46,147 bases of DNA. It comes from an uncultured Chryseobacterium sp. Lineage in GTDB: Bacteria > Bacteroidota > Bacteroidia > Flavobacteriales > Weeksellaceae. Below the pieces are notes generated by a model, which was not told where the DNA came from, did no database searches, and was given only the letters and a program-made list of their open reading frames with translations. The number at the start of each line of letters is the position of its first letter. The first letter of the stretch is position 1. The position numbers were made by a program, and so were the translations under genes. The stretch covers positions 1 to 46,147 of the forward strand of contig CAJYXJ010000076.1 of NCBI GenBank assembly GCA_913778085.1, in the 5' to 3' direction. Shown one piece after another: positions 1 through 46,147 of this stretch.

Positions 1-318
1 GGCTGGATAAAGACCATGAAAAGACACCTGAAAGTCAGCAATATTGGATATTATGGCAGAATTGTCAAATTATCCTCAATAAAATCAGATAAATAATACA
101 AATCTTTTTTAAACATACTCTTAATAATAAATGAAATTGAATACTTATCTGAAAATCCGAAATCAGGCAAAGATTATAATGATGTTAGAAAAGGATATTT
201 CCGATCGAGAGTAAAATCACATTTTATTTTTTATAAAATTAACTTTAGCAATCAAGAGATTGAGATCATCAGAATTCTTCATCAACAAATGGATATTTCT
301 TCTATGTTAAATGAGTAA
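1..318 (+). pseudogene. Broken RelE/ParE-family toxin gene (3' part)
   Basis: Frame 1 from 97 to 318 encodes the typical C-terminal half of a ParE/RelE toxin: EIEYLSENPKSGKDY, then FRSRVKSHFIFYK, then EIIRILHQQMD, ending in a stop at 316-318. It has no start codon in that frame, and a TAA at 94-96 interrupts it where related toxins have Tyr (DKYY context). Further upstream the toxin-like residues (VSNI, then LSNYPQ-like and SDK) fall in different frames, so there is at least one frameshift as well. The gene is therefore not expressible as a whole toxin. The 5' end may lie before the window. The family call rests on motif recognition by eye. Confidence 0.6.
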
Positions 319-338
319 ATTTTACCCCAGTATACATC

Positions 339-926
339 ATGCAGAAACAATTAAAATTACTTATTTTTCTTTTACTTCCCTTTATAACTTTAACTGCACA
401 AAATAAAGTGAAAGAATATTTAAATATTCCCCGCGACATTACGATTGATTCCAAAACTTATCATTTAGCCTGGACTTCTCATCCGAATGATAATTATTAC
501 AAACAGGAATACTTGGCCTCCAATGATAACATCGAAAAATATAATACCCTTATCATGATCGATTTTGCAAAAGGAGATTTTAAACTAGAAGATGTCATTA
601 ATCAAAAAATCAGTGAACTGGAGAAAATGAAGCAGTCTAATCCTGTTATCAATTATAAGACGTATGAAAATAATGGAGAATATATTCTGGATTTCATGGT
701 CAGCAAAAATTCAGATGACGGAAAGGAAATCTTAATTGTCGAAAGAAATGTTTACCGTTATAAACTAATCTCTGATAAAAATAACAGTGGTATTTTGCTT
801 TTTGGTGTAAGTGAAAGAGGATACAAAGAAAATATTGATATTTTTTTCAAAAATCTTCAAGAAAATTCTGCAAAGACGATAGAAGCTGTAGGAGCTTTTC
901 AATTGCCTGATATTAAGTTAAAGTAA
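339..926 (+). CDS. Secreted protein of unknown function
   Basis: 195 residues. The N-terminus has a clear Sec signal peptide (Lys near the start, then LLIFLLLPFITLTAQ, cleavage probably after Ala or at Gln). There is no lipobox Cys, so the mature protein is probably periplasmic or exported. The mature part is mixed alpha/beta and rich in Lys, Asp and Asn. No catalytic motif or known domain could be recognised. It stands alone between the toxin remnant and the next gene, 21 bases after the remnant's stop. I do not assign a function. Confidence 0.7.
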   Translation: MQKQLKLLIFLLLPFITLTAQNKVKEYLNIPRDITIDSKTYHLAWTSHPNDNYYKQEYLASNDNIEKYNTLIMIDFAKGDFKLEDVINQKISELEKMKQSNPVINYKTYENNGEYILDFMVSKNSDDGKEILIVERNVYRYKLISDKNNSGILLFGVSERGYKENIDIFFKNLQENSAKTIEAVGAFQLPDIKLK

Positions 927-1106
927 TTATAAAAAAAATCTGCCAAGTTAATAAAATTAGTCTAACAGCTTTTTGAAACCTTCTATTTTCAAAGCTCTAA
1001 AGGATTTAAATGAACCAATAAAGGAATAAGGCTAATATTCATGGTTTATTTAGACCTTTGCCATAATATATTTAAAACAATCTTCACAAAAAACACTTAA
1101 AATAAA

Positions 1107-1724
1107 ATGCAAGAAAACTTAAAAGATGAATATCTAAAAATAGCCAAAGAGTATCTTTTAAATAAATATGGAGATATTGTTCAAATATTCGAAGATGAGA
1201 TACGTGAAACTGATGACACATTTTGTTTCCATTATCAATCTAAAAAGTTTTTTGAAACCTTAAGATTTGAGGACCAATTTGTAGGACAAGGTCCTTTATT
1301 TATTTTAAAAGGGAGTAAACGGATAATTTCATATGGAAGTGCAATAGGAGAAAAAGAGGGTCTTATCCATATAATTAATCAATTACATAAAGAAAGATTA
1401 ATAAGGGTTTATTATAAAGAATATGATATATGGGATGGAAAGTATGATTTAATAATTAATAAAGTTGAAGATGAAATGGTTTGTGAAGAATTAATTATTG
1501 AAAACATAGCAAATATTTTGCTAAAACATAGAATACGGAAAGCTGATCAATATGACACTTATAATCCAAAGTCTTATTATTATACTGAACAAGAAATAAA
1601 AGAAACTCTAATAAAATCTCCATTAGTATTAAAGAGACATTTTTGCGAAAACTTAGAAAATCTTCTTTTTGATATTATCAATAAAGATATGTATCTTGAT
1701 TGGACATTATCAGAAGTTAAATAA
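1107..1724 (+). CDS. Imm35/YrhB-like immunity protein, orphan
   Basis: 205 residues, no signal peptide, acidic and cytosolic by composition. Residues about 8-95 match my recollection of the Imm35 (YrhB-like) immunity domain: an N-terminal helix with ‘AKEYL’, then FCFHYQSKKFFET, a ‘GQGPLFIL’ strand and an ISYGSA turn, corresponding to the family's FxYxSKxYxET, GNxPxxV and GTA. Residues about 96-205 are an extra region I do not recognise. Imm35 proteins normally neutralise toxins delivered by contact-dependent or polymorphic toxin systems. No toxin is seen nearby, so this may be a stray immunity gene. The gene is AT-rich (roughly 27-30% GC by eye) compared with the later core genes, which fits acquisition. 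Family assignment is tentative. Confidence 0.55.
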   Translation: MQENLKDEYLKIAKEYLLNKYGDIVQIFEDEIRETDDTFCFHYQSKKFFETLRFEDQFVGQGPLFILKGSKRIISYGSAIGEKEGLIHIINQLHKERLIRVYYKEYDIWDGKYDLIINKVEDEMVCEELIIENIANILLKHRIRKADQYDTYNPKSYYYTEQEIKETLIKSPLVLKRHFCENLENLLFDIINKDMYLDWTLSEVK

Positions 1725-1778
1725 TTATTACTCCTGCATAAACCTTCAATATAGATCCCTGTAGAAATCCCTCATTGC

Positions 1779-1860
1779 AATCTCCTCTAAAACACCGTAT
1801 CATGAAAAATCAAAAGCAATATTCCAAACTAGTTTTTATAAAATCCGAAACGATTTACAA
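1779..1860 (-). pseudogene. Fragment of a second ABC-F ATPase gene (3' end)
   Basis: This stretch is a decayed copy of the 3' end of the ABC-F gene that lies just to its right. On the plus strand 1777-1860 aligns to about 2112-2203, with shared blocks CAATCTC, ACACCG(T/C)ATCATG, TTCC and AATCCG-AA-GATTT in the same order and spacing. Read on the minus strand, the remnant gives GILLLIFHDTVF, a stop, then EEI. The intact gene reads GTLLVISHDAVFLEEI. Stops and a one-base gap show that it is not translated. It joins a ParD tail at about 1861. Confidence 0.6.
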
Positions 1861-1963
1861 AAAATCATATTTAATCAATGAATTGAAAAAAGGCGAAAAA
1901 TCAGGATTTGTGGAGAACTTCGATCGTAAAGAATTTTTGGAAACTCTTCATCAAAAATATTAA
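1802..1963 (+). pseudogene. Chimeric 53-codon ORF ending in a ParD antitoxin tail
   Basis: From the ATG at 1802 the frame is open for 53 codons. The last 30 or so residues (ELKKGEKSGFVENFDRKEF, then LETLHQKY) are the characteristic C-terminus of ParD/CopG-type antitoxins, the part that wraps around the ParE toxin. The first 20 or so residues come from antisense of the ABC-F fragment and do not resemble the ribbon-helix-helix DNA-binding half of ParD, which is missing. I therefore read it as a remnant, although a short toxin-binding peptide could in principle still be made. A ParE remnant lies at 1-318 but the two are not adjacent. Confidence 0.55.
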
Positions 1964-1979
1964 GTTAGCTCAGTATAAA

Positions 1980-2062
1980 GTTTGTCATTCCGTAGGAATC
2001 TAGACGCGAATCTTTCCAAAATTTCTCTAATACTAAGTCGAGATTCCTACGGAATGACAAAC
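1980..2062. repeat. 83-bp element with 22-bp perfect terminal inverted repeats
   Basis: Bases 1980-2001 and 2041-2062 are perfect reverse complements (core GTCATTCCGTAGGAATCT and its inverse), separated by a 39-base AT-rich spacer. There is no coding sense. The layout resembles paired REP palindromes (BIME-like) that are spread by RAYT transposases. It separates the ParD tail from the stop codon of the ABC-F gene. It could also form a long hairpin in the ABC-F transcript tail. Confidence 0.75.
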
Positions 2063-2086
2063 AAAATGGGTATTTTATTATTCCTA

Positions 2087-3673
2087 CTACAACACAACTT
2101 CACCACTAACCCCAATCTCTTCCAAAAACACCGCATCATGCGAAATAACCAACAGTGTTCCCTGATAATCTTGAATCGAATCCGTAAGGATTTCTACATT
2201 CTGAAGGTCTAAATTATTCGTCGGTTCATCAAGAATAATCATATCGGGAGCTTTATTGCTGATAGAAAGTCCGCACAGTAGCAATCGCAGGCGTTCCCCG
2301 CCACTCAGCACGCCGCAGTTTTTGTCCCAGGTATCTTTTCCGAAAAGAAATCTTGCGAGCAGGGTTTTCACTTCCGGTTCCGGCAGTGCGCGGTCGTTAA
2401 ACTGTTGGACAAACTCATAAACTGTAGCTTTTTTATCAATTAATGAATATTCCTGATCGATATAAATCCACTGAAAATCCGCTCTCGCGATTTTCCCGGT
2501 AGAGGGCTGAATATTTCCCAGCAGCAGCTTAATCAATGTTGTTTTTCCCGAACCGTTCCGGCCTTTAATGACGATCCGGTCACCGCTGCGGATTTCCAGA
2601 CTGATATTTTCTTTCCAAAGATTGCTTTCATGATAGGCATAATTGATTTCCTCTGTCGAAATCAGGATTTTTCCTGAATGAAGACCGGAATCGTTAAAGT
2701 TTACTTTCATCTGATCCGCATTTCTCACGGATAACCGCAGCTCCCGCAGGTCGCCTGAAATTCCCTCAATTTTTTCGGCATGTACTGCTTTCAGTTTGGA
2801 CGAATTGTTCTCCGCCTTATTCCGCATCGTATTCATCATAATCCGGGCCACCCCCGATTTTTCCTGCTTGCCCTTCCCTCTTGCGTCGAGCTTCTGCTTG
2901 CGTTCCAGCGTTTCGCGCTCCTTTTCTCTGGCTTTTTTCAGGGCCCGTTCTTTGGAATGGATGTCTTTCTGCAACGCCTCATTTTCAATCTCCTTTTGTT
3001 CGGCATAAAAATCATAATTCCCACCGTATGTTGAAATTCCCTGATTGCTCAGCTCGAAAATCGTGTCCACCAGGTTCAGCAAAGCACGGTCGTGACTTAC
3101 CATCACCAAGGTTGATTTTGTTTTACCGATAAAATCATACAACAAGCTCCGGCCTTCAAGATCCAGGTGATTGGTGGGTTCGTCGAGCAGAATAACATCT
3201 GGTTCATGGATCATCATTCCGGCAAGAAAGACTTTGGTTTTCTGTCCGCCGCTCAGGCTGCTTAGTTTTTGGGTAAAGTGAAGACCGTCGAGTTTCCAGT
3301 ACTTCAAAGCCTGGAGGGAACGTTCCTCGATGTCCCAGTCGTCATTCAGTATTTCAAAATACACTTCGTCCACTTCGCCATCGGTAATTTTCTGAAGGGC
3401 ATCGAGCTTTTTATCGATTTTCAGGCATTCGGCGATGGTAAAGTCGTCAAAACTCCCGAACATTTGCGGAACATAAAACAACCCGCCGTGAACGGTTATG
3501 TTTCCTGCCTGAGGTTCAATTTCTTTGGCCATTATTTTGAGCAATGTGGATTTTCCCGTGCCGTTGCTCCCGACCAGTGCAGATTTCGAATTTGAAGGGA
3601 TCGTTACATCAATAGAATTAAAAAGCAGGTGTCCCGCCGGAAACCCAAAGGATATATCGTGTAGAAAAATCAT
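2087..3673 (-). CDS. ABC-F family ATPase (translation factor or antibiotic-resistance type)
   Basis: 528 residues with two complete ABC ATPase domains and no membrane segments, the hallmark of the ABC-F family. Domain 1: Walker A GSNGTGKST near residue 35, signature LSGGQ, Walker B VILLDEPTNHLDL. A charged Lys/Glu-rich linker follows (about 225-300, the P-site tRNA interaction motif region). Domain 2: Walker A GRNGSGKTT, signature LSGGERLRL, Walker B MIILDEPTNNLDL. ABC-F proteins act on the ribosome, either resolving stalled states or protecting it from antibiotics, and the sequence alone does not tell which. It is monocistronic, with a promoter box at 3782-3789 and a leader of about 100 bases. 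A decayed copy of its 3' end lies at 1779-1860. Confidence 0.9.
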   Translation of the reverse strand: MIFLHDISFGFPAGHLLFNSIDVTIPSNSKSALVGSNGTGKSTLLKIMAKEIEPQAGNITVHGGLFYVPQMFGSFDDFTIAECLKIDKKLDALQKITDGEVDEVYFEILNDDWDIEERSLQALKYWKLDGLHFTQKLSSLSGGQKTKVFLAGMMIHEPDVILLDEPTNHLDLEGRSLLYDFIGKTKSTLVMVSHDRALLNLVDTIFELSNQGISTYGGNYDFYAEQKEIENEALQKDIHSKERALKKAREKERETLERKQKLDARGKGKQEKSGVARIMMNTMRNKAENNSSKLKAVHAEKIEGISGDLRELRLSVRNADQMKVNFNDSGLHSGKILISTEEINYAYHESNLWKENISLEIRSGDRIVIKGRNGSGKTTLIKLLLGNIQPSTGKIARADFQWIYIDQEYSLIDKKATVYEFVQQFNDRALPEPEVKTLLARFLFGKDTWDKNCGVLSGGERLRLLLCGLSISNKAPDMIILDEPTNNLDLQNVEILTDSIQDYQGTLLVISHDAVFLEEIGVSGEVVL

Positions 3674-4221
3674 GATTTCTTTCTTTAAAAGTTAAAACCT
3701 GCAACGGCCAATGCTGTTGCTCTTAATTACATGTGAAAGAAACTGAATCCTACATCCTGATATTTTTTGTTTTGCGAATTACAAAGTTAGGAATTTTTAT
3801 TTATTTCAAAAATTTCAGATTCCAGTTATCCGATTAAAGATCAATACGTTCCACAGCGAGTATAAACTTCCTGCATTCATCATCCAGCTTCCTTTATTTG
3901 AGGAGCTTTTTCCCGCTTTCTGCTGTATCTTTTTTGCCTGGCTTTCCCATTGCAAAAAAAGGATGCCGCGGCAATCGGGGCTAGGCCGGCAGCCATTTTA
4001 AGATCAATGGTCAATTCATGCGGGTCAATCTGCTGCACTTGTCCATTTTTATTTCGGTTGGTAATTAAACATTTACTTGCAAAGTAAAATTCACCATTCA
4101 CTTCTTGTCAATAGTCAATCCGCTGAGCTGGTGAGTGGCCAATTAAGTTCCGTCTGAAAATTCACTTGCGGAGCAAAATTCACCGTTCACTATTAACCAT
4201 TCACCTTTCATCAAAAATCCT
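3674..4221. other. Gene-free stretch between ABC-F and hpt
   Basis: Apart from the ABC-F promoter and leader, I see no convincing gene here. The leader includes a short hairpin at about 3702-3721 (GCAACGGC and GCTGTTGC around CAAT). Two degenerate direct repeats lie at about 4074-4101 and 4162-4188 (ACTTGC, then AAAATTCACC, then TTCAC). A 73-codon minus-strand frame at 3880-4101 ends inside one of these repeats and looks accidental. Confidence 0.5.
3782..3810 (-). promoter_or_regulatory. Flavobacterial promoter for the ABC-F gene
   Basis: On the minus strand TAACTTTG (3789-3782) fits the Bacteroidota -7 consensus TAnnTTTG, and TTTG (3810-3807) lies 17 bases upstream as a -33 element. Transcription would start near 3775 and give a leader of about 100 bases before the ATG at 3673. 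Confidence 0.55.
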
Positions 4222-4229
4222 TAACTTTG
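4222..4229 (+). promoter_or_regulatory. -7 promoter box for hpt
   Basis: TAACTTTG matches the TAnnTTTG flavobacterial -7 element, 20 bases before the ATG of hpt. No good -33 element is visible. Confidence 0.5.
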
Positions 4230-4248
4230 CTGCCTACTAAAAATTTTT

Positions 4249-4803
4249 ATGGAGAGTATTAAAGTTCACGACAAAACTTTTGTTCCTTATCTGGAGGATG
4301 CCGAGATTCAGGAGATTGTAAAAGCTACGGCTTTAAAGATTTATGAAGATTATAAGGATGAAGTTCCGGTTTTCATCGGGGTACTGAATGGGGTGATCAT
4401 GTTCTTTTCAGATCTTCTGAAGCATTATCCGGGAGAATGTGAGATTGCTTTCATCCAGATGAGTTCTTACGCAGGTACGGAATCCACGGGAATCGTTTAC
4501 CAGAAAATGGAGCTGACGAAAGATGTAAAAGACCGCCACATCATCCTGGTAGAAGACATCGTAGATACGGGGAATACAGTAGAAAGCTTGTTCAAATATT
4601 TCAACGAGACCCAGCGTCCGAGATCCGTTAAGATCGCTTCATTCCTATTAAAACCGGAAGTATACAAGAAAGATTTCAAATTAGATTATATCGGAAAAGA
4701 AATCCCGAATAAGTTTGTCTTAGGCTACGGACTGGATTATGATGAATTGGGAAGAAACTTACCGAATCTGTACCAATTAGAAGACGGACAGATCAACCAT
4801 TAA
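4249..4803 (+). CDS. hpt: Hypoxanthine phosphoribosyltransferase
   Basis: 184 residues, the usual length for bacterial HPRT. The enzyme transfers the phosphoribosyl group from PRPP to hypoxanthine (and usually guanine) in purine salvage in the cytosol. The PRPP-binding loop LVEDIVDTGNTVESL is intact (about 101-115), followed by the PxSVKIASFLLKP strand, and by FVLGYGLDYDELGRNLP, the typical C-terminal part that contacts the purine base and magnesium. It is the first gene of a same-strand run with adk and obgE. The ATG at 4249 sits just after a TAnnTTTG box. Confidence 0.95.
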   Translation: MESIKVHDKTFVPYLEDAEIQEIVKATALKIYEDYKDEVPVFIGVLNGVIMFFSDLLKHYPGECEIAFIQMSSYAGTESTGIVYQKMELTKDVKDRHIILVEDIVDTGNTVESLFKYFNETQRPRSVKIASFLLKPEVYKKDFKLDYIGKEIPNKFVLGYGLDYDELGRNLPNLYQLEDGQINH

Positions 4804-4956
4804 AATGCTGTTGGCTATTGGCTGATAGCCTTTAGCTCGAAAAGTAAAATATAGAAATAAATTTAATAATAACTTAAAAATGCTAAAGGCAAAAGCAAAT
4901 ACGCTGAAGGTAAAAGCCAGAAGCCAGAAGCCAGTCGCCGGAAGCCCAAAACCATT

Positions 4957-5538
4957 ATGATAAACATTGTTCTGTTCGGCCCTCCGGGAAGCGGAAAAGG
5001 TACGCAAGCGCAAAACTTAATCGAGAAATTCAATTTGAAGCAGATCTCAACCGGTGACCTTTTCAGATTCAACATGAAAAATGATACCGAGCTTGGGAAA
5101 CTGGCCAAATCGTACATCGATAAAGGGGAATTGGTTCCGGATCAGGTAACCACCGATATGCTGATCGACGAGATCCGAAAGCCGACCGATGCAGCAGGAT
5201 TTATTTTCGACGGTTATCCGAGAACAGCCGTTCAGACGGAAGCCCTGGAAAAAATTGTAAAAGAAGAACTGAATGACGAGATTGATGTTTGCCTTTCTTT
5301 GGTGGTTGAAGATTCTATTTTGGAAGAAAGACTGCTGAAAAGAGGAGAAATCAGCGGAAGATCAGATGACAGCAATGTGGAGATCATCCGAAACAGAATA
5401 AAAGAATACTACGCGAAAACAGCAGAAGTAGCCGAGCTGTACAAGCAGCAGGGCAAATATGTAGAGATCAACGGTGTCGGAGACATCAGTGAAATCTCTG
5501 AAAAGCTTTTCGCTGAGGTAGAAAAGTTTCAAAAATAA
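4957..5538 (+). CDS. adk: Adenylate kinase
   Basis: 193 residues. It interconverts AMP + ATP and 2 ADP. The P-loop GPPGSGKGTQA is at about 8-18, the AMP-binding part includes STGDLFR and the FIFDGYPRT motif, and the LID segment (RGEISGRSDD) is the short, zinc-free form. The start ATGATAAACATTG places the P-loop at the normal distance. It lies 153 bases after hpt in a spacer with low-complexity repeats of GAAGCCA type, and 78 bases before obgE, where nested inverted repeats occur. Confidence 0.95.
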   Translation: MINIVLFGPPGSGKGTQAQNLIEKFNLKQISTGDLFRFNMKNDTELGKLAKSYIDKGELVPDQVTTDMLIDEIRKPTDAAGFIFDGYPRTAVQTEALEKIVKEELNDEIDVCLSLVVEDSILEERLLKRGEISGRSDDSNVEIIRNRIKEYYAKTAEVAELYKQQGKYVEINGVGDISEISEKLFAEVEKFQK

Positions 5539-5549
5539 ATTTTTGATTC

Positions 5550-5610
5550 AAGGTTCAAAGTTCCAAATTCAAGGTTAAAACTTTGAACCTTAAACATAAA
5601 ACCTTGAATT
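5550..5610. repeat. Nested inverted and direct repeats between adk and obgE
   Basis: AAGGTTCAAAGTT (5550-5562) is a perfect 13-bp inverse of 5579-5591, and AATTCAAGGTT (about 5566-5576) is the inverse of AACCTTGAATT (5600-5610). The two hairpins overlap and are mutually exclusive. The unit ATTCAAGGTT is also repeated directly. This may act as an adk terminator/attenuator or be inert repeat DNA. Confidence 0.65.
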
Positions 5611-5616
5611 AAAATT

Positions 5617-6600
5617 ATGTCAAATTTTGTAGATTACGTAAAGATTCATTGTAAAAGCGGGCACGGAGGAGCAGGTTCTGCACACCTTCGCCGTGAAAAA
5701 TATATTCCTAAAGGCGGACCGGACGGAGGCGACGGAGGCCGTGGCGGACACGTCATCATGAAAGGAAATGCCAATGAATGGACTTTACTTCCTCTTCGTT
5801 ATACACGTCACGTAAAGGCGGAGCGTGGAGAAAACGGAGGAAAAAACCAGCTTACCGGAGCTTACGGAGCGGATGTATATATTGAGGTTCCGATCGGGAC
5901 TATTGCCAAAAATGAAGACGGCGAAATTATCGGGGAAATCCTCGAAGACGGACAGGAGATCATCCTGATGGAAGGCGGAATGGGCGGAAAAGGAAACGAA
6001 CATTTCAAATCTTCCACCAACCAGACTCCGAGGTTTGCACAGCCGGGAATGGACGGACAGGAAGGCTACGTGGTTTTCGAGCTTAAAATCCTTGCCGATG
6101 TAGGATTGGTAGGATTCCCGAATGCCGGAAAATCCACGCTCCTTTCTTCAGTTTCTGCGGCAAAACCGAAAATTGCAGATTACGCATTTACCACTTTAAC
6201 GCCAAACTTAGGAATTGTAGATTACCGGAATTACAAATCTTTCGTAATGGCCGATATCCCGGGAATCATCGAAGGAGCTGCGGAAGGTAAAGGCTTAGGG
6301 CACCGTTTCTTGAGACATATCGAAAGAAATTCCATCTTATTGTTCTTAATTCCTGCCGATTCCGAAGATCATTTTCAGGAGTTTAAAATCCTGGAAAACG
6401 AATTGAAGGAATACAATCCGGAACTGCTGGACAAAGATTTCATTGTTTCGGTTTCAAAATCCGATCTTCTGGATGAGGAGCTGAAGAAAGAAATCGCCGC
6501 TGAATTCCCTGAAAACAAACAGCCGCTGTTTTTCTCCGGCGTTACCGGCGAAGGACTTATGGAACTGAAAGATGCCATCTGGAAACAATTGCATGGATAG
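5617..6600 (+). CDS. obgE: GTPase Obg/CgtA
   Basis: 327 residues. The Gly-rich Obg fold at residues 1-158 (GGxGGRGGHV, [11 protein letters not shown]) is followed by the G domain: G1 [10 protein letters not shown]2 region [11 protein letters not shown]3 [10 protein letters not shown]4 VSKSDL and G5 SGVTGEG. Obg is an essential 50S-associated GTPase linked to ribosome assembly and stress control. The protein stops soon after the G domain, so it lacks the extra C-terminal tail of some Obg proteins, as is common in this phylum. Its last codons overlap the start of the next gene by 8 bases. Confidence 0.95.
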
Positions 6601-7642
6601 AAAAGTATTTCTTTTAACCATTATTTTGATCAGTCAGCTGTGCTTTTCACAAGGCAGAGCTTTATCAAAAATAGACAGCCTCAGAACAGATTCTGAGGTT
6701 GAGTCTTTTGTAAGAAACAGTAAATTCGATACATCCGACCGTTATTCCAAGTTTATTTTAAAAACAATTCAAAGTTTTACCGGTACCTCTACCGATATAA
6801 CTGATAAGTTGAAAAGAGCCGCCGACAGTTTAGGAGTAACCAAAAGTTTTTACAAGGGCGATTTTGATCACAATGGCTTAACCGATCTGATATTTATCGG
6901 AGACGACCAAAGCTGTCAGGGCGTATCTTCGGATACACATGAAACATACTCCTGTGATTCGAGTATTAATTTGCTTCTGGATTTTGGAAAGCATTATAAG
7001 CTTACCTCCGTAAATCCGACCTATTTCGATTTTGCAGTGCCTATAGTCCTGAATATTGACGGAAAGGATTATCTTAAAGTCATTACGGAAGAAATCGAAG
7101 AAGACCTGTATTCTGATCGATATGCTACTACCCATAAGCTGGTGTCAAAAATTCTGGATTATCAATTTGATGGACTGGTAGAATATAATCCTAATCCCTC
7201 TCATCATTCTATACAGAAAATAGAATTTACAACCGGCATGTGTTATGGCACCTGTCCGGTATTCAGCCTGGAGCTGAACAGAACTGGGATATCGAGCTTT
7301 CTCGCAAAAAATTATAATTTCATTAATAGCGAAGATCCTGATTTTGAAAAGAAATCACAAAAGGCTTTTAAAAAAGGCGAAGGCAACTTTGAAACAAAGA
7401 TAAAAGAAGCTGACTTCCAAAATCTGGAGAATCTGCTGAATTATATGAATTTCGTTGAACTTCAGGACAATTATGCCGTACACTGGACCGATGATCAATC
7501 GGTTATGCTAACCATTACCTATGACAACGGAAAGACGAAATCCATTAAAGATTACGGCTTGTCCGGCACATACGGTTTAAAAAGATTATATCAAATACTG
7601 TTTGATATAAGGTTTAATCAGGACTGGAAAAAAGTGAAATAG
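6593..7642 (+). CDS. Secreted protein with FG-GAP-like motif and C-terminal DUF6438 domain
   Basis: 349 residues from the ATG at 6593, which overlaps the obgE stop. An upstream in-frame start at 6572 exists, but the 6593 start gives a clean signal peptide ([17 protein letters not shown]). Around residues 90-105 there is a calcium-loop-like [14 protein letters not shown] (FG-GAP/VCBS style). The C-terminal 135 or so residues carry the DUF6438 pattern: [24 protein letters not shown], then [10 protein letters not shown] and a terminal DWKKVK. The same domain makes up nearly all of the lipoprotein at 8553-9041, so the two are paralogues. Function is unknown; exported or envelope location is inferred from the signal peptide. 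Confidence 0.8.
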
Positions 7643-7643
7643 G

Positions 7644-8396
7644 TTATTTCTTGCAAATCAGCACTTTTTCATTCGGAGAATATCCATGATACGCATCTTC
7701 CGAAAAAGTTCTTACCGTCACCTGGAAACCGGCATTTTTTAAACGCGACTCCAAACCTTTAACCGAATAGATCCGTACATGATCCTCCTGGCCGAAATGC
7801 TTTAACCGCTCTTCCTCGGTTGTTATTGAGTCATCTTCATAGATCTCCCCTTCTTTAAAAGGTGTCTGAATTAAAGCGGCACCGCCTTTTTTGAGAACCC
7901 GGAACAGTTCACCCATGGCTTTCTGATCTTCGGTGATATGTTCCAGGATATGGTAACAGACTATCAGATCAAATTTTTCGTCCTCCGCATCTATATGGGT
8001 AATGTCATAATGGTAATCGGAAAGGAATTCATTTTCAAAATCGGTGGGATAATAGGAAATATCCTCTCGCTTTTTCCATTTTTTATAGAGCATTCTTGAC
8101 GGGGAGAAGTCCAGAAAGGAAAAGTTAGGTTTCAGAAATTCGCTTTCCAGCAGCATATTCAGTCGTCTTGTCCGGGGTAAGCTTCCGCAGACCGGGCAGA
8201 TCAGCTGTCCGTTTTCAAGGCGGACAAATTTCTTAAGTTTTGTCTTACAGATATTACATTCATGATCTTTTCCCTGATAAAACGGTTTCAGAAGTTTTCT
8301 AAACTGATCCTCATGGCGGATGAGCGTTTCTTTAGGAATGATATTTTTAACAAAAGATTTAAGGAAAGTATACATGTGTAATTTTTCTGACTTCAA
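7644..8396 (-). CDS. Class I SAM-dependent methyltransferase with N-terminal zinc-ribbon-like region
   Basis: 250 residues. Residues about 45-75 contain CNICKTK and CPVCGSLPRTRR, two CxxC pairs suggesting a small zinc-binding module. The rest is a Methyltransf_11-type Rossmann fold: LDFSPS (instead of the common GxGxG), acidic residues at YDITHIDAEDEKFDLIVCYHILEHI, and the VLKKGGAALIQTPF strand. The substrate is unknown. Proteins of this layout are often found with glycan or exported-protein genes, but here it lies alone between two DUF6438 genes on the opposite strand, its stop only 1 base from the end of the first. An alternative start is the Met at residue 8. Confidence 0.8.
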   Translation of the reverse strand: MKSEKLHMYTFLKSFVKNIIPKETLIRHEDQFRKLLKPFYQGKDHECNICKTKLKKFVRLENGQLICPVCGSLPRTRRLNMLLESEFLKPNFSFLDFSPSRMLYKKWKKREDISYYPTDFENEFLSDYHYDITHIDAEDEKFDLIVCYHILEHITEDQKAMGELFRVLKKGGAALIQTPFKEGEIYEDDSITTEEERLKHFGQEDHVRIYSVKGLESRLKNAGFQVTVRTFSEDAYHGYSPNEKVLICKK

Positions 8397-8552
8397 AATA
8401 ACAAAAATTTATCTGAAGTATCTTTTTAAATTTAATTTTATCCTGGAGAACCCGATTTCAGCGTATTGGAAACCTTTCTTTTAATTAAGGTAATATCATC
8501 TCAAACGGAGACTTTGGAACAATTCTTGAGCGATACGGGAAAAATATGAGCT

Positions 8553-9041
8553 ATGAAATATATACTGAGTCTTTTTGCGGTGATTCTTCTATTTTCCTGT
8601 CAATCACAAAAAGCCAATTCCAAGTATTCCAAGATCGAATATGAAGCCGGAGCATGCTTCGGATCCTGCCCTATTTTCAAATTAACCATTAATCCGGACC
8701 GGACCGCCGTACTCGAAGCGGAACATTTCAACTTTTCTAAAGGTTTTTCAAAAAGTGAATTCGATAAACCAAGAGAAGGAACTTTCAAAGGAACGATTAA
8801 AGAAGCAGATTACAATACCCTTATTGCTTTACTCGACAATTTGAATGTGAAAAGCCTGAATGACAAATACGGTGAAAGAAACGTGACCGATCTCCCGACA
8901 TCGCATTTAAGAATATATTTTGCTGACGGAACGACAAAACACATAGAAGATTACGGAAAAAGAGGCACGGAAAAACTCGCTGAATTATATAAATTCTTTG
9001 AGGATCTGAGACATAACCAACAGTGGACAAAAGTAAAATAA
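8553..9041 (+). CDS. DUF6438 lipoprotein
   Basis: 162 residues. The lipoprotein signal peptide is YILSLFAVILLFSC with the lipidated Cys at about 16, so the mature protein is anchored to an envelope membrane. The remainder is a DUF6438 domain: ACFGSCPIFKLTI (the conserved Cys pair, matching CYGTCPVF in the neighbour), GTFKGTIKEADY, HLRIYFADGTTKHIEDYG and a QQWTKVK end. Function is unknown. It is a clear paralogue of the C-terminal domain encoded at 6593-7642, and the intervening methyltransferase is on the other strand. Confidence 0.85.
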   Translation: MKYILSLFAVILLFSCQSQKANSKYSKIEYEAGACFGSCPIFKLTINPDRTAVLEAEHFNFSKGFSKSEFDKPREGTFKGTIKEADYNTLIALLDNLNVKSLNDKYGERNVTDLPTSHLRIYFADGTTKHIEDYGKRGTEKLAELYKFFEDLRHNQQWTKVK

Positions 9042-9061
9042 TACATTAAAAATATTTAAAC

Positions 9062-9069
9062 TACCTTTG
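9062..9069 (+). promoter_or_regulatory. -7 promoter box for the RhlE-like helicase
   Basis: TACCTTTG fits TAnnTTTG. Transcription would begin at about 9075, at the foot of the hairpin at 9071-9107. Confidence 0.45.
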
Positions 9070-9070
9070 C

Positions 9071-9107
9071 AAAACAAAATTCCTTCATTTTGAGGGAATT
9101 TTGTTTT
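9071..9107 (+). terminator. 13-bp hairpin, terminator or leader hairpin
   Basis: AAAACAAAATTCC (9071-9083) and GGAATTTTGTTTT (9095-9107) pair perfectly around an 11-base loop. It may end the DUF6438 lipoprotein transcript. It also falls in the predicted 5' leader of the helicase gene, so a regulatory role there is possible. Confidence 0.5.
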
Positions 9108-9126
9108 AATTATAAAAACAATTCAT

Positions 9127-10434
9127 TTGAATTTTACAGACTTACATTTAATAGAACCTATTGCAAAGGCAATTGAGGAACAAGGATATACCAACCCTAC
9201 CCCGATCCAGGAAAAATCGATTCCCGAGATTACCAAGGGCAGAGACTTTTTGGGATGCGCACAGACAGGTACCGGAAAAACGGCTGCTTTTGCCATCCCG
9301 ATCCTACAGAATCTTTCTAAAAATAAATTTCAGAATAATCATATCAAGGCACTGATCCTGACGCCGACCAGAGAGCTGGCGATCCAGATCGAGGAAAACA
9401 TCAAAGCGTACGGAAAATACTTACCGTTAAAACACTTGGTAATCTTCGGAGGGGTAAAGCAGGGAAATCAGGAAGCTGCCCTGAAAAAAGGAGTTGACAT
9501 CCTGGTTGCAACACCGGGAAGACTTTTGGATTTTATCGCCCAGGGAATCATCAGCCTGAAAAATCTTGAGATTTTTGTATTGGATGAAGCCGACCGGATG
9601 CTGGATATGGGTTTTGTACATGATGTGAAAAGAGTTATCAAGCTTTTACCACCAAAGAGGCAGACCCTGTTTTTCTCCGCGACAATGCCGGCGGAAATCC
9701 AGAAACTGGCCGATTCGATCCTGAATAATCCGGTAAAAGTGGAAGTTACTCCTGTTTCATCAACGGCTGAAACCATCAAGCAATCGGTTTATTTTGTGGA
9801 AAAAGATGATAAACTGAATCTTTTGACGCATATCCTTAAGAACGATATTTCCGATTCCGTTCTGGTTTTTGCAAGGACGAAACACGGTGCCGATAAGATT
9901 GCCCGAAAACTTCAGAAAGACAATATTACCACGGAGGCCATTCATGGGAATAAATCGCAGAATGCCCGTCAGAATGCACTGAACAATTTCAAATCCGGTA
10001 AAACAAGGGTTCTGGTAGCCACCGATATTGCCGCCAGAGGAATTGATATCGACGAGTTGAAATATGTTGTTAATTTTGAGCTTTCCGATGTATCGGAGAC
10101 CTATGTACACCGGATCGGAAGAACGGGAAGAGCCGGTGCGGAAGGAACTTCCATTTCATTCGTAGACGGACTGGATTTATTAAACTTGAAAAATACGGAA
10201 AAGCTGATCGGCATGAAAATCCCGATTGTTAAAGATCATCCGTTCCATACGGACGACCTGGTTGCTCAGAAAAGAGATTCCAACAATAAGCCGATGGGAG
10301 CAGGCGGAGATAGGCCAAAATCTTCGAGACCTAACAATGCAAGGCCCAACAATAATAAAAAGAAGCCTGACGGTTCATCCGCGAGTGTCGGTTTTAAAAA
10401 GCCGAAGAACAAGAACTTTACAAGAAAGAAATAA
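9127..10434 (+). CDS. rhlE: DEAD-box RNA helicase, RhlE type
   Basis: 435 residues. All helicase motifs are present: Q motif (PTPIQEKSIPEI), motif I AQTGTGKTA, Ia PTRELAIQ, II DEAD, III SAT, IV VFARTK, V ATDIAARGIDID and VI HRIGRTGRAG. The tail after about residue 370 is basic and low in complexity (Asn, Lys, Pro, Arg), as in RhlE proteins that act on ribosome assembly and mRNA decay. The start is TTG at 9127: it gives the usual N-terminus NFTDLHLIEPI, and no ATG is available at the right place. A second DEAD-box gene lies at 17681-19375. The symbol is by resemblance. Confidence 0.88.
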   Translation: MNFTDLHLIEPIAKAIEEQGYTNPTPIQEKSIPEITKGRDFLGCAQTGTGKTAAFAIPILQNLSKNKFQNNHIKALILTPTRELAIQIEENIKAYGKYLPLKHLVIFGGVKQGNQEAALKKGVDILVATPGRLLDFIAQGIISLKNLEIFVLDEADRMLDMGFVHDVKRVIKLLPPKRQTLFFSATMPAEIQKLADSILNNPVKVEVTPVSSTAETIKQSVYFVEKDDKLNLLTHILKNDISDSVLVFARTKHGADKIARKLQKDNITTEAIHGNKSQNARQNALNNFKSGKTRVLVATDIAARGIDIDELKYVVNFELSDVSETYVHRIGRTGRAGAEGTSISFVDGLDLLNLKNTEKLIGMKIPIVKDHPFHTDDLVAQKRDSNNKPMGAGGDRPKSSRPNNARPNNNKKKPDGSSASVGFKKPKNKNFTRKK

Positions 10435-10437
10435 AGC

Positions 10438-10466
10438 AAAAGCCTTCCAATTGGGAAGGCTTTTTT
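10438..10466. terminator. Bidirectional rho-independent terminator
   Basis: AAAAGCCTTCC and GGAAGGCTTTT form an 11-bp stem with a 5-base loop, followed by a T run. It lies between the converging helicase and glycosyltransferase genes and the T run touches the latter's stop codon. Confidence 0.9.
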
Positions 10467-11991
10467 ACTTCAGTCTATAAATACTTATAGAATCATACCT
10501 TTTCTGCCAGGTTTTAGCTGGGTTTTCAAATTCTTTTATTTTGTTAAGCTGGGTCTCGGATAAAGTATCAACAATTTTATGACTTAGGGTATTTCTAATA
10601 TAAAAGAAGTTCTGATGGTCAACCTTTTTTATGATTACACCCATAAATTCCATCGTATTTTCACCTCTACTGAGAACACTCGGGAGCAGCAGATAATGAA
10701 TATCATTCTTTTTTAGATACTTGCTGAATTTTAATTCATTAATCTCATTAAAAAACTTCAGGTTGGCCACGAGGGCATCTGCAGGAACAAAATTCAGATC
10801 AGAAAAAAATGCAAACTTACCCGGAAAATCATACACATAAATCCTTGCATTTGCCGGTAAGGACTTAGATAACACTTCCGAAATTATCCTCATACCATCT
10901 TGCTGTTTTTTTTCAACTCCAGCACTTTTATTAAAAACATTTGCAGAAATACTAAGGTTAGTGATGAGTTTCATGAATCCCAGAAAACAAATAAAAATTG
11001 CCGCAAAAGCTGTTATAATCGTAATTATTTTGCTTTTTTGAAGAAAACGGATATTTGCTTTTTTAAAAATATCATTAATAAAAAATCCAAAAAGCATGAA
11101 CTGCGGAACAAAATACCATTGCCCTATATGATCCTGATAAAATAGATTGTAAAAGAGATGAATTAAACATCCCGCCAAAAAACAAACTTTAAGATTTCTA
11201 TATTGGATATTTTTGAATAAAAGTAAAAAAATCAAATATAAAATGCCGGTAAACAAGCAAAAATTAGTTAAAAACACAAAAGGAATATCATTACTGATTG
11301 TAGGAAATGAACTTTTGATTTTCCCACTGATAGGAACAAGATCATTAAAAATAATATAATTTGAATACAGATAAGGAACTGTTAAGATACTGAATCCAAA
11401 AAACATTTTTAAAATACTTTTAATAGTCAAGCTTCTGGAATGCCAGTACAGAAATCCCAGCGGGAATATCAAGAAAATAAGATCTAATCTCGCCATGAAA
11501 ACCAGGCTGCAGATGACTCCGAATACAAGATCATTTTTATATGATTTAGCAATGAAAAACAACAATAGAGCAATGGTGAAAAAAGCCAGATGGGCTTCAG
11601 TCAAATACAATGTACCCAGACTGAAAAATAAAATTGTATAAAATGAGAAAGAAAATATTTTACCGATACCGTCACTTTTAAAAATAAATTTTTCTAACAG
11701 ACGTATTCCAAAAAATATTAGCAGTACCTGAAAGAACCACACTATATAAAGCAGAAAAGATTTATCAAAAGGATTTAAGAACTCTCCGATAATGCAAAAA
11801 AACATCCATAGAGGATGAAAACCGTTGGTAAGATAGAGATCATTAAACCCCATGAAACCATGATGAACAAAATTATAAGCGATCTGCGGATAGAAAAAAC
11901 CGTCATCCGCAGGAAACTTTGCCGGATTGAAAAGAAAAAAAACAGAAGAAAGGAATAGTAGATAATGAAGATTCTCTCTTAATAATTTCAT
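10465..11991 (-). CDS. Multi-pass membrane glycosyltransferase, GT-C type
   Basis: 508 residues from the ATG at 11991. The open frame continues upstream to 12207, but that part lies antiparallel in frame terms within tatD and is not protein-like, so the later start is chosen. About ten hydrophobic segments fill residues 1-385, then a soluble part of about 120 residues. The first periplasmic loop holds the acidic pair PADDGFFYPQIAYNF and the NGFHPLW motif, as in GT-C enzymes that use polyprenyl-phosphate sugars. It likely adds a sugar to a lipid, glycan or protein at the periplasmic face; donor and acceptor are unknown. It starts 7 bases after tatD ends, so the two are co-transcribed. Confidence 0.72.
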   Translation of the reverse strand: MKLLRENLHYLLFLSSVFFLFNPAKFPADDGFFYPQIAYNFVHHGFMGFNDLYLTNGFHPLWMFFCIIGEFLNPFDKSFLLYIVWFFQVLLIFFGIRLLEKFIFKSDGIGKIFSFSFYTILFFSLGTLYLTEAHLAFFTIALLLFFIAKSYKNDLVFGVICSLVFMARLDLIFLIFPLGFLYWHSRSLTIKSILKMFFGFSILTVPYLYSNYIIFNDLVPISGKIKSSFPTISNDIPFVFLTNFCLFTGILYLIFLLLFKNIQYRNLKVCFLAGCLIHLFYNLFYQDHIGQWYFVPQFMLFGFFINDIFKKANIRFLQKSKIITIITAFAAIFICFLGFMKLITNLSISANVFNKSAGVEKKQQDGMRIISEVLSKSLPANARIYVYDFPGKFAFFSDLNFVPADALVANLKFFNEINELKFSKYLKKNDIHYLLLPSVLSRGENTMEFMGVIIKKVDHQNFFYIRNTLSHKIVDTLSETQLNKIKEFENPAKTWQKRYDSISIYRLK

Positions 11992-11998
11992 GGCAAAA

Positions 11999-12763
11999 CT
12001 ATTTTCTGAAAATCTTTTTTGCATTCTCCGTCGTAACCCTATCGATTTCCGAAAAATCGGTTTTGTAAATATCCACCAGCTTGCCGGCCACCAGGTCAAG
12101 GTAAGCACTTTCATTACGCTTTCCTCTGTGCGGAACCGGCGCCAAATAAGGAGAATCTGTTTCCAGAACAATTTTATCCAACGGGATTTCGTGAAGAAAC
12201 TGATCAATCTTGCCGTTTTTAAAGGTAACTACCCCACCAATTCCAAGAATGAAGTTCAGGTCGACCGCATGTTTTGCCTGCTCCAGATTTCCGGAAAAGC
12301 AGTGAAAGATGCCGCGGAGTTTCGGATGCTTTTTTCTTTCCAGAACCTCAAAGGTTTCGTCAAAGCTTTCACGCGTATGGATCACGATCGGCAGGTCTTT
12401 TTCAATCGCCCAGTCGATCTGCTGCTTAAAAGCTTCTACCTGAATATCCAAAGTTGTTTTGTCCCAATACAAATCGATCCCGATCTCCCCGATTGCCGGA
12501 AAATCTCTGGCATCGAGATAACTCTTCACCGTTTCAAGCTCTTTCTCCCAGGTCTCCGGTTTTACGTAGCACGGATGCAGCCCCATCATTGAAAAAACCG
12601 TCCCGGGATATTCGGCCTCAAGCTGCAACATTTTTTCATGCGATTCCGAATCGATGGCCGGAAGGTAAAATTCGGTTATCCCTTTATCCAATGCCCTCTG
12701 AATGGCTTCTTTCCGGTCTTCATCAAATTCTTCTGCGTATAAATGGGTATGGGTATCAATCAT
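11999..12763 (-). CDS. tatD: TatD family metal-dependent deoxyribonuclease
   Basis: 254 residues, typical for TatD. The metal-binding N-terminal motif IDTHTHL is at 2-8, GEIGIDLYWDK gives the conserved Glu, VIHTRES and GIFHCFSGN give further histidines, and LETDSPYLAP carries the catalytic Asp. TatD-like enzymes are cytosolic 3'-5' exonucleases or hydrolases connected with DNA repair and apoptosis-like degradation. It lies directly downstream of the DUF4269 gene on the same strand (5 bases between them) and upstream of the glycosyltransferase, so the genes form one minus-strand run from 14560. Confidence 0.93.
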   Translation of the reverse strand: MIDTHTHLYAEEFDEDRKEAIQRALDKGITEFYLPAIDSESHEKMLQLEAEYPGTVFSMMGLHPCYVKPETWEKELETVKSYLDARDFPAIGEIGIDLYWDKTTLDIQVEAFKQQIDWAIEKDLPIVIHTRESFDETFEVLERKKHPKLRGIFHCFSGNLEQAKHAVDLNFILGIGGVVTFKNGKIDQFLHEIPLDKIVLETDSPYLAPVPHRGKRNESAYLDLVAGKLVDIYKTDFSEIDRVTTENAKKIFRK

Positions 12764-12768
12764 TTTCT

Positions 12769-13281
12769 TTAAAATTTTAATAAATCTTCATAAGGGTTTT
12801 CGAGCCCCAGCAATATTCCGAATGCGGGTTCTGTTTTAATTCCCCGTTTTTTCAATGCAATTATTCTGTTTTTAAAATCTTCTCCTTTTTCCTGCAATAT
12901 CCTGTATTCGGCGATCATATGGCGATAGGCATTCTGCCCAGTTACGGGCTTATTCTGCCCGAAAATTTCGACAGGAAATTCTTCCAGGGTAAAGTTGCTG
13001 ACAACAGCATCTTCCCCATTTATTTCAAGGCTTTCAACTTTTATATTAAAATCTGAAAAGATATCCGTTAAAAATCGCTCAAACTCAATCTTATTTTTCA
13101 TTTCACAGATGACATCCAGATCGCTTCCCTCAATATCTATTCCTATCGGGATTGTTCCTGCCAGAATGGGCGTATAACCTGTCAGTTTTTCAAAAATTCT
13201 ATATTCTGTTAATATTTCATAAGCTCGTTGCTGCTTCTCTGTACCGGCTTTAAGATAACCAATTGTTGTAAAATCAATCAT
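12769..13281 (-). CDS. DUF4269 protein, nucleotidyltransferase-like
   Basis: 170 residues. It has the GT(I)PIGIDIEGSDLDVICE segment (about residues 42-60), which looks like the GS…DxD active-site strand of minimal nucleotidyltransferases, and HMIAEYRILQEKGEDF further on. This fits DUF4269. The substrate is unknown. Its start overlaps the end of the small membrane-protein gene by 4 bases (ATGA), indicating translational coupling. Confidence 0.8.
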   Translation of the reverse strand: MIDFTTIGYLKAGTEKQQRAYEILTEYRIFEKLTGYTPILAGTIPIGIDIEGSDLDVICEMKNKIEFERFLTDIFSDFNIKVESLEINGEDAVVSNFTLEEFPVEIFGQNKPVTGQNAYRHMIAEYRILQEKGEDFKNRIIALKKRGIKTEPAFGILLGLENPYEDLLKF

Positions 13282-13604
13282 TGCTGTAATGCGGCATTAA
13301 GCTGACTTAAGACCTCCTGAGTAATATCCTTTCCTCCTGTAAAATTTTTATAGAAAGAAACAAGACTAAAAATGGGCCCGAAAGGAATTCCCCACCATCC
13401 CAGAAATAACGTCAATAAAGAATATTTCCAGCTGTATTTAAAAGATGATTCATCTGATTTTATAAAATAAATATCGCTGCCCCTTCTCAATGTAATTACA
13501 ATAACGGATATCGTATAGGAAAAAACCACAAATTTTGCTCCTTTTCTCAATTCATCATTAATCTGATCCGTAGATAATCCTTCTGTGTTTTCAATAATGG
13601 CCAT
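13278..13604 (-). CDS. Small membrane protein of unknown function
   Basis: 108 residues. There are two hydrophobic segments, at about 24-40 (FVVFSYTISVIVITL) and 58-85 (SLLTLFLGWWGIPFGPIFSLVSF). The GWWGIPFGP turn resembles that seen in small flavobacterial membrane proteins, but I cannot assign a family. Its start overlaps the stop of the GSCFA gene by 1 base and its stop overlaps the DUF4269 start by 4 bases, so it is a coupled member of the operon. Confidence 0.7.
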   Translation of the reverse strand: MAIIENTEGLSTDQINDELRKGAKFVVFSYTISVIVITLRRGSDIYFIKSDESSFKYSWKYSLLTLFLGWWGIPFGPIFSLVSFYKNFTGGKDITQEVLSQLNAALQQ

Positions 13605-14560
13605 TAGTTTTTAAATATATTATGCTTTACTTTTTCTCTCTGTGCTTCTATCCTTTCTTCCAGTTTTTCCCTAAACTCAATATATTTCGGATCTTTTTCA
13701 TCACGGCTCCGGTGTTCCAGTGCCTTGGATATTTTAAAATTTTCTTTTATAAATTCTTTGGTTTCATCCGAAAAATAAGCGTTGCCGAACTTTTCAAAAA
13801 TATAATTAACGGCCTGCTCCGTAGGATGGATCATATCTTCCCTGTAAAAGCGGTAATCACGGAGATCGTCCATCAGTATTTCATAAACGGGAAGATAATG
13901 GCAGTAATCCAGCTCTTCAATCATTTCATGGACTGCGGTAATCAGTTTTGATTTGCTCAGCTGATTTTCGGGCATTCCGTCTTTTGTATGGCGTACCGGC
14001 GACACTGTAAATAGAATCTGAACATCATCCCGGCAGATGTCTTTCAGGTTTAAAACGGTATCGTAAATGGAATCCGTGAGCTCCTGATTGGTAAGCAGTC
14101 TCTTTTCAAAGAATTTCTGAGGAATCCGGTGGCAGTTGGCTACCAGCTTCTTTTTCGGAATAAATTCGTAGATAAAAGAGGTTCCATAGGTAATGATGAC
14201 CCAATTGCTCTCCTGAAGAAACTGATTGCCTTCCGTAATCCGGGTATTGATCTTATCCAGTGTCTGATGAATGTATCGGGTATCAAAAACGGTATGGTGA
14301 TCCAGCGAAATAAATTCTTCATCAAAAGCAATAAGGTCTTCCTCCTCATAAAATTCAGAATCATGAAGCTTTTTGATCGAGTGGCTGATTGAAAAAGGAT
14401 TGAAAATTGTTCCGAAAGGATTATTTACCGTCTGCAGCTGTCCCTGGCGAAACAGGTCTGACATTTCCGAAGCAAAACAGGATCCTATTGAAAATATTTT
14501 ATCTTCAACGCCAATCTTCTTCTCTGATTCTTTAATATCAACTTCAGTCCGGAACTTCAT
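13604..14560 (-). CDS. GSCFA domain protein
   Basis: 318 residues. The diagnostic SIGSCFASE motif is at about 25-33, followed by NPFGTIFNPFSI, ITYGTSFIYE, FTVSPVRHTKDG and DMIHPT. These fit the SGNH-like hydrolase pattern: Ser/Gly block, Gly, Asn/Ser-Pro-Val and a C-terminal Asp-x-x-His. Members are predicted esterases/acetylhydrolases of unknown substrate, frequent in Bacteroidota. It is the first gene of the minus-strand run that continues through the small membrane protein, DUF4269, tatD and the glycosyltransferase. Confidence 0.9.
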   Translation of the reverse strand: MKFRTEVDIKESEKKIGVEDKIFSIGSCFASEMSDLFRQGQLQTVNNPFGTIFNPFSISHSIKKLHDSEFYEEEDLIAFDEEFISLDHHTVFDTRYIHQTLDKINTRITEGNQFLQESNWVIITYGTSFIYEFIPKKKLVANCHRIPQKFFEKRLLTNQELTDSIYDTVLNLKDICRDDVQILFTVSPVRHTKDGMPENQLSKSKLITAVHEMIEELDYCHYLPVYEILMDDLRDYRFYREDMIHPTEQAVNYIFEKFGNAYFSDETKEFIKENFKISKALEHRSRDEKDPKYIEFREKLEERIEAQREKVKHNIFKN

Positions 14561-14654
14561 TTATTTAAATTGAAAATTTGAGAATAAGCCAAATTGAAAA
14601 TTCTGAATTCAGTTTATACCTGTTTTCAGGCTCCCAAATTGACTTATGACTATA

Positions 14655-15626
14655 TTATGACTCCCTTCTCAATAAATAATTAGCCAGCTCAGCAAACGGC
14701 TTTTTCTTCTCCTCCGGGATATCGATCTTCTGAAGGTAGCTCTGCCCGATCTCATTATGTTTTTCGATCAAACGCAATGCTTTCTCATCAACTTTCGTCC
14801 TTCTGAAGATCTTTTCCACACCGTATACTTTATCAATGTTATCCGTTTTTTTGGAATACCAGTAATCCAGCTCTTTTCTTTCTTCCTCTGTAGCATGTTC
14901 TCTCGCCATCAGATAAAGGACGGTCTTTTTATTTTCATAAATATCCCCGGCGTGCTTTTTACCGAACTGCGCCTGATCACCGAATACGTCAAGATAATCA
15001 TCCATAATTTGAAATGCAATCCCGATATGCTTTCCGAAGTTGAAAATCGCTTTTGCATCCTTGAAGTTTGCTTTTGCAATCAGGGCCCCGATCTCAAACG
15101 ATGACGCACTCAGAACCCCTGTTTTATAGGTAATCATCCTCATATAATCATCAAAGGTCACGTTTTCCTGGGTTTCGAAATTAATGTCGTACTGCTGCCC
15201 TTCGCATAAAAGAAGACCGGTGTGGGTAAAAATCCGGATACAGGCTTTAAAGATTTCAGGTTCCAGATCCTCGAAAAATTTATAGGCTTTCAGCATCAGT
15301 CCGTCTCCGGAAAGGATTCCGACATTGATTCCGTGTAAAGTATGAATGGTTGGTTTGTTTCTCCTCAGCGGAGCTTCATCCATGATATCGTCATGGATCA
15401 GGGTGAAATTGTGGAAAAATTCGATCGCCAGCGCAGGTTTTATTGCCTCTTTCAGATCACCGCCGAACAGATCGCACGCCATCAGCACCATGATCGGACG
15501 AAGACGTTTTCCACCGTGGGAAATAATGTAGTTCATCGGTTCATACAATTCCGCCGGCTTGTCTTTAAAGGTATATTTGGCAATGGCATCCGCAACAATC
15601 TGCTGGTATCGGTCTAAAAATTCCAT
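14655..15626 (-). CDS. Short/medium-chain trans-polyprenyl diphosphate synthase
   Basis: 323 residues from the ATG at 15626; the frame is open a further 27 codons upstream, but the N-terminus MEFLDRYQQIV fits the family best. GGKRLRP (38-44) binds the substrate diphosphate. The first Asp-rich motif is DDIMD (79-83) and the second DDYLD. The residue five positions before the first motif is Phe-74, an aromatic that in known enzymes limits product length, so C15 or C20 product is more likely than a long quinone side chain; this is inference. It supplies isoprenoid precursors in the cytosol. It lies downstream of the phosphate transporter, separated by a terminator. A possible -7 box TATTTTTG lies at 15652-15645. 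Confidence 0.85.
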   Translation of the reverse strand: MEFLDRYQQIVADAIAKYTFKDKPAELYEPMNYIISHGGKRLRPIMVLMACDLFGGDLKEAIKPALAIEFFHNFTLIHDDIMDEAPLRRNKPTIHTLHGINVGILSGDGLMLKAYKFFEDLEPEIFKACIRIFTHTGLLLCEGQQYDINFETQENVTFDDYMRMITYKTGVLSASSFEIGALIAKANFKDAKAIFNFGKHIGIAFQIMDDYLDVFGDQAQFGKKHAGDIYENKKTVLYLMAREHATEEERKELDYWYSKKTDNIDKVYGVEKIFRRTKVDEKALRLIEKHNEIGQSYLQKIDIPEEKKKPFAELANYLLRRES

Positions 15627-15670
15627 AAATTCTAATAGTTTAAACAAAAATACGATTTTCAGAGCTTTAT

Positions 15671-15704
15671 AAAACAAAAAACTTTGCCCGGATGAGCAAA
15701 GTTT
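15671..15704 (-). terminator. Rho-independent terminator of the phosphate transporter gene
   Basis: On the minus strand AAACTTTGC pairs with GCAAAGTTT (15704-15696 with 15687-15679) around an 8-base loop, followed by a T-rich tract (15678-15671). Confidence 0.85.
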
Positions 15705-15726
15705 CAAATATATTTTAAAAATAAGA

Positions 15727-16869
15727 TTAAGATAAAAATGTTACCACAAGATATGTAATTCCGGCAACAATCGCTGAAATAGGAATGGTAAGTACCCATG
15801 CCCAAAGAAGGCTTACGGTAATCCCCCATCTCACGGCGGAAACCCTTTTTGTCAGCCCTACCCCGATGATGGAACCTGTAATCGTATGTGTTGTAGAAAC
15901 AGGGATTCCAAAGTGATCGGTAATAAATAAAGTAATGGCACCTGCCGTTTCAGCGCTCACCCCTTCCAGGGAAGTTACTTTCGTGATCTTGGTACCCATG
16001 GTTTTGATGATCTTCCATCCTCCGCTCATAGTCCCCAAAGCAATTGCAATAAAGGAAACCAAAGGAACCCAGATGTAATGCTGTGCGAAATAGTCAAAAC
16101 GGTCTGCAGAAGCTACGTTTAGATATTCCGGATCCTGAAGCATATTTACATGATAATAAATTACCGCCGCCCCGATGATCCCCATAACTTTCTGAGCATC
16201 ATTAAGACCGTGCCCCAAACTGAATAAAGCAGAAGAGGCCAACTGTAATTTCTTAAATGACTGATCGGCTTTATGAGGATTTGATTTCTTATAAAGGTGA
16301 ACGATAATTAAGGTAATAATGATTGAAATAATCATCCCGATGATCGGTGCCATAAAAATGAACAGGAAAATAGGAATTACCTTATCAAATTTTACGACAC
16401 TCTGATGGGTCACCTGGCTGAAGGCTTCTTTCATCGTTTCCCAAGCTCCTAAACCGGGCTGGGCTGCTGCCACGTCATGATAATCCATCATAAAGGCATG
16501 CATTAGGGCGGCTCCCAAAAATCCCCCAATTAGCGTATGTGAAGAAGAGGAAGGGATCCCGAACCACCAAGTCAGCAAATTCCAGGCAATGGCCGCAACC
16601 AGTCCTGAAAAAATTACTTCAAGGGTGATAAAATTTTCATTAACGGTTTTGGCAATCGTGTTACCAATCTTAAATTCTCCGATGATATAAGCAGCAATAA
16701 AGAAAGCGGCAAAATTCCAGAGCGCAGCCCAAAGAACGGCCTGGAACGGAGTTAAAACTTTTGTAGAAACAATAGTCGCAATTGAGTTGGCCGCATCATG
16801 GAAACCATTGATGTAATCGAATATCAAAGCCAATGCAATAATAACTATAAGTAAAATCGGAAATTCCAT
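15727..16869 (-). CDS. pit: PiT-family inorganic phosphate transporter
   Basis: 380 residues, about ten membrane segments. The two PiT repeats are evident: GFHDAANSIATIV near residue 22 and GHGLNDAQKVMG near 218, plus FGIPVSTTHTITG near the C-terminus and FGIPSSSSHTLIGG in the first half. These transporters import phosphate with a cation. The gene lies 20 bases after the DUF47 gene, the standard arrangement for low-affinity phosphate uptake, and is followed by a terminator. Confidence 0.93.
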   Translation of the reverse strand: MEFPILLIVIIALALIFDYINGFHDAANSIATIVSTKVLTPFQAVLWAALWNFAAFFIAAYIIGEFKIGNTIAKTVNENFITLEVIFSGLVAAIAWNLLTWWFGIPSSSSHTLIGGFLGAALMHAFMMDYHDVAAAQPGLGAWETMKEAFSQVTHQSVVKFDKVIPIFLFIFMAPIIGMIISIIITLIIVHLYKKSNPHKADQSFKKLQLASSALFSLGHGLNDAQKVMGIIGAAVIYYHVNMLQDPEYLNVASADRFDYFAQHYIWVPLVSFIAIALGTMSGGWKIIKTMGTKITKVTSLEGVSAETAGAITLFITDHFGIPVSTTHTITGSIIGVGLTKRVSAVRWGITVSLLWAWVLTIPISAIVAGITYLVVTFLS

Positions 16870-16889
16870 TGTTTAGTTATAATTATTAA

Positions 16890-17528
16890 TTAAGCGTATT
16901 TAATCATGATGTTCTCAATTGTATTGGCAACATCTTCTGCTTTGTCTGTTACTACTTCAAGATAATTAAGTACGGAAGAAACTTTGATGATATTGATCGC
17001 GTCGTTTGTTTCAAACAACTCTACCATAGAGTTCGACAACAGATCATCAGCAATATTTTCAATGGAATTTACTTTGATACAGGCCTCTTTTACCTGCTCC
17101 ATATTTTTGAAACCTTTCAGGTTTTTCATGGCATTCTGAATCTCAAGACATGCTTTGTGGATCAGTAATGAGAAATCGGAATAGGCCTTCATTTCAGGCG
17201 ATTTATACAGGAAAATATACTTCGTGGAAGCGTAGATATAATCGGCGATATCATCCAGCCCGGTAGCCAGCGTGTGGATATCTTCCCTGTCGAACGGCGT
17301 AATGAAGTTTTTCCCCAATTCTACGAAGATTTCGTGGGTAAGCTCATCATTTTTGTGCTCATAGTCACTCATCTTTTTCAGCATGGCATCGTCATTCAGA
17401 TCGAAATCTTTGATTCCGTGGTTGAATTCCTCAGACATTGCTACAAGGTTTTCTGTTACTTTTTCGAAAAGCACAAAGAAGATTTTATCTTTCGGTTGGA
17501 AAGCGTGGAAAATATTACCAATTCCCAT
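16890..17528 (-). CDS. DUF47 PhoU-like regulator of the phosphate transporter
   Basis: 212 residues, all-helical, with the PhoU-like pattern of acidic pairs (EHKNDELTHEIFVEL, FDREDIHTLATGLDDIADY, VTDKAEDVANTIEN). Such proteins bind metals through E/DxxxD repeats and sit beside PiT transporters, where they are thought to modulate uptake. It is the first gene of the two-gene operon with pit. Confidence 0.9.
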   Translation of the reverse strand: MGIGNIFHAFQPKDKIFFVLFEKVTENLVAMSEEFNHGIKDFDLNDDAMLKKMSDYEHKNDELTHEIFVELGKNFITPFDREDIHTLATGLDDIADYIYASTKYIFLYKSPEMKAYSDFSLLIHKACLEIQNAMKNLKGFKNMEQVKEACIKVNSIENIADDLLSNSMVELFETNDAINIIKVSSVLNYLEVVTDKAEDVANTIENIMIKYA

Positions 17529-17639
17529 TGTAAAGTTTTTATAATTTCGTGTGCAAATTTCTTAAAAAACCCCCTTACCTGAAACAATACAACATTAAGT
17601 TTTGTTAACATTGGATTATCCCCTGATTATCAAATAAAA

Positions 17640-17661
17640 AAACCGGCAATTATGCCGGTTT
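17640..17661 (-). terminator. Rho-independent terminator of the DeaD-type helicase
   Basis: AAACCGGCA and TGCCGGTTT form a 9-bp stem with loop ATTA. On the minus strand a run of T follows. It lies 19 bases after the helicase stop codon. Confidence 0.88.
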
Positions 17662-17680
17662 CTATAGTGTTTGGAAGGGA

Positions 17681-19375
17681 TTAATTTGCCTCTTCAGCGC
17701 GCATTTCCTTTCCTCTGAATTTCATCGTGGAAATATTACTCAGAAGATCTCCTTTGTAGGATTTTTCAATCTCGAAGAAAGAGAATTTCTCCAGGATCTC
17801 GATATCTCCGATCTCCGCTCTTTTTTTGCTTTTTCCGTTAGAAGTAGCTTTGTTGATGATGTCTAATACATCAAGCTTTTTCAGCTGGTCTTTTTTACCA
17901 AGGTTGAAGAAGAATCTTACCATATTTTCGTTCTTTCTTCTCGGTTTTCCGCCCCGCTCTCTTCTTTCTCCTCTATCGCTCCGTTCTCCTCTGTCGCGGT
18001 CTCTGCCTCTGTCACGGTCTCTTCTGGAACCTCTGTCGTCATCTCTGCTGCTCAGTTTCTGCTCCATCAGATCATGTCTGTCCTTGTAATACAGCGCCAG
18101 GTCTTTCAATTGGAACTGAAGAAGCTTGTGTGCCAGTTCTTCTTTTGTAAAGGCCGATAAATCAGGAATCAAAGAATCATCGAACTCGAAGAAATCTTCG
18201 TGGATCTCGAAAAGACTTTCGAAAACGCCGCCCACCTGGGCTTTGATGATATCTTCTCCGGTAGGAATTTTTCCTTCGGTCATCTCGATTTTCGTTACCG
18301 ATTTGATCTGCTTCAGCTTTCTGCTTTCTTCCGGCTTGATCAGGGCAATCGAAATACCATCTTTTCCTGCTCTACCCGTTCTTCCGCTTCGGTGGACGAA
18401 TACTTCAGGATCATCAGGCAAAGAATAATGAATTACGTGCGTTAGTGAATTTACATCCAGTCCTCTTGCCGCAACGTCCGTTGCCACCAGGATATCGATG
18501 TTTTTCAGTCTGAACTTCTTCATTACCGTATCCCTCTGCGCCTGGGAAAGATCTCCGTGAAGCGCATCAGCCGCGTATCCGTTTTGCATCAGGAAATCGG
18601 CAACCTCCTGGGTTTCCATTCTCGTTCTGCAGAAAATAATGGAATATTGGTTAGGATTTGAATCGATCAGTCTCTTCAAAGCCTCTTTTTTCTGACGGTA
18701 ACCGGTTACATAATATTCGTGCTTGATGTTCTTCTTAACTTCATTAATAGAACCTACGGAAATTCTGTGAGGTTTGGTCAGGTAATTTTTGGAAATTCGT
18801 TCAACTTCCTTGTTCATCGTTGCAGAGAACAGGAACGTCTGTTTTGTTTCAGGCGTTTCGCTGAGAATGGTTTCCAGCTCATCTTTAAAGCCCATGGAAA
18901 GCATTTCATCAGCCTCGTCCAGTACCAGCCAGTGGATGGCTGAAAAGTCAAGTGCCTTTCTGTTGATAAGGTCGATCACTCTTCCCGGAGTTCCCACAAT
19001 AATCTGCGGTTTATCTTTAAGTGATCTCATTTGGTCCATGATACTGCTTCCACCGTAAACTGCTGTAGTTTTGATGTCTTTCATGTACTTGGAGTAATTT
19101 TTGATGTCTTTAGCAATCTGAAGACATAATTCCCGTGTCGGACAAAGCACCAATAGCTGGATTTTGCGACTCGTTTCGTCAATCATATCCAAAATCGGAA
19201 GCGAAAATGCTGCTGTTTTGCCTGTCCCCGTCTGCGCAAGTGCGATCAAATCGCGAATATCTGAAAGAATAAAAGGGATAGTCTGTTTTTGGATTTCTGT
19301 CGGGCTTTCGTAACCCAGTTCGCCAATTGCCTTAAGAATATCAGGACTTAAATTGGTCTCCGTAAATAAATTCAT
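17681..19375 (-). CDS. deaD: DEAD-box RNA helicase, DeaD/CsdA type
   Basis: 564 residues. Core motifs: PTEIQKQTIPF (Q), AQTGTGKTA (I), PTRELCLQ (Ia), DEAD (II), SAT (III), ATDVAARGLDVN (V) and HRSGRTGRAG (VI). After about residue 445 there is a low-complexity linker of Arg-Asp-Arg-Gly repeats, then a C-terminal RNA-binding domain of the DbpA type (MVRFFFNLGKKDQLK, IGDIEIL, FSFFEI). This layout fits DeaD/CsdA helicases of ribosome assembly and cold response. It is monocistronic with its own TAnnTTTG box and terminator. Confidence 0.9.
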   Translation of the reverse strand: MNLFTETNLSPDILKAIGELGYESPTEIQKQTIPFILSDIRDLIALAQTGTGKTAAFSLPILDMIDETSRKIQLLVLCPTRELCLQIAKDIKNYSKYMKDIKTTAVYGGSSIMDQMRSLKDKPQIIVGTPGRVIDLINRKALDFSAIHWLVLDEADEMLSMGFKDELETILSETPETKQTFLFSATMNKEVERISKNYLTKPHRISVGSINEVKKNIKHEYYVTGYRQKKEALKRLIDSNPNQYSIIFCRTRMETQEVADFLMQNGYAADALHGDLSQAQRDTVMKKFRLKNIDILVATDVAARGLDVNSLTHVIHYSLPDDPEVFVHRSGRTGRAGKDGISIALIKPEESRKLKQIKSVTKIEMTEGKIPTGEDIIKAQVGGVFESLFEIHEDFFEFDDSLIPDLSAFTKEELAHKLLQFQLKDLALYYKDRHDLMEQKLSSRDDDRGSRRDRDRGRDRDRGERSDRGERRERGGKPRRKNENMVRFFFNLGKKDQLKKLDVLDIINKATSNGKSKKRAEIGDIEILEKFSFFEIEKSYKGDLLSNISTMKFRGKEMRAEEAN

Positions 19376-19395
19376 TAAATATTATAAAATTTCTG

Positions 19396-19403
19396 CAAAG
19401 ATA
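19396..19403 (-). promoter_or_regulatory. -7 promoter box for deaD
   Basis: Minus-strand TATCTTTG fits TAnnTTTG, 20 bases before the ATG at 19375. Confidence 0.5.
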
Positions 19404-19678
19404 CAATAAATATTTGATTTTGTTTTGAATAAAGTTCTAAATATACAAACTTTAATTCAGAATCCTGTACTGATTTGTTAATTTTTAAAAAATTTACCAC
19501 AAAAAAACATACTTTAGGTTAAAAAAATGTTAACCATTATTTTTGTTTGTTACATTGGATTGATCTTTTTGTCGCTATTGATGCATTTTTAAAAATTACG
19601 TTTAGAATAGTTTTTGTAATTTTGAAAGGACATACGCTGATCTCATCAGCCAATACCATTCAAATAAAACAAAATCAC

Positions 19679-20344
19679 ATGCCAGCCACCCTTCCTCCCG
19701 AAGTTTTCGGATTTTTAAAAAAGCTCAGTCAGAATAACAACCGCGAATGGTTTACCGAAAACAAACCGCTGTATGTTGAATCGCAGCAGAATGTAATTGC
19801 TTTCCTTGAAGATCTGATTATAGAAATGTCAGGATTCGATGAGGAACTGGCGAAGATCGATGCGAAAAAGGCATTGTTCAGGATTTACCGCGACACCCGG
19901 TTTTCCAAAGATAAAACTCCCTACAAAACAAATTTCGGAGCGTCTCTGGGCATGGGAAAAGGAAGCCAGAAAGGAGGCTATTACCTGCACCTTGAACCTG
20001 GAAAATCGTTCGTCGCCGGAGGAATCTACATGCCGGAAGCATCCGTCTTAAAAGAACTGAGAAAGGAAATTTCTTTGTATTCTAATGATTTTCTAACCAT
20101 TATCAACAATAAAGAATTTAAAAAATATTTCCCGGAGCTGGATCAGGAAGGCAAGCTGAAGAAAATTCCGCAGGGCTTTGAAAAAGACGATCCGATGGCC
20201 GAGTACCTCAAGCTGAAAAACTTCATCGCTGTTTATGATCTGCAAGACGAAGAAGTACTGGATCCGAACGCCGTGAAAAACCTTACCAAAATTTTCAAAC
20301 TGATGAAACCAATGAACGACTTTCTGAATGCACCGCTATCATAG
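19679..20344 (+). CDS. DUF2461 family protein
   Basis: 221 residues from the ATG at 19679. The frame is open for 44 codons more upstream, but that part is hydrophobic, AT-rich and unlike the family, whose N-terminus begins close to the LPPEVFGFLKKLSQNNNREW motif. Further family marks are RIYRDTRFSKDKTPYKTN and GGYYLHLEPG, then GGIYMPE. Members are cytosolic proteins of unknown biochemical role. A TAATTTTG box at 19617-19624 may be its promoter. Confidence 0.85.
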   Translation: MPATLPPEVFGFLKKLSQNNNREWFTENKPLYVESQQNVIAFLEDLIIEMSGFDEELAKIDAKKALFRIYRDTRFSKDKTPYKTNFGASLGMGKGSQKGGYYLHLEPGKSFVAGGIYMPEASVLKELRKEISLYSNDFLTIINNKEFKKYFPELDQEGKLKKIPQGFEKDDPMAEYLKLKNFIAVYDLQDEEVLDPNAVKNLTKIFKLMKPMNDFLNAPLS

Positions 20345-20560
20345 GAAGAATGGCAAATTTTGCCAGTGAATACTCAATCAACTGATAAGCAAAGCGAACA
20401 GGCCCATAGGAATGTACTATTGCCGAGCGGTGAATGCTGGATTTTTAAATGTTTTATACCAAACGACCGGTTGATAGAATATTTTTATAAACACAAATTA
20501 AATACTGATTTTCAACAAGTTATATTTTCATATTTTTAACAATAGTTTAACATTTTTGCT

Positions 20561-20568
20561 TATATTTG
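20561..20568 (+). promoter_or_regulatory. -7 promoter box for the FkbM-flippase pair
   Basis: TATATTTG fits TAnnTTTG, 22 bases before the ATG at 20591. Confidence 0.5.
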
Positions 20569-20590
20569 CGGATTAGTCAAATAGCCTGCA

Positions 20591-21385
20591 ATGTCCCTGT
20601 ATCAACGAATCGCTGAAAAACTGCAATATATCAGTCCGAACTTTTATAAAGAAAGGTATTTTAAGAGTTTACACCATCTTACAAAAGAAAATTTTTCTTC
20701 CCGCAATGTAGAGCCTGAGCTGGTATGGATCAAGGATTTTTTGCCTAAGAATGCAGTAATTCTGGACATTGGTGCCAATGTGGGAACATTTCTTTACCAA
20801 CTGGAAAATAAGCTGGACCACAAATCCATCTATGCTTTTGAACCGAATAAAAAACTGTACCGTCGCCTGAAAAGAATTTTTCCGACAATGCAGATACTTC
20901 CGCTGGCACTTTCCGATGAAAATACAACGGCCGAATTTAAAGTTCCGGTCATCAACGGAAAAACGGTAGCTTCCAGAGGAACGCTGAATACAGAATACAG
21001 AGAAAAAGGCGAAGAAAAGAGCTATACTGAAAAAGTAGAAGTGATCAAACTCGACGACTGGTCTTCCAGCGAACACTTTCACAGGCTGGATTTCATTAAA
21101 ATCGACGTTGAGGGCAATGAGATGAAAACGCTTTTCGGAGCCAAAGAAACAATCCGGAAGTTTGCACCGACACTGATGGTTGAAATGGAACAGAGGCATC
21201 ATAAAACGCCGATCTGGGAAGAGATTTCCGAAGTGGAATCCTGGGGCTACAATGCCCATTATTTAAACAGAAATCATTTTGAGCTTAAAAAACTGACGGA
21301 GGAAATCCTTCTGAAGAACACAAGCGACGAAAAAAATAAAACGGAATACATCAACAATATTATTTTTATTCCTAAAAGCCAATAA
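20591..21385 (+). CDS. FkbM family methyltransferase
   Basis: 264 residues. The SAM-binding motif ILDIGANVGTF is at about 57-67, IYAFEPNKKLY carries the acidic residue for the ribose, and LDFIKIDVEGNEM is the conserved FkbM post-motif. The family methylates hydroxyls, often on sugars of surface glycans. It is followed 2 bases later by a flippase gene, so a role in glycan or polysaccharide modification is likely, though this is from context. Confidence 0.87.
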   Translation: MSLYQRIAEKLQYISPNFYKERYFKSLHHLTKENFSSRNVEPELVWIKDFLPKNAVILDIGANVGTFLYQLENKLDHKSIYAFEPNKKLYRRLKRIFPTMQILPLALSDENTTAEFKVPVINGKTVASRGTLNTEYREKGEEKSYTEKVEVIKLDDWSSSEHFHRLDFIKIDVEGNEMKTLFGAKETIRKFAPTLMVEMEQRHHKTPIWEEISEVESWGYNAHYLNRNHFELKKLTEEILLKNTSDEKNKTEYINNIIFIPKSQ

Positions 21386-21387
21386 AC

Positions 21388-22866
21388 ATGAGTGTAGTAG
21401 CAAGACAGGGGTTTAAATATTCTATTATTGGCTATATAGGTTTTCTGCTGGGCACGGTCTCAGCCATTTTTATTTTCCCGAACGACTTCGAGTTTTACGG
21501 CAAGCTGAGGTATAGTATGCAGACGGCGGAGATGCTGGTCCCTTTTGTGGTATTCGGGATTTCTTATGCAAACGTAAAATTTTTCCACAGTGTGCAGAAA
21601 GACGGGAAAAACCAGAATATGCTGTCGTTATCATTGCTTACAGTGGCTATCAATTTCCTGATTTTTTGCGGAATTTTCTTTATCCTGCCCTACTTTTATC
21701 CGAAGTTTCTGAAAACACAGGCCTGGAATATCAAAGGGATCATCCTGCCGCTGATCCTGGTACTTTCGCTCTGTGCGATTTTCAACAAGTATACTTCCAA
21801 CTATAAACGGATCGTCGTTTCCAATATTTTTGACAATCTTTTTCCTAAAATAGCCAATCTGGGAGCTTTCTGTCTGTTTTTTTACTTTGCCATGTCCCAG
21901 CAGATAGCGCTTTCGTTTTTCTTCGGGATCTTTACCCTGATGCTGTTCGGGTATATTTATTATACGAATAAGCTGGAGAAGATCAACCTGGATTTTAATA
22001 CGGATTATTTTAAGAAAGACAATCTTTGGAAAGAATTTGCAAATTACAGCTTTTTCGGCTTTTTAGGGACTTTCGGAAATTACCTGGCAATCAATAGTTT
22101 TATGATTGGCGAATATATGGGAATGGAGGAAAACGGAATTTATTCGACACTGTACGCCCTGATTTCCCTGATTTCCATTCCACAGCTGGGGCTGTTCAAT
22201 ATCTCCGCTCCGATTATCAGCCAGCATCTGGCCGATGGTGATATGGAAGGGCTGGACCGTTTTCACAAGAAGACTTCGCTTTCATTATATTTTCTAGGGG
22301 CGGTTTTGTTTTCCTGCATCATGGTAGGCTTTCCTTACCTTACACATTTTATGCCGAAAAACGGAATGATGCTGCGCGAATACGAGCCGGTCGTATGGAT
22401 CTGGGGATCGGCCGTTTTGATCGATCTCGCAACAGGATTCAACGGGAATATCATTTCGCTCTCCAAACATTACAAATTCAATATCCTGGTGATGCTGATG
22501 CTGGCCGGACTTACCATTGCGCTGAATTTCTATTTTCTGAAAAATACGGACCTGAAACTGATCGGGATCGCCCTTTCCACGGCTATTTCCCTGACGGCCT
22601 ACAATGTGGTGAAAATTGTTTTTAATTATTTCATGTTCAGGGTTTCGCCGCTGTCCATTGAAATGATTTTCGTTTCCATCATCTGTACATTGGCGATTAC
22701 CGTAGCGATCGTGCTGCCGAATTTCAGCAATAACTTTATCAATCTGGTGTATAAGCCGGCAGTGGTCCTGCTATTGATTTTTATCGGGAATTATTTCACA
22801 AAAATCTTTCCGGTGGAAAATTACCTGAACAAAAATTTCATTAAGAGTATTTTTAAGTTTAAATAA
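21388..22866 (+). CDS. Polysaccharide/oligosaccharide flippase (MOP superfamily)
   Basis: 492 residues with about 12-14 hydrophobic segments across the whole length and a basic cytosolic C-terminus. The N-terminus (RQGFKYSIIGYIGFLLGTVS) is that of RfbX/Wzx-like exporters, which flip lipid-linked glycan units across the inner membrane. No sequence residue identifies the cargo. It is the second gene of a two-gene operon with the FkbM methyltransferase. Confidence 0.85.
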   Translation: MSVVARQGFKYSIIGYIGFLLGTVSAIFIFPNDFEFYGKLRYSMQTAEMLVPFVVFGISYANVKFFHSVQKDGKNQNMLSLSLLTVAINFLIFCGIFFILPYFYPKFLKTQAWNIKGIILPLILVLSLCAIFNKYTSNYKRIVVSNIFDNLFPKIANLGAFCLFFYFAMSQQIALSFFFGIFTLMLFGYIYYTNKLEKINLDFNTDYFKKDNLWKEFANYSFFGFLGTFGNYLAINSFMIGEYMGMEENGIYSTLYALISLISIPQLGLFNISAPIISQHLADGDMEGLDRFHKKTSLSLYFLGAVLFSCIMVGFPYLTHFMPKNGMMLREYEPVVWIWGSAVLIDLATGFNGNIISLSKHYKFNILVMLMLAGLTIALNFYFLKNTDLKLIGIALSTAISLTAYNVVKIVFNYFMFRVSPLSIEMIFVSIICTLAITVAIVLPNFSNNFINLVYKPAVVLLLIFIGNYFTKIFPVENYLNKNFIKSIFKFK

Positions 22867-23019
22867 AAGGTTACTCTGCAGGATGAGGGAAGCGGGATGC
22901 AGGAAATTCTATGTAAATATTTCATTCTCCTTGCTGTTCATTTTCTCTTATTAACTATTGAAAGTTAATAAAAACCTATATTAATGTAAACGGTTAGATT
23001 CTCGCTTCAGATCATTTTA

Positions 23020-23079
23020 CGCTAAAGCCGATTATGATACTTTATAGTATAAATGGCTAAAGCCCATTCCGGTGATATT
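23020..23079 (-). repeat. REP-like bipartite palindrome element
   Basis: Two palindromic cores, CGCTAAAGCCG (23020-23030) and GGCTAAAGCCC (23055-23065), are separated by about 25 bases. Read on the minus strand, it begins AATATCACCGGAATGGGC, which parallels the AATATCAATAGGAACGGGC edges of the repeats flanking the RAYT gene at 39129-39724. It is a degenerate copy in the spacer between converging genes. Confidence 0.65.
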
Positions 23080-23111
23080 ATTACCAATTGTTATATCGAA
23101 CTGATCGTATG

Positions 23112-24179
23112 TTAAACAGCAATCAGCTCATTTAACAGCTTTTCAAGTCTTTTCTGAACGAGTTGCCTGCTGTAATGTTTCTGAAAATCAAAGGGGGTAT
23201 TTTTAAGCATTTCAAACTGGCTGATGATATCCTTCTGTTCCGGAACGATGAACTCCAGATTTGAAGGGTAATCTCTAGGGAATACCGCCCATTTTCCAAA
23301 TTTGACAGCGTCTCCCAGATTGCCCGTCATTTTAGTTTTACCGTATATTTCCTTCCGGCTGAAAAATTCCGTTTCCTGCTTAATCGGGCACCATAAAACA
23401 TCGGCTTTCTGCATCCACTCTTCAAAAAGGGAAGAGGCAACGCGTTCCGAAAAGTATTTTACGTTTATAAACTCTAACGAACGCTCTAAATCTATAATAC
23501 TTTTTAATTCTTCGTTTTTTGCCTTTCCAAGAAATACAAATTCAATCAGCTTATTTTTGACCGCAGAATTTTTAATTAATTTTTCAGTTTCTCTTATTAA
23601 AGAAACAACTCTCTGGTAGTCTCTCCTTTCCTGAGAAACTCCACCCGGAATCACGACGGTCAGCATTTTATTTTCCGGTTTATGATAAGGCTTTGTATAG
23701 AAAAGCGGCAGGAACCTGAACTGATCGGAACCCAAAGCTTCATCCAATACCAAAAGATGTTTCGCTTTCCGGTAAACTTCGGAAGATTTCAGTAAATCTT
23801 CTTTCCACCAAAGTTTCATCCGGTAAACCTTATCTTTTTTGAAAATACTTTGTATCAGCTCCATCCCGGAAGCTTTAATGAAATTCATGTTATGTACGAT
23901 CACCGTCGTATGGTATTTTGCCGTAATGGCCCGGAATGTATTGAAGTACCGGTGAACAGTTCCGATGATGACGAGATCATACCTCCGCTCTTTCAGCTGG
24001 TCCTGAATCATGGAGCTGTCCGATAAGAAAACGGAAACGCCATTATTAACGATCTGGCCTCTGATCTTTTTTGACAGATAATAATCCACCGAAAAAGATG
24101 GTGATCCTTCCATGATTTCCATAAAAGACTGTGCGATCTCCGCATGGGTGTCTATTTCGATGTAGGCTATTCTTTTCAA
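23112..24179 (-). CDS. Putative glycosyltransferase, GT-B-like
   Basis: 355 residues, no signal peptide. The N-terminal half has alternating strands and helices (RIAYIEIDTHAEI, YDLVIIGTVHRYFNTF, TTVIVHNMNF), and the second half has TVVIPGGVSQERRDYQ, FVFLGKAKNEEL, DVLWCPIKQ and KTKMTGNLGDAVKFGKW. The last resembles the GT-B donor-site segment with the G-DA pattern. Substrates are unknown. It sits between a flippase and a GT2 gene, which supports a glycan role. Confidence 0.6.
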   Translation of the reverse strand: MKRIAYIEIDTHAEIAQSFMEIMEGSPSFSVDYYLSKKIRGQIVNNGVSVFLSDSSMIQDQLKERRYDLVIIGTVHRYFNTFRAITAKYHTTVIVHNMNFIKASGMELIQSIFKKDKVYRMKLWWKEDLLKSSEVYRKAKHLLVLDEALGSDQFRFLPLFYTKPYHKPENKMLTVVIPGGVSQERRDYQRVVSLIRETEKLIKNSAVKNKLIEFVFLGKAKNEELKSIIDLERSLEFINVKYFSERVASSLFEEWMQKADVLWCPIKQETEFFSRKEIYGKTKMTGNLGDAVKFGKWAVFPRDYPSNLEFIVPEQKDIISQFEMLKNTPFDFQKHYSRQLVQKRLEKLLNELIAV

Positions 24180-24305
24180 AGCAGAAACGTTTTGGCAAAA
24201 GCCGGTTTTAATTTTTATTTTGGGGTAAGCAGACTTTCTTTATAAGTTCAGGATAACATGGCCTGTTTTTATTAGTATTTAAAGCAAAAAAAGATATTCA
24301 GTCCG

Positions 24306-25160
24306 TTACATTTTCAGCCACTTTTTCTTCAGCATACTCCAGCGCTGGCCGTTGACGATTTTCTGCTCTTCTTTTGAGATTTTCAGTTCCGGTTTTTGGG
24401 AACGGCAGCGTTCATACGATTTTATGATGTTTATGAAAAAAGAAGCCGACCTGCACTTCATTGCTTCTTTTGAAGCAGCGATGTAAGCTAATAACCGGTT
24501 CAGCCCTAAAAAATAAAAATACCTCCCATAATAATCGGCTGGTTTTATGGTATAATCCGCTCCTTTTACTTTAATTAGTTTCACATGCAGTTCCGGCAGC
24601 ACGACTTCTTTCCAGCCTAGATTTTCCAGCAAAATGGCATCAATATTATCCCAGCCCAGGGTTTCCCGAATCCCTTTCATCTGAACGAAGCATTCTTTCC
24701 GATAGGCTTTCATCGGACCACGGACGTGATGTTTGTTGGAATTGCCTTCATATACCCATTGTCCATCCTTTTCCACGTACAACAAGCCGCCGACCAATCC
24801 ATATGTCGGATGCGACTGAAACGCGTGTTCAACGGCCTGCAGGTAATGTCCGGGTAAAATAATATCGGCGTCAAATTTACAGATGATGTCAAACCCATCC
24901 TCATTCTGGCTCTGAAGCCCCTTTTTAAAAGCATTGACGACCTTGGAACCCGGTTGATGCGCAGATTTCTGAAGAGTAACGGATGTAAACCGAAAGTCTT
25001 TTTCCGTATATTTTCTGATGACATCCTGAGTCCCGTCCGTTGAACCGTCGTTGACCACAACGACTGAAAAATCCCCGTACGTCTGATGAAGTAAGGAATC
25101 GAGGGTATATGGAAGGTTGTTTTCCTCGTTGTGGGCCGGAATGATGATTAAAAATTTCAA
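24306..25160 (-). CDS. Glycosyltransferase family 2
   Basis: 284 residues. The GT-A fold opens with IIPAHNEENNLPYTLDSLL, then VVVNDGSTDGT, and the DxD-type metal site CKFDADI at about 95. A central part (GGLLYVEKDGQW, RGPMKAYRKECF, GWDNIDAILLENLG) is typical of inverting family 2 enzymes. The C-terminus is basic and could contact the membrane. It probably adds a sugar to a surface glycan. A TAnnTTTG box lies about 50 bases upstream. Confidence 0.9.
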   Translation of the reverse strand: MKFLIIIPAHNEENNLPYTLDSLLHQTYGDFSVVVVNDGSTDGTQDVIRKYTEKDFRFTSVTLQKSAHQPGSKVVNAFKKGLQSQNEDGFDIICKFDADIILPGHYLQAVEHAFQSHPTYGLVGGLLYVEKDGQWVYEGNSNKHHVRGPMKAYRKECFVQMKGIRETLGWDNIDAILLENLGWKEVVLPELHVKLIKVKGADYTIKPADYYGRYFYFLGLNRLLAYIAASKEAMKCRSASFFINIIKSYERCRSQKPELKISKEEQKIVNGQRWSMLKKKWLKM

Positions 25161-25208
25161 AAAAATATTTATTTTATATTATATCTGCCTGAACAATTGT
25201 AAAACTGA

Positions 25209-25216
25209 CAAAGATA
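25209..25216 (-). promoter_or_regulatory. -7 promoter box for the GT2 gene
   Basis: Minus-strand TATCTTTG, with TTG at 25235-25233 about 16 bases upstream as a weak -33 element. Confidence 0.45.
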
Positions 25217-25368
25217 GTCATAGTTTCAGAGACAATCCGATCATCAAAAGTCTTCAAAAGAAATTCAAAGATTGTTTAAGAGCAATTGTGTATTTTTAGC
25301 ATTTTCATCTGATTTAATCAATTTAAAAGCATCTTTTGTCGATCATCAATTGTCACTTATCGTTTATA

Positions 25369-26769
25369 TCATTTGTTGTGTGGTTTCAGCATGTTTTTAG
25401 GATCAAGGATTTCATCCAGTTTTTCCTGGGAAAGAATTCCTTTTTCCAGCACCAGGTTATACACGCTCTTCCCTGTTTCAAGTGCTTCTTTTGCAATCGC
25501 GGTAGAATGTTTATACCCAATATACGGATTCAGGGCTGTTACAATCCCGATGCTATGTTTCACCATATTCAGGCAGATCTCCTTGTTTGCCGTTATGCCG
25601 ACGATGCACTTTTCACGCAGCGTATCCAGAGCATTTCCTAAAAAGTGGATATTTTCCATAATGGCATGGGAAAGCACCGGTTCCATCACATTAAGCTGCA
25701 ATTGCCCGGCCTCTGCCGCAAAGGTTACCGTAAGATCGTTTCCGAAAACCTTAAAGCAAACCTGGTTTACCACTTCCGGAATCACCGGATTTACCTTTCC
25801 CGGCATAATGGATGATCCCGGTTGCATCGGCGGAAGATTGATTTCCGAAAGCCCTGCTCTCGGACCTGACGCCAATAATCGCAAATCGTTACAGATTTTT
25901 GACAATTTTACCGCAAGGCGCTTCATCGCCGAAGAATAAATTACGTATGATCCTGTATCCGGCGTCGCTTCTACCAGATCCGGTGCAGAAACCACCGGAA
26001 ACCCTGTAAGTTCAGCTAAATTTTTCGCACAAAGCATGGCATATCCCACCGGCGCATTAATTCCCGTTCCGATCGCTGTGGCTCCCATATTGACTTCTAC
26101 AAAAAGACCGGCGTTGTTATTTAATTTGGAAATATCTTCCTCCAGGGTTGCAGCAAATGCCTCAAACTCCTGGCCTAAGGTCATCGGAACAGCGTCCTGA
26201 AGCTGCGTTCTTCCCATTTTAATAACATCCTGGAATTCCAGGCCTTTTGCTCTGAAAACATCTACGATCTTTTCCAGTTTTTCAACCAGTATCTGATTCA
26301 TCTGCAGCAATCCCATTTTGATCGCTGTAGGATAGGCGTCATTAGTCGACTGGGAAAGATTGACATGATCATTCGGCGAACAGAATTCATACTCGCCTTT
26401 GTGTTTGCCCAGTTTTTCCAGGACTCTGTTGGCGATAACCTCGTTGGCATTCATATTTATGGAAGTCCCTGCGCCTCCCTGGATCATATCCACCGGAAAC
26501 TGATCATGCAGGTCGCCCTTTATTAATTCATCGCAGACCTCTGCAATGGCAAAGTAAAGTTTTTCATCCAGCATCCCCAATTCGTAGTTGGTTTTTGCTG
26601 CGGCCTTCTTTACGAAAGCGAGCCCCCTGATGAATTCCGGGTAGGATGATAAAAGCTGCCCTGAAATTTTAAAATTATCGATCGCCCTTTGGGTCTGTAC
26701 TCCATAATAAGCATTTGCCGGGACACTCAGTTCTCCCAACAAATCGCTCTCTTTTCTAAAATCTTCCAT
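25369..26769 (-). CDS. aspA: Aspartate ammonia-lyase
   Basis: 466 residues. It belongs to the fumarase/aspartase superfamily: DMIQGGAGTSINMNANEV, STNDAYPTA, TALGQEFEAF-like region and the signature GSSIMPGKVNPVIPEV, whose first Ser is the catalytic base. GGAGTS and the absence of fumarase-type GSGTQTN point to aspartase, which converts aspartate to fumarate and ammonia. It is monocistronic, with a repeat-rich spacer upstream. Confidence 0.92.
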   Translation of the reverse strand: MEDFRKESDLLGELSVPANAYYGVQTQRAIDNFKISGQLLSSYPEFIRGLAFVKKAAAKTNYELGMLDEKLYFAIAEVCDELIKGDLHDQFPVDMIQGGAGTSINMNANEVIANRVLEKLGKHKGEYEFCSPNDHVNLSQSTNDAYPTAIKMGLLQMNQILVEKLEKIVDVFRAKGLEFQDVIKMGRTQLQDAVPMTLGQEFEAFAATLEEDISKLNNNAGLFVEVNMGATAIGTGINAPVGYAMLCAKNLAELTGFPVVSAPDLVEATPDTGSYVIYSSAMKRLAVKLSKICNDLRLLASGPRAGLSEINLPPMQPGSSIMPGKVNPVIPEVVNQVCFKVFGNDLTVTFAAEAGQLQLNVMEPVLSHAIMENIHFLGNALDTLREKCIVGITANKEICLNMVKHSIGIVTALNPYIGYKHSTAIAKEALETGKSVYNLVLEKGILSQEKLDEILDPKNMLKPHNK

Positions 26770-26781
26770 AATTTATAAATT

Positions 26782-26868
26782 AATGTAACAATATAAAAAT
26801 CTAGCAGTTTAACAATAAAAAAGAAATTAAGAGGTTGTTACGCTGTTATATCGATCCATTGTTACATT
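26782..26868. repeat. Intergenic inverted repeat, AATGTAACAAT family
   Basis: AATGTAACAAT (26782-26792) and its perfect inverse ATTGTTACATT (26858-26868) bracket an AT-rich stretch. Similar arrangements occur at 40661-40735 and 42400-42474, each in a gap between minus-strand genes. Confidence 0.6.
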
Positions 26869-26884
26869 TTTAAATTGTTATTTT

Positions 26885-27913
26885 TTATTTTACCGGATAT
26901 TTCTGATTTAATGCCTGGAGAATGGAATATGTTTCCGCATCCATAATTCCATCGTAATTCTGCGGACGGAAATGGTATTGGAATGCTTCAATCGTTTTTT
27001 TGGTTGCATCGTCCCATTTCGCGCTCAGATCCAATGCGTAGCCGAATTTCTGTAATTGCGTCTGGACATTCATAATAAAAGCGGCATCATTATAAGTCGT
27101 CTGAAAATTCGTAGAAGTGGCCAGGTCATAATATCCCTGTTTAATGGCATCATCGTACCACATCCCGATCTGGTATTCATCATACAGTCTTTTCCATGGA
27201 AATAACGGTCCGGGATCCTGTTTTCTGGTCGGGGCAATATCCGAATGCGCCAGAATATTCGTTGCCGGAATATTATATCTTGTGATAATATCTTTTACCA
27301 AAGCCGCCACTTTCTTTACCTGCGCCTCGTCAAACGGCATGAAAATCCTTTTTCCGGAAGCATCGGTCGTAAAACCAGCATTTACAATTTCAATTCCGAT
27401 CGAGTTATCGTTCAGATTACGGTCGTTTCTCCAGGCACTTACTCCTGCATGATAGGCCCGTTTGTTTTCATCGACCAACTGATAGATTTCGTTATCGCCG
27501 GTATTGTTCACCAGATAATGCGCACTTACCGACTGCTGGGAAAGTACCGTAACGGATTTGTCATCCGGCAAAGCAGTGTAATGCAGGATCAGGTACCGCT
27601 GTCTGAAATTCTGCGCAATGGCCGGGAAATAGGTCTTTACCACTTTGTATCCTGCAGGTTTTGCAGAGACAATGGAGCCATAGCTTGCGGTGTTGTCATT
27701 TTTGGTAATATCAGCAATATTGGTAGTGAAAAATTCCACACCATGATCGGTGGTAATTTTCGGTTTCGGCTTATCATTGGGAGATGCTTTTCCTGCTGTT
27801 TTCGGCTGTACCACGGGTGTTCTCGGGATATACTGTTTATTTTTCGCATTCTGGCGGGAAGTACATGAAAAAACAAGGGTACTTAATCCGATGATATATA
27901 ATGTATTACGCAT
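26885..27913 (-). CDS. N-acetylmuramoyl-L-alanine amidase lipoprotein (AmiD-like)
   Basis: 342 residues. The signal peptide ends in a lipobox (LSTLVFSC), so it is anchored in an envelope membrane. The Amidase_2 domain (about 95-260) shows zinc-ligand His in ILHYTALPD and ILAHSDIAPTRKQDPGP, plus YHAGVSAW and IGIEIVNAG. A C-terminal peptidoglycan-binding domain (about 275-338: QLQKFGYALDLS, FQYHFRP) follows. It cleaves the bond between muramic acid and L-Ala in peptidoglycan turnover. A Pro/Lys-rich linker joins anchor and catalytic domain. Confidence 0.92.
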   Translation of the reverse strand: MRNTLYIIGLSTLVFSCTSRQNAKNKQYIPRTPVVQPKTAGKASPNDKPKPKITTDHGVEFFTTNIADITKNDNTASYGSIVSAKPAGYKVVKTYFPAIAQNFRQRYLILHYTALPDDKSVTVLSQQSVSAHYLVNNTGDNEIYQLVDENKRAYHAGVSAWRNDRNLNDNSIGIEIVNAGFTTDASGKRIFMPFDEAQVKKVAALVKDIITRYNIPATNILAHSDIAPTRKQDPGPLFPWKRLYDEYQIGMWYDDAIKQGYYDLATSTNFQTTYNDAAFIMNVQTQLQKFGYALDLSAKWDDATKKTIEAFQYHFRPQNYDGIMDAETYSILQALNQKYPVK

Positions 27914-27972
27914 GAGTTTATTTTTTTTACAGTTTATTACCTCAAAAATACGGAAATTTTTCTTGAAAAATA

Positions 27973-28004
27973 TTTGGTAAATAAAGAAATCTGTTCTATA
28001 TTTG
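27973..28004 (+). promoter_or_regulatory. Promoter of the tRNA cluster
   Basis: TTTG (27973-27976) and TATATTTG (27997-28004) are separated by 20 bases, a close fit to the flavobacterial -33/-7 pair. Confidence 0.7.
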
Positions 28005-28050
28005 CACTCGCAATAACGGAGTAACGATCATTAAAAAACGAAGATAAACA

Positions 28051-28135
28051 GGAGGGTTGCCGGAGTGGTTAACGGAGCAGTTTGCTAAACTGTCGACGCG
28101 AAAGTGTCGCAAGGGTTCGAATCCCTTACCCTCCG
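28051..28135 (+). tRNA. tRNA-Ser (GCT)
   Basis: Acceptor stem GGAGGGT/ACCCTCC, anticodon GCT within TTTGCTAAA, an extended variable arm (about 28092-28109) typical of tRNA-Ser, and a T-loop GGTTCGAATCC. Discriminator G. CCA is not encoded. Confidence 0.96.
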
Positions 28136-28154
28136 CTTTCTTATATATCTTTTT

Positions 28155-28229
28155 CGGGGCGTAGCGTAGTCCGGTCATCGCGCCTGGTTTGGGACCAGGA
28201 GGTCGCAGGTTCGAATCCTGCCGCCCCGA
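28155..28229 (+). tRNA. tRNA-Pro (TGG)
   Basis: Acceptor stem CGGGGCG/CGCCCCG, anticodon stem CCTGG/CCAGG with loop TTTGGGA, anticodon TGG, T-loop GGTTCGAATCC, discriminator A. CCA is not encoded. Confidence 0.96.
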
Positions 28230-28277
28230 CTTTTAAACGCGCTTAATTACTTACTAAGCGGGAATCAACTTTACAAT

Positions 28278-28351
28278 GGGTGCGTAGCTCAGCTGGATAG
28301 AGCATCTGCCTTCTAAGCAGACGGTCAAAGGTTCGAATCCTTTCGCGCTCA
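28278..28351 (+). tRNA. tRNA-Arg (TCT)
   Basis: Acceptor stem GGGTGCG/CGCGCTC with two wobble pairs, D-arm AGCTCAGCTGGATAGAGC, anticodon TCT in CTTCTAA, T-loop GGTTCGAATCC, discriminator A. It is the last of the three tRNAs. Confidence 0.96.
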
Positions 28352-28354
28352 CAA

Positions 28355-28390
28355 AACCTTGCAACTTCTGTTGTGAGGTTTTTTGTTTTT
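28355..28390 (+). terminator. Terminator of the tRNA cluster
   Basis: AACCTTGCAAC pairs with GTTGTGAGGTT (one mismatch) around TTCT and is followed by a long T-rich run. Confidence 0.85.
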
Positions 28391-28593
28391 TAGGCTGTTC
28401 TCATATATTATGGCCTATGGATGAGTTACAAAACCTGGATCAGCCTCAAAAAATGAGGTCTAAGCAGAAGTAAATTCCAAAGTTAATAGAGATTGTTTCT
28501 GTTAGATCCAGAAATTCATTTATTTTCAAAATTAACAATTCCGTAATTTTTTATTGATAAATTTATAGTAATCTTACCTACTTAAATATTCAC

Positions 28594-30132
28594 ATGAAAA
28601 ATTCACTATTTATTATCATCATGGCCTCCGGGCTGGTTCATGCACAGGCTCCCTCAGGATATTACAGTTCGGCCAACGGATTATCAGGAGCTTCCCTGAA
28701 AACGGCTTTGAGCAATATTATTACCAATGGCCATCAGGACAAAGGCTATAACGGGCTCTGGACCGGCTATAAGACCACCGATATCGATAAAAATTACGAG
28801 AACGACGGTTCGATTCTGGATATTTATTCTGAAAAACCCTCGGGGACCGATCCATATAAGTTTACCCCCGTCACCAACCAATGTGGAACCTATTCTACTG
28901 AAGGAAACTGCTATAACCGGGAGCACTTGGTTCCGCAAAGTCTGTTTAATGAAGCTTCGCCGATGGTTTCCGATATTCATTTTATCCGCGCAACGGACGG
29001 AAAAGTAAATGGTATGCGTTCCAACTATCCCTTTGGTAAAGTAGGCACTGCCAGTTTCACTTCCAAAAACGGCTCTAAGCTGGGAACTTCCGCATCTTCA
29101 GGATATTCCGGAACGGTATTCGAGCCGATTGATGAATTTAAAGGAGACGTGGCCCGGATGATCTTCTATTTTGTAACACGATACCAGAGTAAACTTTCTA
29201 CATTCTCTTCAGGAAATATGCTGGGAAGTTCTGCCTTCCCTGGATTACAGACCTGGGAACTGAATGTATTGTTGGCGTGGCACAATCAGGATCCCGTTTC
29301 TCAGGCGGAAATCAACCGCAACAATGCATCCTATTCTTTCCAGGGCAACAGAAATCCGTTTATTGACAACCCGAACTATGTAAACCAGATCTGGGGCTCC
29401 GGCTCTACTTCCGGGACCGGGACCACGACCCCACCAAGCTCAACAGGCTGTGCCAGCGAAACTTTTGAAACGATTCCGACGGCAAGTTCTGCTTCCTACC
29501 TTACCAGAACATGGACGAACAATGGCATTTCATGGACCGCTACGGACGCCAGGACCGACCAGACCCTATCTTCAAAAGCCATTACCATCAGAGACGGTGC
29601 TTTAACTTCCGGCAGCTCCGCAAACGGAATAGGATCTCTGACCGTAACCACACAACTGAAGTTTACCGGATCGAACGGAACATTTACTGTAAAAGTAAAC
29701 GGCAATACCGTCGGGGCTGTTCCTTATAATTCCAATACTACAACCACTACCCTCAATAACATTAACATATCAGGAAATGTAGCCATTACCCTGGAAAATA
29801 ATTCAACCAGCGACCGGGTGGCTATTGATAACCTGAGCTGGACGTGCTATTCGGGAACCTCAAAACAGATGCAAAACACGTACTCGACAACTGATATGGA
29901 TGAAAAATCATTGCAGATTTCCAACAATCCGGTTTCAGGCAATGAGATTTTTGTAAAAGGTGATACACAATCGGTTCAGAAAGCGGAAATCTATAATCTT
30001 CGCGGTAAAGTACTACAGACAATCAACAAGCCTTTTAAAAGCAGCAGAAATTCAATCAAAATTAAAAACCTGGAGCAGGGAGTTTATCTTCTGAAACTGG
30101 ATGAGGTGATACTGAAGTTTATTGTGAAGTAG
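28594..30132 (+). CDS. Secreted endonuclease I with type IX secretion tail
   Basis: 512 residues. A signal peptide (SLFIIIMASGLVHAQ) is followed by an Endonuclease_1 domain (about 20-265) with the catalytic CYNREHLVPQSLF and DIHFIRATDGKVNGMRSN segments of beta-beta-alpha metal nucleases. A Gly/Ser/Thr/Pro linker and a beta-sandwich-like region (about 285-425) follow. The last 75 or so residues (SNNPVSGNEIFVKG, AEIYNLRGKVLQ, LEQGVYLLKL) are a type A T9SS C-terminal sorting domain. The enzyme would degrade nucleic acids outside the cell. It is monocistronic with a terminator at 30222. Confidence 0.93.
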   Translation: MKNSLFIIIMASGLVHAQAPSGYYSSANGLSGASLKTALSNIITNGHQDKGYNGLWTGYKTTDIDKNYENDGSILDIYSEKPSGTDPYKFTPVTNQCGTYSTEGNCYNREHLVPQSLFNEASPMVSDIHFIRATDGKVNGMRSNYPFGKVGTASFTSKNGSKLGTSASSGYSGTVFEPIDEFKGDVARMIFYFVTRYQSKLSTFSSGNMLGSSAFPGLQTWELNVLLAWHNQDPVSQAEINRNNASYSFQGNRNPFIDNPNYVNQIWGSGSTSGTGTTTPPSSTGCASETFETIPTASSASYLTRTWTNNGISWTATDARTDQTLSSKAITIRDGALTSGSSANGIGSLTVTTQLKFTGSNGTFTVKVNGNTVGAVPYNSNTTTTTLNNINISGNVAITLENNSTSDRVAIDNLSWTCYSGTSKQMQNTYSTTDMDEKSLQISNNPVSGNEIFVKGDTQSVQKAEIYNLRGKVLQTINKPFKSSRNSIKIKNLEQGVYLLKLDEVILKFIVK

Positions 30133-30221
30133 AAGGATGAGTAATGAGTAATGAAAGTTAGACTTTTTATAATTATAATATTAAATTGTTTTTTTCTTGA
30201 AAATTCAGAAGATGCATAAAA

Positions 30222-30245
30222 AAAGACCGCTTTTCAGCGGTCTTT
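30222..30245. terminator. Bidirectional terminator
   Basis: AAAGACCGC and GCGGTCTTT, 9-bp stem with a TTTTCA loop, an A run before and T run after. It serves the converging endonuclease and CCC-motif genes. Confidence 0.9.
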
Positions 30246-30250
30246 GGTTT

Positions 30251-30577
30251 TTATCTTGTTCTTCCCATGGTTGTAATCTCGTTGATCTGCTGCATATAAC
30301 CATCCCAGCCCACTGTAGCCAGCATGAAAACGAAATACAGCACCTGAAGTCCGCCCAATACAAGACCAATAATACATAAAATACGTCCCGTATTCAAATT
30401 ACCGTAATCCGAATAGACTCCCGGGTTTTTATCGTACAGCATTTTATCATTTTTATATTTGCTCAGACCGATCAATCCGCAGATAATTCCGACCAGGCCA
30501 GTACAGCAGCAGGTTCCTACTACTGAAATAATTCCTAAAATAAGCACCGTTTGTGCATTGGGCAGTTTTTGTTCCAT
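30251..30577 (-). CDS. CCC-motif small membrane protein
   Basis: 108 residues. Two hydrophobic segments: about 11-37 with GTCCCTGLVGIICGLIGLSKY, and about 66-90 (GRILCIIGLVLGGLQVLYFVF). The triple Cys between the first helix and the glycine-rich turn is typical of a family of short flavobacterial proteins named after this motif, related in style to DUF4190. Function unknown. It is followed 25 bases later by another small membrane gene (30603-30893) upstream in transcription, so the two are probably an operon. Confidence 0.75.
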   Translation of the reverse strand: MEQKLPNAQTVLILGIISVVGTCCCTGLVGIICGLIGLSKYKNDKMLYDKNPGVYSDYGNLNTGRILCIIGLVLGGLQVLYFVFMLATVGWDGYMQQINEITTMGRTR

Positions 30578-30602
30578 AGTTTAATTTTTTATGTGTTGTT
30601 TG

Positions 30603-30893
30603 TTAATGGTTTATAAAATGATGTTTGTAAAAATAAGAAACGACCATAATCACTGCGTTAAGCGCCGCTAAAACAACCAGGGCATTTCCATAATTCCGTT
30701 TTTTATCTACAAAATTTAGAATAACAGTCGTAAAGAAAAGCAGTAAAGTATATACAGCCGGGAACATATGAAATGCTTCCGCAAACCTTCCTTCAAAAAC
30801 CATAACCATAGCCCTCTGTGCACCGCAGCCGAAGCATTCTACGCCGAAAAACTTTTTGATCGGGCACGGCAGCATGAAGTCTTCTATTTTCAT
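30603..30893 (-). CDS. DUF2752 membrane protein
   Basis: 96 residues from the ATG at 30893. The open frame runs to 30950, but the added residues overlap the neighbouring oxidoreductase stop and do not fit the family. The key motif is LPCPIKKFFGVECFGCGAQRA (about 7-27), with the conserved Cys and Gly residues of DUF2752, then two membrane helices. Function unknown; it often sits beside CCC-motif or DUF4190-like genes, as it does here. Confidence 0.82.
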   Translation of the reverse strand: MKIEDFMLPCPIKKFFGVECFGCGAQRAMVMVFEGRFAEAFHMFPAVYTLLLFFTTVILNFVDKKRNYGNALVVLAALNAVIMVVSYFYKHHFINH

Positions 30894-30924
30894 TGAAATG
30901 GTTTTGTTTCCCAAATATATAAAA

Positions 30925-31977
30925 TTAACCAGAAATCTTAGCTCTGTCATACTGATGCGGGAAAAAACATTCTTTTTTCATTTCGAAAGACCCGTGAACC
31001 GCTTTGTATGGATCTCTTAAAATTTCCCGGGCAATAAAAATCAGGTCTGCCTCTCCTTTCTGAAGGATCTCTTCCGCCTGTTCCGCAGTGGTGATCAGTC
31101 CGACCGCTCCGGTTTCAGCCTCGCCCTCGTTCCGTACTTTTGAGGCAAACGGAACCTGGTAGCCTGCACGTACTTCAATTTTAGCACCGTGGATATTTCC
31201 GCCGCTTGAAACGTCTACCAGATCCACTTTATGCTGTTTCAGGATTTTAGATAGTTCGACGCTGTCATCTACATTCCAGCCATTTTCCGCATATTCGGTT
31301 CCGGAAATCCTTACAAACAGGGCGATGTTTTCATCCAGCTCTTCGTTTACCGCATCCACTACTTCCAGCAGGAATTTAATCCTGTTCTCAAAGCTTCCGC
31401 CATATTCATCCGTCCGGATATTGGACAGCGGGGATAAAAACTGGTGCAGCAGATAGCCATGCGCCGCATGAATTTCAATGACATCGAAACCTGCCGCTGC
31501 CGCCCTTCTTGCCGCCAGCTTAAAATTCTGTACCTGCTCTTTTATTTCTTCTACCGTCAAAGCATGTGGAATCCTTTCTTTCGGATGGTACGGAATGGAG
31601 CTCGGCGCTATAGTTTCCCAACCTTCTTCTACCGGGATCTGTACATTGTTCCAGGTAGATCCTTTTCTCCCGGAATGGGCCAGCTGGATGCCTATTTTGC
31701 TGTCTGAGTGGTTATGCACAAATTCTACGATTTTCTGAAGCTTCTCCGCCTGTTCATCGGTCCAGATGCCCATGCAGTGGTTGGTAATTCTTCCGCGGGG
31801 TTCCACACCGGTGGCTTCTACAATAATTAAACCCGTTCCCCCCTGGGCACGGCTGCCGTAATGCACAAAATGGAAATCATTGGCCAAGCCGTTCTCACAG
31901 GAATACATACACATGGGCGACATTACCCAACGGTTTTTCAACTCAACATTTCTGAATTTAATTGGAGTATATAACAT
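30925..31977 (-). CDS. namA: NADH:flavin oxidoreductase, Old Yellow Enzyme (YqjM/NamA type)
   Basis: 350 residues, the length of the YqjM class. FMN barrel: SPMCMYSCENG with the class-specific Cys and Tyr near residues 22-27, IIVEATGVEPRGR, QLAHSGRKGS (substrate-binding His), EIHAAHGYLLHQFLSPLSN and DLIFIAREILRDPY. It reduces activated double bonds with NAD(P)H. It overlaps no other gene and precedes the DUF2752 and CCC-motif genes on the same strand. Confidence 0.9.
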   Translation of the reverse strand: MLYTPIKFRNVELKNRWVMSPMCMYSCENGLANDFHFVHYGSRAQGGTGLIIVEATGVEPRGRITNHCMGIWTDEQAEKLQKIVEFVHNHSDSKIGIQLAHSGRKGSTWNNVQIPVEEGWETIAPSSIPYHPKERIPHALTVEEIKEQVQNFKLAARRAAAAGFDVIEIHAAHGYLLHQFLSPLSNIRTDEYGGSFENRIKFLLEVVDAVNEELDENIALFVRISGTEYAENGWNVDDSVELSKILKQHKVDLVDVSSGGNIHGAKIEVRAGYQVPFASKVRNEGEAETGAVGLITTAEQAEEILQKGEADLIFIAREILRDPYKAVHGSFEMKKECFFPHQYDRAKISG

Positions 31978-32080
31978 TTTAATTTGGTTTTAAAAAATTG
32001 AAAGTTGCAAAGAACAGGCCTATGTTGCCCACCTCATGGAAAAGAAGTAATTTTATTCCCCTTTTTTTAATCCACAATAT

Positions 32081-32563
32081 ATGAAAAAAGAAACTCAGAT
32101 CAGCTACGAGTATTTTAAGAACAGCAGTGAGCTGAACGATGTTGAGAAAAAATTATTCGAAAAAGCGAAAGAGGCGCGCGTGAATGCGTATGCACCCTAC
32201 TCTAATTTCCTGGTGGGCTGTTCCGTCCTGCTGGAAAACGGGGAAATCTATTCGGGAAACAATCAGGAGAATGCCGCTTATCCGTCCGGGCTTTGTGCAG
32301 AAAGAACGGCTTTGTTCTGGATCGCCGCCAATTTTCCGGATGTAAAGATTAAAAAGATCTTTGTGGTGGGCGGCCCGAAAGAATTCCATGAGAAAAACCC
32401 ACCGATCCCACCCTGCGGAGCGTGCCGCCAGAGCCTGATGGAATATGAAACCAAGCAGCAGGAGAATATCGATCTTTACTTTTCAAGCATGAATGAGGAA
32501 GTGGTAAAAGTGCATGCGATCAAGGATCTGTTACCGTTTTATTTTGATGCTACTTTTTTGTAG
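32081..32563 (+). CDS. cdd: Cytidine deaminase
   Basis: 160 residues. It deaminates cytidine and deoxycytidine in pyrimidine salvage. Zinc site: SGLCAERTALF (Cys, catalytic Glu, around 70-78) and PPCGACRQSLME (two Cys near 110). ARVNAYAPYSNFLVGCSVL is the usual N-terminal substrate-binding part. Size and motifs fit the homotetrameric class. A repeat-rich stretch without genes follows. Confidence 0.95.
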   Translation: MKKETQISYEYFKNSSELNDVEKKLFEKAKEARVNAYAPYSNFLVGCSVLLENGEIYSGNNQENAAYPSGLCAERTALFWIAANFPDVKIKKIFVVGGPKEFHEKNPPIPPCGACRQSLMEYETKQQENIDLYFSSMNEEVVKVHAIKDLLPFYFDATFL

Positions 32564-32600
32564 CTTTTTATTTCGTTGATTCTTCTACCTACTTTTGGAC

Positions 32601-32652
32601 CACCCCGTCTAAATTTTCTCTGAAAATTTATCCACCCCTCCAGCCGGAGGGG
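32601..32652. repeat. Double-hairpin intergenic element
   Basis: CACCCCGTC is followed by the perfect 9-bp inverted repeat TAAATTTTC/GAAAATTTA (32610-32618 and 32622-32630), then by CCCCTCC/GGAGGGG (32635-32641 and 32646-32652). No T run follows, so a simple terminator for cdd is unlikely. From memory, similar sequences recur between genes in Chryseobacterium genomes; this is unverified. Confidence 0.6.
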
Positions 32653-33139
32653 AATAGACAACGCATATTTTTTAGGGTTTATTTTTTATGAATAAAAAGT
32701 AAATTGTTGTGAGGATAGCTGAGGATCGTGAATTCATCCTGTCGAGTATTTTGTCTAAATTTTTCTTTAACACCTATCTACTCCTGTGATGGAAAAATGA
32801 ATTTCGCCTGGTTTTTCTGATCTTCATGATTCTCTTTTTTTGTAATTAAACGCGTATGGTTCTGAGGGTGGCAAAGGCTCTCGAAGCCACCCTATTCCGG
32901 CTTTTTAGCCCCGATAGAAGCGGCATCCTTTTGGGTTGCGGGTGGAGCAAAGCGGAGGCCGTGACCCAAAAGATACAGCGGATAGCGGGAATAAGCTCCT
33001 GACATTTTAGAAGGTTGTAAGTATGAGGGTTTGATTAAGAGTCTGGTACGATGCAGAGGGTGCTTTGGCCAGTACATATGCGGATCTGCACCTTAATTGT
33101 ACTGCTGATACCACAGTTCAGGGTAATTCCGCTTCGGGA
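32653..33139. other. Gene-free stretch with hairpin-rich element
   Basis: I see no convincing gene. 32866-32892 forms a GGGTGGC/GCCACCC hairpin, and 32928-32972 has a 14-bp stem with two wobble pairs (CTTTTGGGTTGCGG and CCGTGACCCAAAAG). The stretch 32908-33000 looks like an element of its own. The rest is AT-rich or unremarkable. Confidence 0.5.
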
Positions 33140-33170
33140 TTTGCTTTTCCGGCGAATAAGTTTATCTTTG
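33140..33170 (+). promoter_or_regulatory. Promoter of the B12 uptake operon
   Basis: TTTG (33140-33143), a 19-base spacer and TATCTTTG (33163-33170) match the flavobacterial promoter closely. Transcription would start just before the riboswitch. Confidence 0.7.
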
Positions 33171-33176
33171 CAAAAA

Positions 33177-33362
33177 TTTTGGTTTCCAATCATTTGGAAT
33201 GAAAAGGGAATCGGGCGAAAATCCCGAACTGTCCCCGCAACTGTAGATCGCGCAAAAGATTTCTACGACAAACCACTGTGCAAACGGGAAGGTGTAGAAA
33301 GCGAAAGTCAGGAGACCTGCCAGAATCTAATTTTTAAATAATTGCTTTCGGAGGAAAGGCAA
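33177..33362 (+). promoter_or_regulatory. Cobalamin riboswitch and expression platform
   Basis: The conserved core is easy to read: GAAAAGGGAATC (from 33200), the CGGG/CCCG hairpin with loop CGAAAAT, ACTGTCCCCGCAACTGTA (about 33229-33246) and the B12 box AGTCAGGAGACCTGCC (33306-33321). Downstream, 33342-33362 forms a short stem (TTGC and TTTC against GAAA and GCAA, one bulged G) ending 8 bases before the start codon. TTTCG (33346-33350) can pair with CGAAA in the earlier loop (33216-33220), as in the known L5-L13 kissing contact. Ligand binding is expected to hide the start region and lower B12-receptor synthesis. Confidence 0.93.
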
Positions 33363-33369
33363 AAAAAGA

Positions 33370-35199
33370 ATGAATATAAAAAGATCTCTATTACTGCTGT
33401 TTTCGTCTTACGGTTGTTTTCTTTTCGCGCAGGAGAAAACCATCGATACGGTGTATATTTTCGATAACCAGATGAGCAAGGTGAAGCTTTTCCATAAAGT
33501 AAACACCATCCGTCCGGAAGACGCTAAGAAAAACTCAACCAATCTTTCCGAGATATTACGCTTTCAATCGCCTGTTTACATCAAAGAGAACGGACGTGGT
33601 GCGGTTTCGTCGCCTTCCTTCCGGGGAACGAGTGCCGGACACACAGCTTTTGTCTGGAACGGCATCAACATCAATTCGCAGTTTCTTGGACAAGGGGATG
33701 TGAATAACATTCCGTCGATGGGATTCGACCAGCTTGATGTAAAAGCAGGAAGTGTAGGTGTTATTTACGGAAGCGGGGCCATAGGAGGAACAATTCACCT
33801 CAATAACAGCCTTGAGTTTAATAAAGGGATGCAGGCCGCTTTCTTTTCTGAAGCTGCCTCCTTCGGTACATATAATAATTTTGCAAAAGCTTCTTTCTCA
33901 AATAATAAATTCAGCTTTAAATTCTCGGGGAATTACTCGGTGAGCGAAAATGATTATGCGGTGGAAGAATCGAGAAATTACATCAACCGGAACGGAGAAT
34001 ACGCCAACACGAACTTTAATTTTGCCGCAGCCTATAAAATTGCGCCGCATCACCAGGTTTCGTGGATCTCCGAGTTTTTCAACGGAACCCAGCACTTTCC
34101 GGTATTTTTCGATAGCCAGACCAAAACCAAATATGAAACCCAGAATGTGAGAAGCCTCCTGGTCTGGAACTGGAAGACCTCAAAGCTGGACAACGTATTC
34201 CGTGCAGCGTATACGGAAGAAAACTTCCAATATTTCGACAACATCAGCAATCCCAAAAGCAGCGGCGGAACAGGTAAAAATTATATCCTGAAGAATGATT
34301 TCAATTATTTCCTAAGTCCGAAGTGGAACCTGAATATAATCGGAGAATTTCAGGTGAATAAAGGCGAAGGCTATATGAGCGGCATTAAAAATATCAGCCG
34401 GAATGTTGGTTCCTTAGCCGGATTGCTACGGTATTTTGCGACAAAAGATTTACGTTTTGAAGCAGGCATCAAAAAGGATTTTGTTGAAGGGTACACTACC
34501 CCGACCCTGCTCTCATTTTCAGGAAACTGGAATGTGGCGAAATGGTACAACCTTAATCTGAATGCAGCTAAAAATTTCAGGTATCCGTCCTTCAACGACC
34601 TATACTGGCAACCCGGCGGCAATATCAACCTGAAACCTGAAACGGCTTATCAGTTTGATATGAAAAACCAGTTTACCATTGCCGCCGTAAAACTTACATT
34701 GACGCCTTATTACATCCGAATTACGGATATGATTACCTGGCTTCCCGGCAACATGGGCTATTATTCGCCGGTGAACACCTCTAAAGTTCAATCCTACGGA
34801 CTTGAATCCCAGGTTGAATATGAAAAAAAATTCGGGAAACATCTGCTGAGATCGAATATTGGTTATTCATATACGAAATCCATCAATCTGGAAACAGACA
34901 AACAGATGATGTACGTTCCCCTTCATAAGTTTTTCGGAAACATCGACTACCGGTACTCTTTTGTCAAAGTGTATGTTCAGGGAATGTATAACGGGCTTAC
35001 CTATGCCGACAGCGAAGAAAAAAGGAGCGATGCGATAGAACCGTATTTTGTGATGAATGCAGGAATCTCGGGAACTTTCCTTAAGCATTACACCATCGGC
35101 GGTAAAGTGAATAATATTTTTAATGAAATCTATCAGACCACGGCTTTTTACCCGCTGCCCAAAAGGAATTACAGCGTCTATTTGAATATTAATTTTTAA
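33370..35199 (+). CDS. btuB: TonB-dependent vitamin B12 receptor, BtuB-like
   Basis: 609 residues. A signal peptide (SLLLLFSSYGCFLFAQ) precedes the plug domain (about 40-150: NLSEILRFQSPVYIKENGRGAVSSPSF, GVIYGSGAIGGTIHL), then a 22-strand barrel ending in a C-terminal aromatic strand (RNYSVYLNINF). It imports a TonB-energised ligand across the outer membrane. The riboswitch directly upstream makes cobalamin the likely ligand. No carboxypeptidase-like N-terminal extension of SusC type is present. It is followed 10 bases later by the propeller lipoprotein gene. Confidence 0.9.
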   Translation: MNIKRSLLLLFSSYGCFLFAQEKTIDTVYIFDNQMSKVKLFHKVNTIRPEDAKKNSTNLSEILRFQSPVYIKENGRGAVSSPSFRGTSAGHTAFVWNGININSQFLGQGDVNNIPSMGFDQLDVKAGSVGVIYGSGAIGGTIHLNNSLEFNKGMQAAFFSEAASFGTYNNFAKASFSNNKFSFKFSGNYSVSENDYAVEESRNYINRNGEYANTNFNFAAAYKIAPHHQVSWISEFFNGTQHFPVFFDSQTKTKYETQNVRSLLVWNWKTSKLDNVFRAAYTEENFQYFDNISNPKSSGGTGKNYILKNDFNYFLSPKWNLNIIGEFQVNKGEGYMSGIKNISRNVGSLAGLLRYFATKDLRFEAGIKKDFVEGYTTPTLLSFSGNWNVAKWYNLNLNAAKNFRYPSFNDLYWQPGGNINLKPETAYQFDMKNQFTIAAVKLTLTPYYIRITDMITWLPGNMGYYSPVNTSKVQSYGLESQVEYEKKFGKHLLRSNIGYSYTKSINLETDKQMMYVPLHKFFGNIDYRYSFVKVYVQGMYNGLTYADSEEKRSDAIEPYFVMNAGISGTFLKHYTIGGKVNNIFNEIYQTTAFYPLPKRNYSVYLNINF

Positions 35200-35209
35200 A
35201 TAAAAATAA

Positions 35210-36286
35210 ATGAAAATCAGAAAAATTTTATCTCTTGCATTTGCTTCGGCCCTGTTGTTCAACGTTGCCTGTAGCGATGACGAATTTGTGATGGAAACAC
35301 AGAAAACAGATTATACCAACGGTATTATCATTGCCAATGAAGGAGGGTTTACCACGCCAACTTCTGATGTTTCTTATGTAAACAATGATCTTACCTTTTT
35401 TCAGAACGGACTGTATGCTGCAAATAACGATAAAGAAATTTTAGGAAGCGTTCTTCAGACCATCGGTTTCAGAGGCGACAATGCTTACCTGGTGATGAAC
35501 ACACCAAACAAAATCGAAATCGTTAACCGACAGACTTTCAAAAAGCAGGCTACCGTTACGGCAAATCTTGACAATCCAAGATACATCGCCTACTCCGGAA
35601 GTCAATATTATGTAACCAACAACAATTTCGGATCGGTAAAGAAAATTAATGTTTACAATTCAAGCGACAACAGTTTCGTGAAGAGCATCAATTTCGACCG
35701 ATATGCGGAGAAAGTAGTTGAAGCAGGAGGAAATATCGTGGTACAGACCGACGGTGCCTATTATGATTCTACGCCTCCTTACGCCAGCCACCCGACCGGA
35801 AACACCATTACCATCATCAATACTTCCAGCAACTCGGTAGTTACAACGGTAAGCTTACCGAATACCGGGGCAATTATCAAAGATCTGGTTTCTTACAACG
35901 GATCTGCTTATGTACTTACTTCTAATGATACCGCTTCTTATATCTATAAGATCAATACGGCAACGGGAACCTATCAGACGACGACCCTGACCACCATTCC
36001 GCAGGTACAGAGGCTGAAAATCGATTCGGATAAATTCTATTTCGTAGATTACAGCAAAGTCTATTCAATGAGTATTACGGCAACTACCGCTCCTACAACG
36101 GCACTTGTTTCTTTAACGGGAGTTACCAACCTGTACGGATTCAACGTGATCGACGGAAGGCTGTACATCGCTGATGCCAAAAATTTCACTTCAGACAGTA
36201 AAGTATCGGTTTACAATGCCGGTAACGGTTCATTGTTAACCTCTTTCAATACAGGAATCGCTACAAACGGTTTCTACAAAAATTAA
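35210..36286 (+). CDS. Beta-propeller surface lipoprotein, BtuG-like
   Basis: 358 residues. Lipobox ASALLFNVAC with Cys near residue 21, followed by acidic SDDEF, a pattern that favours surface export in Bacteroidota. The rest consists of repeated blade-like units (NGIIIANEGGF, NPRYIAYSGSQYYVTNN, VVTTVSLPNTGAIIKDLVSYNGSAYVLTS, LYGFNVIDGRLYIADAKNF), as in YncE/DUF5074 propellers. In Bacteroides, BtuG is a surface B12-binding propeller lipoprotein beside BtuB; its place here suggests the same task. The BtuG link is by arrangement and fold, not by sequence comparison. Confidence 0.82.
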   Translation: MKIRKILSLAFASALLFNVACSDDEFVMETQKTDYTNGIIIANEGGFTTPTSDVSYVNNDLTFFQNGLYAANNDKEILGSVLQTIGFRGDNAYLVMNTPNKIEIVNRQTFKKQATVTANLDNPRYIAYSGSQYYVTNNNFGSVKKINVYNSSDNSFVKSINFDRYAEKVVEAGGNIVVQTDGAYYDSTPPYASHPTGNTITIINTSSNSVVTTVSLPNTGAIIKDLVSYNGSAYVLTSNDTASYIYKINTATGTYQTTTLTTIPQVQRLKIDSDKFYFVDYSKVYSMSITATTAPTTALVSLTGVTNLYGFNVIDGRLYIADAKNFTSDSKVSVYNAGNGSLLTSFNTGIATNGFYKN

Positions 36287-36344
36287 TATTCCGGTTGATC
36301 CGCGAATATAACCGCTAATTTTTTTCATCATTTGTGTTTTTTTT

Positions 36345-36377
36345 CCGGCCGGTTCCTTTGGAACCGGCCGGATTTTT
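36345..36377 (+). terminator. Strong terminator of the B12 operon
   Basis: CCGGCCGGTTCC (36345-36356) and GGAACCGGCCGG (36360-36371) give a 12-bp perfect GC-rich stem with a TTT loop, followed by ATTTTTA. Confidence 0.92.
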
Positions 36378-36537
36378 AATGTGAAACACGCTGGAAAAAA
36401 GAAGCTGGAGACCGAAAGTTTTTCTGTTAATCTGCATACAGCAGAGGGCTCCTGAATTTTATGAGGAAATTGTTCAAATATGTTTTAATTTTTTAACCTA
36501 TTAATTGTGATCAGAGGAAATTACCATTACCATCATG

Positions 36538-36827
36538 TTATTTCAAACTATACCGCAACCAAAGTATCTCCAGGAAACCGATCAGCCACCAGACGGGAAA
36601 CCTGAAAAAAGTATATAATAATGTAAAATTATCGATAAACGTCTGATCTTTTGCTGCTTCCTGAATCTCGTAATGAATTGAAATGACAGGAAAGATAATT
36701 CCGAAAAATAAAAATGCAATCAGATAAAATATCCAATTGCATTTTTAATGATTTTATATTTCCAAGCCGAAAAGTTGAAAATTAAAATGATCGCTACAAT
36801 AATATAATCGAATATCCCCAAAAACAT
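36538..36827 (-). pseudogene. Frameshifted small membrane-protein gene after cca
   Basis: The ATG at 36827 lies 1 base after the cca stop (TAAAATG), as expected of a coupled operon gene. The first frame reads MFLGIFDYIIVAIILIF and on to a TGA after 36 codons. In the next frame, with no start codon of its own, the sequence goes on directly: IAFLFFGIIFPVISIHYE, then FRFPVWWLIGFLEILW, ending at a TAA at 36538-36540. Joined, the two parts make a protein of about 96 residues with three hydrophobic segments. One base added or lost near 36725-36740 accounts for the break. A sequencing error is possible. Confidence 0.65.
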
Positions 36828-36828
36828 T

Positions 36829-38250
36829 TTAAGCTAAAGCTAATCCAAGTTTTTCCGCTTCGGCAATGACGAACTTTCGGGCTTCCTCACTGTCGTTACC
36901 GATTTCGCCTTCCAGAATCGCTTCTTTTACTTTTTCTTTTAGGATCCCGATTTCGCGGCCGGGCTTCAGGTTGAACATGGCCATGATTTCTTCTCCGGAG
37001 ATCGGCGGCTGGAAATTCCGCACCTGGTCCTTCTCCTCTACCTCCTTGATCTTTACGGCCACGTATTCGAAATTCTTTTTGAATTTTTCCTGTTTCCTGG
37101 AATTCTTTGTCGTGATATCGGCTTTGCAGAGTGTAAACAGATCCTCCAGATCTTCACCTGCATCAAAAAGCAGCCTTCGTAATGCCGAATCCGAAGCATC
37201 ATCGGTAATCAGGGCAATCGGACGGGAGGAAAGCTTCACCATTTTCTGTACGTACTTCATATCCGGACCCAAGGGCAGCTTTAACCGCTGAAAGAGCGTT
37301 CTGACCATTTTGGAGCCCAGAAACTCATGCCCGTGAAAAGTCCATCCCGTTCCTTCCACGAATTTCTTCGTCGGTGCTTTTCCGATGTCATGCAGTAAAG
37401 CCGACCACCGCAGCCACAAATTATCTGTATTTACCGAAATGTTATCGACCACTTCAAGGGTATGGTAAAAATTATCTTTATGGGTCTGCCCTTCCACTTC
37501 TTCTATGCCTTTCAGATCAATCAGTTCTGGAATGATAAGCTTCATCAGGCCGGTCTGCTCCATTAATTTGAGTCCGATCGAAGGTTTTTCCGAAAGCATG
37601 ATTTTATTGAATTCCACCATGATCCTTTCCCGGGAAACGATCTTTATTCGATCCGCTTCCTGTTGAATCGCTTTTAATGATTCGTCTTCAATCTGAAACT
37701 GCAGCGTTGAAGCAAAACGAATAGCCCTCATCATCCGCAACGGATCATCGGAATAGGTCTGCGCAGGTTCCAACGGGGTTCTTAAAATTCCTTTTTCCAG
37801 ATCTTTCACTCCGCTGAACGGATCGATCAGCTCACCGAAATTGCTTTCGTTCAGGGAAATCGCCATCGCATTGACGGTAAAATCTCTTCTTTTCTGGTCA
37901 TCCTCAATGGTTCCGCCTTCCACTTCGGGCTTCCGGCTGTCCTCGGTATAGCTTTCTTTCCGGGCGCCCACAAATTCCAGCTCCAGGTCTTTGTACCGGA
38001 TCATGGCCGTACCGTAGGTTTTGAAAACCGAAACTTTGATTTTAGGATCAATTTCCTTTCCGACATTCTGTGCCAGCTCAATACCGCTCTGTTCAGTCAC
38101 AAAATCAATATCCGTTGAGGCCCTTCTATTCATCAGCAGATCCCGCACAAAACCGCCGACAATATACACCGACTGGTTGTTCCGGGCTGCGACCTCAGAA
38201 ATGATTTTGAAAAGTTTCAGGTTTTTATTCTGATTTAAATTAATGAACAT
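36829..38250 (-). CDS. cca: CCA tRNA nucleotidyltransferase with HD domain
   Basis: 473 residues from the ATG at 38250. The open frame extends 40 codons farther, but that part lies in a structured leader. The N-terminal domain has VYIVGGFVRDLLM, then STDIDFV (catalytic DxD) and RRDFTVNAMA, with DPLRMMRAIRFA. An HD domain follows (LHDIGKAPTKKF, about 290), as in many enzymes of this class that add CCA to tRNA ends. None of the three tRNA genes in this window encodes CCA, which fits the need for this enzyme. The leader at 38251-38403 has two long hairpins. Confidence 0.93.
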   Translation of the reverse strand: MFINLNQNKNLKLFKIISEVAARNNQSVYIVGGFVRDLLMNRRASTDIDFVTEQSGIELAQNVGKEIDPKIKVSVFKTYGTAMIRYKDLELEFVGARKESYTEDSRKPEVEGGTIEDDQKRRDFTVNAMAISLNESNFGELIDPFSGVKDLEKGILRTPLEPAQTYSDDPLRMMRAIRFASTLQFQIEDESLKAIQQEADRIKIVSRERIMVEFNKIMLSEKPSIGLKLMEQTGLMKLIIPELIDLKGIEEVEGQTHKDNFYHTLEVVDNISVNTDNLWLRWSALLHDIGKAPTKKFVEGTGWTFHGHEFLGSKMVRTLFQRLKLPLGPDMKYVQKMVKLSSRPIALITDDASDSALRRLLFDAGEDLEDLFTLCKADITTKNSRKQEKFKKNFEYVAVKIKEVEEKDQVRNFQPPISGEEIMAMFNLKPGREIGILKEKVKEAILEGEIGNDSEEARKFVIAEAEKLGLALA

Positions 38251-38282
38251 TTTTTTTTTAGGTTTAAAATAGTAGTTTTCAA

Positions 38283-38391
38283 ATAACGGATGGCAAAACC
38301 AAAGGCAACCTCCGATTCCGTTATCTAATGTAAAACCATTAAGAAACCGGATATTCAGGTTAAATACCAAAGCTCCGGCTTCCTAATGGTT
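38283..38391 (-). promoter_or_regulatory. Structured 5' leader of cca
   Basis: On the minus strand the transcript first forms a hairpin of 17 continuous pairs (38391-38375 with 38350-38334, two of them G-U), with a 24-base loop, and then an 8-bp hairpin (38324-38317 with 38290-38283). The start codon is 33 bases further on. The wobble pairs keep the stem intact on the minus strand only. It could be a regulatory leader or attenuator. No T run follows either hairpin, so simple termination is unlikely. Confidence 0.6.
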
Positions 38392-38402
38392 GTATCATGC
38401 TG

Positions 38403-38410
38403 CAAAGATA
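38403..38410 (-). promoter_or_regulatory. -7 promoter box for cca
   Basis: Minus-strand TATCTTTG, a TAnnTTTG match placed 12 bases upstream of the first leader hairpin. No clear -33 element. Confidence 0.55.
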
Positions 38411-38426
38411 ATTAAAATCTTTTCTT

Positions 38427-38975
38427 TTATTCGCGGAGCACTTTTATTCTGTTGTCGTTCCAGATTTTGATGACCGACGATCCGGAATATTTGGATACTT
38501 TTTCGCGGTCTTCCTCTACGGCATAATCCACCAGGCCAATCATTTCAGGAGAAATATCCGAAAATTTAAGCGGGCTTTTTTCACCGCTGAAGTTGGCTGA
38601 AGTGGAAACCAGAGGCCGGTTGAGTTTTGTAATCAATTTTTTACAGAAATCATTTTTTACCAAACGGATCCCAATGCTTCCGTCCTCCGCCAGCAGTTCT
38701 TTGGGCAGGCCCCTCGGCTTTTCGTAAACAATGGTCACCGGCTTTTCGCTCAGGTCGATGATTTCCCAGGCCATCTCCGGAACATCTACCAGGTCCTGCA
38801 GCCTTTTTTCAGATTCCACGAGGATGATCATCGATTTGTTTTTTTCCCGTTTCTTGATCTCAAAAATTTTGTTGACGGCTTCTATATTGGTGGCGTCGCA
38901 TCCGATTCCCCAGATCGTATCGGTAGGGTATAAAATGGTTCCGCCGGATTTTAGTATGTTGATAATGTTGTCCAT
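38427..38975 (-). CDS. tsaC: L-threonylcarbamoyladenylate synthase (Sua5/YciO/YrdC)
   Basis: 182 residues, the short TsaC form without the extra Sua5 domain. It makes threonylcarbamoyl-AMP for the t6A modification of tRNA. Motifs: GGTILYPTDTIWGIGCDATN, KKREKNKSMIILV (nucleotide pocket), GSIGIRLVKNDF and PLVSTSANFSGE. It lies upstream of cca but is separated by a new promoter. REP palindromes lie upstream of its start. Confidence 0.92.
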   Translation of the reverse strand: MDNIINILKSGGTILYPTDTIWGIGCDATNIEAVNKIFEIKKREKNKSMIILVESEKRLQDLVDVPEMAWEIIDLSEKPVTIVYEKPRGLPKELLAEDGSIGIRLVKNDFCKKLITKLNRPLVSTSANFSGEKSPLKFSDISPEMIGLVDYAVEEDREKVSKYSGSSVIKIWNDNRIKVLRE

Positions 38976-38987
38976 AACTCACTGAAG

Positions 38988-39036
38988 GCGGGCTTTAGCC
39001 CGCTTTTCAAAGATAAAAATTCTATGGGCTTCAACC
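38988..39036 (+). repeat. REP-like element, copy a
   Basis: GCGGGCTTTAGCCCGC (38988-39003) is a near-perfect palindrome. It is followed by an AAAATTCTAT spacer and a degenerate second core GGGCTTCAACC (39026-39036). It aligns base for base with the left flanking repeat of the RAYT gene (39141-39192). Confidence 0.75.
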
Positions 39037-39128
39037 AAATGAATTGTTTTAAAAACAGGTAGAGGTACGGAGATTTTTCTTCAGATTTTATCTTAAATAA
39101 ATATTGAAATCTTATGGCATTATGGGAT

Positions 39129-39159
39129 AATATCAATAGGAACGGGCTTTAGCCCGTTT
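39129..39159 (+). repeat. Left 31-bp inverted repeat of the REP/RAYT module
   Basis: This is an exact inverse of 39694-39724. It contains AACGGGCTTTAGCCCGTT, itself a palindrome. A second palindrome CGGCTTCAGCCG follows at 39179-39190, which is copied in a degenerate form at 39026-39036. Confidence 0.9.
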
Positions 39160-39194
39160 AAAAAAAGAAAAATTCCATCGGCTTCAGCCGAAAC

Positions 39195-39620
39195 TTATTC
39201 GAAGTTGTATTTCTCCTTAAACTTCAGATATTCTTCCGCAAAGGTATGTTTTGTATGATGAACTTCCTGATTCCTGATGTAATTCCGTACCCACTCTAAC
39301 ATAGACTCTGAAACGGAAACTGCAAAATATTCATCCTGCCAGACAAATTTCTCCTGGATCAATTGATTTTTATTAATCCAGAAAGAAGATTCCCCCTTGA
39401 TCAATTGTACAATTTTTTCTATATTCTGGTTTGAACCTAAAGAAATTAAGCAATGGCAATGATCTGAAAAACCATTGACCAGATCTACATAAATTCCTTT
39501 TTCCGCAGCATTTTCTTTAATGTGTTTCCAAACTTTCACCCTTAATACAGCAGTATTTAAAAAAGGAATTCTGTTTTTCGTTGAAAAAACGAGATGGATA
39601 TAAATTTTAATAAAAGACAT
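39195..39620 (-). CDS. IS200-like REP-associated transposase (RAYT, TnpA-REP)
   Basis: 141 residues from the ATG at 39620. A TTG 18 bases upstream is open but less likely. It has the single-domain Y1 HUH fold: an N-terminal FIKIYIHLVFSTKNRIPF, the metal-binding DHCHCLISL (His54 and His56), and the catalytic helix VRNYIRNQEVHH with Tyr114 and Gln118. These enzymes nick single-stranded DNA next to hairpins. The palindromic repeats on both sides, in inverted order, mark it as a RAYT rather than an ordinary IS200, which has no terminal inverted repeats. No TnpB partner is present. All key residues are intact, so it may still be active. Confidence 0.87.
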   Translation of the reverse strand: MSFIKIYIHLVFSTKNRIPFLNTAVLRVKVWKHIKENAAEKGIYVDLVNGFSDHCHCLISLGSNQNIEKIVQLIKGESSFWINKNQLIQEKFVWQDEYFAVSVSESMLEWVRNYIRNQEVHHTKHTFAEEYLKFKEKYNFE

Positions 39621-39693
39621 TTGTGTTGTTTTTGCCAAAAATATAAATTATTTTTAAATTTTGGCTAAAGCCGGATGAATGGCGTTACAGGGA

Positions 39694-39724
39694 AAACGGG
39701 CTAAAGCCCGTTCCTATTGATATT
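39694..39724 (-). repeat. Right 31-bp inverted repeat of the REP/RAYT module
   Basis: Exact inverse of 39129-39159, with the core AACGGGCTAAAGCCCGTT at 39695-39712. It overlaps the last codons of the disrupted membrane gene. Confidence 0.9.
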
Positions 39725-40150
39725 TATATTATTTTTAATTCTCAGATATATTGAAGAAAATATTAACAACAAAATTGAGGTCAGCCATAAAAAATAACCA
39801 GTTTCTAAACTGTAAATACTAGCTTCTCTTCCACTTTCTGAGACCAATACTGTTTTCCAAAACATAAAAGATCCAGAAATTGACAATGCAATGATCCCTA
39901 TAATAATTGAAGCAACAAACTTCTTGAAAAATAAACAGCTTATCGCAAGAAAAAACCAAATATTTGCTGACCAAATAAAGCATTCCAAGATTCCACCGCC
40001 AAGAAAACTTATACCACCAACTAATAAAAGTTCAAAAGAATTATAATCTCTAATTTCTTTAGTCTATATAACTTTAAAAGCATTACAGAAAAGGGAAAGT
40101 ATATAAATCAATAAACTGATTATAATAAGCTTATTTTTTAATAATTTCAT
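39701..40150 (-). pseudogene. Membrane-protein gene interrupted by an amber codon
   Basis: The ATG at 40150 overlaps the DinB gene stop by 4 bases (ATGA). The frame runs MKLLKNKLIIISLLIYILSL and on to a TAG at 40064-40066 (codon 29). It then continues in the same frame without a break for 120 codons: FELLLVGGISFLGGGILECF, FFLAISCLFFKKFVASII, LETGYFLWLTSILLLIF. The joined protein of about 149 residues has four hydrophobic segments. The final residues are encoded by the REP inverted repeat, so the true C-terminus may have been replaced. An internal ATG at 39988 leaves a 95-residue open frame. Confidence 0.75.
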
Positions 40151-40653
40151 AATAACTTCAGTAAATACCTCTCCTCAATAACATTCAGGTGATGCAGGTT
40201 ATGGCCGACAATCAGCTTAGCGATAGTTTCAGCAGAGATCCGGTTTCCGTTGGCGGTTCCAATGGTAGCTAAAGCAGAAGGATGCATGGTTTCCAGTAAA
40301 ATTTGGGAGGACTTCCTGATCAATTGATATTCTTCAAGCAGGGAATCCAAATGCCTTTCGTTGGCAAATGACTGACTGGCATAAAGCTCTTCATTAAAGC
40401 CCGGCAATTCATTTTTATCGCCCCTTGCGATGGCCAGAATCCGGTACTGGAAAATTCTTTCGGTGTCTGAAAGATGCAAAAGAAGTTCTTTCAACGTCCA
40501 TTTTCCTTCAGCATACGCAAAATGGGATTGCTCCTCAGAAAGCTTTGAATAGATCCTAACGGTTTTTTCACCGGATTTTTTTAATTCTTCCAGCCAGTTT
40601 CCTGATGGGATCAGGTCCAGATAACGCTGGATGTATTTTTGAAAATCAGTCAT
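40147..40653 (-). CDS. DinB family protein
   Basis: 168 residues, four-helix-bundle composition. Metal-ligand His residues are at WTLKELLLHLSDTERIFQYR (about 53-72) and the C-terminal VGHNLHHLNVIEERYL. DinB/YfiT-like proteins are putative metal-dependent enzymes or thiol S-transferases; the actual substrate cannot be told. It is followed by a broken membrane gene with 4-base overlap. Confidence 0.85.
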   Translation of the reverse strand: MTDFQKYIQRYLDLIPSGNWLEELKKSGEKTVRIYSKLSEEQSHFAYAEGKWTLKELLLHLSDTERIFQYRILAIARGDKNELPGFNEELYASQSFANERHLDSLLEEYQLIRKSSQILLETMHPSALATIGTANGNRISAETIAKLIVGHNLHHLNVIEERYLLKLL

Positions 40654-40660
40654 AATTAAA

Positions 40661-40735
40661 AGTTTAACAATGTATCAGTCTGGCAATGTAACAATTATTG
40701 GTAAAACTGCTACATTATTAAGTTGTTACATTAAT
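40661..40735. repeat. Intergenic inverted repeat, AATGTAACAAT family
   Basis: AATGTAACAA (40685-40694) and TTGTTACATT (40723-40732) are perfect inverses. The right part (about 40708-40736) is closely similar to 42448-42476. Confidence 0.65.
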
Positions 40736-41168
40736 TAGTCCATTCGTAAAAATTGACTTCATCGTAAAGTTCAAAGCCGCAGCTGGGATATAGTTTGTTT
40801 CCGATATCGTTGGATTTTCCGGTTTCCAGAAGGATTCCACAGGCATCCGTTGATTTTGCCATTTCTTTTGCTTTTTCGATTAACGCTTTTGAAAAGCCTT
40901 TTCCACGGTAACTTTCATTGACGAATAAGTCATTCAGCAGCCAATAGCGTTTCATCCGCGTTGAAGAAAACAAAGGATATAACTGGACAAAACCAACCAG
41001 TTTTCCTAAGTGTTCCGCTACAAAAATTTCGGAATCTCTGTTTTCAATCCTTTCGGTTAAAAATTTTTCAGCATTTGGAATATCAGAATTTTTATGGTAA
41101 AAAATCCGGTATTGATCGAACAGTTCAGACAACTGCCCGATGTCCTGAAGGGTTGCTTTTCTTGTCAT
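40731..41168 (-). CDS. GNAT family N-acetyltransferase
   Basis: 145 residues from the ATG at 41168 (MTRKATLQDI). The frame goes on for 21 codons upstream, through the AACTTTG repeats, but the family N-terminus fits the later start. The acetyl-CoA loop is VNESYRGKGFSKALIEKA (about 85-102) and the C-terminal NKLYPSCGFELYDEVNFYEW is typical. The substrate is unknown. Confidence 0.85.
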   Translation of the reverse strand: MTRKATLQDIGQLSELFDQYRIFYHKNSDIPNAEKFLTERIENRDSEIFVAEHLGKLVGFVQLYPLFSSTRMKRYWLLNDLFVNESYRGKGFSKALIEKAKEMAKSTDACGILLETGKSNDIGNKLYPSCGFELYDEVNFYEWTN

Positions 41169-41190
41169 GGATGAGTGAAACTTTGGTAAA

Positions 41191-41234
41191 ACTTTGTCAA
41201 AGCTAATCGCTGCGAAATATAACTTTGACAAAGT
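41191..41234 (-). terminator. Likely terminator of the cystathionine synthase/lyase gene
   Basis: CTTTGACAAAGT (41223-41234) and ACTTTGTCAAAG (41191-41202) are perfect 12-bp inverses with a 20-base loop. On the minus strand TTTT follows after the stem. Each arm is itself nearly palindromic. Confidence 0.5.
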
Positions 41235-41247
41235 GATACAAGTTATT

Positions 41248-42387
41248 TTATGAAAATGCTCTTTCCAGATCGGCGATCAGATCTTCCGCATCTTCGATAC
41301 CAACGCTTAAACGAACTAAATCATCTGTAATGCCTAATTCTGCACGTTTTTCTACCGGAATGGAAGCGTGAGTCATTAAAGCAGGGTGATTGGCCAACGA
41401 TTCTACACCGCCTAAAGATTCAGCCAGCGTAAATACTTTTACTTTTTCCAGGAATTTAATCGCATCTTCTTTTTTACCGGACTTAAAGGTGAAAGAAACC
41501 ATTCCGCCGAAATCTTTCATCTGGGCTTTTGCCAGTTCGTATTGCGGGTGAGATTCCAGCCCAGGATAAATTACTTTATCTACGGCAGGATGAGATTCAA
41601 GGTATTTTGCCACGGCCATTCCGTTTTCCGAGTGTCTCTGAACTCTTAATGCGAGAGTTTTAATCCCTCTCAGTACCAGATAAGAATCGTGAGGTCCTAA
41701 AATTCCGCCGCTTGCGAATTGGATGAAATGAAGTTTATCTCCCAGTTCGGCATCTTTGGCAACCAAAGCTCCTGCAATCACATCGGAGTGTCCACCCAGA
41801 TATTTCGTTGCAGAATGCATTACAATGTCCGCTCCCAGATCGATCGGCCGCTGAAGATAAGGCGTTGCAAAGGTATTGTCTACGGCAACCAGGATATCTT
41901 TCCCTTTTGCCACTTCCACTACTGCCTTAATGTCTACCAGCTTCATCAGCGGATTGGTTGGGGTTTCCACCCAGATCAGCTTTGTTTTATCGGTAATTAC
42001 ATCAGCAATTTTTGAAACATCATCAAAATTCACGAAGGTAAACTTAAGCTGGTATTTTTCGAAAAGTCGGGTAAACATACGGTAAGTCCCACCATACAGA
42101 TCATCTACCGCCACTACTTCATCACCTGGATTTAATAGCTTTAAAACACAATCGATCGCTGCAAGGCCTGATCCGAAGGCCAGCCCTCTCGCCCCGTTTT
42201 CAATGCTCGCCAAAGAATCTTCCAAAGCCTGTCTTGTCGGGTTCGCCGCTCTCGAATATTCATATCCGGAATGTACACCCGGGCTTTTCTGTGCAAAGGT
42301 TGACGTTAAAAATACCGGAACGTTCACCGAACCTGTAGCAGACTCATGGTGCTGCCCACCGTGTATTACTTTTGTATTGAAATTCAT
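41248..42387 (-). CDS. Cystathionine gamma-synthase or gamma-lyase (PLP-dependent)
   Basis: 379 residues from the ATG at 42387, the usual length. The N-terminus (FNTKVIHGGQHHESATGSVNVP), YEYSRAANPTRQALE, SGLAAI, VDDLYGGTYRMF and DNTFATPYLQRP are diagnostic, and the PLP lysine is in MHSATKYLGGHSDV. The enzyme makes or breaks cystathionine in the methionine/cysteine pathway. Synthase (MetB) and lyase (MccB) cannot be told apart by eye. The open frame extends 14 codons further up, into the intergenic repeat. Confidence 0.9.
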   Translation of the reverse strand: MNFNTKVIHGGQHHESATGSVNVPVFLTSTFAQKSPGVHSGYEYSRAANPTRQALEDSLASIENGARGLAFGSGLAAIDCVLKLLNPGDEVVAVDDLYGGTYRMFTRLFEKYQLKFTFVNFDDVSKIADVITDKTKLIWVETPTNPLMKLVDIKAVVEVAKGKDILVAVDNTFATPYLQRPIDLGADIVMHSATKYLGGHSDVIAGALVAKDAELGDKLHFIQFASGGILGPHDSYLVLRGIKTLALRVQRHSENGMAVAKYLESHPAVDKVIYPGLESHPQYELAKAQMKDFGGMVSFTFKSGKKEDAIKFLEKVKVFTLAESLGGVESLANHPALMTHASIPVEKRAELGITDDLVRLSVGIEDAEDLIADLERAFS

Positions 42388-42399
42388 TGTTCTATAATT

Positions 42400-42474
42400 T
42401 ACCAATGTATCAATGTAACAGTCCAGCAATTGTTGGATTGTTATATTGCCACATTTTTAGATTGTTACATTAAT
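42400..42474. repeat. Intergenic inverted repeat, AATGTAACAAT family
   Basis: AATGTAACA (42412-42420) and TGTTACATT (42463-42471) are inverses. It shares CAATGTATCA, CAATTnTTGG and the right-hand part with the copy at 40661-40735. Confidence 0.65.
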
Positions 42475-42801
42475 TTACATTTTTATCGCAGATTTTACCG
42501 CAAATTCTTCCGCTATTTCTTCCATCCACTGGGCCACATCCTCTTCGCCTGTTGCCCTCTGGTAGGTATTACCCAGAGAAACCAGGATCTGATGGATGAA
42601 CATCTTCATCTGGTCGACCGGCATTTCTTTGGTCCAAAGGTCGATTCTCAAAGCTTCCATTGTTTTATCGTCCCAAACCGAAATCATCGTTGCCTTGGTT
42701 GCTTCCTTTTCGATGCCGCCATCCTGTGCGTTCCAGGTAATATTTTCCGGGATGTGGTTTTCATCCAGTTCTACATCTATCGTAATCTGAGTTTTTCTCA
42801 T
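42475..42801 (-). CDS. gldC: Gliding motility protein GldC
   Basis: 108 residues, no signal peptide. The sequence KTQITIDVELDENHIPENI, then WDDKTMEALRIDLWTKEMPVDQMKMF and a C-terminal acidic helix are those of GldC. In Flavobacterium, GldC improves gliding and is cytosolic, although it is not part of the core type IX secretion channel. It has its own promoter overlapping the end of the upstream gene. The T9SS-tailed endonuclease at 28594-30132 fits a cell with this machinery. Confidence 0.92.
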   Translation of the reverse strand: MRKTQITIDVELDENHIPENITWNAQDGGIEKEATKATMISVWDDKTMEALRIDLWTKEMPVDQMKMFIHQILVSLGNTYQRATGEEDVAQWMEEIAEEFAVKSAIKM

Positions 42802-42828
42802 AACTTTCTATTTGTTCTAAATTTAGTA

Positions 42829-42858
42829 CAAAGTTAATATTTCTTCAGCTTATCCAAA
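42829..42858 (-). promoter_or_regulatory. Promoter of gldC inside the end of the fusion gene
   Basis: On the minus strand TTTG (42858-42855), an 18-base spacer and TAACTTTG (42836-42829) match the flavobacterial promoter. The first bases of the -7 box are the stop codon of the permease-thioredoxin gene. Confidence 0.65.
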
Positions 42859-45035
42859 ATTTCTACAAAGTTATCTTCATCCGGAAATGGTGTATTCAGG
42901 TTAAATATTTTCCCTTCCGGATCAATGATGATAAATCTGGGGATCGACCGGATTTTGTACGTATTCATGAACTGCTCCGCATCTTTCAGCCATAATTGGG
43001 GAAGATTCGAGGGTTTCGTCTTTAAATAATTTCTCCATTTCGACTGGTTTTCATCGACGCTTACCGAAATAAACTGTAGATTCTGATAATATCTATATTG
43101 ATTATTTCGTGCTTCAAAAACCGGGCGGGTCTGCCTGCATGGTCCGCACCACGTAGCCCAAAGATCGATTACCACATACTTTCCGCGGAATTTGGAGAGG
43201 TTTACCGTTTTACCATTGTCATTTAGGAAAGCCAAATCCGGAAATACGGCGCCTTTTTGAGATCTATTGATCTGTTCCAGCTTAGAATACAGCATTTTTT
43301 TGTAATCAATATTTTTCAAGTTATTAATTTCACCGGCGAATAATGTATTTCTTGACAGGCTGTCGGTTTGAAGTTCCATGGTTTTGGATAATTGCTTCGA
43401 AAGCAAACGGTCTTTTTCCAGCCCTTGCGGAAGCCTGTTGATCTTCACAAAAAGGATACTGTCCGCATTGATCGACTGATCTTTATCCGTTAATAAATGA
43501 TCCAGCTTAAACTGAAGGTAATTTTCGTTTTTGCTTAAAAGCAACGATGGCTTGCTGATATTGGCATTCAGCTCATCCACAAAAGCTTTCGGAGGAGCAA
43601 ACTTCGGATCTTTCCATGAGGTCATTTTCCGGTAATTGCTGATTTCATTTAAATAATTGATAGCCATCAATTGTCTCCTGTATGCTTTATATTCATCCGA
43701 AAGGGCATTGTTGGCAGGATCGGCAAATCCATTCAGAATTCTTTTTTTCTTGCTCCAGTCGTCCTGAGCGGCTTCGTAGAATTTTTCAGGTTCGTTGTTG
43801 TAAGGTTGGTCATTCAGCACATAGGTAAAATCCCTTCCGAAAGAATCCTGCTTTTCGCGATAGATCTGGTCGGCTTTCCGATTTGATTTTAGGGATGTGA
43901 CCATTGCCGTATTGTTAAATTTCAGATTAAGATCAAACCAGTCGCCACTTCCCATCACCAGGATCAGTCTTTTATTCCCGATCTCAATCAGGTATTCATC
44001 CAGCGAAAGCTTTTCTTTGGTAGACCAGCTGAAGGTATTGTTTACCACTGGTACCGCTCCGATTTTTTTATGGAAATCTGAAGTAAAGATTTTAACGGAA
44101 TCAGTTTTAAGATCCGTATCCAGTGTTCCTTTCATGGAAACTCCTGCCGCACCGCTTTGATAAGCCCTCGGCTGCTGGATAAAATAGAGCAAACCTGCTC
44201 CGGTTGCAAATAATGCAGCTGATACAACCATCTGCTTTTTAGTTTTACCAAAAGCATTTTTAAAGCCTTTTTTACTGTACCATACATAACCGATGATCAG
44301 GAAAATCACCATCCAGAACACGCTCATATACTCGGAATGGGAAATAAAAGTATTCAGGTTTCTGATTTCAGGAGCATTCCAGAACGTACAGAGAGAACCG
44401 TACGGATTGAAAAAGAAAGACTGTTTCTGAATAAGCGAGGCGATATTGGATGCGATCCCCAGCGAACCGATCAGGAAAGACCAGATGAAACCCTGGAAAG
44501 CCACGGAAATACAAAGCTGAAGGGCCGCAATTCCTAAAATGGTAATGCATATCCTGATGAAGGTCTTCATGGCCCAGAACACATCGAAGTCCGTTAGCTT
44601 GACGGCATTCGGATGAATATAATAATCTGCCATTGCCATGATCATACTGAATACAAAATAAGAAGTGATAGACAGCACGCTCACTACAACCACGATGATG
44701 TATTTTGAAAAGTAGAGATGAAAACGGCTTACCGGCTGTGTTTCCATCAGCTGCCAGCCGTTGTTTTTGTGATCGGTCTGGGCTATCCTGTTGGCCACAA
44801 TAATAATCAGCAGGGGCAGGATAAAGAATACGAAATATTTTATCTGTTCGCCACCAATGGCATCTTCAAAGACAGAAAATTTCAGGGTTTCTTCCGGAAC
44901 CGTTTCCCGTATGAAAAAAGAAGGGACATAAACCAGCAGTGGGAGTAATGCGCCTAAAACAATGGCCATATAAATGATCCCTAATCCTTTTATTTTCAGC
45001 CACTCTGTTCCGACTGTTGTTAATAGTTTTTTCAT
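42834..45035 (-). CDS. ABC-2 type permease fused to a TlpA-like thioredoxin protein
   Basis: 733 residues, far longer than an ordinary permease of this kind (about 230-290). Residues 1-290 have seven likely membrane segments and resemble lantibiotic/bacitracin-type ABC-2 permeases. Basic residues (KKGFKNAFGKTKKQ) before the seventh helix put that loop inside, so the rest should be periplasmic. Residues about 300-590 are soluble and resemble the N-terminal part of flavobacterial TlpA proteins. Residues 595-733 are a thioredoxin-like domain: FPDLAFLNDNGKTVNLS, WCGPC at 629-633, and the cis-Pro motif SIPRF at 697-701. Export and thiol-disulfide chemistry would thus be joined in one chain. It starts 5 bases after the ATPase gene. 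No frameshift or stop separates the parts. Confidence 0.88.
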   Translation of the reverse strand: MKKLLTTVGTEWLKIKGLGIIYMAIVLGALLPLLVYVPSFFIRETVPEETLKFSVFEDAIGGEQIKYFVFFILPLLIIIVANRIAQTDHKNNGWQLMETQPVSRFHLYFSKYIIVVVVSVLSITSYFVFSMIMAMADYYIHPNAVKLTDFDVFWAMKTFIRICITILGIAALQLCISVAFQGFIWSFLIGSLGIASNIASLIQKQSFFFNPYGSLCTFWNAPEIRNLNTFISHSEYMSVFWMVIFLIIGYVWYSKKGFKNAFGKTKKQMVVSAALFATGAGLLYFIQQPRAYQSGAAGVSMKGTLDTDLKTDSVKIFTSDFHKKIGAVPVVNNTFSWSTKEKLSLDEYLIEIGNKRLILVMGSGDWFDLNLKFNNTAMVTSLKSNRKADQIYREKQDSFGRDFTYVLNDQPYNNEPEKFYEAAQDDWSKKKRILNGFADPANNALSDEYKAYRRQLMAINYLNEISNYRKMTSWKDPKFAPPKAFVDELNANISKPSLLLSKNENYLQFKLDHLLTDKDQSINADSILFVKINRLPQGLEKDRLLSKQLSKTMELQTDSLSRNTLFAGEINNLKNIDYKKMLYSKLEQINRSQKGAVFPDLAFLNDNGKTVNLSKFRGKYVVIDLWATWCGPCRQTRPVFEARNNQYRYYQNLQFISVSVDENQSKWRNYLKTKPSNLPQLWLKDAEQFMNTYKIRSIPRFIIIDPEGKIFNLNTPFPDEDNFVEILDKLKKY

Positions 45036-45040
45036 TGCTT

Positions 45041-45943
45041 TTAGTTTTTAGTGATTTCCATGAACCATTCTTCCAGGCCCGCGCTGTTTTTAATTTCAAA
45101 AATCTCCGCATCTTTCAGTACCAGCTTTTTGATGAGCGCAGTAATATCTTCCTTCGATTCGGCTGTAATCTCAATGCCTGTTTCGTCCAGTATTTTCGGG
45201 GAATAATTTTCGGGGATTTCAGGAATGAAAATTTTGGCATTATTAAGTCCGATCCGGATGCGGTTATACCGGTAGCGTTCATTCAGATCTTTGATACTTC
45301 CTGCAAAACGAATTTCGCCGTGGGAGATAATCGCCAGATGCGTAATCATTTTTTCAATTTCCTGAAGCAGGTGGCTTGAGATAAAAATGGTGACGCCTTC
45401 CTGTTTATTCAGCTTAATGAGCAATTCGCGGATTTCCAGCATTCCGTTGGGATCGAGCCCGTTCACCGGTTCATCCAGGATCAGAAGGTCGGGTTTTCCC
45501 AGCAAAGTAATAGCGATGGCCAGCCGCTGCTTCATTCCCAACGAATATTTTTTCATTTTCATATTCCGGCTTTCCCACAACCCTACCAGATGGAGCACCC
45601 GCTCACATTCGGAAAGCGGAAGACTTCTCAGCCTGGAAATTACAAGGAGGTTGTCCCAGCCCGAAAGATGGTCGTAAAAAGCAGCCGTATCGATAAGGCT
45701 TCCGATTTTATTAAAGCCTTCGGGATAAAGCACATCCAGTTTTTCGTCAAAGATGCGAACCGCGTTCTGCTCATCGGGAATGCTTCCGATCAGCATTTTC
45801 ATGGTGGTGGATTTGCCGGCTCCGTTGGCTCCCAGAAATCCGAAAATACTTCCCTTAGGAACAGAGAGACTGATGTCTTTTAAAACCGGCTTGTTTTTGG
45901 AAAATTCAAAACTGAGGTTCTGAATCTGTATTACATTTTCCAT
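45041..45943 (-). CDS. ABC transporter ATP-binding protein (BcrA/lantibiotic-export type)
   Basis: 300 residues, one ABC domain plus an accessory C-terminus. Walker A GANGAGKST (about 37-45), the Q-loop region SLIDTAAFYDHLSG, signature YSLGMKQRLAIA (the LGMKQR form typical of BcrA-like exporters), Walker B LLILDEPVNGLDPNG and H-loop ISSHLL. The C-terminal 80 residues follow the DrrA/BcrA accessory pattern. It powers the downstream fused permease. Together they form an efflux or export pair, the cargo of which is unknown. Confidence 0.92.
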   Translation of the reverse strand: MENVIQIQNLSFEFSKNKPVLKDISLSVPKGSIFGFLGANGAGKSTTMKMLIGSIPDEQNAVRIFDEKLDVLYPEGFNKIGSLIDTAAFYDHLSGWDNLLVISRLRSLPLSECERVLHLVGLWESRNMKMKKYSLGMKQRLAIAITLLGKPDLLILDEPVNGLDPNGMLEIRELLIKLNKQEGVTIFISSHLLQEIEKMITHLAIISHGEIRFAGSIKDLNERYRYNRIRIGLNNAKIFIPEIPENYSPKILDETGIEITAESKEDITALIKKLVLKDAEIFEIKNSAGLEEWFMEITKN

Positions 45944-45963
45944 AGGTTATTATTTGTATCCCA

Positions 45964-45993
45964 CAAATATATAACATAAATAGTAATATGCAA
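45964..45993 (-). promoter_or_regulatory. Promoter of the ABC exporter operon
   Basis: Minus-strand TTG (45993-45991), 19-base spacer, TATATTTG (45971-45964). The leader would be only about 15 bases. Confidence 0.6.
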
Positions 45994-46024
45994 TACAAAG
46001 TAGTAAAATTAACATAAAACTAAG

Positions 46025-46062
46025 AATCCGTCTCACAACCACCAAGTGAGGCGGATTTTTAT
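46025..46062. terminator. Hairpin terminator at the window's right end
   Basis: AATCCGTCTCAC (46025-46036) and GTGAGGCGGATT (46046-46057) pair over 12 bases with one wobble, followed by TTT on the plus strand. It probably ends a gene located beyond the window, on the minus strand, before the exporter promoter. Confidence 0.65.
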
Positions 46063-46132
46063 ATTCATTAAATTCCGGCATTCTTTGGAAAAGAAAAAGT
46101 TGTCATCATCATGCAACCTTCTTTCTTAAATT

Positions 46133-46147
46133 ATGGGCTAAAGCGTG
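46133..46147. repeat. Partial REP-like palindrome, cut by the window end
   Basis: ATGGGCTAAAGCGTG shares the GGGCTAAAGC core with the REP elements at 39695-39712 and 23055-23065. It runs off the window, so its true extent is unknown. Confidence 0.45.

What the first reader, a model, noticed from the sequence alone, without database searches (positions are those of the whole stretch)
42834..45035. One chain joins an ABC-2 permease to a periplasmic TlpA-like thioredoxin
The 733-codon gene encodes seven membrane helices, a soluble spacer of about 300 residues and a thioredoxin domain with an intact WCGPC site and cis-Pro. The predicted topology puts the redox domain in the periplasm, as it must be to work. 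An ATPase of the BcrA/lantibiotic-export type lies 5 bases upstream. A transporter that carries its own disulfide enzyme could oxidise, reduce or isomerise a Cys-containing peptide cargo during export, or sense redox stress. The fusion is seen directly; the role is inference. I do not recall it as a described system.
Basis: partly seen in the sequence, partly recalled or inferred. Interest (0 to 1): 0.72.

Follow-up and report, generated by a model that had tools for sequence, protein, structure and literature searches.

The report
ABC transporter permease fused to thioredoxin
In Chryseobacterium and related bacteria one protein joins the membrane half of an ATP-driven transporter to a thioredoxin-type enzyme predicted to lie outside the inner membrane; the fusion is real and conserved, which suggests an ATP-driven machine that hands its substrate straight to a disulfide-exchanging enzyme.

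Summary
The fusion is real. The gene is on the MINUS strand (45035..42834, 733 aa), 5 bases after an ABC ATPase gene (45943..45041). It encodes a six-helix ABC-2 permease, a seventh helix, a DUF4369-like beta-sandwich, a helical domain and a TlpA/ResA-type thioredoxin (WCGPC, cis-Pro). The "spacer" is two folded domains. A pattern scan of one genome for each of 84,980 species gave 78 loci, all Bacteroidota by title: 77 have full-length frames, 76 of those 77 keep both active-site Cys, and 78 of 78 have the ATPase upstream. Relatives without the fusion are ~260-aa permeases with a homologous ATPase; 31 such loci show no thioredoxin nearby. Fused permeases form one side of the tree, so one origin fits. 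dN/dS is 0.05-0.10 in all parts. No recurrent Cys-rich peptide gene was found beside the operon. Ten paper searches showed no description. Most likely it is an extract-and-process machine: a BcrAB/LanFEG/Pmt-like ABC-2 engine moves a membrane-associated substrate to the periplasmic side, where the tethered thioredoxin exchanges its disulfide. Substrate and direction of exchange are unknown. New variant of a known kind.

The parts
45041..45943 (-). ABC ATPase, 300 aa, BcrA/LanF-like; Walker A GANGAGKS, Walker B LLILDEP, acidic residue (D) at the Q-loop position (position assigned by eye)
   Evidence: a homologue lies upstream on the same strand in 78 of 78 fused loci
42834..45035 (-). whole fused gene, 733 aa plus stop
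44256..45035 (-). ABC-2 permease part (aa 1-260), six membrane helices; conserved block D88-H-K-N-x-G-W-x-x-x-E-x-Q-P101
44172..44240 (-). seventh membrane helix (aa 266-288), predicted to bring the C-terminus to the periplasm
   Evidence: hydropathy, AlphaFold2 helix 266-287
43884..44141 (-). DUF4369-like / transthyretin-like beta-sandwich (aa 299-384)
43263..43877 (-). helical domain (aa 387-591), no clear fold match
42837..43256 (-). TlpA/ResA-type thioredoxin domain (aa 594-733)
43137..43151 (-). active-site WCGPC (aa 629-633)
   Evidence: both Cys kept in 76 of 77 full-length relatives
42939..42941 (-). cis-proline P699 in the IPR motif
   Evidence: 77 of 77
45964..45993 (-). promoter-like TTG-N19-TATATTTG before the ATPase (Bacteroidetes consensus recalled)
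   Evidence: seen in the window, and in 20 of 63 other ATPase upstream regions against 0.8 expected in base shuffles

Best explanation
A two-gene ABC system works as an extract-and-process machine. Shown: an ATPase gene next to a permease that carries a complete DUF4369-helical-TlpA thioredoxin protein on its seventh helix, conserved as one unit. Inferred: two ATPases and two fusion chains form the transporter, since there is only one permease gene. ATP binding and hydrolysis move a membrane-associated, probably amphipathic substrate (an antimicrobial or signalling peptide, a lipoprotein or a thiol compound) to the periplasmic face, as in LanFEG- and Pmt-type ABC-2 systems. The tethered thioredoxin then exchanges, most likely reduces, a disulfide in it, and is itself recharged by the cell's DsbD/CcdA pathway. 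No substrate gene was found beside the operon, so the substrate is more likely foreign, encoded elsewhere, or a general envelope thiol.
For: Fusion and ATPase are together in 78 of 78 loci while the flanks differ between lineages. Active-site Cys in 76 of 77, cis-Pro in 77 of 77, Trx-type buried Asp (D624) in 76 of 77. Ile before the cis-Pro in 75 of 77 resembles cytoplasmic thioredoxin (recalled), which favours a reductant. ATPase closest to the lantibiotic-protection family, with an acidic residue at the Q-loop position in 77 of 77 fused and 25 of 25 unfused sequences that could be scored; that acidic 'E-loop' is a LanF hallmark by recall only. Permease folds like NosY and the Pmt transporter 6xjh. 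The genome has a DsbD-type electron donor over cut-off. Precedent for an ABC engine that feeds a periplasmic enzyme: YbbAP-TesA (PMC12646458; abstract and Discussion read). Low dN/dS in all parts.
Against: No substrate, phenotype or expression data. The Leadbetterella copy (L121) has lost both active-site Cys yet keeps the fusion, and one Chryseobacterium-family genome (G242) has the gene in two frames. VKOR, an oxidising enzyme, is also in the genome, so the direction is open. TIGR03740 is not met at its cut-off. NosFY, the best permease fold match in the rows shown, is (recalled) thought not to transport its metal, so a fold match does not show transport.
Confidence: 0.4

Rival explanations
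1. Mechanotransmission without transport: ATP-driven permease movements open, close or reposition the periplasmic redox domain, so ATP gates periplasmic thiol-disulfide exchange, as NosFY drives NosD.
Against: NosY is only 9% identical in the structural alignment. Sequence families point to the peptide-immunity ABC-2 group. NosD is a separate protein with another fold (recalled).
Confidence: 0.25
2. The thioredoxin is only tethered: a general envelope disulfide reductase that uses the permease as an anchor, next to an unrelated exporter function.
For: Stand-alone relatives of the permease occur with an ATPase (25 of 25), and 31 such loci show no thioredoxin match within the 1.1-1.6 kb held downstream (less in L171 and L173). 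Seventeen further Redoxin-model matches, one of them under cut-off, exist in this genome.
Against: The fused permeases form one side of the tree, and no member of that side without the domain was seen in the 78 loci; a loose anchor would be expected to be lost or swapped more often.
Confidence: 0.2
3. Thiol exporter: the ABC part exports cysteine, glutathione-like or bacillithiol-like thiols (as CydDC does) that recharge the attached thioredoxin.
For: Would explain how the thioredoxin is fed without a co-encoded partner. The permease itself carries no conserved Cys pair to conduct electrons.
Against: CydDC is a different ABC fold (recalled). The nearest families are peptide transporters, and a DsbD-type donor already exists.
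Confidence: 0.1
4. Exporter for a dedicated Cys-rich peptide cargo.
For: ATPase and permease type; exporters with a fused peptide-processing domain exist (recalled).
Against: Apart from the ATPase no neighbour cluster is shared by more than 8 of 21 loci or 15 of 45. Groups of similar small Cys-bearing ORFs span at most 5 of 76 loci, and 54 of 77 loci have at most 150 bases free on both sides.
Confidence: 0.05

Closest known systems
BcrAB / LanFEG / CprABC lantibiotic-immunity ABC-2 transporters
   Same: ATPase next to a six-helix ABC2_membrane_4 permease; acidic residue at the Q-loop position of the ATPase; LanFEG expels peptides from the membrane (PMC5786555, passages seen)
   Different: One permease gene instead of LanE plus LanG, no lantibiotic cluster seen, and a 445-residue periplasmic redox extension
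Pmt (phenol-soluble modulin) exporter
   Different: No redox domain (recalled); ATPase far below both family cut-offs (375 and 350)
NosDFY / NosFY
   Different: Partner is NosD, a separate protein (recalled), not a thioredoxin; 9% identity
TlpA/ResA thiol-disulfide oxidoreductases and Bacteroidota DUF4369-thioredoxin proteins
   Different: Those are anchored by a signal anchor or lipid (recalled); here the anchor is an ABC-2 permease
YbbAP-TesA (type VII ABC with periplasmic hydrolase)
   Same: ABC engine proposed to present membrane compounds to a periplasmic enzyme (PMC12646458)
   Different: Different ABC fold type, hydrolase instead of thioredoxin, enzyme not fused

Membership tests
LanFEG/BcrAB-type immunity transporter | ABC2_membrane_4 permease | tested here: met
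   64.8 bits against cut-off 27; 20 of 20 members match
LanFEG/BcrAB-type immunity transporter | ATPase reaches the TIGR03740 lantibiotic-protection cut-off | tested here: not met
   211.2 bits against 309.75
LanFEG/BcrAB-type immunity transporter | Two different permease genes (LanE, LanG) | tested here: not met
   one permease gene beside the ATPase in the window and no second permease cluster shared by the 21 and 45 loci compared; upstream of the ATPase the window's contig ends
LanFEG/BcrAB-type immunity transporter | Acidic residue in place of the Q-loop Gln (hallmark recalled) | tested here: met
   D 50, E 27 of the 77 fused that could be scored (78 held); E 25 of 25 unfused
LanFEG/BcrAB-type immunity transporter | Confers peptide immunity | not testable with these tools
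   needs deletion strain and peptide panel
TlpA/ResA-like thioredoxin domain | WCxxC and cis-Pro | tested here: met
   76 of 77 and 77 of 77
TlpA/ResA-like thioredoxin domain | TlpA-type fold | tested here: met
TlpA/ResA-like thioredoxin domain | Periplasmic location | tested here: inconclusive
   seven helices and a Lys-rich loop before the last predict it; no experiment
TlpA/ResA-like thioredoxin domain | Disulfide reductase activity | not testable with these tools
   needs insulin or peptide assay
DUF4369 | Match to PF14289 | tested here: inconclusive
   7 of 20 members at E <= 1, best 3.2e-6; the window protein itself does not match at E <= 1; weak collinear hhalign with a thioredoxin-like protein of the same genome, E 0.0017, probability 15.7
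NosY/NosDFY | Permease fold | tested here: met
NosY/NosDFY | NosD and other nos genes alongside | tested here: inconclusive
   no neighbour cluster other than the ATPase in more than 8 of 21 loci or 15 of 45; no nos model was run, and the window's contig ends about 200 bases before the ATPase
DsbD/CcdA membrane electron conduit | Conserved Cys pair in membrane helices | tested here: not met
   of columns with Cys in 30% or more of 78 rows, only 630 and 633 are conserved (77 of 78); 122 and 175 have Cys in 37 and 35
Anti-phage defence (PADLOC) | Match of the fused protein to a defence model | tested here: not met
   none at E <= 0.001; the ATPase matches 14 models (best mad3, 6.5e-25), which I read as general ABC/AAA ATPase similarity and did not follow

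The most novel reading that the evidence does not exclude
A new kind of envelope machine in which ATP hydrolysis in the cytoplasm directly powers or gates thiol-disulfide chemistry in the periplasm: an ABC-2 motor that picks disulfide-bearing molecules out of the inner membrane and passes them within one polypeptide to a thioredoxin active site, for example to unfold and disarm disulfide-stabilised antimicrobial peptides.
Probability: 0.25. Interest if true: 0.8.

Novelty: new variant of a known kind. Interest (0 to 1): 0.5.

Why it matters
Both halves are well-known families, but their covalent union is conserved down to about 24% identity over the permease and linker with active sites intact in 76 of 77, so the coupling itself appears to be selected. 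If ATP-driven movement and disulfide exchange are coupled, it would be the first such case I know of. It would give a compact two-gene system in which to ask whether ABC engines can drive periplasmic redox chemistry, and what the uncharacterised DUF4369-thioredoxin proteins of Bacteroidota act on.

Tried and rejected
Dedicated Cys-rich peptide cargo: searched for within 600 bases on each side of 76 loci; 85 small ORFs (20-70 aa) with two or more Cys in 54 loci, no similar group larger than 5. The free room beside the operon was measured to the nearest ORF of 90 or more codons, whether a real gene or not, so it is a lower bound. Sequencing or annotation artefact: rejected by 64 of 297 and 77 of 78 uninterrupted relatives; the two collections overlap, so these are not independent counts. 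Electron-conduit permease: no conserved membrane Cys pair. Gliding motility: gldC (42801..42475) lies next door, but in L042, L043 and L153 gldC lies about 4 kb from the operon, and GldA is far below its cut-off (146.1 against 402.6 bits). Defence system. Linked genes: besides the ATPase the most widespread neighbour clusters reach 8 of 21 loci and 15 of 45; these (yaaA-like, CRP-like, pirin-like, M13-peptidase-like, named by eye) are bound to single lineages or a few genera. Unfused relatives followed by a separate thioredoxin gene: none in 31 stand-alone loci by tblastn at E 1e-3, while 4 of 4 fused control loci were found; at most 1.6 kb is held downstream, 0.5 kb in L173, nothing in L171 (first look by eye at 15 of them). 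Fold of the helical domain: the top Foldseek rows (human HGSNAT) have rmsd 16-19 and were set aside; a fold that is not listed is not excluded. Surveys of order, class and phylum (395 genomes each, overlapping, three candidates scored per genome) gave full-length fusions in 15, 1 and 2 genomes, the window's own genome counted in each; absence there is weak evidence. The scan uses two exact peptide patterns and kept the best 80 of 82, so more distant fusions can be missed. Tree: 22 closely related Chryseobacterium rows of the 77, L109 (cut by its contig end) and L171 (unfused, cut) were left out, and unfused permeases seen only were not included; quick method, and the unfused side contains long branches.

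Full report
What is there. The gene is on the minus strand, 45035..42834, 733 codons plus stop, and the ATPase gene (300 aa) lies at 45943..45041 with 5 bases between them. The window covers the whole contig C76 (46147 bases), so no more than about 200 bases before the ATPase can be read in this genome. A promoter-like TTG-N19-TATATTTG lies 20 bases before the ATPase start. The consensus is recalled; such a motif occurs in 20 of 63 ATPase upstream regions of relatives against 0.8 expected from base shuffles. One transcript is therefore likely but not shown.

Conservation. In 297 genomes of the same family, 73 match the permease-plus-linker query: 64 with an uninterrupted full-length frame, the window's own included, one interrupted (G242, pieces of 408 and 312 aa), one at a contig edge (G047), and 7 with stand-alone permeases only (the split is my count of its rows; pieces of G242). 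Of the 64, 49 were read in full, and 49 of 49 carry WCxPC. A pattern scan over one genome for each of 84,980 species gave 82 stretches, of which 80 were kept as 78 loci, all Bacteroidota by their titles: Chryseobacterium, Elizabethkingia, Kaistella, Amniculibacterium, Flavobacterium, Parapedobacter, Leadbetterella, a Chitinophagaceae and unnamed relatives. This collection shares many genomes with the first. Of the 78, 77 have full-length frames and one is cut by its contig end. Both active-site Cys are present in 76 of 77; cis-Pro in 77 of 77; Asp624 in 76 of 77; Ile698 in 75 of 77. The exception is L121 (Leadbetterella), where the motif is lost while the domain remains. All three parts show dN/dS of 0.05-0.10 against the relatives L011 to L014 (for L014 dS is saturated in the thioredoxin part, so no ratio).

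The operon as a unit. A homologous ATPase lies upstream on the same strand (within 400 bases by the criterion used) in 78 of 78 fused loci and in 25 of 25 loci with a stand-alone relative of the permease. Beyond it, neighbours differ between lineages: the most widespread other clusters reach 8 of 21 loci and 15 of 45. In Chryseobacterium the pair sits directly before gldC in one clade and about 4 kb from it in another. In 31 stand-alone loci tblastn finds no thioredoxin domain of this kind within the stretch held, while 4 of 4 fused controls are found. In a tree of permease parts (56 fused including the window, 24 unfused; thinned as told elsewhere) fused and unfused rows fall on two sides of one branch with SH-aLRT 99, which fits one fusion event but does not prove it.

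Mechanism. The ATPase scores best with the lantibiotic-protection family but under its cut-off. It has an acidic residue at the Q-loop position in 77 of 77 fused and 25 of 25 unfused sequences that could be scored, a LanF-type hallmark by recall (one paper search for it gave nothing). LanFEG systems expel peptides from the membrane (PMC5786555, passages). YbbAP-TesA is a precedent for an ABC engine proposed to present membrane compounds to a periplasmic enzyme (PMC12646458, abstract and Discussion). I therefore propose extraction of a membrane-associated substrate followed by disulfide exchange at the tethered thioredoxin. The genome has one DsbD-type match over cut-off and one VKOR-type match, so the direction is not settled by gene content; the Trx-like Asp and Ile-cisPro favour reduction (recalled chemistry). 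No conserved membrane Cys pair exists, so the permease is not an electron conduit of the DsbD kind. NosFY-type mechanotransmission is the main rival.

Cargo. Groups of similar small Cys-bearing ORFs span at most 5 of 76 loci, and 54 of 77 loci leave at most 150 bases on both sides of the operon before the next ORF of 90 or more codons. A dedicated co-encoded cargo is unlikely.

Novelty. None of the ten paper searches listed a description of an ABC permease-thioredoxin fusion. Seven were aimed at it (in one search only 12 of 308 papers were listed) and three at side questions (33, 53, 63). I saw listings only, apart from the two papers named. The library lacks most subscription papers, and automatic annotations of such proteins were not looked up. 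Both halves are known families, so I call it a new variant of a known kind.

Noticed in passing
L121:7998-10160 (Leadbetterella sp. MAG): Full-length fusion whose thioredoxin has lost both active-site Cys (WSKGADGS in place of WATWCGPC): a natural redox-dead version.
   Followed up: partly
L059 (G242:C1:1566000-1583000): The only interrupted copy among the loci read in full: frames of 408 and 312 aa in place of one; described only.
   Followed up: no
L055-L058 against L042, L043, L153: In Chryseobacterium the two-gene operon occupies two different places in the same neighbourhood, about 4 kb apart: between a ~330-aa gene and gldC, or after a ~555-aa gene; as if it moves as a cassette.
   Followed up: partly
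L045, L046, L047, L048, L054 (also L117): A gene of about 690 aa that by eye looks like an M13-type (PepO-like) peptidase lies upstream of the ATPase on the same strand in several genera.
   Followed up: no
L126-L152, Flavobacterium loci: A gene that by eye looks like yaaA (peroxide stress) lies near the operon on the opposite strand in most of the 15 loci that hold it; CRP-like and pirin-like genes follow in many. Could hint at redox stress.
   Followed up: no
L100 and L104 (Chryseobacterium sp. ISL-6): One genome carries two copies of the fusion, 54% and 48% identical to the window's over aa 1-590.
   Followed up: no
L008:1312-2943 (G000:C82): 543-aa thioredoxin-fold protein of the same genome without a CxxC motif (WNPYIG at the site, by eye).
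   Followed up: no
46025-46056: Strong hairpin by eye, followed by T-rich sequence, before the operon's promoter-like motif; perhaps the terminator of a gene that lies off the contig.
   Followed up: no
39195-39638, minus strand: 147-aa ORF that by eye resembles an IS200/REP-type Y1 transposase.
   Followed up: no
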